Source: Citrus sinensis (taxonomy: Eukaryota; Streptophyta; Magnoliopsida; Sapindales; Rutaceae). Taken from it: 64,000 nt of DNA. Below the pieces are notes generated by a model. The model saw only the letters and a list, made by a program, of their open reading frames with translations, did no database searches and was not told the origin of the DNA. The DNA lies in the NCBI RefSeq assembly GCF_022201045.2, contig NC_068558.1, forward strand, positions 46,527,001 through 46,591,000, written 5' to 3'. The position numbers and the translations under genes were made by a program. This document shows positions 1-64,000 of the stretch, one piece after another. The first letter of the stretch is position 1, and each line of letters starts with the position of its first letter.

Positions 1-298
1 AAAGAAAAGGACCAACCCAAAAAAAAAAAAGGTAGATACTGCAGATAACACTCGTGTATCAGAGTGCAAAAGGTAAAGCTGCGCCTGCAGTTCTAAAGCT
101 TAAGTTGCCTATGTCACTAGTATTGTCCCCTTCACAACAGTTTTACAAATGCCCCAAATAACCAGAAATTTGAAACATAAAAAGGTTTTCAGACATATAA
201 ACAAACTAGTATGTTCCAGACTCAAACTTTAAAGCATGAAAACTAATTTCACAATTGTTTTTTTATTATTTTCGGAAAAAAATTAGCAGAGAAATTAC

Positions 299-3200
299 CA
301 TTCCAGGATCATCAGTTAATGCATCCAGTACATCCTCAGAGCCATCCTTACCAGCTGCAATGTGAATTGGGGTCAAACCTGCAGGGCCAATGACATCAGG
401 TCTAAACAAGAAGCCTTTATGGACACCATCAACAAGTGCCTTGTTTTCAGATCCTAATCTATCAGAAACTTCTAGCGGAACAAATCTCAAAAGGAGATCC
501 ACCAGAGGACGAGAATTTTTCCTCACAGCTCTGTGAAGAAGTCCCAGCTCTGTCAGTGCAAGGTCCAGAGATGGGTGCTCCCCCAAACTCACGGTTCCAT
601 CAAGCAGTATATGTAGGAGCTTTTTTACTACAGCACACCACTCATGGTCCATGGAGAATTCAATGAGCCATTTGAACCGTCGTAAAGGAAAGAGGTCTGT
701 ATTAGGATCCAAGTGCCCAAGTCTAGACTTCGATTGACTTCTGTGAAAGAGCCAACCAATTTCATGAATGAAGTCCATAGCTTGGTTTTTGGTATCTATT
801 TTTCCAAATCGCTCAACATCTGCATCAGTTCTGTTAAACTCCAATGCACTTTCAAGCATACGGATCTCCGAACAAACATCCTCCTCTGCAACTATAAACG
901 GGAAGAAAGTGCTGCTAAAACCATGATCTTCAATCTGGACAAAGCAAAGCAGACATTAAACTCAGCTTACAGAAGTCACTCGAAAGAAAGTAGTAGATTT
1001 CTGTAGACAGCATTGCTTGTACTGTTGAATTATGCAGACATATAAAGAACAAGATGAACCAACTTTGAAATTTGCATTCACCAGAAACGGAATTAGATCA
1101 TGTCTGATTAAAATGAATTAGTATAATTCCAGAACTAATAAACTAAATGTGCACAAGACTATACAAATAATCAAAATTATGAGAAATATCACAGTATATT
1201 ATTTGCTACACTCCATGAAAAGAGTACAGAGAGTGACAAAATAGAGAGACAGCAAAAGAAGAAACACTGATACTTCAACTATTTCTCCCTTCTGCTACAA
1301 ATTGATAACTGCAAACAAGGAAATTAACAAAAGTTGGGGCAGCTGCTAAATTCCAGACCATCTATCCTGTATTCATGGTGCCTAAGTTTCCTACTCTAAA
1401 CAGATCAAATAATGATTAGACGCTGCTGAGTTACTGCTATTCAAAAAAAAAAAAAATGAAAGGGAAAGGGAAAAAATAATGCAATATATAAACCCCCCCC
1501 CCCCCCCCCCCAACAAAAAAAAAGAGCACCTCAATAAATCCTCTTCCAGTCACAGCAGGAATTGAGCAAGAAAAGTTGACACACTGGAGCTCATCAAGCT
1601 CTTTGAAGCCGTCAACATCATCCAGTAACTCATGAGTAGCTTCTTGAACCATATATTTCCCTTCTACAGCACAGAGTAACCTGCAAAATAGGTGTCGGCA
1701 AGACCAGTGGTGTTTAACAGCATAAAGACCAACAAGACCGCAGGAGACAATAAAGCAAATCTATATCATATTAAGCAAAAACATTCATTCTAAGATGAAC
1801 AATGGAGACCTTGTAGCTGACCGACCCAGATTGATGCCTTTAACAAAAAATTGAGCCCTCTCTGATGCAGGTACTGCAATTGGTTTGACACTTAATATTT
1901 TACTGTAGTTGTTACTTCTAGGAGGCAATGACGTGTCCAAAACAACCTGACCTGCAGCATTGAAATAGCTGGTAAAAAGGCATTAACTTGCAAATGATTC
2001 TCTAAGTTTGAATTATTAGTTAAATCAAAAATACAAAATTTGGAAAGACATATATAAAAATCAAAGGCAAGCAGACCATTGTAAATGAATGCTATCTGAT
2101 GCTGCACCCTAGCATAAACCCATCCACTTGTCCAAAAAGAGTCATTCGAGAGATCCAAGAGCCTACTCAAACTGAAAGTCAGATCACAGCAAAGCTGTGC
2201 AGAAGGCAAGCAACAGTTGCAATTGTAAGGCCGGGAATATTGTCTCAGAAATAGACCATTCTAAAAGTTTAACAAAAAGTAACAGATTCATGATCATAAA
2301 TTCATGCAGTCAATGCTTACTTCCTCCCATGCAGCTTCAGCCTGACGAAGATAAATTGTCAAAATGACGCAACCAGGCCTAATATAGCTCTCCATGTCGG
2401 AAGGACTGTGAGATAACCAATCAAGAATCTGCAAGTTCAAGAATTCTACATAAATTTACTTACTGAGATGGGAAAAATCCAAAAGATTGCACTTCATTAA
2501 GTCCTAAATTGTACCTGTGCTCGCAACACAAGAGGAAAATCATTTGGTTCTTTCCCAAATAGCTTAAACACAATTCGATCTGTACGGCTCTGAAATGGTT
2601 GAAGAAATACAAATGTTGTATGTTAAATTTTCAAGCACTTCATAAATAACAGGTACATTCAGAAAAAAATATACCTGAGCATCACTTGAACTAGAAGGTG
2701 ACTGAGCTGATGCTGAATCTGAGTTCCCACTTGTCTGAGGTGGACTTGACTGTTGAGAGTCTTGTCGAACCCATGAAGGACAATCAATGGAGCTAGTCCC
2801 CAAATTTGCAGGGACAGGTGATCTTTCTACGTCTTCTGTGCCATCATCAGAGTCGATATATACATCATTAAGATCAAAATTATTCATTTTGATCTGCGCA
2901 ACATTACCATCTTGATCTTCGGCACCCCTAGCATCATGGGGCAGTGAAACTTGCTGTGGCATCTCAGATACAGTTGCATTTAATTGTTGTCTAAATGGAG
3001 TAGGACAGCCTTGACCATTTGCAAGAAAAGCTTGAACTACTTCCGAATTTCCAGCAGAAGTTCGCTCATTCAGCATATCTTGATGTTCCTGCAAGAGGCC
3101 AGAGATGCCTCTTCCCCCATTTTCACCAGCAGGGCTTGCAAGGCCCCTTAGAAGATGAGACAGCAGATCCTGATCTGTTCTCTGGTCTGATCTACTGGCT

Positions 3201-4778
3201 GAAATGCAAGGAAAAATTACTTACCCAATATATTGCGGCAATTCTTTTCGAAAATTTCCAGGCAGAAAATAGCAAGAGACACAAAAAATCATGTCATTCC
3301 GCACTTCTACATCACTCCACCCACCCCACCCCACAAACAAGAAAAAAAATGAAGAAAAGCTAACTGGTTATGAAAAGGAAAACTATCAACAGAGAGTCTT
3401 TCATAGAGATTGGAACTTGAAGGATCGGAATTGCACAGTAATATGCTAGTCCATGATCTATCTGATCATATTGGCACAATCTAGAAAATTAAACAATCTA
3501 CAATATAACCTCCAATCAGAGCATGCCATAGACACACTCCTCTCATCCTATTGAGGATCAAAGCAACATTTGTGCTTCATTCACATGCATTGAATCCAGG
3601 AAACATCTCTTCCTTTTTGTAAACTGATTCTATCTTTCCCAATATGACAACACAAGTTTATCTCAATGTAACCCCACCAGGTTGAAGAGAGAGATACCGA
3701 AGCAGAAACACCAACCATGAAATACCATGACACCAACAGGCAATTCAAGGTAGTAATAAAGTGAGAAACCAAGAAATTAGAAATATCTTACATAGAACTA
3801 GGTTTTGAAATTATCGCGGGGGGGTGGGGGAGAGGAAATACTTACAATGCATATTAGAAAGTATTCTCAAGAGACTTATCAACAGATAGCCACTAGTCTG
3901 ATCATTGTTAGGTGAACTTCCATTAGCAACAGCATCGGGATTAGTTTTCCTCCTACGCTTATTATGGCCTGCCAAACGTCTGCGACAACTTCTTTTCCCC
4001 TCATCAAACTCTTGAAGGACATGAAACCTGCCAAAAAGTTTTTAGAAAATGTCATCTAATGATTTAAGCCGAAGTATCAACAGAAATTTGCGCATATTTC
4101 ATATTTTCCATTGTCTATATCAGCAGCTAAGGTAAATTCCTTATACTTAACAGGACATGAAATTAAAAGCACATTTAAAACAACCACTCACCTACTACAT
4201 TGTTGACAAAACCGCTGCATTACGTTTCCCACAAGTGCCCTACTAGCCTTAGAGTGCATCTCACAGACCTTATGCCGCCTATGATAATCCTTGGCATTGC
4301 TTAGATCAGCCCCGCAGTCCTCCACCTGACAAACTGCACGACTTGAAGAACCTCCACCAAACTTAGTCTTCTTCCCACTACTTCCTGCCCAATTTCCCAT
4401 CTCCCTCTCACTAAGTGGATGGCCATTCCCACCAAGCTTCAAAGAAAGTCCACCTGCTGCCACCTCATACGAATTATGATCTTCAACAACAACAGCCCTC
4501 CTTTTCTTCTCCACTTCCCTCTTCCCATTCTCAATTCCTAAATTCACTTCATCAGAACAAGAGGAGGAGCTATTTGATGAATTTCCAACTGCAAGAGGGA
4601 AAAATTGCCGGCCTATGTTTTCATTAGGTGCTGGATTCAATTTGCTGGCAATGAAAAGATCACCATCCCATTTCCAATCATTCAAGTCCCACTCTAGTGT
4701 TTTCTTACCCACTGCTCGCAAATCCATGGAATTCATACCATAAAAATGGTGAGCTTCACCTCTAAATCTAGTCTCCAT
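299..4778 (-). CDS. SPL12: SPL1/SPL12-type SBP-box transcription factor (3' end beyond window)
   Basis: DNA-binding regulator of the SQUAMOSA-promoter-binding family, expected in the nucleus. Coding exons on the minus strand: 4778-4192, 4027-3846, 3198-2675, 2589-2515, 2428-2321, 2194-2077, 1951-1810, 1680-1530 and 934-299. Together they give 841 in-frame codons. The SBP domain spans exons 1 and 2: it starts [20 protein letters not shown], continues through the second zinc-binding part ending FCQQCSRFH, and ends in the basic nuclear signal [13 protein letters not shown]. Later exons carry the conserved middle region of large SPL proteins. The last visible exon contains [13 protein letters not shown], the start of the ankyrin-like C-terminal part. 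Family members of this type are about 1,000 residues, so roughly 150 residues should lie past position 1. The start ATG opens [14 protein letters not shown], typical of the SPL1/12 group. The intron after exon 8 holds a 20-base C tract. The choice between SPL1 and SPL12 is not certain. Confidence 0.93.
1493..1512. repeat. C20 homopolymer in an SPL intron
   Basis: A run of 20 C residues is followed by AACAAAAAAAAAGAGCACC, ending 17 bases before the end of SPL exon 8 on the plus strand, so on the gene's strand it is a G20 run just after the donor site. Likely length-variable. Confidence 0.9.
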
Positions 4779-6083
4779 TGATCAAACCCACCCAGATAAT
4801 ACAAACAAAAGATCCAAATCCAGCAATTGAGCTCGGTATAAAACAAAAATAGTAAAAACCCCAGAAAATTGCACCTAATTTTTCAGTCACAGACCAGAGA
4901 TTAAAACCCCCCGAAAATAATTAAACCCCCTAACTGTATCTAATCAGCTTCACTTCTTCCCCAAAAGTCCAAAAATAGTACACCGACACATCCATGATTC
5001 CAATTAAGAGCAACCCACATACCACTAAATTGAAAATCAAACCACTAAACTCTTCAAAACCAGCTATTTAACCTCCCTACACATGGAATTCGAAGCTTAA
5101 AAACACACTTGAGCTCTTCAAATCCAACACTCAGATTCATAAAAGACCTCTAATAAAACAAACAAAAAAGAAAAGGTCAAAAAAGAGCAATAGCAGCACT
5201 TGCCGGGACGGACGTTAACAAACGCCGGAGCTGCCGGAGAGTGTCGCGTACGGCGAAGCAAGTGGATGAAATTTTGTAGGACGACGCTGATGGTGATGTA
5301 AACGTGTTTTTGGTTGGGTGTTATTTGCATTTCATTTCATTTCAGTTTGGTTATTTGATGATATGATACGTTCACACAGCTCATAAGAGATTATATTTTA
5401 ATCGACACACCACAACCAACACAAATGGGTGGGTCCACTCCCACGCTGCGTGTCTCACTCGACCTCACCATAATTATCAAGGAAAAAAAGATGCCCCTCG
5501 CCCTCGGCTTTTGTTTCCGTGCTACCCCTTTGCAGAGCTCTTTTCCAGTGCTTCGCGGACGTTGATGAAGTCGATATGCTGATTCTTATCGTGTCGTGAC
5601 GATTTGGGGATTAAACAGTTGACTTGACGACGTGACAACAGACACATCTTCTGGAAAGTTTCTTGACGCTACCCTATGATGGGATACACTGAAGCAAGTC
5701 TTTTTTTTATTTTCTATTAGTTTGGATTAATGATTTATAATACTATTGGCTCTGGTAAAAGACAACGTGCGATAACTGATAACGAATCCTTCTTAGTTAC
5801 CTAGTATAACTCCTCTCTCTTTTCTCCTAAGTTTCCTAACCGGTTTACTAGGATCACTAGACTTATACTTAAAAGTAATATTTTTCTAAAGTTTTAAATT
5901 AGGCTTATATATTTGGATCTTTAAAAATAAAATTAAAAATTAAATTAAAATAAAGCCGTTTACAGAAACAACGAAAGAAACAAGTAAAGGAGATCTACGG
6001 GATATTATTGTTCGAATACGAACGGCAAATTATTAGAAGGCGATTTGGATTCAATGCATCAGGCATTACACAATGTTTGTTAA

Positions 6084-6109
<26 letters not shown>
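6084..6109. repeat. (AAT)n microsatellite
   Basis: Uninterrupted AAT/ATA units in the SPL-PTI1 intergenic region, followed by imperfect AAATA units. Confidence 0.9.
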
Positions 6110-6114
<5 letters not shown>

Positions 6115-7232
6115 ATAAAATAAAGAAAAGAAAACACCGCCGAATATCATAAATCAAACAAACAAAACTTAATCTTTGACTTTGGGTTAGGAGAGAGCCA
6201 TTCTTCAGTCAAAGAGTCCGCAGGTGGTCGTCTTGTTTAGAAATGAAGGAGCGGTCCAATTAAATCATACCCAGATCCAAAATTTAACCCACTTGGAACC
6301 GGGTCCGGGTTAATCTCTGGATTCATTCATATTACGGAAGTATAATCCCATAAACAAACATAAAGTTATGAGTTAATGCAATATGGGCGTATTAGATAGC
6401 ATAGAATATCAATAGTAATAAAAAAAATTCAAAATATACGATATCTTGGACCGCAGGGCAGGCTGCCTAAATTGAAATTGACATAAATCGCGAGATATCC
6501 CCAACCCCAGCTGACAGTCACATTGAGCAAATTTCTTGTCCCACTTGCTTATCAGACTAATGCATCGTATAACCGTATAATTGATTAATTTTTAATACTA
6601 GATAATTAGATATGGCCTTGTACCGAACAAGTTCGTCGTCACTCGTCATGTGATGTGTCCAAAAAGAACAGAATTTATCGGTGATTGTTTGTTAATATTA
6701 TTATTATTTTATCATCTTGTTTGATTCGTCTTTCGTAATTATGATATGATTAATGGCGTGGGTATATTTATTAAGGGCGGGTTTATGGGTTGGTAGTGGG
6801 CACATGAGCCCACGAATCCAACCAAAAGAGACGCCAATCGTCCTTCAATTTATTTCCAACCTGTATATTACCAGTCGCACTTGGTTATGTCCACAGCCAC
6901 CCACATGACCTGAGTGCAACTCACAGATACAAGCAGAACTGCAACATTTTATAATTTGCTGAATTATTCAAAGGCCTTTTCTTAATAATTAATAGAAGAG
7001 ATCATACAAATTCATGTGTTTGTTCAGTTAAGCACACTCCACAATCGTGAAGAATGCAGCAGTTGGCATCAATTTTGTCTTGATCCCTTCCCACCTGACA
7101 ACCTTTCTTGTTTCTCAGGAAACTCGAAATTGGTAAGACCAATCATATTGTCAGCAAACAAATTTATAACATATTTGACAAATATGATTCCTGTGAACAT
7201 GTTGCTTAGAATAATAAATAGCTGCAATCATA

Positions 7233-7258
7233 CTATTATTATTATTATTATTATTATT
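7233..7258. repeat. (ATT)n microsatellite
   Basis: Uninterrupted ATT units upstream of the PTI1-like gene. Confidence 0.9.
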
Positions 7259-9123
7259 AATCAAAATCATATAGATTTGTTGTCCATTTCATACTACTAA
7301 TTACAGAGTAATGCTGTTTTTCCAATGATTTGTAGGTACATCAACCAAACCAACCTTCTTCATTTTAGACTTCTAGTTTTTTTTTCTTTAAATAATAATT
7401 TACAATCAATGAACTAACATAACATTATTAGTGTGAATGCTAACTGGACCAATTAGTAAAAATCTTTTTAAGAGATTTTTTTTTTTTTTTGGTTCAAATC
7501 TCGCTCTTATAACGAGAAAATTAAACTATCATTATATGTAATCAAAAGGAAAAAAAAAAAACAAATTAGAAGTTGTTTCTTAATGGGCCAAAAGATGCTT
7601 GTATCAGCCCAAATGAGTTATCGGCACAAACATGTCAGATGAGCGTTAAATTCGGATTGGGCTGTGTCGGCGGGTTTGATACAGTGTGTGTGTGCCCTTT
7701 CGGCGGTGTGCAAAACTCAAAAAAGGAAAAGGATACAGGGAGTAATATGAACTAATTGAGATTTGAGAGTGATAATATAGAGCATGGAACTTTCGGCGTT
7801 CAGACAAACGACTTTGGAAGGTGCCTGGAAAAGGATAAGAAGTTTACCATATAGCTTCCGATTCAGATTAAATCCAACCAAAATCAATAAAATTGAAAAA
7901 AAAAAAAACTGTAATAGCTGACCTGGCACTACTTACGTTGCTTTTAAGACAGAGTATTCAACATCATCCGACATTACCTTAGAGAAACCAGTGAGACATT
8001 GACACGTAATCAATTCCGGTGGACTCCAGTCCCTACAATTACTGCTTTATTGAAAAATCAACCTGAACGGTAAGAGTCAAGTCTGGGCTAACGCAGCCAA
8101 ACAAGAAATGAAATTAGAAACAAAAAATACTACAACTGAAAATTATTTTTAAACAGTAAACCAAGGCCATTTTAATAATTCCATTCCGGGACCGAGACAG
8201 CAACCCGAAGTCAAAAAGCGCTTTATACGTTTTTCTTCATCCTGCGCACCTATCGTCGTCTTATCCTGCGCACCTCACGCCGGCTCCAGAGTGATTCATT
8301 CAAAATATCCAGCTCGTTGCTTTTCTCTATATCTCAGCTAGCTTTCATGTACGGATCCATCAATTGAACTTCTGTTATGAGTATTTTTATTTTTTAAGTT
8401 TTGCAATATTTGAGCAACATTCAGGCCATCAATCTGAAATTAACTAGTGGCGGCTTATGCCCTACGAAAATTTTATGCTCAAAAAATTAATGTTATTTTT
8501 TTTTTAATTCACGGGAGGCTGCAACTGAATTATGTGTTTCTACTGTAATTTTGAATATTATTTTATTTAATATGCTTTTGTTATTGGTTCGATCTAGAAT
8601 TATGGTGGCTGAATTGGATTGATTGAACTGTAGCTTGATAACGTGAACTATTCACAATTTCCATTGCTTAGATTTTGAAAAGTATACTGCCATGTTTTGC
8701 TTTAACCTGGCTGCCACTATTGCGTATTCTTCTACATAGATCAGCCCTTCTTACCTGTGTACATAGATTTCGTTAAGAGTTATAAGCATGCATGGCATGT
8801 TTGGATGTCCCATCAAATTGTTGTATATGCGAGAATGTGGTTGGTAATGAACTTACAGCTATTTCCAATTAGTTTCAGAATTTTGAAACGGTGGGAATAC
8901 TTTATTCACAACTCAATCAAATGATTTACGCACTCTAATCGGATGATATAATCCATTCTTTTGGTGATAGCATGATTGAATATTTGTTGAGGTCTTCTGT
9001 TAGAAAAGGTTTAATGATCATCATCTAATCATCAACATCTTCAAATTGTTTATTCGGCTGCTTCTAACTAAATTAAATTGGAAATTTTGGAATCAGAGAG
9101 GGGCATTATTGTGGCAGTGAATC

Positions 9124-11732
9124 ATGAGCTGCTTCGGCTGTTGTGAAGAAGATGATATGCATAAAGCTGCTGACAATGGCAATGCATACATGGTTAAAAG
9201 TTCAGCAGGTAATCCATTCATCTCAAGTATACTTGGAGGATGATATAGCAAGACTACTTATTGCACATTGTTGTTATGAGAGCATTGCTCAGTGGTTATT
9301 TCTTAGCTGTTTACTGCTGTATTTTTTACTTCAGCATGGTGATTGGTATAACCTCTGTTGAATTTAAATGAGCAGGAACTGATGGAGCCTATCATGCATC
9401 TGAAGCAGCACCTAAGGGTGCTCAAGCTGTGAAAGTCCAGCCCATTGAAGTCCCAGCAATTTCAGTGGATGAATTGAAGGAAATTACTGAGAACTTTGGG
9501 ACTAATGCTTTGATTGGAGAAGGTTCATATGGAAGAGTATATTATGGGATTCTTAAAAGTGGACATGCTGCAGCAATAAAAAAGTTGGATGCCAGCAAGC
9601 AACCTGATGAGGAGTTTTTAGCACAGGTTTAGATGGCAACCAAAACTTTTTCTATTTACTTACTAATGATGGCGTTGTGTTATATGTTCGGATTGACACA
9701 TCCATTGATGCATAAATTTGCAGGTTTCCATGGTATCAAGGTTGAAGCATGAAAACTTTGTTCAGCTGCTCGGGTATTGTGTTGATGGGACTTCCCGTGT
9801 GCTTGCCTACGAGTTTGCATCTAATGGATCTCTTCATGATATTCTTCATGGTATGTGTAATTATGCTTCAGATTGCCAAGATGAGAGGCTACTATATATT
9901 TGACATTTTGAGCTGCAATAATAGTTGATTCTCTGGCAAACTTCATATAATTATATGTTTATGGGAAAAAAAGTAAAATAAAATCACCGTATGCTCAAAT
10001 AAGGAATTCTCCTAGTTCCGCCTCACAATTCAGTATCTGATATAGTTCTGTTCTAAGGAGCATAGATTCATTTAGTTATACAAATTGATGGTTGCCATGT
10101 TAATTATATATCTTCATGTTTCTCATTTGGATGCATTATGGTGTGACCTTGCGAATTTTATTTTGATGTTCTGATATTGAATGATTGGACTTGCAAATCC
10201 CCACTTGGACTTTGTTGTGTGACTTACCGGTAATGCTTCTGAATTGTTATATTACTTGCTTATTTGTCAATCAGTTAAGCAGTGTTGTCTTTGCTATTGT
10301 GGGGATAGTTTTTACTGGCCAAGATAATTTATAGTGCTTGATTGACTGCAGTGAGAATTCTTTCCTCACTGCCCTCCCTGCTTGGCTTAGTTCATTCACC
10401 AAAATGATAAAAAAGTGGTAAATTTAATTATTGATATTACCTATTTATTATTAATGCAGGGAGGAAAGGTGTAAAAGGAGCTCAGCCTGGTCCTGTTTTG
10501 TCATGGCAACAGCGAGTGAAAATTGCTGTAGGGGCTGCGAAAGGGCTTGAATACTTGCATGAGAAGGCAGATCCTCATATTATCCATCGCGATATTAAGT
10601 CCAGCAATGTACTAATTTTTGATGATGATGTAGCAAAGATTGCCGACTTTGATTTATCTAATCAAGCTCCTGATATGGCAGCTCGCCTTCATTCTACTCG
10701 TGTTCTTGGAACTTTTGGTTATCATGCTCCTGAGTAAGCTATATATAACTGTTGTATGGCTTTCATATTATGTTTGTGCTATATCACAGATCCGTTTGTT
10801 TACACTAAAAATTATGGCAACTAGAGAATATCATGGGATTGGCTCTCTGAGTTTTCATTCAATAACTATATTCTATGAATGAACCTAATATATACTAATG
10901 CTCCATTTAATTGTCAGGATATTTCAGTGAAGAAATACAGAACTTGAATTTACCTTTGTGCACCCAGATTAAATGTTATTTTTCAGTGTATCGTTCCCTG
11001 TACCCTCCAATCTGAGCCGCCGTAATATTCTAAAGGATTCTTAATTTAATAGCATCTATGTGAGCATGTGTACCTTGATACTTGATCTCAATAATATAAA
11101 CATCTGGTTCTTGTGGTTTGCAGGTATGCAATGACTGGACAGTTGAATGCAAAGAGTGATGTATACAGCTTTGGTGTTGTTCTGCTTGAGCTTCTGACAG
11201 GTCGAAAACCTGTCGATCATACACTACCACGTGGACAGCAGAGTCTAGTGACATGGGTACTAGATTGATGCTGTTTTAAGTTTCTATTCCTATCACATGC
11301 TTTGATTTCAAGCTACTGAGATGCATAATTATCTGTTATTTTTCTTCTTCTAAGAACGTGAAAACTTTGATGCCACTGAGAATTTTTTCACTATGTGTTA
11401 GGCCACACCGAAACTTAGTGAAGATAAGGTTAGGCAATGCGTTGATGCAAGACTAGGAGGAGATTATCCTCCCAAGGCAGTTGCAAAGGTACTTGTTCCG
11501 CTTTTTCTCTTTTTCTTTCACTTTTGTGGTTGAAGATCAAAGAGAAATAGTTTATGAATGTTAGCATCTTATAATCTGTGGCTTTTGTATCGCCTGATTA
11601 CAGATGGCTGCAGTTGCTGCTCTGTGTGTTCAGTATGAAGCTGATTTCCGTCCAAATATGAGCATTGTTGTCAAAGCCCTCCAGCCCCTGCTAAATGCAC
11701 GGCCTGGACCTGCTGGTGAATCAGCAAGCTAG
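9124..11732 (+). CDS. PTI1-like receptor-like cytoplasmic Ser/Thr kinase
   Basis: Receptor-like cytoplasmic kinase of the PTI1 family; in tomato and Arabidopsis these act downstream of Pto or OXI1-type AGC kinases in defence and oxidative signalling. Exons: 9124-9208, 9376-9626, 9724-9850, 10460-10733, 11124-11256, 11402-11488 and 11604-11732, giving 361 residues, the usual family length. The N-terminus [11 protein letters not shown] has Cys3, Cys6 and Cys7, likely S-acylation sites for membrane attachment. Kinase motifs in order: glycine loop GEGSYGRV (76-83), the lysine in AAIKKLD (about 97), catalytic loop [15 protein letters not shown] in place of the usual DFG, the activation segment with [12 protein letters not shown], and [21 protein letters not shown]. 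The DFD variant is normal for this family. The ATG follows a plausible leader, and the first exon encodes the conserved cysteine-rich start, which settles the start codon. Confidence 0.95.
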
Positions 11733-14700
11733 TCAAGCTAGTGACTCTCTCTCTCCCCCATTTGTGTGTGGGCAAGTATGCGCACACATGCAGGCTTGCA
11801 AACTATTAAAAAAGAAAAAGAAAAAAAGAGATTGTTTAGTAGCACTGGTAGATTATCTGAGCAAGGTTCGAAATCCTTCCATTATACACTGTAATTTTTT
11901 TTGTGGTTGGTTTTGTTCATAGTATGTGAGATTGTTTCTTTCTTACAGCTGGCTGCCTTAGCGTTTCCCCTAATGCTTATTGTTGGCTTCAAATTCTGTC
12001 CTTTACCTTGACCTTCATGCCTGCAATGGTCGGCATCTTAACTTCAATTTATTCTTCATTTTTAAATCCTATCCAGGTGGTCGCCTGAGTATAAAATTTA
12101 ATACTGATACTAACTGGGCAGGGAAATCCCTGCTGATAGTGCTCTATGAATCAGTACGCAGTCCCATTTAAGGATCTTAGAAAGAGTGAAGCTATCAAGA
12201 ATAAATGAATGGTAGACATTTTTCATTGTTTCCTTTTACCCAAATTCTCTATGAATCCACCAGCACATGTAAAGAAAGTTATCTTGTAGGTGTCCAATAA
12301 TATCAATGCTAACAAGTAATAACTGCAGAAGGTGGAATAAATTTTTTATCCTGGTTTAAATGCAGATACAAATTTAAATATGTTTCCTTCCTCGAGAATG
12401 TCTCTCTCATCTTGGTTGAAATCGGCAATCTACTTCCCCACTTGAAATCAAAGGATCAATTCCTTTACTTATGCCGGCTAAAGTAAATACCATATTCCTT
12501 ATAGTTTATACGAAGAAATATTATGACCTTTGGCTGAGCATCTTTTTATTACAAGTTACGGGGAGACTTCTAATTCACACATAACGTAGCTTGAGCATGT
12601 GCTTGTGTGGAGAAAATTAAATATTTGGTCCGCCGACCAAACAGTTGGTGGGCTCTATACCCCTTTATTATGTGCGCGCGTGTGTTTGTGTATTTTTTTC
12701 CGTTTTTTTTTTTTTTTTTGGCCCCTTCCTTCTCACTTGTCCATGATCTAATTTTCGACTAGTTTTCATGCTGACTAACAAAGACAAGTTTACAGATGGA
12801 AAATATCCATGTTAAAAGCTAAAAGCTGGGTGTTAGGTTATTAGGTAGATGTCTACTTTTCCATTTTATGCGTCATCTCACACTAGTTTATTGAGTTGGA
12901 GGACTCGACTAGCTTACAGAATCTGTAAGGTACAGACTGCAGCATCAGCCGTTGGATGTGGTTAAATTGGGAGTGAGAAACTAAACAATAAAAAATCGGA
13001 TGGTGAGATGACGGGAGATGTTTGTTACAGAATCTGTACCATAGACAGGTCCTGAGTTGGAATTCAAACAACAGCCATTATTAAAGCAAAGATGTAGAAA
13101 AGTTGAAGACTTTAAACTATCATTAACAGCAGAGCACGTGGGAAAGAAATTATCTTCCAAAAATATTTATTTCTTTTTTTCCTCAAGAAACATATTTACA
13201 TAATCACAATTATGTTGTGTTTACTTGCTGGAGTGGGAGTGAGGAGTGTGGATTCCTCCCACTCCAGCGTTTACTTACTTAAAATGGAGAGGGATTGGGA
13301 GTTCCACTTTGTGGGCTCCACTCATTTTTGGAGTGGGGAGTGGGAGTGGGAATCCACTCCCACCTCTCCCATTTCTACCCTTTTTTTATTTTATGTTTTA
13401 TAATTAATAAAATAAAATAAATAATATTATATTTAACTAAATAATAATTTACATTGATTCTAAGTTAAAATTATTTTAAAATAATATTATTATATTAATA
13501 GAAAATTAATAAATATAATATTATTATATTTATTTTAAAAATAATAGTACTATATTTATTTAATAATAATAATAAATACTTTATTCTAAGAAAATATTAA
13601 TTTTGTACTAAATAATATTATATTATTATTTTATATAATAATAAATTTAATATAATTATATTAAATAAAATAAAATAACATTTTATTTTATATTAAAATT
13701 ACAATTAATAATTTATTGTTCATAATTAAGAATATTAATAATTATAATAAATTTACAAATATAATAAAATAAATATTATTCATTAAATATATTTTTTATT
13801 AGTTTTGTAATTAAAAATTATAATTCTTTAAATAAGGGTAAAATTGTAATTTGAAACTATTTACTCCCAATCCAAGACAAAGTAAACACATAAATTAGAT
13901 TTTGATCTCCATTCCATGCTTCCATTCCAGTGTAAGTAAACAACCTACTCCCACTCCTACTCCACACTCCCAATCCTAGGATTCCCACTCCCTAAGATTC
14001 CCAATCCAATCCAAAAAGTAAACGCTGCCTTAGTCCATCATACATATTATACGTGAAATATATGAGAAAACCTTTAAATTGATCAGGCATGAAGATCATA
14101 ATGTTCTAAATTAAAAGGTAGACATCAAACAAATAATTTTTTCTTTTTTTTATAAATAAAATAGACTTTCGACCTTCAAATTCTAATTACGAATTATGTT
14201 TTCTCTTTTTTCTTTTTTTTTTTTATTATTTTTTTTTATCCCTTAAAAATGCAAATTGAAGACTTTCGTAAATCGTAAGAAAGTTGTCCATAACATAATT
14301 GTTGAAACCAAAGAGCTTGACCCAATAAAGGGATGATTACCACTCATAAGAAATCGGGAGGACTTGGGAGTCAACGTTCATTCAAAATGAAATCTAAAAG
14401 ATTATGACTGCTATCAAACATACTTCATAACATTTTAAATACACGGATGCGAGTAAGTTGCGTAGGAATCTGTAACTTACAGACCTACCTTTACTAAAGG
14501 GCTTTGAAACCAAATGCATGCTCTATCTCTCTCCTGCAGGACACGTGCAATCATCCCATTGGATGTGTAAGTAACATAACCTGTACCGTAGCATTCTCCC
14601 AGTTGCGTAATACATGTCAGTTGCGGTAAAAGTCAACAATTAGCACCGTGATCACCTCAATCAAAAAAAAAAAAAAAAGAAGAAGGAAAATTCATCTTAA

Positions 14701-15079
14701 TTGCCCTTGTCAGGACGCTAAGTTGAAATTTTTTTTTCATTTTTCTTCAGCTTGGATGTGCCTGTAAAATCACTCACAACTGCTCCATGATGATATCATT
14801 GCCAGTGCCGCATTAGCTGTAACACTCAGTCAAACGGAGCCCAATTATCCGACGAAGGATCTTCTTTTTTTTTTTTCTTTTTTTTTAACATTCAGGGGCA
14901 AAATCGTAAGTCAGCACAAAAGTTCTCTCTTTAAATTACCGTTCGACCGTCTGAACGCGCTTTTCTTAAGTACTTGCCCTAGAAGTTACATGTGAAGTCC
15001 AAAACAAAGCAAAAAAGAAAAAGGCCGAAAGGTTCATGCTAACCTACGCCTGTCAGAACGCTATCGTGCGCCGCAACAG
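11733..15079. other. Intergenic: PTI1 3' flank, Tourist-like MITE, NYN promoter
   Basis: The first few hundred bases are the 3' UTR of the PTI1-like gene. A long TIR element (13213-14029) takes up the middle and is listed separately. Short sequences with the motif TTACAGAATCTGTA near 12914 and 13025, and a related CTGTACCGTAGCA-containing stretch near 14450-14600, look like MITE debris. No gene is seen. Confidence 0.6.
13213..14029. mobile_element. Tourist-like (PIF/Harbinger) MITE, 817 bp
   Basis: The left end reads TGTTGTGTTTACTTGC and the right end, on the minus strand, reads GGCAGCGTTTACTTTTTGG. Both are followed inward by purine-rich GGAGTGGGAGTG-type sequence, so the outer ~150 bp at each side form long imperfect inverted repeats. 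TTA sits immediately outside both ends (13210-13212 and 14030-14032), the 3-bp target duplication typical of PIF/Harbinger elements. The interior is almost pure A/T with no coding capacity. Non-autonomous; the mobilising transposase is not in this window. Confidence 0.75.
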
Positions 15080-15095
15080 ATGGGAGGAGATGTGA
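15036..15095 (+). promoter_or_regulatory. Upstream ORF overlapping the NYN gene start
   Basis: An ATG at 15036 opens a 19-codon ORF (peptide starts [13 protein letters not shown]) that ends TGA at 15093-15095, 13 bp past the main ATG at 15080, in a different frame. If the leader begins upstream of 15036, ribosomes starting here would terminate beyond the main start and must move back or leak past. The context of the uORF ATG is weak (ggttcATGc), so leaky scanning is likely. The ORF is seen directly; the regulatory role is inferred. Confidence 0.45.
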
Positions 15096-17330
15096 CCGGA
15101 ACCGTGACCGCCTCCGTGTCTGCGCCCATGGCGTCTACTGCGGAGCGACAGTACGTGACTGCGAAGACGTCGGTGTGGTGGGACATAGAGAACTGCCAGG
15201 TGCCGAAGAACTGTGATCCTCACACGATAGCGCAGAACATCAGCTCCGCCCTGGTCAAGATGAACTACTGTGGTCCCGTCTCTATCTCCGCCTACGGCGA
15301 CACCAATCGGATCCCCGCGTCTGTGCAGCACGCGCTCTCCAGTACTGGCATTGCTCTCAATCACGTCCCTGCTGGTATATCATTTTTCACCCTTTTTTTG
15401 TGTTGAGAATTTATTTATTTATTCTTTTATGAATATGACTTCGATGATGAATCTTCACTTTGACGGTAGAATTTCATACCAAAAAAGATCGGTTTTATTT
15501 GTTGATTGATTGATCCCTGATATTTGATTTTGTTTTAGAATTAATCGATTCAAAGTTTTGTTTTTTTGAATTTTTTAGTTTGTGTTGTATGGTGTTAACT
15601 TACGTGTTAAAGAACGGAAAAAAATATAGGTGTTAAAGATGCAAGTGACAAGAAGATTTTAGTTGACATGCTATTTTGGGCAGTGGACAACCCTGCTCCC
15701 TCGAATTATCTGCTGATTTCCGGAGATAGAGATTTTTCTAATGCTCTCCATCAATTGCGAATGAGGAGGTATAATATTCTTTTGGCACAGCCACACAAGG
15801 CATCGGCACCACTTGTTGCAGCAGCTAAGAGTGTATGGCTTTGGACAAGCCTTGTAGCTGGAGGACCCCCACTTGCTAGTGGTGAATCTCTGCTTCATAC
15901 TAATGATTTTGGTACCTTTAACCCTGAAGATGAACCTGTTCAAGTAAGCCAACCAATGGGAAACTCAAATACTGGAAGAGTTAGTGATACAAAATTAAAA
16001 GGGAAGTACACAAAGAAGCCCACAAATCAGCCTAGCATATCCAGAGTTGCAAGTGCACCAGTTCCAATGCAAGAAAGTAAGAACAATGATTATTCTTACC
16101 AGTTTGAACATTCACAACAAAAGCAGTTTAAGAAAGCCCCACATGAGTTCTTTGGTGGCACTGGTGAGCCCAGGTCCAATCCTAATTTCTTCCCTTGCCA
16201 TACCGATCTTTCAGGGGGCAATGGAAATAATTTCTCCGGAAATTTTCGGAATCAGCATCTTTTGAGGCCAAATAACTTCCCTATGCAACCAAATTTTCCT
16301 CAGGATAATTTTCTACCTCATAATTCTCAAAACCATGGTTTTCGTCCCATCCCTCCCAGCTCCAATGGCCCTAGATTCCCTCCAGCCCCACCTGCAAATT
16401 TGCCTGATATTGGTAAGCTAAATATGTCTGAGTATCCGAACTATGCTCAAAATTGTCCTAATTTCCATCCTCAAAGTGGAGAAGAACTCAAATCAAGCTA
16501 TTTTGAGTCCCCAAATCCAGCTAGCCTAAATGTACCACAAAAAGGCCATGCCATGCCTGGTGGCCAAGCAAGTAACCGTGATTCTCTAAACAGTAGGCAT
16601 TCCCGTGGTCCAGAAGGTCCACCCTCATCATCGTCCTCAACAACTTTTCCTGCTTCTAGTAATGGCGGCTGGGGGACTCAGGGACGCTTGACTCCTTCTG
16701 AATATGTACAAGGCCTTATTGGGGTTATCTTACTTGCTTTAAACACCCTGAAAATTGAGAGAGTTGTGCCGAGTGAAGCAAACATAACTGATTGCATACG
16801 TTATGGAGAACCTAAACACCGCAATACGGACGTAAGAAAAGCATTGAATTGTGCAATTGAGCAACATATGGTTATAAAGCGAAGTCTCGGTGCATTGCCG
16901 TTGTATGTTCCAAAAAATGAGAAACTATGGAATTGCGAGAACTTATATGGTAATCCTAATCAGTACCCAAAAGAGGTATGGGATCGCATACAAAAGTTTC
17001 TAACTTCCTCATCTGGAAGATCAGCAATAATGGCCTCTCAATGCAGGTAAGTTTGTCTAATAACACTAGTTTTCCTATAGTTGTAATTTTGCTGGCAAAA
17101 CAATTTTGGAAGTGTAATTTTGTGCGCTTAACAGGTATGAAGCAGCTTTGATTCTTAAAAATTCATGCTTGCCAGAGCTTGCACTTGGTGAAATTCTTAA
17201 GATCTTGAATATGGTAATCACTCCCAAGAAATGGATTATTCACCATCAGTCAGGATGGCAACCAGTAACTATTACCCTTGCAGAGTACAAAAGTGATAGT
17301 GGTTCTGAAATTGATTCTGGATCAAATTAA
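15080..17330 (+). CDS. NYN-domain (limkain-b1/MARF1-type) putative RNase
   Basis: Probable PIN-like RNase. Plant relatives are often labelled 'putative endonuclease or glycosyl hydrolase'. Exons 15080-15374, 15630-17046 and 17135-17330 give 635 residues. The NYN domain is at about residues 30-160: [11 protein letters not shown] (Asp35, Asn38) and GDRDFSNAL (Asp131, Asp133) supply the acidic residues expected for metal binding. The middle, about 180-540, is low-complexity and rich in Asn, Pro, Ser and Gln, probably disordered. The C-terminus from [15 protein letters not shown] onward looks like a helical OST-HTH/LOTUS-type RNA-binding module, though I am less sure of that. No transit peptide is obvious. 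An overlapping uORF precedes the ATG. The 3' neighbour is convergent. Confidence 0.88.
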
Positions 17331-19234
17331 AAATCAGTTTTGGTACCAGAACTGGCTCTAAATGGTTGTAGCTGCTAAGTAAATTATAAAAAATGTTAGG
17401 GCCACTTAGCTGCTGTCTTGAGTGTCTTAAAAGTTACGGTAAACGGTTCTTGCAGATCATGGAACAAGTAGGTATCGACTCCTTTTTTCTTTTCTACTCC
17501 TATTTCCTGGGAATCTCTGATGGATGTATGCTGGGGGAAGGAAAGCTACACACATGTATGATTGGCTATTAACAGGAATTTGAAATTCTTCAGGGACAGA
17601 GTTGCTGTAGTAAATTGCGCTCTGGACTTAGATCTACGCTGCAAAAGTTGTGAGTAGCTGGATTATGAGGACTTTCTACTACAGCCATCCATCTTTGGAC
17701 TAAGCGAAAGCCTTTTATCTTTGCACAATAGCTTGTGCTTAGAATGGCACTGCTAGGAAATAACGGAGATCTTTAATTTGAATTCTTAGGTTTATAAGCA
17801 AACTATGTAGTTGCTGTTACTGCAGACAGTCCACATAATCTGCTGTGTTGCTGGAATTATTATGTTATGCGGATGTGTTATTAGCCCAGTCCATGCGGAA
17901 AATGAGACAAGTCTTGCTCAAGATGGACTTAACAGGTTATGTGGACTTGTAATTGGTCAGTTAGTAATGCAATGAGGCATTCAACAGCATATGTGATGTT
18001 TGGGGTGCTAAGTTAACAGAGAAAAGAGATTGAAGCAGATGACAATATCGACGAAAATGAATCTCTTGGAAGTACACGTGTTGGAAACCAGTTCTAAGAA
18101 TGTATAACCTGTTGGTGAGATGTATTGAAGTATGTTGAGGGATGATTATCAGGAAATGTCCTGTTGGTGACATTGAAAGCACATTTGATTTCTAGGTCGT
18201 CGGGTCCATATCTACTATGATGATAGAACATATTTATCGCGTAAACTTGGATGGTTTTTCAACTTTGGGAATGCTTGTATTCTTAAATTTGTAGCTATGG
18301 ATTAAAAGATTATGGCTGGGTCACTGTATTATATAAATCTAATATGGTATGCTTCTCTAAATGAGATTACTTTATCTTATTATTTCAGCTCTGTTAGTGA
18401 TTTAACGTTTGAGTTCTATGCATTATTATTAATTCAATAGTCAATACGATGGGGGAGGGGCTGGCGGTTTCTCTTCTTCGTATTTGTATGATTGTATCAC
18501 TTCTCATCCATTTTGGTAAAGCATGTAATCTATCGGCTGATACTTCATGAAACATCAAAACCCTCGAGTAGAAGAGTTATAACGTCAATACTACAGAAGA
18601 TGTGCCATTCTTCTGGTGATGAAATAGTAGGAAGCGTCGTTTGTTCAAAATCAATTATTTATAGCGATGCTAACTTCGGCTGGAAATTAGAGGAAACTGT
18701 CCACACTACCTCTCAACCACGTCAATGGATACTGGGTTTATGCTTAGATTTCACCCCAAAGCATGAGCATGTTAATTAGTACATGATATTAGTGGGACAT
18801 AAACGAACCTTTTCTTTCTTTCTTTTTTTTTTTTTTCTTTTTTGGCTTGCCATCAAAAAAATAAAATAAAACAACCGGTATTCTATATTACATAAAAGCA
18901 CTGTTAGGGCCGATGATTGGGACAAGACACTTACTACTGCCCCAAGTAACCTTATTGAAATCACGATAACCAGAAATATTCCGGGGACAGACATTAGAAA
19001 AGAGAGATTCAGAAAATTACATGTATTTACTAACATCTAAGAACCATATAAAGGTATAATAACAATTTGGACGATAACAAACCCACGTCATACTGCAAAA
19101 ATATACTGTATCACAGGTACAATCTGAAGTTGTTATTGACTGTTCTCAGTCTCAGATCAAGCACCGATTTAACCTGGCCTTTTCCTTTTGCATGGAAAAG
19201 AGAATTTATTGACTGAAACCTTCTCAGTCTCAGA
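17331..19234. other. Convergent 3' flanks of the NYN and J-domain genes
   Basis: This is presumably 3' UTR of the NYN gene on the left and of the J-domain gene on the right. A 95-codon plus-strand ORF at 18492-18779 has no recognisable domain and no supporting context, so it is not called. A T-rich tract lies near 18810-18840. Confidence 0.6.
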
Positions 19235-22200
19235 TCAAGGAAGGAATGGATTGTGAGAAGGATATGCCTCTTTTTGCTTTTTATAAGCCCTGAGAAGAAA
19301 CAATAAAAAGATAATTTATCACCAGTTCAATCCTCTAACGCGATTACGCAAAACAAAAGATCATCATCATCTAGATTGATACTGCTAATCACCTGGCAGC
19401 ATTGAATCCCCCGAGTCCAACAGTGCCCAAGATAATAAAAAGGAAGGGAATTCCAATCAAAGGATGGTTTCTTCTTCCACCACTTGCCATTGGTACTCCA
19501 GTTCTGACAACTCGAACGCTTGTAGCTAACCAAGAAATAATATTACATCTACAGGCAGAACAAGACAGAAAAAATATAGCCAGAAGAATAAGCATTTCAA
19601 AAGAATTTCATTAAAGAAGTCACCTGAGGCTGGACCATTTCTTTTTGCACCTGTGAAGATTGAGAAAACAAGGATGTCAACAAAATATTAGCATTCTAAC
19701 ATCTTATAACCAATCAGAGTTTCCAATCATGGTTTGCAAACTCAATCGGGATGGACTTGGATAGTAGGTTGGACAACCAATAACTGACTCCAACCAAGAT
19801 ACTTCTCTCTCTTTCAGATTTGTAAATAGGCATACATATGTACGCATTGCAGGCTGTATTGTCCTTGGCAACCATAACTCGCCTACAAAATCAATAACTC
19901 GTAAAGCTAAGACAAGAAATTACCATACATTTCAAACAAAGAACAATATAAATGTCACAGGATGAGAGTGGTTACTGTACAACACCAAGTGAAACCATTT
20001 TTCTATTGATATAAAAGATAACAAGTAAACTTGCAGCAGCAAACTAACAGGGACAACTCAGTTGATCCAAAGTTCAAAGTACAAACAGGAAGTATGGGCA
20101 AGATAGGATCAACTTTAAGACTATTGGCAGAATATGCTGATCCTCTGATGACATGATACGAATATCTAAGGAAAATCAGAAATTGAAACATATAGCTCAA
20201 GGTCAATAGACAGTATACAAATAGCACCTTACTATGAGACATTGCACAACAGATTACAAGATAAGAACAAGAAATTGACAACATCAAATAACTTTCCACT
20301 AACAATTATTTACTGTCAGAATCTTATCTCACTGCTTACTTCAACTATGATGACCCCTCTCAATCAACTAATCTGTCAAATCATCATCAAGAAAATCAAG
20401 ACCATCATCATCGGTGGTAACACCTCCAGCAGCAGGATTAACCTCCAAAGGTTCAACCAAACCAGCCAATGCAACCATTTCGGCAGATCTCCTTTCTTCA
20501 TTTTCATTCTCATCTATTTCATCTCCATAAAATGGTTCCATCCCATTATAGAGGATCTCCTATAAAAGGGGAAAGAAACAAGAAATTCCACTCAACATCG
20601 CAATCATTCCAAGGAGAACCCATGCAAAAATACAAGCAGGATAATTTGTGGCCAATCCCCCATAAAAGAAAAAAATGTAGCATGCAATCATGTAATATAC
20701 CTCATCTTCTTGTATGGTCTGTCTCTCTGACTCCACCAGCCAGTCATCCAATATGCTTTCCAACATGGCATTGTCAAAAGATATCGCATCGTCAGATTTT
20801 CTTCCCAGTTGGCACTCTCTAAGTCTCAAGTTGTAGTGAACATAAGTAAGGTCATTCCATCTCTTCCGAGACAGACAGTTACGCCTTCTGCTGTGAACTT
20901 GATCGTAAGTACTCCAAGTATGTTCACACCCAACAGACGAACATGTCTGGCTTAGTATGCGTATGGCAATTCGCTGTAGCTCCAAGCAACTTATCCCATG
21001 TTGTTGCCACCATGCAGCTAATAAGATAATAATAAACAGTCCACATTTATATCATCATGAATTTGGTGTACTGCCTTTAACAAATTTTTCAATAAATAAG
21101 TTCATGGAGTCCCCATTGAATCACCTGGATCAAGCTCGCTTCTAGTACTTATAGCCAAATCAGTTCCAAAATCAGCTCTAGCTGACACAAAATCAGGTAT
21201 CTGGTAAAATAATGGCCAATCATCATCAAGATATCGAGAGACTTCTTTTAGTTGATTCTATGGCAATCTATTGATGCTCATGGAACATTTTCACCTTGAG
21301 ACATCAAGTAACCAAATTGCTCTAGCATCACACATTAAATACCATATCAAAGGAAAACAAAAACTACCAAAATATAAATAAAAAACCTGCATGGATGCAG
21401 ATATCCTCTTCCCATTATCCACTTCCAGACGAACAATACATTCATTTAGACCACGAATTATCTCAGGATGCTACAGTTAAATAGTTGAAAATTAAGATTA
21501 GAGAAAGAGGGTGCAGGGTAAGAAAGATCATTAGAAAGCCGTTATTTCAACATTTTCATACCATAATAAAATCAGGACGATAGCGATAGGATGGGTTGAG
21601 GAAGTAAGCTGCCACGTGAAGAGGATGATGGAACAATGAGTTCCACTGGCTGTCAATCACACTCCAGAATGGTCCGTATTTTCGTGCATCATCACCATGA
21701 ATTGCCTTAATGGCAAGCTTAGCTCTATACATGTCATTATATAAAAATGAAATTGACCGGCTTTCAGTACTATCTATCTTTTGGAGAACTTGCACAATCG
21801 GTCCTAAAGATTTCTTCACATACTGCATCTTCTTCCAAAACGTTAAATTTAAGACAATTTTCTCCATTTCTTTACCTTCATCAGACTTGGAAAAGCGGGA
21901 AGAAAGCCATTTGTTTGATTGGAACAATCTCTTAAGACCAATCCTTTGGTCTAACAAACTCTGTAAAGTGTTAAAACTAGTGGCAAACTTTGTTGTAGCG
22001 GGCCTAAGAAGTTCCTGTCCCTTTGTGAATTCTTTCTTCATAACATTCAACAACCATGTACTATTATAAATGAATCTGGTAAGTTTTTTTGCTTTATCTA
22101 GGCATTCTCCTACCCACTTTATGTTCAGGATATCATCAAGCATTCGGTCAATGCAATCAACAGCACATGGCGTCCAAAATAGATTTCTTCGTTTCTCTTC

Positions 22201-25200
22201 AAGCATTTTCCCAGCAGCCTTGAAACTAGCAGTATTCTTAGTAATTACCTGTGATAGAAGTTTGAAGATATCAGATTAAAAAGTGGCTAGTTAAGTAGAC
22301 TAAAAAGTTGAATTGTGGATAGATAAAATTGAAAACTTCAACTACCTGGACGACATTCTCCTCCCCAATCTCTTCTACCACTTTGTCCAACAACTTGAAG
22401 ATGTTAGCAGCATCTTCTATTGAATCAGTGGCGTCCATAGAAGATATAAAATATAGACCACGAGGGCAAGAGACCAAAAAGTTTATTAATGTCCTACCCT
22501 GCACATCATTCCAACAATCAGCCATAACTGAACAACCAGTAATGGACCAAGAAGCCTTAACTTCTGCTAAGTTCTCTTTAATTGTAGCAATTTCATCCTG
22601 GAGGAATCGACCAGATATTAATCTACTTGAAGGTCCTTGTAAACCTTGGCCATATTGACCAACTAGCTCTAGCATGTTGTGGAAATATGGGGAGTTTGCA
22701 GCATTTGAAGGAATTCCAGCATGATAAAAGAACTTGCAGATAGCTGATATCACCTCCTTGCGGATTTTCTTCTCAATACCCGTCTTTGCCTTCACATGCC
22801 CAGAGTAGGGTGATGTCTGGCTTTTGAGTGACTTCAGGAACACAGAATCCAGTCTTGATCTTCTCACAGGTGGTTCAGTGCCATTGCCACTGCTACTAGG
22901 GGATCTACCCTTGACATTATATCTGACCTCAGTATCTGAAACTTTATCATCAATAGCCACTATGTCCTTGGTTACACATTGCAAAAACCTATTGTCATCC
23001 TCTTCCTCTTCATCCTCATTATCTGACTGCATGTAGAAGGCAGATATCTCCTTGGTATCTGGTTTCCGATGCCTTCTGCCAGTGCGGTGCCATTTCATGT
23101 TCTCCTTGATTTTGAGATACACATCCTCAGGTGCCTTATCACAATATGCAACTTCTCCAGGGATCCTTGCCAGATGTTGTTTAAAACGATTTATGCCACC
23201 ACTAATAATTTTTTCACAATAATTGCATTTTACCCTTTTCTTCTTTTCGTCTTGGGCAACACAATGTTCCCATCCAGGGTCCATGTATCCTAATGATCGA
23301 AGAGGAGCAAATCTTATGACCAAGTTCTTATCACTCATCACTTTCTTGCCTCTGTGCTTATAACCTGTAAGTGCATCTTCTGTGTCATTATAGTCACTAG
23401 AGTGGAAACTTAAAGAAGCCTGTTCATTTTCAGATTGACTTCGTTTCCGACCAGACCGACATCCTTCCAGGTTTTTTCTCATATTCAAGCATACATCATC
23501 TGGAACCTTCTCACAGTGAGTAACTTCCCCAGACATTCGGGCTAGATGCTGCTTCAATCTGAATATTCCACCACTAACTATTTTCCCGCAGTAGTTGCAT
23601 TTAACCTTCTTTTTCCTTTCGTCTTGGGCAATGCCATGTTCCCATCCAGGGTCAACATATCCTGTAGATCGAAGTGGGGCCATCCTTCAATCATATAACA
23701 AGCAGCTTGCAACAGAAACTTTATTTATTTGGCTGTTATATGATTGAAAGAAAAATTAAATTAAGTAAACGTAGAAATAGATTTTTTTTTAAAGTGTAAA
23801 AAATAGAAAAATAGAAAAGAGTATTCAAGTTTCAAGAGACGTCATACGCTTTCAGCACATGGATGTAAATGAAAAAGAAAAATTCTTGACATGGCATTTC
23901 GTGTTATATTTATCAGACATGCCAAACAATGTTGGTTTCGAAACATCTGTCAATTTAAAGCATTCAATGTACGCTATTTTTACATCCCATACCGTTATTA
24001 ACATAAATACAAGTCTTGTTTCCCTTATTAAAAAAAATAAAAATAAAAATAAAGAATGCGCACACACACACAGAGACACAAACTGATATTCACTAGGACA
24101 ACATTATCTCATAGTACAATCACTAAAGCTTCGACTATTATCTCTTTACATGAATTCCAGTCGTGATCAGACCAAAAGAGTCTCCCACTTGATTGAAATC
24201 TTCGAAATATTTATTAAGGAACACTCACATAAGTATACAAGAACTGCATTATTTATCAAAGAAAACTTTCCCAAAATGAAGACCATCAGAACTGCACGAA
24301 TTCTGACTAATTGAGTGACCACATCTCAACTTGTCACAGGTAAAAGTGATCAAATGCTTTCCACTAATTTTTCCTAGATTCACAAGCGTAAAAAATGACA
24401 GTGGCAGAATTCAAGCAGATGAAAGGGACTCAAGAACTTTCAGATGTACACTAACTTGCCTGTTTTGAAACACAGGAAACCTTTTGCAAAGTGCAAATCA
24501 CTTGTCACATGCCCCCACAAAGACGGAACTGCCTTGTATGTATTCCTCGGAAGAATCAAATGAAGCAGGATCTAATTACCAAAACTACAATAACAGGTAA
24601 GTTGATAACTTGAGAACAGGACATTAGTCAAGAAACAGACAGCTCAAAAGCATAGCATATACAAAACATTCAAGGTCATTTCAACATAGAATGCATGTAG
24701 CATCATAAATTCACTACTTTGAAGATCCAGACAGCAATTCTAATCAGGCATGAATGATTATCCAGCAACACTAGAAGTCCACTGGTGAGTTTGCAAACCA
24801 TGATTTTCTGGATTACTTCTATTAATATTCACAAAAATGTGAAGAGATGAAAATTACCAGACAGCAGATAAGTGTAAGCTTCTGAAATCTGCAGCAAATA
24901 CATATATCAGAGTCAGACTCCCTCCGGCGTTAGATAAGTAAACATATAATATAGATGATATTCAGAACAAATTAATGCACAGCTTGAAAATACGAAAACA
25001 AACTACAGTTAAGAAGCCAAATCAGACCCTTAGTTGAACTATAATGGAGCAAGATTATATCTTAAATCTTGTAACATAATGCTTTCAAAACAGTTTAAGC
25101 AACTAGCCACATACCAATTTGAACTTAGACTCAGCATCAGTCTTTCTCCCAACTGGAAAGAGATCGGGATGACACTCCCATACTTTCCTTTTATAGGCTG

Positions 25201-25521
25201 CTTTAACCTACCACAACACCAAAAAGCTGGCTCGGTCATAACCATATCAAAGTCCAGGAAACCAGTCCATTCGACTCAAGGTCAACAAGTCTAATCAAAA
25301 CTGATAGTAGAGTGAGTCCAATTGATTCATTGGTCGTAATGACCAATCAGACTTAGAACGTAAACCCTAATGTTCTCGGTTTCTATAAAATACAAAGAAG
25401 ATCAATGATCATATCAAAATTGAAAGAACGAAAATAAATAAATAAATAAAAGTACCTGAGAAGCGTTGGGGCGAGAATTTGGGGGGAAGCCTAGCAAAAC
25501 CCTGGCTTCATCGCCCTGCAT
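19235..25521 (-). CDS. Small J-domain protein with C-terminal membrane anchor (host gene of a nested hAT gene)
   Basis: J-domain co-chaperone expected to stimulate an Hsp70 at a membrane surface. Six coding exons on the minus strand: 25521-25456, 25207-25115, 24888-24858, 19650-19624, 19525-19393 and 19289-19235. All junctions are GT-AG and phases match, giving 134 residues. The first three exons make the J domain: helix I EARVLLGFPPNSRP, helix II AAYKRKVWE, the diagnostic HPD motif (CHPDLFP), and helix III/IV KFKLISEAYTYLLS. A basic linker GAKRNGPAS follows. Exon 5 then encodes a hydrophobic segment HPLIGIPFLFIILGTVGLGG, with a short tail AYKKQKEAYPSHNPFLP after it, so the protein is probably membrane-anchored near its C-terminus. 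Exons 3 and 4 are 31 and 27 bp, easy for gene finders to miss. Intron 3 is 5,207 bp and contains a complete same-strand gene. Organelle not determined. Confidence 0.82.
20368..23683 (-). CDS. Domesticated hAT transposase with two BED fingers, nested in the J-domain gene intron
   Basis: Transposase-derived, probably a nuclear DNA-binding protein. Exons on the minus strand: 23683-22346, 22248-21562, 21470-21387, 21200-21125, 21017-20701 and 20559-20368, giving 897 residues. Two BED-type zinc fingers repeat almost the same sequence: residues about 11-57 (Cys29, Cys32, His46, then His56/Cys57) and 135-181 (Cys153, Cys156, His170, Cys181). Each starts DPGWEH. A DUF659-like block follows around 310-450, then the hAT core, then the C-terminal dimerisation block containing DPAAWWQQHG and CSSVGCEHTWS. 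The acidic tail ends LDFLDDDLTD. The usual hAT aspartate motif (form VxTDNA) reads VITKNTAS, with Lys450 where Asp belongs, and the downstream CAxHC motif reads CAVDC. Catalysis is therefore unlikely. Five introns, no frame breaks and no visible TIRs argue for a host gene rather than a live transposon. Confidence 0.9.
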
Positions 25522-27510
25522 ATTTCTATTATTTCTTTCGGGTTGTGAAATGCCTCATGATTTAGTTTGGACTTTAAATTTTTTGAATAAATTTTGAAAT
25601 TTTGAAAAAAAATTTAGGTGTGAACGCTTTCTCGGACAAGTGTTTAATTTCTAGTGGGTGATCGAAGATTAAAGTTGAAAGTAGTTGTGTGTATGCGAAG
25701 ATGCGTGTGTCTGCTCGTCGACCACATTGGCTTTTGGTCGGCATAAATTATTCATGATGAACAAATTTGGAAAAACTATATATGTATATATATGTATATC
25801 AACCCCACAGGCCACGGGCTTCCCCCGTGTGCTTGCTGCTTGAGCGACATCACAGGTGAAACGGTATTAAAACATCTCTTTTTTAACCGTTTTAGATAAC
25901 TAACAATTTCAACACTAGAAAAATACTATTTGAAGTAATAAAACAGTCAAATAAAGGTGACTTGAGGTCATAATTTTGGAAAAAATAAAATTGTCTTCCC
26001 AATTTCCTCTCTCTAAAATTAGAACCACACTAAACCCTAATTGAAATACTCATAATTCATCTCATGATTTCAATTAGTTGGCATGGCTACGCTCTAAAGG
26101 ACTTGGTTGTCTTTGTCACGGGCAGCCATGGGTTTAGTTGAGCGGCTAAGGGTTTAGTTGCATTAGTTGCACGTGTGACATGCCATATGTTAATTTGGTA
26201 TCTATGGCTGCATGCAGCCATGGGTGGGGTTTGGTTGCCTTTGAGTTCTGAGAATTTTCTTAACCATGATAAGCAACTGTAATTGATAACTATTCAGAGA
26301 ATTCAAATCTGGAATTTTGACTTCCAAACTAATTGGATTATTGTAAAACTCGGGTAGATTTTAATTTTACTTTAGTTTTTATTTACGGGTAGTTTATTTG
26401 AAATTATTTGTTGACAAAAAATTTTGGGAGAGAGAATATTGAAGTTGTATTGCATTTGTTTGCAAAAGAAAGTGGGTTTTATTAAACGAGGATGAATGAA
26501 CAACAAGAACCTGTGAGTCTTATTAGATGAAGATGAATGAACAGTAGCTAATGATTTTAAAAATTTTAGTGCTTGAAATAGTTAAATTAAATTAATGTTA
26601 AAGCGCATTTTTGTCCTCCAAAGTAAAAATATAAGGGGTAATGATCATTTCATCTAATAATACATATACAATAATATAAGAGTGAAAAAAAAATAAAAAT
26701 TTTGACTTCTTCGTAACTGTTTCAAATTGTACAGGTATTATATTACTCTTTTTAACTATTAAAATTAACGAAAAGATAATAAATTTTGGGAAATAACTTA
26801 AGATTTTAAAAAATAAAAGGGCAATTTAAATTTTACCCTAAATAATAAGATAAACTTCAAGTTTACACTCCACAACACCTTCTTCAGTATGTGGAAGTAA
26901 ATTAAATAATTGGTTAATAAAGGATGGCTAGCTAGCATATTAATGTCAGCTATCTAATAAGCATGGCTTCTAAATTTAACATGGGAGGAATGACCACTTT
27001 CACTGAATAAGAAGCTATTTGGAACTAATTATAGAGTGTATTGTTTCTACGTCGCATGCTTACCCCCAGCTACAACATTGACCAACATCCGACTCATCCA
27101 CTACTATAAAGTAGTTGAAAGTCAGGTCCATCCATAAATCTTCAAATGTTAGAAATAATTTTAGGGTCTGCTGGTTTTTAAACCTTTGCCCACATCCACT
27201 AATTTTACTTTTTTTGTATGAGTAGCTACTCAAGTTCAGTACTCCATACGAAACATGATCCAGTTTTATTTTAGCAAAAAGATTATGTTATAAAATCCTG
27301 TATGCAAAACACAATTAATATTAGGCATCAAGGAAAATTAGTTTAACAAAACTTGATTAATTCTTTAATTAAAAGAGGAAAAACTCTATCTAATTAATTA
27401 ATTATTAGCTAGCTAGCTAGGTGTCTCTTCATTAATTGCTCTGATCCTTTTTTTTTTTTAGTTAATTAGGACCTCTCATCGGAGTGGGACATTTGAAAGA
27501 ATATAAGAAT

Positions 27511-27874
27511 AGTTAACTAGAATAGTTGTCTCGGTGTTTTCATTCGTCCTTGTGGTAGGTACCGTTGTTGGTGTCATTGCTTTCGTTCAAAGCAACGGGA
27601 GTAGTGGAAACGAGACACAGAAAATTCCACAGCCAAAACGGGCGGTGAGTGCGCCAAAAAACTGAATTCAAGAGGGAACCTGCATTAATACATACCCTCA
27701 ATAATGCAAATTACATCTGACTCGAAGGAACTAGTCAAGGCTATAATCCTAAGAGCCCAGGAAGCCGTACAGAGATTGTTCGAATTGGATAGGATGAAAT
27801 GGAGTGTTAGAATCATTGACAAGATTGAAGCTCTACAATTAATTGCTTCGCCATTGCTTCAGGAAGATAAATGA
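27511..27874 (+). pseudogene. Possible small gene or gene remnant, unrecognised
   Basis: Two coding-like stretches lie close together. The first, about 27511-27666, reads through a hydrophobic run (VVSVFSFVLVVGTVVGVIAF) followed by a polar segment, with no start ATG. The second is an ATG-opened 56-codon ORF at 27704-27874 beginning MQITSDSKELVKAIILRAQE; it has a helical, charged composition unlike the surrounding A/T-rich noncoding DNA. The segment between is out of frame and contains stops. Whether this is a decayed gene or two exons of a real short gene is not clear. I do not recognise the family. Confidence 0.3.
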
Positions 27875-28117
27875 TCGGCACACATGTCAGTTCCATACTA
27901 TCTTACACTCTGTTCACGAGTATTTTCCTTTCATTTTCCTATATACTATATATATAATATAGCGAGGGTGAAGTGAGGCACGAAACCCAAATCGTCAAAA
28001 TTCAACATTGCTATATATATGTATGCTTACAAGAGCATGTAAGACATATCGGCAACAATATATATATATATATATATATTTGGTCAAATCGTTTCCATTA
28101 TCGTACAACCACCCCCT

Positions 28118-28134
28118 CCCCCCCCCCCCCCCCC
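28118..28134. repeat. C17 homopolymer next to an AT microsatellite
   Basis: A run of 17 C residues is preceded by CCCCCT and followed by CACCACCACC; an AT dinucleotide run lies just upstream at 28058-28079. Noncoding. Length is probably variable between individuals and error-prone in sequencing. Confidence 0.85.
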
Positions 28135-29374
28135 ACCACCACCAAAAAAAAGCCGACTTAATAGTTCTTTTTCGGTCGACTGTCCACCACAAATATTCTT
28201 GGCGTAAATTTCCAATTACTCCATCCTAAAATGATCACTTTTAAAATATTCCTAAATTATTGTAAATTTTATGATGTTTAAAACATAAACAAAAACAAGA
28301 GTGGATTGATAACTTTTTATTTTTCATTATAAAAATAAAGGGTAAAGTTGAGGTTTATAACAATTTAAAAATGTTTTGAAAATTATCATTTTTACGGAAA
28401 GTGATTCAAAAATAACTCATATTGCTATCTACAACCATAATTCTTTAAAAGCGTCATATGGTGTGTGTGTGTATTAAAATCATCATTAGGAGAAGTTTTC
28501 ATCATATAAATAATTTTATAATTCTCAATAAGTGATGTACGGAGTGGATATGATGTTGAAAATTATTGTAAACTCTGTACTACATCGTTACTCATGTCTT
28601 TTGAATTTATTTAACTTCATTCATCTTTCACGTCCAAAATATAATTAGAAAATGAAAAAGATGAAGAAATCGTTCAATACTGCCAATAAAAGTAAAAGGG
28701 TTTAAGGGGGTTTGAGATTACTTATGGTTATGGGAGGTTGAAAAGTGATTTAAAAAAATTAAAAGTTAATTTTAAATATTTAATAAATTCATTTAGAAAC
28801 TTTTTTAGTAAAATGACAGAGATTTTCAGCAACAGGAAAAGAGCAGATTTTGAAAATATGATTTTAAAAATTAAATTTATAATTAATATATCCTCATCTA
28901 TATTTTAAAAATTCAAACCTATCGTTATTAATTAAGAAATAAAACAGTACTATCAATTATATTGAAATAATAAAATATAAAATAAAATTAATAATATAAA
29001 ATATTTATTTTAATTATCAATTATAAATACACAATAAAAAATATTATATGTATGTGTACATTTATAAATGTAAAAATAAATTTTATTTAATATTATTTCT
29101 AATTCCATCATTTATTTTTTTACAATATTTTAACAAAGATTTATTAAACACACGATACTGCTTTAAAACAATATCACTTTGAAAAATAAATTACTAAATA
29201 TGTAATTAATTTTATTTATAATTAATTATTTCTATAATACAGTTAATTGTAATTATTTTAAAAGCCGCTAATCAGACCATAAATCTAACTGTACTAAGCG
29301 CCGCTTTTTTATATCGTTTGTGCACTACTTGGTTTGATAGAGTAGGAAGAAAAATAAAGAATCGAGAAAAAGAA

Positions 29375-32300
29375 ATGAGAAAAGTGAACTGGGCAATTGC
29401 ATTACATCTAGGAGCGTTAAGGCAACTGGAATCTAGTTCTTCAATTTCACATAGGAATCCTTTATTACATCAGAGATGGTTTGTCCAAAGAGCAGCCGCT
29501 ACCCCTTCGCTCTCCAATTTTCGTTCTTATTCAACCGGTGAGCGAGTATTGCAGTTTTGTTTTTTTTTTAATTTTTGTTTTTAGTGTAATTGGCTAAAAC
29601 TTAAACGTGATAATTTTGAGAAATTAAAAATGGATTATTGTTATTATTATTGTTTTAGAAATGCTATCGAATGACCTTATAAAGATAATGGAGCAAAGGG
29701 TATTGGCTATTGAGCGGAGAAGTGCTTGTCTTGAGAATCTGGTGAACCAGGTGATTAAAATTATTGTTCCTTAATTTTGAAAAAAATTAGTTGCATACAT
29801 TTAAATGGTTATTGAGTGGGGTGTGCACTGCACTTCGTGGGGTTTAAGTTTAATAAGAATTTGCGGTGTTGATTCAAGATAGCCAGAAGCCTCACCAGCA
29901 GAGTATTCTAAGGCTAATAAAGAGCTGCGGAAACTCAGGGATTCCATGCAACTTATAAGTGAGTTGAGGACCAAACAAAAGGTGAACTACTTCTTGTGCA
30001 TCTTTCTTGAGCTATTGGCTTTATATATATGGGGGAAAGATCGAAGAAAATACTGTTGCTTCTCTATGAAAATGATTAGGGAAGTATGATATGGCAGGCG
30101 CTGTATTACTTTAGCTAATGTTTGGTTAATGAAGCTATTTGAGTCATCTATCTGGATTGTAATGTGTAGGAGATTGATGGGTTGAAATCCCTGATATATG
30201 AATGTTCTGAAGATAAAGACATGCTAGATATGGCTACTGAGGAATTGTGCCTAGCAATTGATGAAGAGAAAAGATTGCAAAGTCTGCTTCTCAAGTCATT
30301 ACTACCTAAGGACGATGCTGATGAAAGGGATTGCATTTTGGAAGTCAGAGCTGGTAAGTGATAACGATAGTAGTAATTGGAAGATCACGAGTTTTATTAC
30401 TTCCTGTGTTTTGACGTCGATAGGCACCCTAATTTTCTTGGCATTTCCCCTCTTTTTGGTAACTCTTTTTCCTTTTTGTTTTTAATCAGGAACTGGAGGG
30501 GAAGAGGCCTCTTTGTTTGCAGTAGACGTGTTTAAGATGTAAATTTCCACTGCCTGTTTAGCAACTTCAGTCATACGTCTTGCATATCAAGTTCCTTATT
30601 GAGAATATGAATCATAACAGGTATGAGAGATACTCACAGAAGAAGGGATGGAAGTTTGAAGTTGTCGGTGTGACAGAGTCTGATCTCAGAGGATACAAGG
30701 TAAGACTTCCATTCTTCATGGATATTAAGTATCTCCTCCTGTACCTCATCCCTCCATCTTATTAGATGGTTAATGTTCACTGTTCAATAGTTAGGTATGG
30801 AGGATTTACCACCTATATATGGCATAATTGATATTTTATATCTTTCTACCACACTTGGAATTCCCATTTTCTTGTTTATCAAGTTACCTGGGTGTACTTT
30901 TTCTTGCCAGGAAGCTAGTGCGGCAATCTCTGGAGTTGGTGTTTATGGGAAACTTAAATTTGAGAGTGGAATTCACAGAGTTCAGGTTGCATTACCAACT
31001 ATCCCAATTACTAATGATTTATAGCAGAACTTCTGACAATTTTCCTTTGACAGCGTGTTCCTTTGACAGAGAAGTCTGGACGAGTTCACACGAGTGCTGT
31101 GTCTGTTGCCATCCTTCCTCAGGCTGATGAGGTAATAAACTGCATGATTGAGGTTTTCTTTAATCACAATAATTGATACAGTTTCTGTTCAGTTGTCACT
31201 AGTGTAGTATTGGGACTACTATAATGCTTTATGATGTTCAATATCACCATTCTTCGGTTCTTGGATCTTTCAGGTTGATGTCCGGTTGAGGAATGAAGAC
31301 TTGAGGATTGATACTTATCGATCTGGAGGTTCTGGTGGTCAGCATGCAAATACCACCAATAGTGCTGTTAGAGTAACTCATATCCCAACGGGGATGACTA
31401 TTTCCATCCAAGATGAACGATCTCAACATATGGTAAAAGATTCTTAGTTCTGCATTCATGGAGTCCTCTAACTTCAAGTTTGTAACTAAACTGCCCTTTC
31501 TCACCATGTATAATTTTCAAGATAAAGCAGATTTGTTTGATTTGCATCCCTTGATCCTTTCCCCATTTTCACTTCTGGACCGGATGATCAAACTGCAGAA
31601 AAGAATGTATCTATTGATGAATAATTGATTAAAGTACAACTGCTTGTTCATGTTTTTGATCAACAGTTTTAGTCATATTTCTGTACTATGTAATAGCCAG
31701 TGTAAGGCCTATATTGCAGTGTTAGATTTTCCTGACATTTTTGTCCTCTCGCAAAGTCTCTAATGAGATGAGTTTTTCATTAAAGATTGGAGCCAAGTCC
31801 ATAAACTGATTCAGGTCTTTCAGGTCCTTTTTTTTTTTTTTTGGGTTGGTCCATAGGGAAAAAATGAGATAATCAAGGACTTGGTAGTTCTGTTATCCTT
31901 GCATCTGATCCTTACACGCACAATCAGTTGTATGTGGTTATGGAACTTCGAACCTTACATTCTCTACCCATTTGCCACTTTGTAATATCATATATGCAGT
32001 AAGCTGTGTTAGTACTTCAAGAACCAAGGGTAATCTGCAAGCTATGTGCTTTGTGTTAATCTGTTTCTGATTTTCTTCCCTAAGTCTTGCTCTTTTTGCT
32101 TTTTGAATCTCTCTTACAGAACAAAGCCAAAGCACTTAAGGTGCTGTGTGCAAAGCTGTATGAAATGGAAAGGTCTAGAATTCATTTGAGTCGATCAAAA
32201 CTTCGATCAGAGCAGGTAAAAGCATCTACAAGAGGAAGATTAGCATTTTAATACTGTTATTTTGAGTCAGGATGATATAGAGCTCTTGTCTCCTTAAATA

Positions 32301-32496
32301 GATTGGGAGTGGAGATAGATCTGAGCGTATCCGCACTTACAACTTCCCTCAAGGGCGTGTCACAGATCACCGTGTTGGGATCACCCATCATGCAATAAGT
32401 GACATGATGGAAGGAGAAAATTTAGATATCTTCATTGATGCTCTTCTTCTACAGCAGGAAATGGATGCAATTGCATCCTTCGGTTCTACTCAGTGA
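29375..32496 (+). CDS. Mitochondrial-type peptide chain release factor 1
   Basis: Class I release factor that hydrolyses peptidyl-tRNA at UAA/UAG codons in an organelle. Eleven exons: 29375-29537, 29659-29750, 29883-29981, 30170-30353, 30490-30538, 30621-30699, 30911-30985, 31054-31131, 31274-31432, 32120-32215 and 32302-32496, giving 422 residues. The N-terminus is Arg/Ser/Gln-rich without acidic residues early on ([17 protein letters not shown]...), consistent with mitochondrial targeting. The PCRF domain contains [14 protein letters not shown]. The codon-recognition tripeptide of RF1 proteins reads PLT in [17 protein letters not shown], so this is RF1 rather than RF2. The catalytic GGQ is in [18 protein letters not shown], followed by [16 protein letters not shown]. 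Exon 9 to 10 has the longest intron (687 bp). The ATG at 29375 is the first in frame; codons upstream lack an ATG. Mitochondrial versus plastid targeting rests on composition only. Confidence 0.93.
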
Positions 32497-32680
32497 TGTT
32501 ACTCAAAAAGGTTTGTAACTGAGGCCTCCTTTTGGTGGTACTGCTCATGGTTCTCTTGTTTGTAGATTAATTTATTTTTCAAATAGTTTTCACTATTTAG
32601 TGTTATACTGTTTGTAGTAACATAGTAATATTTCATTACTTTTGATTTCAAGATTTGTCGAACTTTTCTGACCTTACATC

Positions 32681-33634
32681 TGTTGAAAAATGGGACACTG
32701 CTCTTCTAGAAGAGAATGCACCCAAAGTCTCACATGGCCCGCTATTTTTGGTGGTGCCACAATGTTTGAAGAAGAAAAAAAGAAAAAAGAAGTTTGAAGA
32801 AGAAAAATGCAGGCACGCGGTTTTGACAAAGAAAAAAAATTAATATTTTAATAGCCAATTTTGGCTATAAAAAGGGAGCTCCCCATTTCATTTTAGGCAT
32901 TCAATTTTGTGAGAGAGAAAGCAGAGAGCTTGAGTGATTTTAAGGGCTTAAACTTATAAAGTTCTTCTGAATTTAGTAAGTGAGAGATTGAGTGTATTAG
33001 AGTTTTGGGTAGTGAGTCAAGTCAAAATATTACAATATTTGTAATCCTCATATCACTAATAAAATATTTTCCTTATGTCTTCGTCCGTGGACGCATGCTA
33101 AAAGCCGAACCACGTAACTTCTGGTGTCTCTGTGTGATTCTATTGTCTCATTATTTCTCAAATTTACTTTAGTTGCGTGTCTACTTCACCTAATCATTTT
33201 CCAACAGTGGTACCACTTACGTTATTCGACTTTTAGTTTGCGTCCACGGGCGAAGACAGAAGGAAAATATTTTACTAGTGATATGAGGATTACAAATATT
33301 GTAATATTTTGGCCCACTTCTAGAACTTCAATACACTTAATTCCTCACTCACTAATTACACAAGAGTACTAGAACTCTTAATCTCTCACACAATTCTTAA
33401 TTTTTTCTCTCACAAAATGGATTGAGAATTGAAGAATGGGATGATAAAATAAAGGGGTGAGCCCCTCTATTTATAGCCAAAATTGGCTATTAGTTTAATA
33501 TTTTTTTTCTTTGTCAAAACAGTGTCTCTATTTTTTTTTTCTTCTTCAAGTATTGCGGCACCACAAAAAATGGCAGGCCGTGTGATACTTTGGGTGTACC
33601 TTCTTCTAGAAGAGCGGTGTCTCATTTTTCAACA
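32681..33634. mobile_element. Fold-back element made of an LTR and an inverted truncated LTR
   Basis: The left arm (32681-33206) looks like a complete Copia-type LTR: it starts TGTTGAAAAATGGGACAC, has a TATA box at 32866-32873 (TATAAAAA), an AATAAA signal near 33057, and ends TTTTCCAACA. After a perfect 10-bp palindrome GTGGTACCAC (33207-33216), the same LTR continues inverted (33217-33634), lacking about 90 bp of the 3' part, and ends TTTTTCAACA. The 5-bp sequence ACATC sits directly outside both ends (32676-32680, 33635-33639). The whole inverted structure was therefore inserted as one unit. No coding region. It lies 185 bp past the RF1 stop codon. Confidence 0.8.
32866..32873 (+). promoter_or_regulatory. 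LTR TATA box, left arm of fold-back element
   Basis: TATAAAAA within GGCTATAAAAAGGGAGC, placed as in LTR promoters. It faces the centre of the fold-back element. The right arm has the mirror-image TATA box (TATAAATA on the minus strand, 33468-33475), also facing inward. Confidence 0.6.
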
Positions 33635-35351
33635 ACATCTGTCTCCTTACTAGTACATATGACCGTATGTTACTGTAGTGACTCAAATCAATGTCAAAGC
33701 ATTTATACATGTGTGTGTGTGTGTGTGTTTTAGAAGACTAAGCAAATGCTCTTGGATGAATCGTGAATTTTACAGGCAGGTTATGCAGGTTAGGAAAGCA
33801 TTGGCACCCGTTTTATCAGGCCTATATTGCAGAGTCAGCAAATAGAGATGTTTGATACAATACATGATATTTAAGCCTCAATCTCCACAGCGCACTACTG
33901 GCTTAAGTGCCTCGCCTTGGTTACTGGATAAGTTACAAGTTACTTTCTTCGTATAGTATTTATGATTATTATTTTTGAACTTTACGTTCTTATTTAAGTA
34001 ATGACGACCCACAGAACTATAGCGCGGATGGAGAGTTATTTCATCGTCATTCTCGCCTCGTTGGGACAATTATCGGCCCACATGTCCAAGTGGATGATAA
34101 AATTAGATTAGATTATAAATGTTATCCTTTGGACCCCGCAAATTATTTACTAATTTATGTAGATGATAAAATCATGATAAGTTGTCTAATATAATAATAA
34201 AGTTTGATAAAATTATGATTAGTTGTGTAATCTTGAGGACAAAGCTGTGGTCCCCCGTCATACAGTATCCTCACCTTTTGACTTTTGTGATTGTACTACT
34301 GCTAAATTTCATGGAGTTACTTTCTTTCTTTTATTTATTTAATTATGGGATCCTGTTTGGAATTAATGTTGTAGAAAAAAATTATAATTATAAAATAAAA
34401 GTTAATTATATGTATTAAATATAAATTTTAAATAATAATTTTTATGAAATTATTAAATATATAATAGATTTTTCATTATACAACTAAAAAATCATATTAA
34501 TATAGTTTTTAAGTTACATCAATTGGTGTTTACGAAATATTTTAGTCTTGTAATTTTTAAGAAGTTACAGTTGTTTAATTGCAGATAATTTTTATATTAC
34601 AGTAGCTGGTGTTTATTAAATACTTTAATTTTATAATTTTGAAATTATAACTGTTCAATTTCAATTCCAAATGTACTCTAAGTGTTAAATGCAACTTTTA
34701 AATATCTCGTAGCTAGCAAAGAATTGGATTTATGAAATTGAAATGGCTTAATGAGAAGTATATTAGGAAGATTGATAACAACCTAAAAGCATTAAGTAGT
34801 ATATGTGATTTTTTTTAGCAATATCACAGCTAGGGTATTGCTTAAACATGTAAAAATTGTGTTCACTAACTTTAACTTACTCTTTATTTACTCCTTTCAT
34901 TCTCATTTTTGTACACCATACTATTAGCTAATCTATATCTCAACCTGAAATCCTTCCACTTCCATCTCCGAGAGGTGTATCCAACAAATTTCTTCCTAAA
35001 ACGATGTCAGTTATGGTCGCAGCTGTTAATGCAACCTCCGCATCAAACTTTGTCGCTCATCTTGCTAACAACAGTAGAGGAAGAGCCAACACAACTTCAA
35101 TTTCTTTTTCTTCCAACCAATGCTTGCCATGGCCAGTGCTTCAATGTTCTTATCTCCATAGAAAGCGAAAAGAGATCAAAGATTTCCTATAGTAAAAAAA
35201 TATGGGTTCGCCTGTCTAGTTCAATGCATTTCTATTTTCTCTACTCGTTACTATTGTTACTACATGGATGTTTTCACTTATTTATCTTGATTAATTTTGT
35301 TTTAATTGCTAACATGACCTTTTACATATCTACGTGTGCTTTCACTAGTAA
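33635..35351. other. Intergenic, A/T-rich, with a possible first-exon remnant
   Basis: A GT dinucleotide run lies at 33711-33728. Most of 34070-34900 is noncoding A/T-rich sequence. The only coding-like part is 35004-35192, listed separately. The LINE begins just after. Confidence 0.6.
35004..35192 (+). pseudogene. Possible 5' gene fragment with plastid-transit-like N-terminus
   Basis: A 62-codon ORF begins MSVMVAAVNATSASNFVAHL and stays rich in Ser, Thr, Asn and Ala with few acidic residues, like a plastid transit peptide. The pyrimidine-rich sequence before it resembles a plant leader. No downstream exon was found: the 5'-truncated LINE begins about 160 bp later. It may be the 5' end of a gene cut off by that insertion, or a chance ORF. 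I do not recognise the protein. Confidence 0.3.
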
Positions 35352-35390
35352 TAAATAGCAAAGCAATCCTTTACACAGTCAGCTTTTTGG

Positions 35391-36533
35391 GTGCAATTAC
35401 ACAATGTACCAGTTGGATGTATGGAGCAAGAAATTGTGAAAATGCTGGGGGAAACCATTGGAAAGGTTGAAGAAGTTGATGCTGATGAAGAAGGGGAATG
35501 CATTGGCCGATTTGCCAGAGTAAGGATCTCCATTGATATTACGCAGCCTCTAAAAAAGATAATATATCTAGAGCATGCAGGGGGAGAAGAAATTCCGATT
35601 CCAGTGGTATATGAGAGGCTACCAGAATTTTGCTTCTGCTGTGGTCGGATAGGACACCCATATAAGGAATGTGATAAGTACGAAGGGCAAACGAAGGATG
35701 AACTTGCTTATGGGGTGTGGATGCAGGCAGTCCAGTTGTATGGAAAATCCAGAGTTAACAGCAGTTATGAAAGAGGGCAACATGGTAGTAGCAAACCGGT
35801 CAATCACCCAACAAAGACAGGGTACCAGGAGCAAAGGGGAAATTCTCACCCTCAACGTCAAAAGCCCTCTCAATGGAACAAGGCCAGTGAAACCACAAGC
35901 GAACCAAGCTCCAACCAAGAGGACATACACGTGGCAGTCAGCCAAGAAGGCATTGCTAAGGAGATGGGGGAAGATCAATTAATGCCTGTCGTGCAGGAAT
36001 CGAGAAACCTACAAATGGACTGCAACCAGTCAGCTATGACAGCTAGCAATGAGACACATGTCAAAGCTCTGACCAACAGAGCGGGAACAGCAAGCAAAAA
36101 AGGGAGGGAAAATGAAAATTTAACCCGGGAAAGGAGCTTGGTTATTGGGAGGTTGGAAAAAGAGTATGAGGCCCAGAATAGCGGTGAAGAAGAGGAAGGG
36201 ATGGAAAATGGGCCAGAGCTAGTACGTCAAAAGCCCAAGGGGAAAAATTGGAAGCGCCAGGCTCGGATTAAATGCGAGAAAGGTGCAGTGAAGTTGGAGA
36301 CATACTTAAAGAAGAGACCATGTCATGAACAATATGGAATAAGCCCAAACCAGAAAAAACTTAGAATGGCTAGCCCGACTAAGCCAATGCCGAACCAAAA
36401 GCAAAAGAGTTCACCTTCAGTAATGCTCAAGCTAGCATGGGAAACGATGTCAGTAGAGGAGTTAGAGATGGCAACCCCAAAAACTACAGACGCAGCGGCG
36501 GAGGCTGGTGGCCAGCCCCGCCGACAGCCATGA
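35391..36533 (+). pseudogene. LINE ORF1 (gag-like, CCHC zinc knuckle), 5'-truncated
   Basis: Nucleic-acid-binding ORF1 protein. The frame runs in from about 35355 with no ATG and includes SAFWVQLHNVPVGCM, the end of the DUF4283-type domain. The zinc knuckle CFCCGRIGHPYKEC lies about 80 residues in. The remainder is Lys/Gln/Glu-rich and probably disordered. The frame is open through to TGA at 36531-36533, which overlaps the ORF2 start in ATGA. Confidence 0.85.
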
Positions 36534-39500
36534 AAATCCTCAGCTGGAACGTTCGGGGTTTGGGGAATTCCCGGACGTTTCTAGCCCTTCAAAAAATTCT
36601 CCAACAACAAAGGCCGTTAATTCTGTTTGTTTGTGAAACGAAATTAACGGCTAAGCAGATGTATGAAACAAGTAGGAAGCTTAAGATTGATAACTGTTTG
36701 GCAGTGAATAGAAACGGCAAGGGAGGGGGTTTGGCTATGCTATGGTATAATGAGGCTAATGTGCATGTCACCTCGTACAGCAATCATCATATTGATGCCC
36801 GGGTGCAGAGAGAGGATGGTAGCTGGATGAGATGCACTGGCATTTACGGACATCCTGAGATGTCACAAAAACATCACACTTGGATATTGCTGAAAAGGTT
36901 AGCAGATTTGTTTGATATTCCCTGGTTATGCTTTGGTGATTTTAACGAGATTCTGCACCCGAATGAAAAACTAGGAGGAAATGATAGAAATGTTAACATG
37001 ATTAGTGAGTTTAGAGAAGCTTTATGTGAATGCAATTTGATTGATCTGGGCTGTAAAGGGTACCCCTTCATATGGAGTAATGGTAGGTTCGGCCAGCATT
37101 TTGTAGAGGAGAGGTTGGACCGATTTTTGTGTAATAAGAAATGGAGAGAAAAGTATGTGGACTGTGCAGCTGTTAATCTAGAGACGTGGACCTCAGACCA
37201 CTGTCCTATCATCATGGAAGTGCAAGCTAAAGGTAGTGCGTTAAGTTATGCGCCAAAAAGGACCTCAAGAATCCATTATGAGGATGCATGGAGCAGTTAT
37301 GAGGGCTGTAAAGACATTGTTGATAAGGAATGGAGGAGGCATGGCAACTGGAAATGTGCTGACCCGGTTTGGCTCTTTAAACAAACAACAAAGTCTTCGA
37401 TGGCTCAGCTTAATAACTGGAGTAACGAGGAATTTAAAGGGAGGCAGCAAAAGTTAGAAAAGCTGACAGCTAAACTGAAGGAGCTGAGACACAATGGTGT
37501 GCAATATAGTGACGGGAAGGAAATTAAGAGAGTTAAAAGTCAGATCCAGAACATCTTGCTTGACGAAGAAATTTATTGGAAGCAGAGGTCTCGGGCAGAT
37601 TGGCTGAAGGAGGGTGATAAAAACACTAAGTATTTCCACGCCAAAGCATCATCTCGAAGACGAAAAAATAAAATCTGGGGTATAGAGGACAGTCAAGGTA
37701 ACTGGATGCAGGAAGAGGAAGAGGTGGAACGAGAATTTTGTAGCTACTTTGCTAACTTGTTCACCGCCTCCAGACCAGACCAGAAGCAGGTGGATGCAGC
37801 CCTAGAAGATTTGAAGCCAAGAGTCACCGATGAGATGAATGAGCAACTGATGCAGCCATTTACGAAAGAGGAGATTGTGGAGGCGCTGTCCCAGATGTGC
37901 CCTACCAAAGCTCCAGGGCCCGATGGACTGCCAGCGGCCTTCTACCAGAAGCACTGGAACACAGTTAATACGGGTGTGGTCAACACATGTCTCCATATCC
38001 TGAATGAGCGAGGTAATATCACTCCTCTCAACCACACTTACATTGCTCTGGTTCCAAAGATTAATAAGCCTAGAAAAGTGTCTGAGTTTAGACCCATAAG
38101 TCTATGTAATGTAATTTACAGAATCATTACAAAGTCAATTGCAAATAGGCTAAAACAACACCTCCACAAAGTGATCTCTCCATCCCAAAGTGCCTTCATA
38201 CCGGATAGACTCATAACTGACAACATTATTATAGGATATGAATGCCTTCATAAGATTAGGCACAGTAAAGGGAGAAAAAATGGCCTTATAGCTCTGAAAC
38301 TAGACAATAGTAAGGCTTACGATAGGGTGGAGTGGCTGTTTTTAAAGCAAGTAATGCTCGAGCTAGGCTTTGCGGAACCTTGGGTCAACTTGATCATGAG
38401 ATGCATTACCACATCTTCATTCTCTATTATTATCAATGGGACAGCTTTTACCCGCAAAGAGGGCTAAGGCAGGGCTGCCATCTTTCCCCTTATTTATTTC
38501 TCATGTGTGCAGAGGCATTCTCGAACATGCTGCACAGGGCCGAAGAAAAAAGAGTCATCCATGGGCTAAAGTTCAGCAAAGATATCACCATATCTCACCT
38601 CTTGTTTGCCGACGACAACCTTATATTCACAAGAGCCTCAGAAAATGATTGTATGCACCTGAAAAGAATCTTTGAGTGTTATGCCGCTGCCTCAGGTCAG
38701 CTCTTTAACTACGACAAATCCTCCATGTTTTTCAGCGGCAACATAACCAATGGGGTCATTACGGCAATTAAGAACATCTTCCAACTGAATGTAGTTTCTA
38801 GACATGAAAAATATTTGGGGCTTCCATCCATGGTCGGGAGGAAAAAATCGGGATTCTTCAATGACATTAAGCTGAGAGTGTCCAGCAAGATTGCGGGTTG
38901 GCAGCACAAGTTCTTTTCGTGCGGAGGGAAGGAGATATTGATAAAGGCAGTAGCTCAGGCGGTTCCAGCATACGCTATGAGTGTATTCAAAATCCCCATG
39001 AGCATTTGCACAGATATTCAGCGAGCAATTGCGAGGTTTTGGTGGAGCAGCAACATAGAGAAAAAAGGGCATTCACTGGGCAAAATGGGAGAGGCTAAGC
39101 CAAGCTAAACGGAGGGGAGGGCTAGGATTCCGAGACTTTGCAAGCTTTAATCAGGCATTGGTAGCTAAGCAAAGCTGGAGAATTATTCAGTTCCCTGAGT
39201 CCCTGGTAGCAAGAGTCTTACAAGCGAGATATTTTAAGGATAACCAGTTCCTTACTGCAAAATTGGGCTCCAAGCCCTCATTCATTTGGAGAAGCATACT
39301 ATGGGGGAGACAAGTGATTCATAAGGGGATTAGATGGAGGATCGGGAATGGTCAACAAGTTCAAATCTATAAAGGGAACTGGATTCCAAAGCCCACGTCC
39401 TTTAAACCAGTTTCCCCTCCATCTTTACCAAGTGACACACGGGTAGCTGAGTTGGTCAAGGAGGATAACCAATGGAATGAGGATATGATCCGCCAACATT

Positions 39501-40647
39501 TTTTGAGAGAGGATGCTGACATAATCTTAAGAATTCCTCTCCCTAGCACACCAATGGCTGACCAAATTCTTTGGCACTATGATAAGAAAGGAATTTACAC
39601 TGTCAAGAGCGGATACCAAGTGGCCCTGAGGATTAATTTCTCGGATACCCCTTCCTGTTCAGAGCAGCCAGCCAACCAATGGTCGATTATTTGGTCCATG
39701 TCCTTACCAGAAAAAATCAAGATCTTCATCTGGAGAGCAGCAAAAAACATACTTCCAACAGCTGAGAACTTATGGAGGAGGAAAATAGTGCCACAACCCG
39801 AATGCCAAATTTGTGGAATCAGCATGGAAACTGTTGGTCATGCACTGGTGGAGTGTAAATCTGCTCGCAAAATCTGGAAAACTACCAAGTTTGATGCTGA
39901 GCTTAAACACATTGGTGGCCATGACATTCTGGGCATATTGCATGTGCTGGTGAAAAGAGTGGGGAAATCAGATACAGAGTTGGTGGTTGCTCTTCTCTGG
40001 GTAATTTGGGGTGTTCGAAATCAAAGCTTGTTCAAAGGGAAGAGGGAGGACCCTGGCATAGCAGCAGCTAAGGCTGAGGTTGTTGTGGAGTCTTTTAGAA
40101 GGATCCAAAGTACTGGGACAATGGCCCATACTGGAGATACATTGGAGAATCATGTATGCTGGGGCCCCCCCCCCCCCCTCCAAATTGGTGTAAGATCAAT
40201 GTGGATGCAGCTGTAAATCTGGAGGATTATTTAGTTGGGCTGGGAATTGTTATACGGGATGCTAACAAGAATTTTGTGGCTGCTGCAATCAAGAATACAA
40301 AGCTGTACAGTGGCGTTACCTTTGCAGAAGCAGAGGCAATGAACTGGGGACTGAAAGTAGCTTATGATGCAGGGCTGGCAAACATAATCATTGAATCAGA
40401 CTCTCTCGAAGCTGTAGATTATGTTAACAACAGGAAGAGTAGCAGAACAGAGATCCAGTGGCTAATTTTGGAAGTTCAGAATAGATTGAAGGAGTTTTGT
40501 TCTTGGAAAACACTGCACACGCCAAGGTCTTGTAATGCCATTGCTCATTCTCTAGCAAAGTTAGCTCTAGAGAAAAGTATAACTGTTGTTTGGGTAGGTT
40601 CGTACCCCTCAGAAGTCATGAATTTGTTAAACTCTTTTATGGAATGA
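36530..40647 (+). pseudogene. LINE ORF2: endonuclease, reverse transcriptase, RNase H (frameshifted)
   Basis: Starts MKILSWNVRGLGNSR, the canonical start of the plant L1 endonuclease, at 36530. Endonuclease motifs include CETKL, CFGDFNEIL and TSDHCPII. The reverse transcriptase covers about 37880-38750: APGPDGLPAAFY, FRPISLCN, LKLDNSKAYDRVEW, RGLRQGCHLSPYLF (Cys replaces the usual Asp after RQG) and the catalytic FADD in LLFADDNLIF. The zf-RVT block includes CQICGISMETVGHALVEC. RNase H occupies 40190-40610 with NVDAAV, AEAEAM and ESDSLEA. Frame changes occur near 38440, at the AAAAAAGGG run about 39061-39069, and at the C14 run 40165-40178, so no full ORF2 product can be made. Confidence 0.88.
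40165..40178. repeat. C14 homopolymer at the third LINE ORF2 frame change
   Basis: GGGG is followed by 14 C residues between the zf-RVT and RNase H coding segments. The downstream RNase H frame is open from the start of the run (PPPPP...). This break could be replication slippage or a sequencing error rather than a fixed mutation. Confidence 0.8.
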
Positions 40648-40673
40648 ATTTTATTTTCTTCTAAAAAAAAAAA

Positions 40674-43600
40674 TAAATACTAGACCCCTCTTAAGGATTC
40701 ACAATGGTGGTAAATGCTGTGGTGCATATGCATAATCTAATTGTGCCTCCAAACAGAGGGAAAAAAAAAGGACTGTTTTCTAAATTTATGATTAAGGAAT
40801 TAAGAATTTAAAAAGAGAAAAAAAAAAGAAACGTGTAATTTTTTTTTAAAGTTTAAGTGTACTTTTGTCTGTCTATTAAGTTTAGATTAAATAAGGGGCA
40901 AACTTATTCATCCATTAATCAAATATAGTTGATCAAAAAAATAAATGAAGAAAATTAATATACTTTTATTGCACATTCAAATTATTTACTCTATATTTTA
41001 ATTAATTTTTTATTAGGATCTAATTTAAATAATTTAGTAGTTGTTCTCACCAGATTTAGGTTAATTTTAATTTAAACAAGTAAAATTATTTTCAGGAGCA
41101 AATTAGCCTAATAAGGGCTTAGGTGTGTTTTTCTAATTTTGTGCAAGCGATACTGACGCTGAGTTGATTTGAGAAGTGAACTGAGGTGATAATATGGGAA
41201 GCTTAGTGGAGCTTATAGAAGTTAATAATATGGGAAATTCAAGTGAACTAAGATGTATCTTAGGTGAGCTTGAGAGATAGCTCAAGTGAGCTTGTATATG
41301 AAATGCGATCTAGGCATCAACATCATCGTAATAAGTAAAAACAAGCATAAATATAATAAACACACAAGATTTTATGTGGCCCTTGTTTTTTTAGCTTAAT
41401 GGACAAATATATTTATCTTTTTTCTATTCTACTGGCATGCAACACAAACATGTGAGGGCTTTGAATATAATATATAAATTTTAATTTTGCCCCTTCAAAT
41501 TGAGGTAATTTTACAGGAGCTATCTATCATTTAAAGGTGTTCCTCTGACTTGTCCTAAGCTATCCAGCTATGGTGTGGAAGTTTCTTCTCTTTTATCCTC
41601 CACCACTACGTGTCACTTCCATTGGTATAAATTAATATCCCAATATTTCTCCCAAACACTTTGTATCAATATTATTAACTCAGTCACTCGGCCTTTGACC
41701 GAGTGGTCAGGGCTGCTGCCCTCCAACTTGGAGGGCAGCAGTTCGAACCCCCACAAAAGTATTGTAGGGGTATTTCCTTCCTCAATTAAAAATTGAGTGA
41801 ATACATTCCTCTTCCTTACTAATGAGTGAGGAGTGGATATTCCTCGAATATTTGTAAGGGTTAAAATCTGAGCAGAGCTTCATTAGCATTGATATAAGTT
41901 GGTTTGTAAATATCAGTTATACTCTCATGTAATATGAGTTGTAATCTGAACAATAGTCTCATGTAATCAAAAATATATATATTATTAACACGTGTCAATT
42001 TTCATATGTTTTAGATCTTGTGTAAGAATGCTTTGATGTCCTTGTATTGTTATTCGTTTTAACTGTCCAACTGGTCATGCACTTATCACTTATGTGTAAA
42101 AAAAAATTAAAATTTCTGAAATTGTGTGAAAATTTTGAAACTCTCAGCTTTTATGATTTTAAATCCAACAACAAGGACTGCAATGCTGAAAACCAATTAA
42201 ACCCATCCTTCCCATTGAACTGCTTGATGGTTGAACCACAGAAGGACAAAGTCGAGGGTAGACGCACCAGGTGCATGGCAGCTGGATCTGTAATCTTGAT
42301 TCGGACAAACAATGCCTAGAAAAAGCTTGGCGCGATAAGAGAATTCTCTGTCATCTCTCTGTGTCTGTGGGGCAACGGGGGCGCTTTTCTTTCTCAGCTC
42401 TTATTTGGTGAAGGTTTAAATTACAACGTTGACCTAAAAAAATTAAAAAAAAATGTCTCCACTTTTTCTCACAACATTTGCTGTCTCCCGGTAGAAGTAG
42501 AAAAATGAAGAATAAAGTAAGAAAGATCGGCAAATTTAGTTGATGTATTCCAATTATTTTATTAACCCATATAATCTTCTCCCTTTTTCTTTTTTTTTTC
42601 ATTAGGCAGAGTGATTTACTCATTAATTTTATATAGTTTTTGTATTTTCGAGGATAACTTCAGGTCTCTTTTTTAATTTTATTTATTTTTAAATATGATC
42701 CCACAATATTGAGGAGATTTAATATAAGGCCGTGAGCCACAATTCAACTGAAAAATTATTTGAATCGGGCCCTCATATATGTTGAAACAAAGATTGTGTG
42801 GCTAGCAATTGAACAGCGAAGATATGGTGAGAATCCCATGGGTCCCAAAACTGTCCGGATTGAAGGAGACATATTAACATATTACATATCTAAACAAAAA
42901 GCAAAGCTGCCCTTGGAAACTTAAAAGAAGGAAAAAGAAAAAGAAATTTCGCTTGGTTAAAGAGTAAAGGAAATCCATTATCCATCCTAGAAGTAGAAGG
43001 GAACTTTATTTAGAGCAGATAAGATAATGTGAATAAGACCTACAAAGTCTATTCCAAATTTATCTCGTGAGGCTTGGGCATCCAACTCCCCTTATCATCT
43101 TGCAGCCAACTCTTTCTTCGTTAAAAAGTCCTTGAAAATGACCCTCCAGAGCCAGCAGTGAATTGTGATTGCTTCAAGATATAAACAAAAATCTGCTAAC
43201 GTGTAATGCTACCCACAAAAGTCTCTTTCGTTTCTTGCAAGGCTGAAATTTGGGAAATTTTGAAAAAGGCTTCGATTGGTTTAAGATGAAATCTGTCGGT
43301 TCAATCTTTTACTCGGAATAGTATTATTAAGCCATCATTTATATTTATTTATACATACGTGACTGTATTTCCGGATCTAATACCAATTGGAATCCGATGC
43401 TACAATTAGAAATAAAAAGACATTCCGGGTCTTCCAACAAATGGTTAATAAAATATTTGGTATTGTTCGCTTATGGAGTTATGATCATGTGGTTTCCCGT
43501 TTTGGACCAAGAGGATCGACAATAGTTTTCTTCTAAGCTGATTTTTTTAATTTTGTTATTTGTTTTTGGCACTTGTAGTTAGATCTCAACTAATTAAAGC

Positions 43601-43878
43601 AGGAGCAAAATTGTTCTGACACAAACCATAAAGGAGACAAAAAAAGAGAGAGAGAGATTTGCAGTTCAGGAACACATCTCTGCCTCTCTTCCCGAAACTC
43701 TGGGGGTGTGTTATTTAGAATTTGATCAAGAGGATCAAACAAGATACCTGAAAGATTCTTTTTTTCTTATTTTCTCCGTTGATGAATTATTCTAGAATGT
43801 AAATAAGACAAAAGGGCCTTTTTTTTGTCTTTTTTTTTTTTTTTTAAACTCAAAAAGGGCCGAAGTGTGTGCGCTGAC
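40674..43878. other. Intergenic, A/T-rich, containing SINE-like copy A
   Basis: Apart from the SINE-like element at 41680-41978 I see no gene. The stretch 41160-41390 has short direct repeats (AATATGGGAA, GAGCTT variants) followed by AACACACAAGATTTTATGTGG, which looks like repeat debris. ORFs at 42047-42319 and 42351-42623 have no recognisable features. The RADIALIS-like promoter lies at the right end. Confidence 0.55.
41680..41978 (+). mobile_element. SINE-like element, copy A
   Basis: 299 bp between two copies of ATATTATTAAC (41669-41679 and 41979-41989). The head has Pol III promoter-like boxes: an A-box-like CCGAGTGGTCAG (41699-41710) and a B-box-like AGTTCGAACCC (41740-41750). It also contains two perfect hairpins: CACTCGG paired with CCGAGTG (41685-41705), and a 14-bp stem with one loop base (41713-41741). 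The body has TTTCCTTCCTCAATT and ATTCCTCGAATATTTG, found again in inverted orientation at 52802-53067. No coding capacity. Confidence 0.7.
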
Positions 43879-44593
43879 ATGGAAGATTTCCCAAAAGTGT
43901 TTTGTGGGTGGAGCTGGGAGGAGAACAAGCTGTTTGAGCTTGCTTTAGCAGTTGTTGATGAACAAGACCCACATCGCTGGGAAGTTGTTGCAGCTATGGT
44001 TGGTGGCACTAAGAGTGCTGAGGATGTGCAGAAACATTATGTGATTCTTCTGGAGGATTTGCAGTTCATTGAGTCTGGTAAATTGGACCATAAACTTGCA
44101 GAATTTCAGCCTAGCGTTCATGTTGACTGTACTCAATCTGTTTGCTGGACAGATGAGGATAACAAGTATGTCAAATTTTTTTTTGCTTTTTGTTTCCTTT
44201 GCTTCCTAATTTTTCGTTTTATTTTTTCTAAAAGCATTCTCTATTGATGCTTCAAAAGACATTAAGGGAGACATTTAACAGCAATAAAATGAATAAGCTT
44301 TAATTCTATTATTATTATTATTATTATTATCATCTTTTCACTTTTATTCTGGTATCGGGTTTATCGATCTGCTGTTGGCTGTTGATTGAACAAAGTGAAT
44401 AAGCTTTGGGGGGATTTTAAAATTGGTTCTATAATTTCGTCGGAATAAATTTTGTGATAAATTGTTTTTAGCTTGTGAATTTTGTTGTTACAGGTGCTGT
44501 TAGATACTGGAGACTTATGCTCTGCCCTTATAATTCTGATACTTATTATATCTTTCTGCTTGCAGCCTGCTGCTTCAATTGGACATAAATTGA
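43879..44593 (+). CDS. RADIALIS-like single-SANT/MYB protein
   Basis: Small SANT/MYB-related protein of the RADIALIS/DIVARICATA type; such single-SANT proteins usually act by competing for partners of DIVARICATA-type MYBs. Exons 43879-44165 and 44566-44593 give 104 residues. The SANT domain (about 8-60) contains WSWEENKLFELALAVVDE, then RWEVVAAMVGG and VQKHYVILLEDL, matching the RADIALIS helix spacing. The C-terminus has SVCWTDEDN and, from a 9-codon second exon, NLLLQLDIN, which resembles the start of a second MYB repeat that is never completed. The first exon's reading frame upstream of the ATG has no earlier ATG. The second exon is tiny; without it the frame runs into a hydrophobic intron translation. 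Confidence 0.85.
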
Positions 44594-46580
44594 TCTCTAT
44601 CAAAGCATGCAGATTGATTTTTATCAAAGCTCTGGCTTAGTGATGCAAGAATGAACAAAGCTAAGAGTGCAGGAGTTCCAGAGCTCTACGGTATCTATCT
44701 ATGGTTTGTTAAGGTAACTTGTCTCAACTTAGTAGATTGGAACTTTGGAAGTGATCATGAAATGCCGTAAAGCTTGACCTTCCTAGCCGTAAATATCTTT
44801 GGTTCTTGAGCTTTATTGATAGTGTTTTGTTTCCCACTTGGACTTGGTTGCTAGCTGATTATAACTGAAATGCCATAAGCAGTTTACTGCCATTTGGAAC
44901 AATGAAACATATAATTAAATAAAACGACACCTATTTTGTTGCCTACTTCAGTTTAACTTTTAAACCCAGATTTTGATTTTGATTTTTTTTTTACCCGATA
45001 ACATCATCATAAACATCAAGTTGCGGTTAAACCTCATTGATCTTAAGCTCAAAGCAACCAATGTTTTGATTCTCCAATTTATTGGCAGTCTCAAGCAGCG
45101 GAAATGAGCAGTATCAAAATCATAATAATACGTAAGATGAAAAATTGCATTGAAGAGTAGATTATCAAATTCAAATTAGTTGTTTTCCATTCCCTGAGAG
45201 CCAAGAATCAAATGGCCACAGAAAATATGATACGGTGTGTTCTTTTTTTCTTATTTGTTTATTTATTTATTTATTTATTTTTGTGTATAACATCCTGCTC
45301 CTGCACTAGCTTTTTTAGTTGAACCTTCATATGCCAACGAGTTTTGTTTGAGTATTACTAAAGTTTAATGGCTATGTTTTTTTTTTTTCTTTTTCACTTT
45401 TTATTAAGGTAGTTCAGCTGGCCGTGGGAGTGTTTTGTGTCTGTGATCACCAGAGTTTAAGAAATAGTAATAGATATATATTGGTGATTAGTGGCTGAGT
45501 AGGGGCGGAGCTAAGATTAAAATTTTGACGGGGCCAAAAATTTTATAAAAGTAAATTATTCGAGATAAAGTTGAAAAATTGTATTCAACTATTGAATTAA
45601 ATCGTTAAAAGTAATATTTTTGCAGGGGCCAAATCATAAAAAACTCCATTTTTAATGCTTAAATTATAAAAATATATATATATATATATATTTTTTATGT
45701 AATTTTATAAAGACTAGTCTGATAGGAGCTCCACTCCAACAACAACAACAACACCAACAACAAAAGAGTCATTTAATGGGTTTACAGAATAATTTTTTTT
45801 GCTTTAATTAAAAGTATAAGTAGAGGAGGGTGTTCGGACTTTATATGGGTGCGTGCAATAGTTCTAACGTTTGAATTATCCCCAAAACTGCTAACACTAG
45901 AAAACAATAATAAAATAAGAAAAAAATAATGGCCTTGCCCTTGCGCATGAACACAAGTGCAGGAGCAACAAATGCTTTAAGTCGTTGCCATTCTAGACTT
46001 GTGCTTTATTCTTCTGAGGGAAAATTCTCGAAATGGCCTAAATCATTGGTTAATTTATAAAAATGGCCCCCACGTCACCATTTTACTAACTCCTGTAGGC
46101 TGTAGCCAAAAATTGGCTTTTACGACAATAATACTCAATACCCTTCTCCCTCAAACACATCTAAAAAAATGGGAACAAAGAAACTTTATTATTATTTTTT
46201 TTTAATTTCCTTTTTCCCCTGTAGAACCAGGCATTAATTACAAAGCAATACAGAATTCAAAACACGTCTTGCAAACGCTCTCGCATCATCACCATCTCAC
46301 CTTAGCTTGTGGGTTTTCACTTGGGTTGAAGAAGAAGAAGCCCACTTAGTTTGAATACCACCGAGTCACCGACCGTGTCCTATTTGTCAAACATTACCTT
46401 GCAATTCGTCTTCTACGAGGAAAATCTAACTATTTTTCCAGCAGATCTAAACCAATGTTTCATAAAATCTTATTCTAATGACTCAAACCATGTATTTTTA
46501 TATACTTAAATTGAGTTACATTGGAAAATTAAGCCATTCAACAAAGACGAGAGAAGTTAAATTTATTTCTTGACTTAAAA

Positions 46581-46990
46581 CTTTTACACCCTTCAAAACT
46601 CCTTATAAAATCTCATTTTAATTGGAAGTGCTTAAATAATCAAGGGTATTTTTAATTTATTTCTTAAATTTTAATAAAATAATTTATTTCTTTTAACAAA
46701 TATTTTACATGACACCATTTTGAAATCTATATTTATATTTTAATTTTATTAATAAGGTATTCTGTTGAGAAAATTGTAAGAGTTTAGAGTTATGAAAATG
46801 AAACTATAAAACATGAAGAAAATAATTTAAAATTTTAGGATTTGTATGTATTTTATAATAAATAAAACTTTAAAAAATATTTTTCTGAGTAAAAATTTAT
46901 AAAAAAAAGATGATTTATTTTAAATTGAGAATATTTTAAGAAATACAATTCAAAAGAAGTGTTGTAAGAATTTTGGAGGGGTGTTAAAAG
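46581..46990. mobile_element. Candidate MITE, about 410 bp
   Basis: The left end reads CTTTTACACCCTTCAAAACT. The right end on the minus strand reads CTTTTAACACCCCTCCAAAA. The similarity continues inward over roughly 60 bp with mismatches. The core is A/T-rich and noncoding. I could not find a convincing target duplication, so the exact ends and superfamily are open. Confidence 0.4.
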
Positions 46991-47700
46991 GTCCACTTTT
47001 ACTCCTTTCATAATTTTGAGAGAATGGATTCAATAGTTTTATGGGTGGTAAAATATGAGTAACTTTATATTTTTATTTGGAATTGTAATACAAGCAAAAT
47101 TGTGCAAAATATTTTAAAGAAAAAAAAAAGGGGCAAGCTGTATTTTATAATTTATATTGGAGAGTTGTACCGCGAAAGAAACTTTCAAGCGATTTGTCCA
47201 GTTAAGGTAGTTACTCGTCAACGAACATCATTATTTTGACAAGGAAGTTGGTGACCAAAGATGGACAATAAAATTATAAAATTAGAAAGACGGCCAACCA
47301 AGGGAGAGAGATTTTTCTTCCTGTGGTTGGATAAATGGCAAATCCGCTCACAACTTATATAATAATTTACAATATATGAACGCTGATTCCAAAATTTTCT
47401 CTGGTGATGTATACATTTTATTATTATGTTGTTTGAAACAATTTAAGATCTACAATTATTAATTTGACTAGAAAAAAAGAAAAAAGAAAAAAGAAGAATC
47501 TGCTGCACGATTTATTAATTTGTTACAAAAGAAAGCCCTTAACAAGAAAGTATTTCGGCCGCCGTGCTGCTGGGGCTGAAGCCATAATTAAATAATTATA
47601 GCCGCATTCACATCCTCTGCTGCATGATCTTTAATGAGGTTGCTAGATTTTGAGCAATGAAAAAGGTCACAAATTTGTCAAAAAAGATGTCAATATAAAT

Positions 47701-47724
47701 ACACACACACACACACACACACAC
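47701..47724. repeat. (AC)12 microsatellite
   Basis: Twelve uninterrupted AC units in noncoding sequence. Likely polymorphic in length. Confidence 0.95.
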
Positions 47725-48423
47725 TGTTATAACAAAAGTAAAAATTGCAGATAACATCAAATAAATGAATGCCAAGCAGCAAGGCAACAGAAATGAAAAA
47801 GTAAATGGAGAGAAAAAGACGAGGAAGGCAGAGAGCCAGGGAAGAGGCAGTGCATGGGAGGAGCCAAAACAGAGAACCTGTTAATGGTTCCATCCATGCT
47901 CTGCCTGTTCCCCGTCTTTTGTCTCTTGCTTCTTGCCTCTCTCTCACGCACACACCAAAGAGTTATTATTACCTCGTACCCCCCTTACCATTGCCGTCTC
48001 AGAGTCCGGCTCTCACTCCCTCAAAAACCTTACCTGGGCTACAATGCTCAGGCTCAGGCTCAGGCTCACAAAGGAAGATAACAAGTGTTGATGTTAAATA
48101 GTACACGCATGTTATGTACTATCGCATCCTCCGTGGACTAGCTGCCCGTGTACTACCAATTTCATATAAATGTTTTGATTTTGAATATCGGGAGGAGCAC
48201 CTAAAACTTCCCCATGTACTACACACGCACCGCGCTTACTTTCTTGTACTACTCATGGATTATGATGGTACTCCATCCACTCCCACTATTCTCCCTCTCA
48301 CTAACAAACTAATTATTAATTATTTCTTATTTCTTTTTCAGCTTAGGCTAACAGCTCACTGTTGATCCCTTTCCATAATTCGGTAAATCTTGTTAAAGGA
48401 TTTCCCAACCAATTAATAATGGG

Positions 48424-48920
48424 AAATTATTCACCAACCACTTGTTTTTTTTAGTTTTTTTTTAAAATACACATTTTTTTTTAGTTGATTTCTACTAAAA
48501 GTTTTTTTTTTTTTGCACTTTTCCACTTCCGTTTGTATTCTGTTGTAACTTTACTGATGTTATAGGGGTAAATTTGTCATTTCACTTACATAGCAAAAAT
48601 AAACGTCATTTAAATGCGGTAAAAAGAGTAAAAAAAAGTGAAAATATTCTAGATTATTTTGTTTAACTTATTATTTAATGTCTAAATTGCAAAGAAAAAG
48701 TGAAGCAATTTAATTTTTTTATTTAATTATGGTGAAATAGTAATTTTACATTAAGAGGTAAAATAATCATTTTGTTAATATTTTGTTAACTTCTCTTACG
48801 AAATTTAGACGACAATGAAAAAATGATACATTTTATAACTTCTGGTGGAAATTAATTAAAAAAAAAGTTATATGCATTTTTAAAAAAATCTAAAAAAACA
48901 GGTAGTCGGTGAATAATTAT
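48424..48920. mobile_element. Candidate MITE, about 500 bp
   Basis: The left end contains AATTATTCACCAACCACTTG and the minus-strand right end contains AATTATTCACCGACTACCTG. Inverted similarity extends through T-rich sequence for over 100 bp on each side. The interior is A/T-rich with no ORF of note. No clear target duplication was found. Confidence 0.55.
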
Positions 48921-49554
48921 CTGATAATTGTCCATTATTATATTTATTTGGCCTGGCTTCTTAAATAAAATTTTACAGCTAAGAGAATCTATAGTGCAAG
49001 GAACTAAACACTTAATAAATTCACATAACTTTATTACGAAACCCGGAGCATAACAGTCGTACTGAGATAATGCGAAGAAAAAGTTAAGCAGCACGCTGAG
49101 AAAATTAATAACATACACAGAAACAGTCCACAACAGGTTATTGCGCATTCACCAATCTACTACCATACAATTGAATGCCACTAACATCGATGAGCATTAT
49201 TATTATGCAAGACCAAAATAAATAATTCAACAAGTAGACAATAATCCATTCTCATGAGTCAGTCAATACAAATCAATAAAACCCTCAATGCGGCTATACA
49301 ATAACAATCTACTTTAAAAGGTACATATAAAAGCCTACAGCGAGAGGAGAGTGAAGAGAACACTGGCGTACACAGTGTAGTACCCAAATGCTTGGCAAGC
49401 CAGCACTCCCAATTCCCTTGTGTCAAGAGTTAATAACTCTATATTCCATCCCTTCCATTCCTTGGTCTCTGCAACACCATGCCTTAGCACTCAGGTGACC
49501 AATATCATCAGGTGCTATACAAATTAATCATCAATTTCATAAAATGTACCGCGC

Positions 49555-52073
49555 CTATGCATATACATGGCATGTTTTTCTGTTGTGCCCTGCTCCTTTG
49601 CACTTGCTACAATGCAATTCTCTCTTAGGACGCCCTCTCCATCTTATTCTTCTCTTCTTTGGCGGCCCAGTCAAAGGTAGAAGCGGAGGGGGGCGAACTT
49701 GAACTGGTACTTGAACTTGCGCAGATTGCGAAGCTTGCAAAAGCTGATCTACTGCTGGGACTGGATTTACTGATTCTGAATATGTCAACCGGAAAGCTTC
49801 AGTTGTATAAAACTTGGAGCAATAGTCAGGCAAATTCCTACCCACATGCTGAAGGACGGCCGCTGCATGGACACATGGGAAACCATTCAGTTGCCAACCT
49901 CTGCAATTACAGTCCCAGACATCAATGTTCACAACATTGAATGTACCCAAACCACGGACCTCAAAAGAACTACCCAGTCCTAATAGAACTTGGAGAGAAT
50001 GTGTTTTGAGCATTTCATTCTGTAATTTATCTTCCAAAGATGGAGTTAACTTTGTCAACCACTGATTTGAATCCATCCTCCGGCTGTACATCAGCTCCAT
50101 AATCTTACGGCAAATGGTACTGATAATCTGCACTATTGGCAATTCAGGAAGCTCACCCACCCAGCAATAAAATGATTCAGCAATGTGTGATGTCATTTGG
50201 TTGTGTCGTGAACCTTTGAAGAGCGCATTTGCCCAGTTTTCAGGTTCACTACGCAGAATCCAATCAAAGGCCTCAGATGAAACACTCTTAATGCTGTCAA
50301 TGAATTTGCTAAATTCGTCAAGTGTGCCAGCTTGAGCGGCATCATACAAGTGAGCAACAATCACACTAACAACTTCCTCAGTATATGAGCCTTTCAGATC
50401 TCTTTTTAACTCCTCTGTCAGATGATGAAGGCAATAACAATAGTACGAATTTTCAAAAACCGAGAGAATAGACGCTCTCAGTTGCCCCAGCCTATCTGTT
50501 ACAAATGTTATTGATTGGCATGTTGAAAGTGCAGATTTTAATTGAAGCAAGAACCAATGCCAATTATCATCACTCACAGCATCTACCACACCAAAAGCAA
50601 CTGGAAAAATTTCATCATTTCCATCCAATGCTGTAGCAGTCAGTAAACTTGATTGGTACTTTGATTTTATAGGAAAAGAGTCGAGAAAAATAAGAGGGCG
50701 GCAACCATTCTGAAACCCATATAATGAGGCATGCAAGGCAACAAATAAATGATGGAAACTCAAGTCCTCCCTCGTACTAAGAGTGACCACACTACCCGGA
50801 TTTGTCTCCAATATTTTATCAACTAGCCAAGGCAGCTGATTGTAAGAATCTTTGTATGAAACTTGAGACTCTCCCCGGGCATTCTCTAAGGCACGCCATG
50901 CTTTAACATATCCTAATTCAATTCCAAAATCTCGGCGAATTTCTTCAGCAATTTCTTTTGGTTTACATTTTGGGGCCTCCAGCAACTTCTCCTTTACAAT
51001 CGATGCCAGCAATTTCCTAGAGGCTTTGGAACGAGTTGTTGGATCAGGGCCCGCTTTACATGTATGCATTCCATTCATTGTTTTGATTTGAAATAATTGT
51101 GTTGTAGGGACTCTCGACGCATGAATCCTCCATGGGCAACCTTCAGCTTTGCACTTTGCGGTTACACGCAACCCCTCATTCTTCTTAAAACAGTAAGTGA
51201 AGCCATGAGCAACTGAATATTTGTACAAGGCATCACGAAAGTCATGAACATTATTGAACCGCTGGTGTACACCAGTTATGCAATTTTTCCATGATTTGAT
51301 AAGTTTCTGCTGCCTAAGATCGGAACCAGCTGGAGCTGAGTTACTGAGCTGCCTTGTATCTCCAGCATCTGAAGCAGCTGGAAACAAGGTGTTGAGTAGC
51401 ACCATGTCTCCAGAAACAGAAGGAAGGGGAATTAAATTGTCAGACGGAGTGACGGACTCAGCCCCTGTTGTCCTGCTAGACCTGCAAGAACAAGTTTCCA
51501 TGAGATAAAAAAGCAACAGTGACAACTATCTATACTTGGCTAAACTCTGACCAAGAGCCCTGAATGTGCAAATAGTTCAGCAGCACCCTTTTCAGGTTGC
51601 TATCAAAACTTGATGATTGACCAGTGGACTAAAGAGTCCTACCATGAACCTGAACCATATGAAGAAAACAACATAATAAGACAGAACAATTTTATGCTAA
51701 TCCAAACTTAAACAAGTGCACACTACCTACTGCAAGGATTGGTCAAAGCATCATCTGTCGGCTTCTCACCAACCATGACATAAACATCAACAGTTCCAGA
51801 ATCTTCATGAAAATCAATCAAGCGTCTTATATCTTTGTCGCCAGATATTGTGATGAGAGTCTTATTGTTGTTAGGGAGGAAATACTTGACAATCATGGAA
51901 TTAGGATCATACTTCCACATCTCCGCCATCTCTAACTTCAATTCATCAAATGAACTCTCTTTATTTACACTGAGAGCATGAGCATCCCCACCCGAGTACA
52001 CCAATGAACCATCATTGGCTGTTGTAAACTTCCCACCTGACTGACATATAAGAATAAGTTTTCCCTTACCCAT
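49555..52073 (-). CDS. MUSTANG-type domesticated MULE transposase with N-terminal PB1 domain
   Basis: Mutator-transposase-derived plant protein of the MUSTANG family; the PB1 domain places it in the MUGB group. Family members are essential or growth-affecting nuclear proteins in Arabidopsis. Coding exons 52073-51727 and 51481-49555 give 757 residues. A noncoding leader exon probably ends near 52560, joined to a splice acceptor just before the ATG. PB1 is at about 1-100, with KLILICQSGGKF and TITISGDKDIRRLI-like sequence. A MuDR N-terminal WRKY-like zinc region (CKAEGCPWRIHA...) follows, then the MULE transposase core with FLDSFPIKSKYQ and FVTDRLGQL (both Asp retained), YCYCLHHL, and IAESFYCW. 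Near the end come a SWIM finger CNCRGWQLNGFPCVHAAAV and a CCHC knuckle CSKCKGAGHNRKTC. No TIRs were found around it, consistent with domestication. The donor choice at 51727 is fixed by frame. Confidence 0.92.
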
Positions 52074-52801
52074 AGCTTCACACCCAGTGCCAATATCTGT
52101 GAAAACCAACATCAAATGAGTCCAATAATACAAGAAACTTTCCATCAAATATCAAAATCTGACACATTAGGCATAAACTGCTTAAAAGCACTCAATGCTC
52201 CATTCAAGTTTCTTTTGCATCAAATATTAGCTCCATTCACAGCAGAAAGTGATGCAGGATTTAGAATTCACGTATCCAACTATTTGATATCATACTCTTG
52301 AAAAATAATCTAATTGTTTCAGGTCCAATTAAGGGGGAAAAGAAAGCAAAAATACTAACCTACAATTGAGCAAAATGCGTTATGTAAATATCCATAAAAA
52401 TGGTAATTTTAGAGGTTCTTCAAGTTATTGTTTCTCCCCAAACCCTAGATACCAAATCGCAATCAAGGGTTTTTAAGCACCGCTGTTTAAAACAACTTTG
52501 ACGAGATTTTAAACACTAAAATACAAGTAAAATTCGAAGAACAAATTAGAATAGCAAACCTGATCCACGAACCCTAGCTCGACATGCGGAAGAGGAGAGA
52601 CGAGAGTGAAGAAGAGAAAGAGGTCAATGGTGAAATTGAGGCTAAATTGCATATAGCCCCCGTCAACGAGGTTAATCAAAATTTGGTATAACATTTAATG
52701 GTCCCTAATATCTGAACTTTCTACAAACAAAACATAATTTATCTATTTATATCACATAAGTCCTAATTCTTACAGCAATGACTAAAATACCCATGTGATC
52801 T

Positions 52802-53067
52802 TTATTTATTTATTTATTATATGAGACTATTGCTTAAGAGTACAACTCACATTACATGAAATTATAACTTATATTTATAAATCAAATATTGTTAAGATTA
52901 TTTTACACATTAATTTTTATGAAGCACGGCTCAAATTTTAATATATAACATTCTCTAATATTCGAGGATGTCTACTACATTTTTAAAAAGGAGAAGACTA
53001 CATTCACTTAAATTGAGGAAGGAAATTAAAACCCCATAATATTGAGGTTAGGGTTAGCCTAGTGGCT
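52802..53067 (-). mobile_element. SINE-like element, copy B (inverted)
   Basis: Bounded by a perfect 17-bp direct repeat AAATACCCATGTGATCT (52785-52801 and 53068-53084), a length typical of retroposon target duplications. Read on the minus strand, its body matches copy A at 41680-41978: TTTCCTTCCTCAATT, then a CGAATATT segment, then TTACATGAAATT- and GAGACTATTG-type blocks in the same order. The minus-strand 3' end is an ATAA/AAATAAATAAA tail, as in a SINE. The tRNA-like head of copy A is absent, so this copy is probably 5'-truncated or has a different head. Confidence 0.65.
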
Positions 53068-53790
53068 AAATACCCATGTGATCTAGTTTGGTGATAAAAA
53101 TATTTTTATTCCCAGCAGCATTGCGTTTGGAATGTATTTGATAGAAATTGACAAGATATGCCTTTATTTCATAAAATAAGCACATTTAAGAGAGCTGCAT
53201 AGTATATACATTACTGTCATAAAAAGTTTTACCCAAAGAGTTTTATTTATTTATTTTTTTCATGCAAAAGAGTCATTTAGAAAATAAATTTTATATCTTG
53301 AAATTATTATATAATTCAAAATTTTTCAAAAATAAAAGTAAATCATAATAATTATTGAAGTCACACCACAATTGATGCCATGTAAAATTATAATAAAATA
53401 GTTCAAGGCACATAAACAAAAATATATTTAAAAGAAAATACTACGTAAAACTTCAAAAGCTTTAAATCCAATAAAACGTACTTTACTTATTCTCGTAATA
53501 GTATTCTAGTATGCAATTAAAATTAATGAATCTAACTATTTTCTTTTTTTCACTTTTTTTTTTAACTTGAGAATTTCATGGATAACAACTTTACCTTAAT
53601 ATGGCTTTATTAGAAAATACTCTACAATACCCTCTTTAAAGAAAATTCAAACTAGTGAACTTTTCAAAATCTTTGTGATTGAATTTTTTTATAGTTAAAA
53701 AAAAACATGAGAGATGATGTGTCTGCATAATGTTGGAATTTGCATTTTAAAAATTTGATGATATTTTTATTTTAAAATCATTTTTAGAGG

Positions 53791-53930
53791 TACTTTAGAC
53801 TTCTTAATTAGTTTTTTTTTAATACATCAATTCATTTAATATTTTTTAATTTAAAAAATTGTACTTTAGACTTCTTAATTAGTTTTTTTTTAATACATCA
53901 ATTCAATTAATATTTTTTACCCCTTTTAGA
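53791..53930. repeat. Two-copy tandem repeat, period about 71 bp
   Basis: The unit starting TACTTTAGACTTCTTAATTA at 53791 recurs at 53862, including the following T-run and AATACATCAATTCA, with one or two differences. Noncoding; likely a local duplication. Confidence 0.8.
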
Positions 53931-55743
53931 GTACACTGTTACTAACACCTATCTTTTATTAATTGTTTTATCCCCAGGATATCTAAGGTTGTAGTTAAGC
54001 CCATCAGTAACATAATGCTTATTTTGTGGGAATACCTAATTTATATCATAATTAATGTTTTATTTTATGTGTCATCTATTGATTGAGTGCATGTTAATAA
54101 TCAATAATAAAATTAATTAATATCATACATAAAAAATCAAACGAGATAGGTGAAAACTTGAAAAATTAATTTGCACCCCTATAAATATTTCTTAATACCC
54201 CTTTTCTTTATTAACCCCATTAAAATATTTTTAAAATTATAAAATTCTTTTAATACCTCCATCAATGACAAAAATACCCTTAATTAAAACTTATTATTGT
54301 AAACCACATTCTCTAATTGTTGTTTATTTTCATTATTAAATCTCATTTCAACAATAGGATTTCTTCAATTCAAAAGAAACAAAAAACAATCGGTTTTCTT
54401 CTCTCCATTGCAATCACCGGTGGTAAATTCCTCACCAAAAAATTAGAGGAAAAAACAACTTTTTTTTAATTTCTAGAATGTTAGATTTTTTAAAAAGAAA
54501 AAATTATTTAAATTTTGAGTGGGGTTTTAATTAGAAATCATCTTATTATGTAATTTTAATAAAAGTAAAAATTGTAAAATAATTAAATGAGTCTTAAGAG
54601 ATATTGGAGGCGTGCCAATATTCCCACTCAAATTCAATATAAGAAGAACCTTAGAACTTTATGTAAACAATGGACGCATGACATCAAAGCTAAACATGCG
54701 GGCACAAATTACAAAATATATCTAATTGACGAGTTTGTAGCTTAGAACTGATGAATAAAAGGCCTGACCCAACCTGATTCTTGTAAATACGCGTGACGTA
54801 AAAGATTTTAAGTAAAAGGAGTTCGATGAGAAAGACGCCAGGGTGCCGACGGCACTAAATTTATTTTATAACTTGGGGCATGTGGGTGGGTGAGAAAGGA
54901 ATCGTTCACAATCAATTGGGCCTAAGAAGGCCCAGATTCTCATTGCGGTGAAAAATGCACCATGGGACTTGGAATGCGGGGACAGAGGTTCGTATTTCAC
55001 AATCGTAATGGCTCAATTTGAAGGAAAAGCAACAAAATCAATTAATTAATCTGTCGGAAAGCATGACATCTTGTGCTTTACGTGATGTTGTCGGGTGTCA
55101 ACTAACTATAAAATTTGCTGCTGGAGTGGATCCCGTGGAGGCGTGAAGCTTCGTCCCTTTATTACTAGAGAAATATTATTGCTATTTTGTTTTGAAGCGA
55201 CGGTAGTAATATTTGGTACGTGTTTGGTGTCTAACCACATGGTGGGTAGGTCCACCGTATTCTATCAATCGACCTTGTTATTATGTGAACTCCATGGCGG
55301 TCCCTTCAACAGTATCAAATTTGTCCATTGCATAAGGTTAAGACTCGAGATCAAGTTTCAATAGACTTTGGAGCATCTAAATTCCTAATGTACCCAGATT
55401 CTAATATATTTTGTAAACATTAACCAAAAAACATAAATGAATAAATAAATAAATGCACTGCCTAAAAGAACCTTGGCGTCACCGCCTCTCCAGAACCGAG
55501 TTTTTACTTTTGATAAAGTCACCAAAAAATTCTTTCTTTAGAGTTTTCAAAGTGAAAACTAGTAATAATACAAATGACTGTAAACATCTGGAATGAGGAC
55601 GCTCTGCCCTTGTGGGCTTGTTCTGGCTTCACAAATCGCAATCCTGGCAATCTTACCTACTTCATAAAGATTTTCTTTCCTTAGAATAATGGAAAGACAT
55701 TGCTAGAAAGCCTAGAGCTACCAAGGTAAAATAAAATGTTGAA

Positions 55744-58419
55744 TTATGTTAGAATAACATCGAAGTCACTAAGTGTCCACTCTGCTACTTCATCTTTCTT
55801 ACTAACAAAAATTTCAGTACCCGTGTCGAGTGATGTCCATATTCTTCTAGCTGGATGGGTGCCTGGATCCTAAATAGAAGGAAGCCATTTCCATAAATTA
55901 AAATTGATTGATAATGAAATGTAATGCATTGTCATTAAGGTAGTTTATGCAACACTAACCTGATAGAAGTATAGCCTACTGGATAGGCCACCGACATCAA
56001 GCTCCCAAGTTCTTGCATCCCCTACCCAACCCTGTCCTTTTTTGGTTGGATAGCCATATTCAGCCCAAATAGGGTGCGGCAGCAACTGAACTATCTCCTG
56101 TGCCTGAGGATTGCTGTAAGGATCGCAAGTGTCGACTGGCTGCTCCAAATGCTGAGCATTCCCAGGAGCACAATAGTAGTGATAAGCTCCATATGGGAAG
56201 TTGGCAGTATCATTCCTATAAATCTTTTTGTTGTGTGGAGTAATGTGATACGGTGGGCAGTTCTTCTGAGCTGTAGGGCTGCACCAAGCTGGAGTTCTAG
56301 GGTTTATGATCATCTCACTGTATCTGGTTACATCAGTAAACACGTCCCCATTACACGGACTGCCATCATTCTTCCAACAGCTGCCCATATCTATCAGGTA
56401 GAACTGGCTGTTTGGTCCTCCCCCTTGTTTGACATCCAAAGTCAATCTTACCTTGAAATTAGGTGACTCCGGAAGCTGGAAAACAACCATTTTGTTCATG
56501 TCACACAACCGTGAAGATATAGCAACACACAGAAGACAACAGAGAAACTCAACTTAACCGAATTGGACGGAATTGAAGTTTATCTCCATAAGCAATCAGA
56601 ACAATATGGACATTTGATTACAAAAATTGGGTCACTCCAACTTGATCCAAGGTTTTGTAATCTAACTGTGTGATTTACATTTAACTAACTACCATAAGGG
56701 GAGCCAAGAAAGTAATGTGTATCTCTTGTAACTGCATCTAAAATTCTGTTTCAGTTTGACCTGTTCTAAAGGTTACAGAAATATGAGTGAAGATGGGTCC
56801 ATTGATCATATATTAAGTTTTTGGTTGAATTAGTTGGGATTTGACTACCTCAAGATTGCAGTCCTGGGAATCAAAAAGGCTGAACATGAATACAGCTTCC
56901 AACCATAGCTGTATGGCTTTTATGACATACAGAGATAAATAATATGACCTTGTGACTTTCACTACTCTAATTCAAGGTCTATGGAAACAATTCCTTATGA
57001 ATATGAAAGAATAAATATCTGTTGAGGCTTTACATATTAACTTTATTTGGGAAGAGTTATTAATCTATACTGGCTGGATAATGACAGGTTAATTGTTAAT
57101 GACTTACCCATCTTTGAAGCTACACCCGAATTTAAATCATTCCAATTAGAGTTGCAGGAATATGCTTTAACTATCTAGTTTACAATCTTTCTCTTATCAA
57201 TATCTGCCAATTAGACGAATACATATTTAGTATTAAGACAAGCAATAAGACTAGCTACCTATCTATTTTTCACTTGACGAGAGCCACAATTAATATAAAA
57301 AAGAAATAAAGACGGGTCAATATCCATAATAGAATTATCAATATAACAATTAATTAGTAATGGCATATTAATAAAAGAAAAAAAGAAATAAAGATGGGTC
57401 AATATCCGTGGTAGAATTATCAATATAACGATTAACTCATCCAATTAGTAATGGTATACTTACAGTTTTGAGCATTCCTCTTGTTTCATAATGGTAACCT
57501 CCAGAGAACCCTTTAGTTGCATCAGCTCTGAGGTAGAGCATCAACCAAGGATATTTTTTAGAAGTCTTGAGTTTATGTTTAAAAACCCAACTCCCAGCAC
57601 CAACTTTCTTCTCCCAAGCCACCTCATAAAAGGAAACTCCATCAAGTCCGGCTTCGATGTCAGCTCCCAAATCATAAGTACCTTTAAAGCTTCCTCTCAG
57701 TGTACCATCTCTAAAGAGCTGTGTTGGTTGATGAAATAGAATGGGTTGATTCATACACCCAGCTCCAAAGCAAGGAAATCTTCCAGGACTAAAAGGTGGT
57801 ACTTTTTTCCCATTTGCAGGACACAAACCAGACCTCGTGTCATAGTTTCCATTTTTCAACATAACCATCCAAAATTGCCAGGGATTTGGGGTGTCCTCAA
57901 CTTGACACAATGAACCCAAATACAACTCCTTCTCTGCGGCATAAAGGTCTGGGTTGTTCACGGCTTCTGGGTTCAAGCCGGAAAATGCCATCCCCACACC
58001 AAGCTTGTTATCAGCTTCTGATACTCTGTGCACAAGAGAAGAAGAACCTGCTCCATTCCAACACAACAAAGATTCAAGACTTGCTAAAAACAGTAATAAA
58101 TATAAATGAAAAAATAAAAAGAAAGAACCCAATAATTTTATAATGTGATTTTTCTTCTACGGTGATTGTGCTTACTTGAAAGATCAAAGCAGTCAGCAGC
58201 TCTAGGGCTGCCCATGCCAGGAGCTTCTTTGCCGACTTCATTGCAAAAGTCCCAAGCTTCAAACGCAACTCTCAAGCCATCTCTTCTCATTCCTGGGTCT
58301 CCCACAGCTGAGACAAATTCATTTCCAGTTGCACCATTTGCAGCACTCGACACTATGAACACATTTAGCAAGAGAAACATCAAATTCAACCACCGGACCT
58401 CCTCCATGGCCGTTCCCAT
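55744..58419 (-). CDS. Secreted plant protein of unknown function (DUF7705-like)
   Basis: Four coding exons on the minus strand: 58419-58176, 58083-57464, 56475-55960 and 55869-55744, giving 501 residues; phases match across all introns. The N-terminus (MGTAMEEVRWLNLMFLLLNVFIVSSAANG) is a clear signal peptide. The mature part is rich in Trp, Tyr, Pro and Gly and has many cysteines (for example CQVEDTPNPWQFW, CFGAGCMNQP, CWKNDGSPCNGD, YYCAPGNA, VDTCDPYSNPQAQE), consistent with disulphide bonding in the apoplast or wall. I recognise it only as a conserved plant family annotated as uncharacterised, possibly DUF7705. No enzyme motif is evident. A 141-bp fold-back MITE is inserted 170 bp upstream of the ATG, in the promoter. 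Confidence 0.85.
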
Positions 58420-58588
58420 TGTGTTCTGTTGTAAAAGCGAGGCAGAGGAAGGTGTTATTTATATATACGTGTCTAACTGGAGATTCTGTATGTGGGTCTG
58501 CTCGCTCAGTTGCAGCCTGCAGGTAAGGTGAAGTTGGCCTTCTCATGTATATTTTTAATTTTTAAAATTGATAATGTATTAGTAATTA

Positions 58589-58729
58589 GGATCCAGCTAT
58601 GGTGCCACAGTTGTATGGTACCACAGCTGGATCCAACCATTGGATCTAGCTCTGGTGACAACTGTGGGCTAGATCCAATGGTTGGATCTATCTGTGGTAC
58701 CATACAACAGTGGTACCACAGATTTGTCC
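58589..58729. mobile_element. Mutator-like fold-back MITE, 141 bp
   Basis: Almost the whole element is an inverted repeat: left arm 58589-58650, right arm 58668-58729, with 17 bases between. About 52 of 62 positions pair; the inner 34 bp are nearly perfect (TTGTATGGTACCACAG, ATCCAACCATTGGATCTAGC). A 9-bp TAGTAATTA lies directly outside both ends (58580-58588, 58730-58738), the duplication length typical of Mutator-like elements. RNA from it would form a long hairpin. Confidence 0.8.
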
Positions 58730-61700
58730 TAGTAATTAAACTGATCATTGAAAATACAACTTTCCATTTATTGTGATACAGTAAGATATGATGACTGATA
58801 GTTGGATAATAAATTAATTTCCTTATACAATTTTTGTTGCTAAATATATTTGTGGGGTCGATTTTTTTTTTTTTCAAAATATATCAACTATGAGTTGGAT
58901 GAAAAATTATTTTCATTGTCAGTTACGTTAGGTTGATTCTCTAATTTCTACCAAGTATTATATGATTTTATTCTAAATATAAATGATTCATTCTTAGGTT
59001 TGCCGTCATAAATATCTGGCAATTTTGTAAGCATAATGTTTTATAATAAAAATAAAAATAAAAATAAAAGTAAAAGTAAAAGTAATTGGAATCATTTTGA
59101 TATTTTTTTTCCGGGAAAGTAGTTTTGTTTGATTGTTTGACTTTTACTTGAAGTTAACATTAACAATGACAGAATGTCCACCCCATTTCGGTGGGCTTTT
59201 TTGGTCCCAACCTATCTCGCTCGCACTATGTTCCGTGTGGGGTCAACAAAAGTGAATTGTGCCATTCGGCATTTGACCTAAAACGCAGTGACACGGATCA
59301 CGGGAAAAAGCTTTTATGTACGTAGCGACTGAAAATCAAATCAATTTCTGGTTCTCGTTAGTCATTTTTGGGAGGTCGGATTAGACTGAATTAATTCTTA
59401 AAATTAAATAAAATTGAATTAAATTAGATTAATTTTAATTAGATTGAATTATATAGTATTGTCCTTTCTTTGGTATGGTGTTGGACAGGGGTATGTCAAA
59501 TTTAATTTAATGAATCTAAAATAATATTTAAATAATATATTTTTCTAAATCATATAACTGTTTGTTAAATTTAATATTTAAATTTCAATATTATTGTAAA
59601 TAAATGATTGAATATTTTTTATGTTTAATATACTACATACTAGTTAAAATAAATTATTGAAATATAAATATAGTTTAATCTTAAATTTTAAAATATTAAA
59701 AATAAATTGTGCAATAAAATTTTGATATTAGCAACAAATTTAGATTATAAGATATTTAATCCTATTTAAACCCATGTAAAAATAGACATTAATAATTCTA
59801 TGAATGTTGGACTAAATTATTAGTCACGACAGTCAAATATGACACTAGATTTGATTTTTTTTTTTTTTATTCTTCAAATTAGTCTAACCCCACCTTTTAT
59901 TATCCAACATCCGAACATAACCCTAAAATCCTATATTTAAATTTAGATATACAGTAAAATAAAATCACTTAAAAGTCATTCAATCAAATCCTTAAAGATT
60001 AATTCTTTTATTTATAAAATTAATAAATATAGAAAAGATTTGAAAAAATATATATAAAAAAATGTATTCCCAATTAGTCTGAAAATTTGAAAATTATTGA
60101 CAATACAATTAGTTTTTGGGTAAATTTAATTTAACCAATTCCTGGAGGAGATAGTTGTTAGTTAATTCAGAATTTTACACTGTGGGATGAAACATTACAA
60201 ATCCAAATTCAACTTCTTTGTAGTCTCTGTCTTATTAACGACATGTTACAAGACTTTTTAAGTTAAAACAGCTCTACCATTTTACTAACGTCGGCCTAAT
60301 TTACAAGAAGAGTGCCTTTGAAAACTGCAGATTTCGCCTTATAGTACATTTGTTTCCAGTATTTATCCAGCATGCTTAAAACGATTTAAAATGCTTTGTG
60401 ATATGATTAAAGCAACCGGGTGCAAATTAACCAGTGAAGCAACTTCTGGTGTGGAGTGGACTCCCAATAAATATGTATAGAATTACTTGCACCTGTTGAT
60501 TTATTATTGTATTTCTTCGCAAGTACATCTGGTATTCTACTTACTTTGGGTATCTAGTGGTGAGTTTTTAAAACCTGTTAATTAAATAAAAGGATTGATT
60601 TCGAATTACTTCCTTCATAAATTAATTATCTTTAAATAATCTCTCTTACTTTTCAAAACTTTAATTTACCCATTTTTTGAAAAAAAAAACAAAAAAAATA
60701 TTAACCCACTTTTATTTTTTTTTTCTTATCTTTTGAGTAAATATAAAAATAAATTGAAGTTTTCAAAAATAAAAAGGAATGATTTAGAAATAGTCAATTC
60801 ACAAGGTAATAATCCGAAATTTACCCTTAAATAAGTTCACTTAATCCGTTTGACATCTTTGACAATTAATAATAATAATAATCTAAATTGTAAAACAAGC
60901 CGACATATGTGAACCTATCCATACGACGTTAGGGGGACTTATATAATTATCAATTGATAATGGAACTGGTAACGAATTTGGTAGAGCAAACAATTTTTAG
61001 TCAAGAATAGAAGGTCGACACATGTGCCACTGACTTCCTAATGAATTTACTTGATATGACTCCTACTCTCAAGTCTCAACTTTGTTAGTTTAGTTGATTA
61101 ACAAAGAAAGTTGTTTTCACCAGCAAAGAAAAACCGAAACAAATTGGAATAATTCGTTAGCGATTCAGAATGTGATACTTACACACCGTTTTTTTTTTTT
61201 TTTTTAATAAATATATTGAAAATAAAAAAAGAGAGAGAGAAAAAAAATCTGCCCTTTAGCTGGGCAATCTTTAATTCTTTGCGTGATGTTTTAACTTAGG
61301 CAACCTATCAATCATTAGAATATCAATGATGAAAGAAGGACGTAGTGTTGGGGGGATAAGGCTACGTTGCAGACGCTGTACCTAACAGCTGCACCTTAGC
61401 CAGCTCCACAAAGGGTGGATTTGGGAAGCAATTTCTTTCTCCTGTGCATTCGTGTCCTTCCACCATTGGGTGCGTAGTACGTAACAGATAATGTACTGTA
61501 CCGTAGCAAGCTCCCTGTTTGGGATATTCATGAAACCGGCGGCCACATACATGTGAAAATGTGTTATTTTTGTCGGGAAGAGGATACAAATACAATACAG
61601 ATGTTGCTTTATAATTTGACTGCCTTTCCCTGGGCAAAATAAAGCTTCAAAGTCACTCGACATAATATAAAATAACAACAAACCCCGGCCCATTCTTCAA

Positions 61701-62118
61701 GTTGTTGAGAAATCTTCTGACCCACTTCTCCGTATGTGCTACAAGCTACATATGTTTGTTGTTATTTGTAACTATACGCCCCTCAATTCTCATAAGTTAC
61801 GTATGTTCGATGATGGGTATATCTCAAATTCAAATATTTCATTCCTCCTCCTTAAACAAAAAAAATCAGAATCAAAACAGCTGTCCTCCGTTTGGTTTGA
61901 TGTTGAATTTATGAAGAGGTGGACAAGGACAACCGCTCCAGCCTTGTTGGGAACAGACGCATGGCAAGTACCTATAAATAATTAAATCATTAACACGCGT
62001 AGTGGCGTACAGTTGTTTGGCGCATGGCCTCGGCCTACCTCTCCATCCCAAACTCAACCCATGTGATCAGAAAATTGCCATTAGTCCATTACTATGTTAT
62101 GTAAATGGGTCGTACACT

Positions 62119-62732
62119 AGGTAATTTTTAAAAATCTCCCATGAGATTTGGGTTTGTTGTAAGTAAATGGCGAGAATTTATTTATTTGTAAAAAATCTCT
62201 TACCGTCAGTTAATTTTAACATTGATCACTAGTTAACTGTACAAAGATAATATTACCATTAAATATAATTTGTAGACTAACATAACTAAAAAAAATTAAA
62301 ATTGTTGGCGCGAAAAACACAAACCCTATTTTTTGACAATTTTATCCTTGTCAATTCCAAAGATTTATAACATCATAGGTAAAGATTATGACTATTTCAT
62401 TTTCAAGTTTTTAATTTTATCTTTCTTGTAGGAACTTTAAGGAAATATCAATAATTTAAAGATAATTTTTCAAGTTTTTAATTTTATCTTTTTTATAGGA
62501 ATTTTAAGAAAATATCAATAATTTAAAGAGGGTAAAATAGTCAATAATTTTAATTTTTTTTTAGTTATTTCTGTCTACAAACTATTATTAAAGGTAATAC
62601 TATCTTTGTACAGTCAACTAACGGTCAATGTTAAAATTAACTGACGGTAGAAAATTTTTTATAAATAAATAAATTCACACCATCTACTTGCAACAAGTCC
62701 AAATACCATGAGAAGTTTTTAAAAATTACCCG
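62119..62732. mobile_element. MITE with long terminal inverted repeats, about 614 bp
   Basis: The left end (GGTAATTTTTAAAAATCTCC) and the minus-strand right end (GGGTAATTTTTAAAAACTTC) begin inverted repeats of roughly 180 bp that include ACCGTCAGTTAATTTTAACA on both arms. Flanking TCGTACACT (62110-62118) and TCGTACTCT (62733-62741) look like a 9-bp target duplication with one change, suggesting a Mutator-like element. The interior has a two-copy 67-bp direct repeat (starting at 62404 and 62471). Noncoding. Confidence 0.7.
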
Positions 62733-64000
62733 TCGTACTCTTCGTAATGGCCATTTATTTTCGGAGTAGTGCTATTAACTAACAGATTCATTTCATTATT
62801 CTCATTTTAATTTTTCGAGCCGTGATCATCCAGTCAACTCAACTGTCATCGTCAGCGTCGACCAATCACTGGGCCTTTAGAAAGATAAGCTGGCCGCCGG
62901 GGCTTGATAAATGATAAACTTGGGTCCCTTCGGACTTCCCCTTGCGTTGTGCTCAATTTTGTTTTGTTCACCGACTGGATTGACTGATCGAACTTGTTAA
63001 TTTGTCTAATTCAAAACTTGTAAAATCTTATTTCATTTATGTTTGTAATTCTTCAAATTGCTTGTCAATAATGTCATCACTAGTTATGCTTTCAAGATTC
63101 ATTCTGAGTTATCGTTGTCAGGCAGGCGATCTCTACTTGGAAATTGCATGTTTTGCAGGCTATATTTGCTGGCCTGTGCTTGCAAATGAAATTGATCGGC
63201 TTGTGCAGATTATTCGACTTTATTAGTTTTGTTTATGACTGAATAATGTTAAAGACCCGAACACAGATTAGGAGCCAAATATAGTGAGTGATCCATAGCG
63301 TCAATGTTTGCGACTACTTGCTGCTTATGCTTACTTAGTTACATCAACTACTACCTTCTCTTATTGTATAACAAAACGTGAAAAGGCAAGATGATATATG
63401 ATAATTGAAAAGAACAAATAATTTTGGCTTACTAAAATTTTACTATCTAATATTCTAACTGTTACCATTTTTCATCAAAAACTTAAAATTTTGCTAAGGT
63501 TACGAGAATATTTAAGAAATTTCAGCTAATATTACTTTCCTAATTATTTTTTAATTTTTAAAATTTTTTTTATAGACATCCGATTTCCAAGCCTTTTTTT
63601 AGTTTTTTCTTTATTTCAGTTATTAGAATTTCATTTTATTAAAATAAGTAAAAATTCGTTTAATCCCTATATTTTGAGGTTAGTACTCGTTTTGTCTCTT
63701 TATTTTTAAAAATGCCTCAAAAATCTTTATCATAAAGTTTTTGACACCCCTACCGTTATTTTTTGTTCCTTTTGGCTTGTTTTTATAATAAATAAAAAAA
63801 TAAATTACTAATCATGAATTACTTTGTTTATGAATGTATGATCATAGTTTTCACTAATCGTCACTCTATTAGAAAACTTAAAATTCTATTTTGAGAATAT
63901 TTTAATATAACAAAATTCTAATTACTGAAAAAAAAATCTCTTAAATCAGATGTCTAGAGAAAAAATAAAAATTTAAACAAGAAATAAAAAAAAAACTTCA

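Follow-up and report, generated by a model that had tools for sequence, protein, structure and literature searches.

SOS splicing of DNA transposons depends on inverted ends that pair in RNA, with the result that the transposon is removed from the transcript. Functional long-range helices, as tabulated in a review, are mostly of 13-22 bp and close loops of 100-14,000 nt; the table includes Drosophila Nmnat, where complementary intronic sequences (14 bp, spread over about 400 nt) control the choice of exon and poly(A) site within one gene with alternative ends, an arrangement reported to be conserved (PMC6027157). Human paired regions (PCCRs), which are defined by conservation among vertebrates, are intronic, generally lie near splice sites and avoid branch points; the most stable of them are underrepresented within the 75 nt adjacent to splice sites, and the paper describing them advances the hypothesis that folding and splicing suppress premature polyadenylation (PMC8052449). 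For the stems formed by repeats in large animal introns the idea is that the distance between splice sites is shortened, and in human introns these stems mostly consist of SINE and LINE copies (PMC2773006). The plant systems available for comparison use either a ligand-bound aptamer or chromatin marks over intronic transposons. In the THIC thiamine riboswitch, RNA pairing decides the splicing of an intron that bears a poly(A) site (PMC10226581), and in Arabidopsis, RPP7 and PPD7 transcripts are polyadenylated prematurely once intronic transposons have lost their heterochromatic marks (PMC10241880). In animal cells, SAFB keeps nested genes from functioning as gene traps (PMC10901741).

Here we describe a locus within a 64,000-nucleotide window of the Citrus sinensis genome (the window being the whole stretch of DNA that was analysed), at which the third intron of a small J-domain gene is predicted to contain a complete hAT-derived gene and carries a perfect 20-nt inverted repeat with its arms close to the intron ends. 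The helix that these arms would form differs from that of Nmnat in its length (20 bp), in its loop of 5,041 nt and in having a separate gene inside; it is known from one genome, unlike the conserved Nmnat pairing and the PCCRs. Like the PCCRs, the arms are intronic, near splice sites and clear of the putative branch point. However, they lie or begin within the 75-nt windows from which the most stable human class is depleted, which counts against a direct transfer of the human model, and the loop here holds a complete gene. Whereas human intron stems are built mostly from SINE and LINE copies, genome-wide DNA searches found the arms and their flanks nowhere else. The THIC aptamer is controlled by a ligand and masks a single splice site in the 3' UTR instead of pairing two intron ends around a gene (PMC10226581). 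The locus also differs from SOS splicing in that ordinary GT-AG splice sites are present, outside the inverted repeat.

Nested architectures of this type are already known, and the locus adds an example; complementary intron ends around a complete domesticated plant gene would be a new variation if the helix is functional. Among the titles and abstract openings listed in searches of the open-access PMC literature, there was no publication on this nested pair.

Predicted structure of the nested genes

According to the initial annotation, an intron of a J-domain gene houses a domesticated hAT gene of the same orientation. The coordinates in that annotation proved exact to the base (Table 1). The host gene comprises six minus-strand exons running from 25521 to 19235, which join in frame to give 405 nt (134 codons and a stop); all five introns are GT-AG, the phases match and the frame is open throughout. 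In the predicted gene models a single host intron of 5,207 bp encloses all six exons of the inner gene, so that the inner coding sequence lies wholly within one intron of the outer gene and on the same strand. The exons flanking this nesting junction are merely 31 and 27 bp long, as had been claimed, and should serve as a warning for annotation; the smaller of the two, exon 4, leaves the reading frame preserved whether it is included or not.

Table 1. Positions of predicted genes, RNA elements and signals at the nested locus (numbering of the window).
Feature	Position	Strand	Basis or remark
Host exon 1 (ATG; start of J domain)	25521-25456, 66 bp	-	in frame; donor CAG/GTACTT
Host exon 2 (J domain, HPD motif)	25207-25115, 93 bp	-	frame and Pfam
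Host exon 3 (end of J domain)	24888-24858, 31 bp	-	frame; donor CTG/GTAATT
Host intron 3, with whole inner gene inside	24857-19651, 5,207 nt	-	frame, GT-AG
Inverted repeat, 5' arm	24805-24786	-	52 nt of intron between donor and arm
Weaker complementarity inward of 5' arm	24735-24785	-	z -2.95, 6/1000 shuffles as good
Hairpin before inner ATG	23683-23751; arms 23734-23751 and 23683-23700	-	z -4.5, 0/1000 shuffles as good
Inner exon 1 (two BED fingers, most of DUF659)	23683-22346	-	frame and Pfam
Inner exon 2 (rest of DUF659; VITKNTASF site)	22248-21562	-	frame and alignment
Inner exon 3	21470-21387	-	in frame
Inner exon 4	21200-21125	-	in frame
Inner exon 5 (hAT dimerisation domain)	21017-20701	-	frame and Pfam
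Inner exon 6, stop codon	20559-20368	-	in frame
Candidate inner-gene poly(A) signals	20311-20002: AAATAA 20311, AATAAT 20310, AATAGA 20007	-	hexamer search
Partner of inward extension	19745-19815	-	weakly complementary to 24735-24785
Inverted repeat, 3' arm	19744-19725	-	74 nt of intron between arm and acceptor exon
Branch-point-like A (CTAAT)	19688	-	38 nt before acceptor, outside stem; motif match only
Host exon 4	19650-19624, 27 bp	-	in frame
Host exon 5 (hydrophobic, probably transmembrane segment)	19525-19393, 133 bp	-	hydropathy
Host exon 6, stop codon	19289-19235, 55 bp	-	in frame

The host product is a J-domain protein, matching Pfam DnaJ (E 2.6e-9) and carrying the HPD motif within CHPDLFP. 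Its hydrophobic segment is C-terminal (residues 95-113, hydropathy peak 2.18). Forty-five PDB sequences matched at E up to 1, all of them aligned inside residues 8-86, and the C-terminal half encoded by exons 4-6 had no match in Pfam or PDB. Small plant J proteins have this type of C-terminal end, and it is because of this ending, together with the open frame, canonical splice sites and phases, that we assign exons 4-6 to the J protein. The junction of 24858 to 19650 across the inner gene is likewise a prediction from frame, phase and splice sites. It is extremely unlikely that the host fragments are not one gene, with exons 1-3 and exons 4-6 belonging to separate transcripts or to a decayed gene. 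Such a reading would draw on the unmatched C-terminal half and on the very short exons 3 and 4, but a single 134-codon frame extends over all six exons with matching phases and canonical sites at five of five introns, and the last exons yield a clean hydrophobic segment. We are confident that the host and inner gene models are both correct.

A search of the 299.7-Mb genome revealed the host gene at this locus only; the sole further match is a DnaJ frame of ordinary type with another C-terminus, and no host paralogue lacking the inner gene turned up.

The inner gene is intact, with 2,694 nt (897 codons and a stop) and five of five introns GT-AG. Its derivation from a hAT transposon is borne out by Pfam, which detects DUF659 (1.8e-59), zf-BED (4.7e-17, in two stretches) and Dimer_Tnp_hAT (9.8e-15); the transposase core had no PDB match at E up to 1. 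Domestication, which the initial annotation had asserted outright, is likely: the gene looks domesticated because the 299.7-Mb genome yielded no second copy of it and its closest relative, at C1:24680782-24683449, is 58-67% identical over the main pieces. It counts as a single- or low-copy hAT-derived gene, with no near-identical family found. The remaining relatives show 24-36% identity across long core pieces, and the match counts of this genome-wide search are lower bounds. Within 15 kb around the C1 locus there was no match to the host gene.

We aligned the VITKNTASF site among the inner gene, its C1 relative and four more distant relatives, which are a subset of the hAT-like loci in the genome. 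The inner gene has K at this site and the C1 relative has Q, while the distant relatives have D (L039 and L040), S (L041) and C (L042). The aspartate needed by hAT transposases presumably maps about this site; with K there, the inner protein may well have lost catalysis.

Among characterized genes we take the inner gene to be similar to Arabidopsis At3g17450, both being BED-finger, hAT-derived host genes. At3g17450 is listed among exapted hAT genes, two of its insertion lines showing salt and phosphate phenotypes (PMC5715367), and is highly expressed across the tissues examined (PMC9296551); the cited accounts of exapted hAT genes describe no nesting in a J-domain gene. Membership of the SLEEPER family, whose coding sequence is without introns (PMC3499209), was ruled out by the five introns in the inner coding sequence.

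A second transposase-derived open frame lies elsewhere in the window, at 49555-51525 (-), and encodes 656 aa with DBD_Tnp_Mut, MULE and SWIM domains. These domains are, we assume, as in MUSTANG-type domesticated genes.

Complementary ends of intron 3

The initial annotation overlooked the complementary stretches near both ends of intron 3, and it is these that bear most directly on how the host could cope with the inner poly(A) signals. Together the sequences outside the two arms amount to 126 nt (52 + 74), and the nine other introns of both genes measure 91 to 248 nt. The real sequence has an exact inverted repeat of 20 nt; among 200 dinucleotide-shuffled versions of the intron, none contained one longer than 16 nt. 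A scan of 103 kb (the window and six loci), from which simple sequence had first been removed, found the 20-nt repeat to be the only exact inverted repeat of at least 17 nt with a spacing of 1-8 kb; at a length of at least 16 nt there was one other, a 16-nt pair of A and T alone. In the unfiltered window 48 inverted pairs of 20-mers occur within 8 kb. One is the intron 3 pair, and the other 47, all with an arm spacing below 1.2 kb, fall in a microsatellite-like stretch near 6084, in foldback-like elements near 33000 and 62200, and in a hairpin near 58630.

Two further repetitive elements were seen in the window. The foldback-like element at 32681-33634 has 110-nt arms that are 85% complementary and an inner 95-nt pair at 92%. 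LINE-type retroelement pieces, lying in several frames, extend over 34876-40647 (+), and the frame at 36383-38467 (+) contains endonuclease and reverse transcriptase domains.

The arms are also rare in the genome at large. Allowing up to one mismatch, the 20-mer occurs at two places in 300 Mb, namely the two arms, and the reversed control at one; the nearest matches beyond the arms have two mismatches, and with up to three mismatches there are 72 genomic matches against 58 for the control. DNA searches of the genome with each flanked intron end, in which very common words were skipped, matched only its own locus. With each end matching itself alone in these searches and the 20-mer confined to two places at up to one mismatch, a dispersed repeat, other than one made of the skipped common words, was rejected as the source of the inverted repeat. 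A search of positions 18500-27000 against Rfam gave nothing at the gathering threshold.

Local alignment of the first 358 nt of the intron with its reverse-complemented final 350 nt gave a score of 42, and 2,000 shuffles gave at most 37. The first 200 nt against the reverse complement of the last 200 nt again scored 42; when 1,924 real tiles of 200 nt, all taken outside the intron, were aligned with either end, none reached this value (maxima 38 and 32 for the two ends). Two 20-nt arms placed at random in the intron would fall this near both ends with a probability of 0.0004, a figure that is inapplicable if the arms are the remains of a transposon, for which a position at the ends is expected.

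Folding predictions assign -30.1 kcal/mol to the 20-bp helix alone, and none of 1000 shuffles was as good; the predicted pairing is uninterrupted, exceeds the 12 bp taken as the minimum for a long-range intronic helix of the Nmnat or PCCR kind, and has its arms towards the splice sites. Pairing of the next 50 nt inward beats 994 of 1000 shuffles (987 of 1000 when 85 nt are taken), and the parts outside the helix, with the donor, CTAAT and acceptor, pair no better than chance (622 of 1000 shuffles as good). Besides the CTAAT, three other loose branch-point matches are found within the same 74 nt before the acceptor. Co-folded, the two intron ends reach -101.4 kcal/mol, compared with -31.1 and -50.3 kcal/mol separately; the predicted self-folding of each end is thus stable and could compete with the helix. 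Of all sites in the intron, the 5' arm is predicted to pair best with the 3' arm (-50.2), the next separate site reaching -36.6.

Pairing as a proposed splicing clamp, and alternative readings

Because the inner gene lies on the same strand and has its own candidate poly(A) signals, the host must escape premature truncation. We propose, and give an even chance to the idea, that the 20-nt inverted repeat acts as a splicing clamp for the host, of a kind described in Drosophila and human genes. In the host pre-mRNA, the intron ends would pair at 24805-24786 with 19744-19725, with an imperfect continuation of about 20-27 nt inward. This pairing would loop out some 5 kb, inner gene and inner poly(A) signals included, and would leave the donor, branch point and acceptor about as far apart as in an ordinary 126-nt intron, such that the host might be spliced faster than its transcript is cleaved at the inner poly(A) site. 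We infer both the pairing in the cell and the benefit to splicing, as well as the limits of the inner transcript: an inner mRNA starting downstream of 24786 and ending before 19744 would have neither arm and would be unaffected. If it does start past the 5' arm and end before the 3' arm, only host transcripts would hold both. Complementary intron ends would then be a simple RNA solution, and one that is searchable in any plant genome.

Several considerations count against the clamp. The case is one perfect helix in one genome, which can show no compensatory change, and a transposon inserted in a 126-nt intron would leave inverted repeats at the same places. Many genes, moreover, splice long introns without such a helix.

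hAT transposons have terminal inverted repeats, and the 20-nt repeat could be what is left, without present function, of the termini of a transposon that carried the inner gene along when it inserted into an intron then 126 nt long. The arms bracket the inner gene and what remains of the intron is of ordinary size, the weaker inward complementarity resembles decayed longer repeats, and such an origin accounts for the position of the arms as well as the clamp does. We consider it possible but doubtful. No flank-to-flank 8-bp target-site duplication was detected at 7/8 or better in a scan of 70 x 70 positions, at which level a more decayed one would escape; each of the nine pairs that scored at least 7/8 draws on bases belonging to the 5' arm. 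At this threshold the locus shows an inverted repeat but not the flanking duplication of a mobile hAT element. The usual hAT ends start differently from these arms, and the arms are identical at 20 of 20 positions next to a continuation that has decayed. The aspartate absent from both the inner gene and its C1 paralogue, and present in two of the four distant relatives, hints at an old domestication. Finally, the C1 locus (L037, 10 kb) was without an inverted repeat of at least 16 nt at 1-8 kb spacing once simple sequence had been removed, and its best match to an arm was no better than 15/20.

The clamp and the relic reading may also be combined. Transposon and host would then have been domesticated jointly in two parts, the transposase giving rise to the inner gene and the inverted ends to an RNA clamp, possibly one that switches between host mRNA and inner mRNA; we regard this as unlikely.

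The ASI1/EDM2 route handles plant introns with heterochromatic transposons, and by this route or through an SAFB-like factor the host might pass the inner poly(A) site by protein means, the inverted repeat being incidental. The premature polyadenylation of RPP7 and PPD7 after loss of marks (PMC10241880) and the protection of nested genes by SAFB in animals (PMC10901741) are precedents for protection of this kind. However, the inner gene is intact and without a second copy and would not be an obvious silencing target, and such a route gives no reason for the 20-nt inverted repeat whose arms lie close to the two ends of the intron. Protein-based protection as the sole explanation is thus very improbable in our judgement, although it could coexist with the clamp.

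Candidate splicing into the inner gene

The initial annotation had suggested that host and inner gene may compete or share a promoter, and the sequence offers one candidate form of such competition, in which host exon 3 would be spliced to the inner gene. A stretch rich in pyrimidines finishes with TTTCAATCATATAACAG at 23733, 49 nt upstream of the inner ATG, and host exon 3 joined to this site would encounter a stop after 65 codons. The site borders the hairpin listed in Table 1, of which no second copy was found. The 5' arm of the hairpin overlaps the 3'-splice-site-like sequence (AG at 23733) and its 3' arm ends on the inner ATG; in unspliced RNA it could mask both. The candidate poly(A) signals, identified by a search restricted to nine hexamers, sit between the inner stop and the 3' arm, inside the predicted loop.

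These elements would allow the helix to act as a switch: with the intron ends paired host mRNA would be made, and with the ends unpaired exon 3 would be spliced to 23733 and the transcript would end at the inner poly(A) site, carrying a 65-aa frame with the J domain only, followed by the hAT reading frame. The acceptor-like site, the stop that follows it and the unusually strong hairpin alongside it are consistent with this, and Drosophila Nmnat offers a case in which the choice of exon and poly(A) site is tied to intronic pairing (PMC6027157). On the other hand, the site at 23733 may simply be the acceptor of an intron in the inner gene's 5' UTR, and an upstream frame of 65 codons would impede translation of the inner frame. 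We hold a switch to be decidedly unlikely, and keep the clamp as the preferred function of the helix.

Two observations concern other coding sequences. A 479-aa open frame at 15611-17050 (+) of the window contains NYN and DUF7625 domains. Matches to terpene synthase exons number 162 genome-wide, and they form clusters that include C9:25.07-26.19 Mb, C8:25.58-25.78 Mb and C5:9.26-9.51 Mb.
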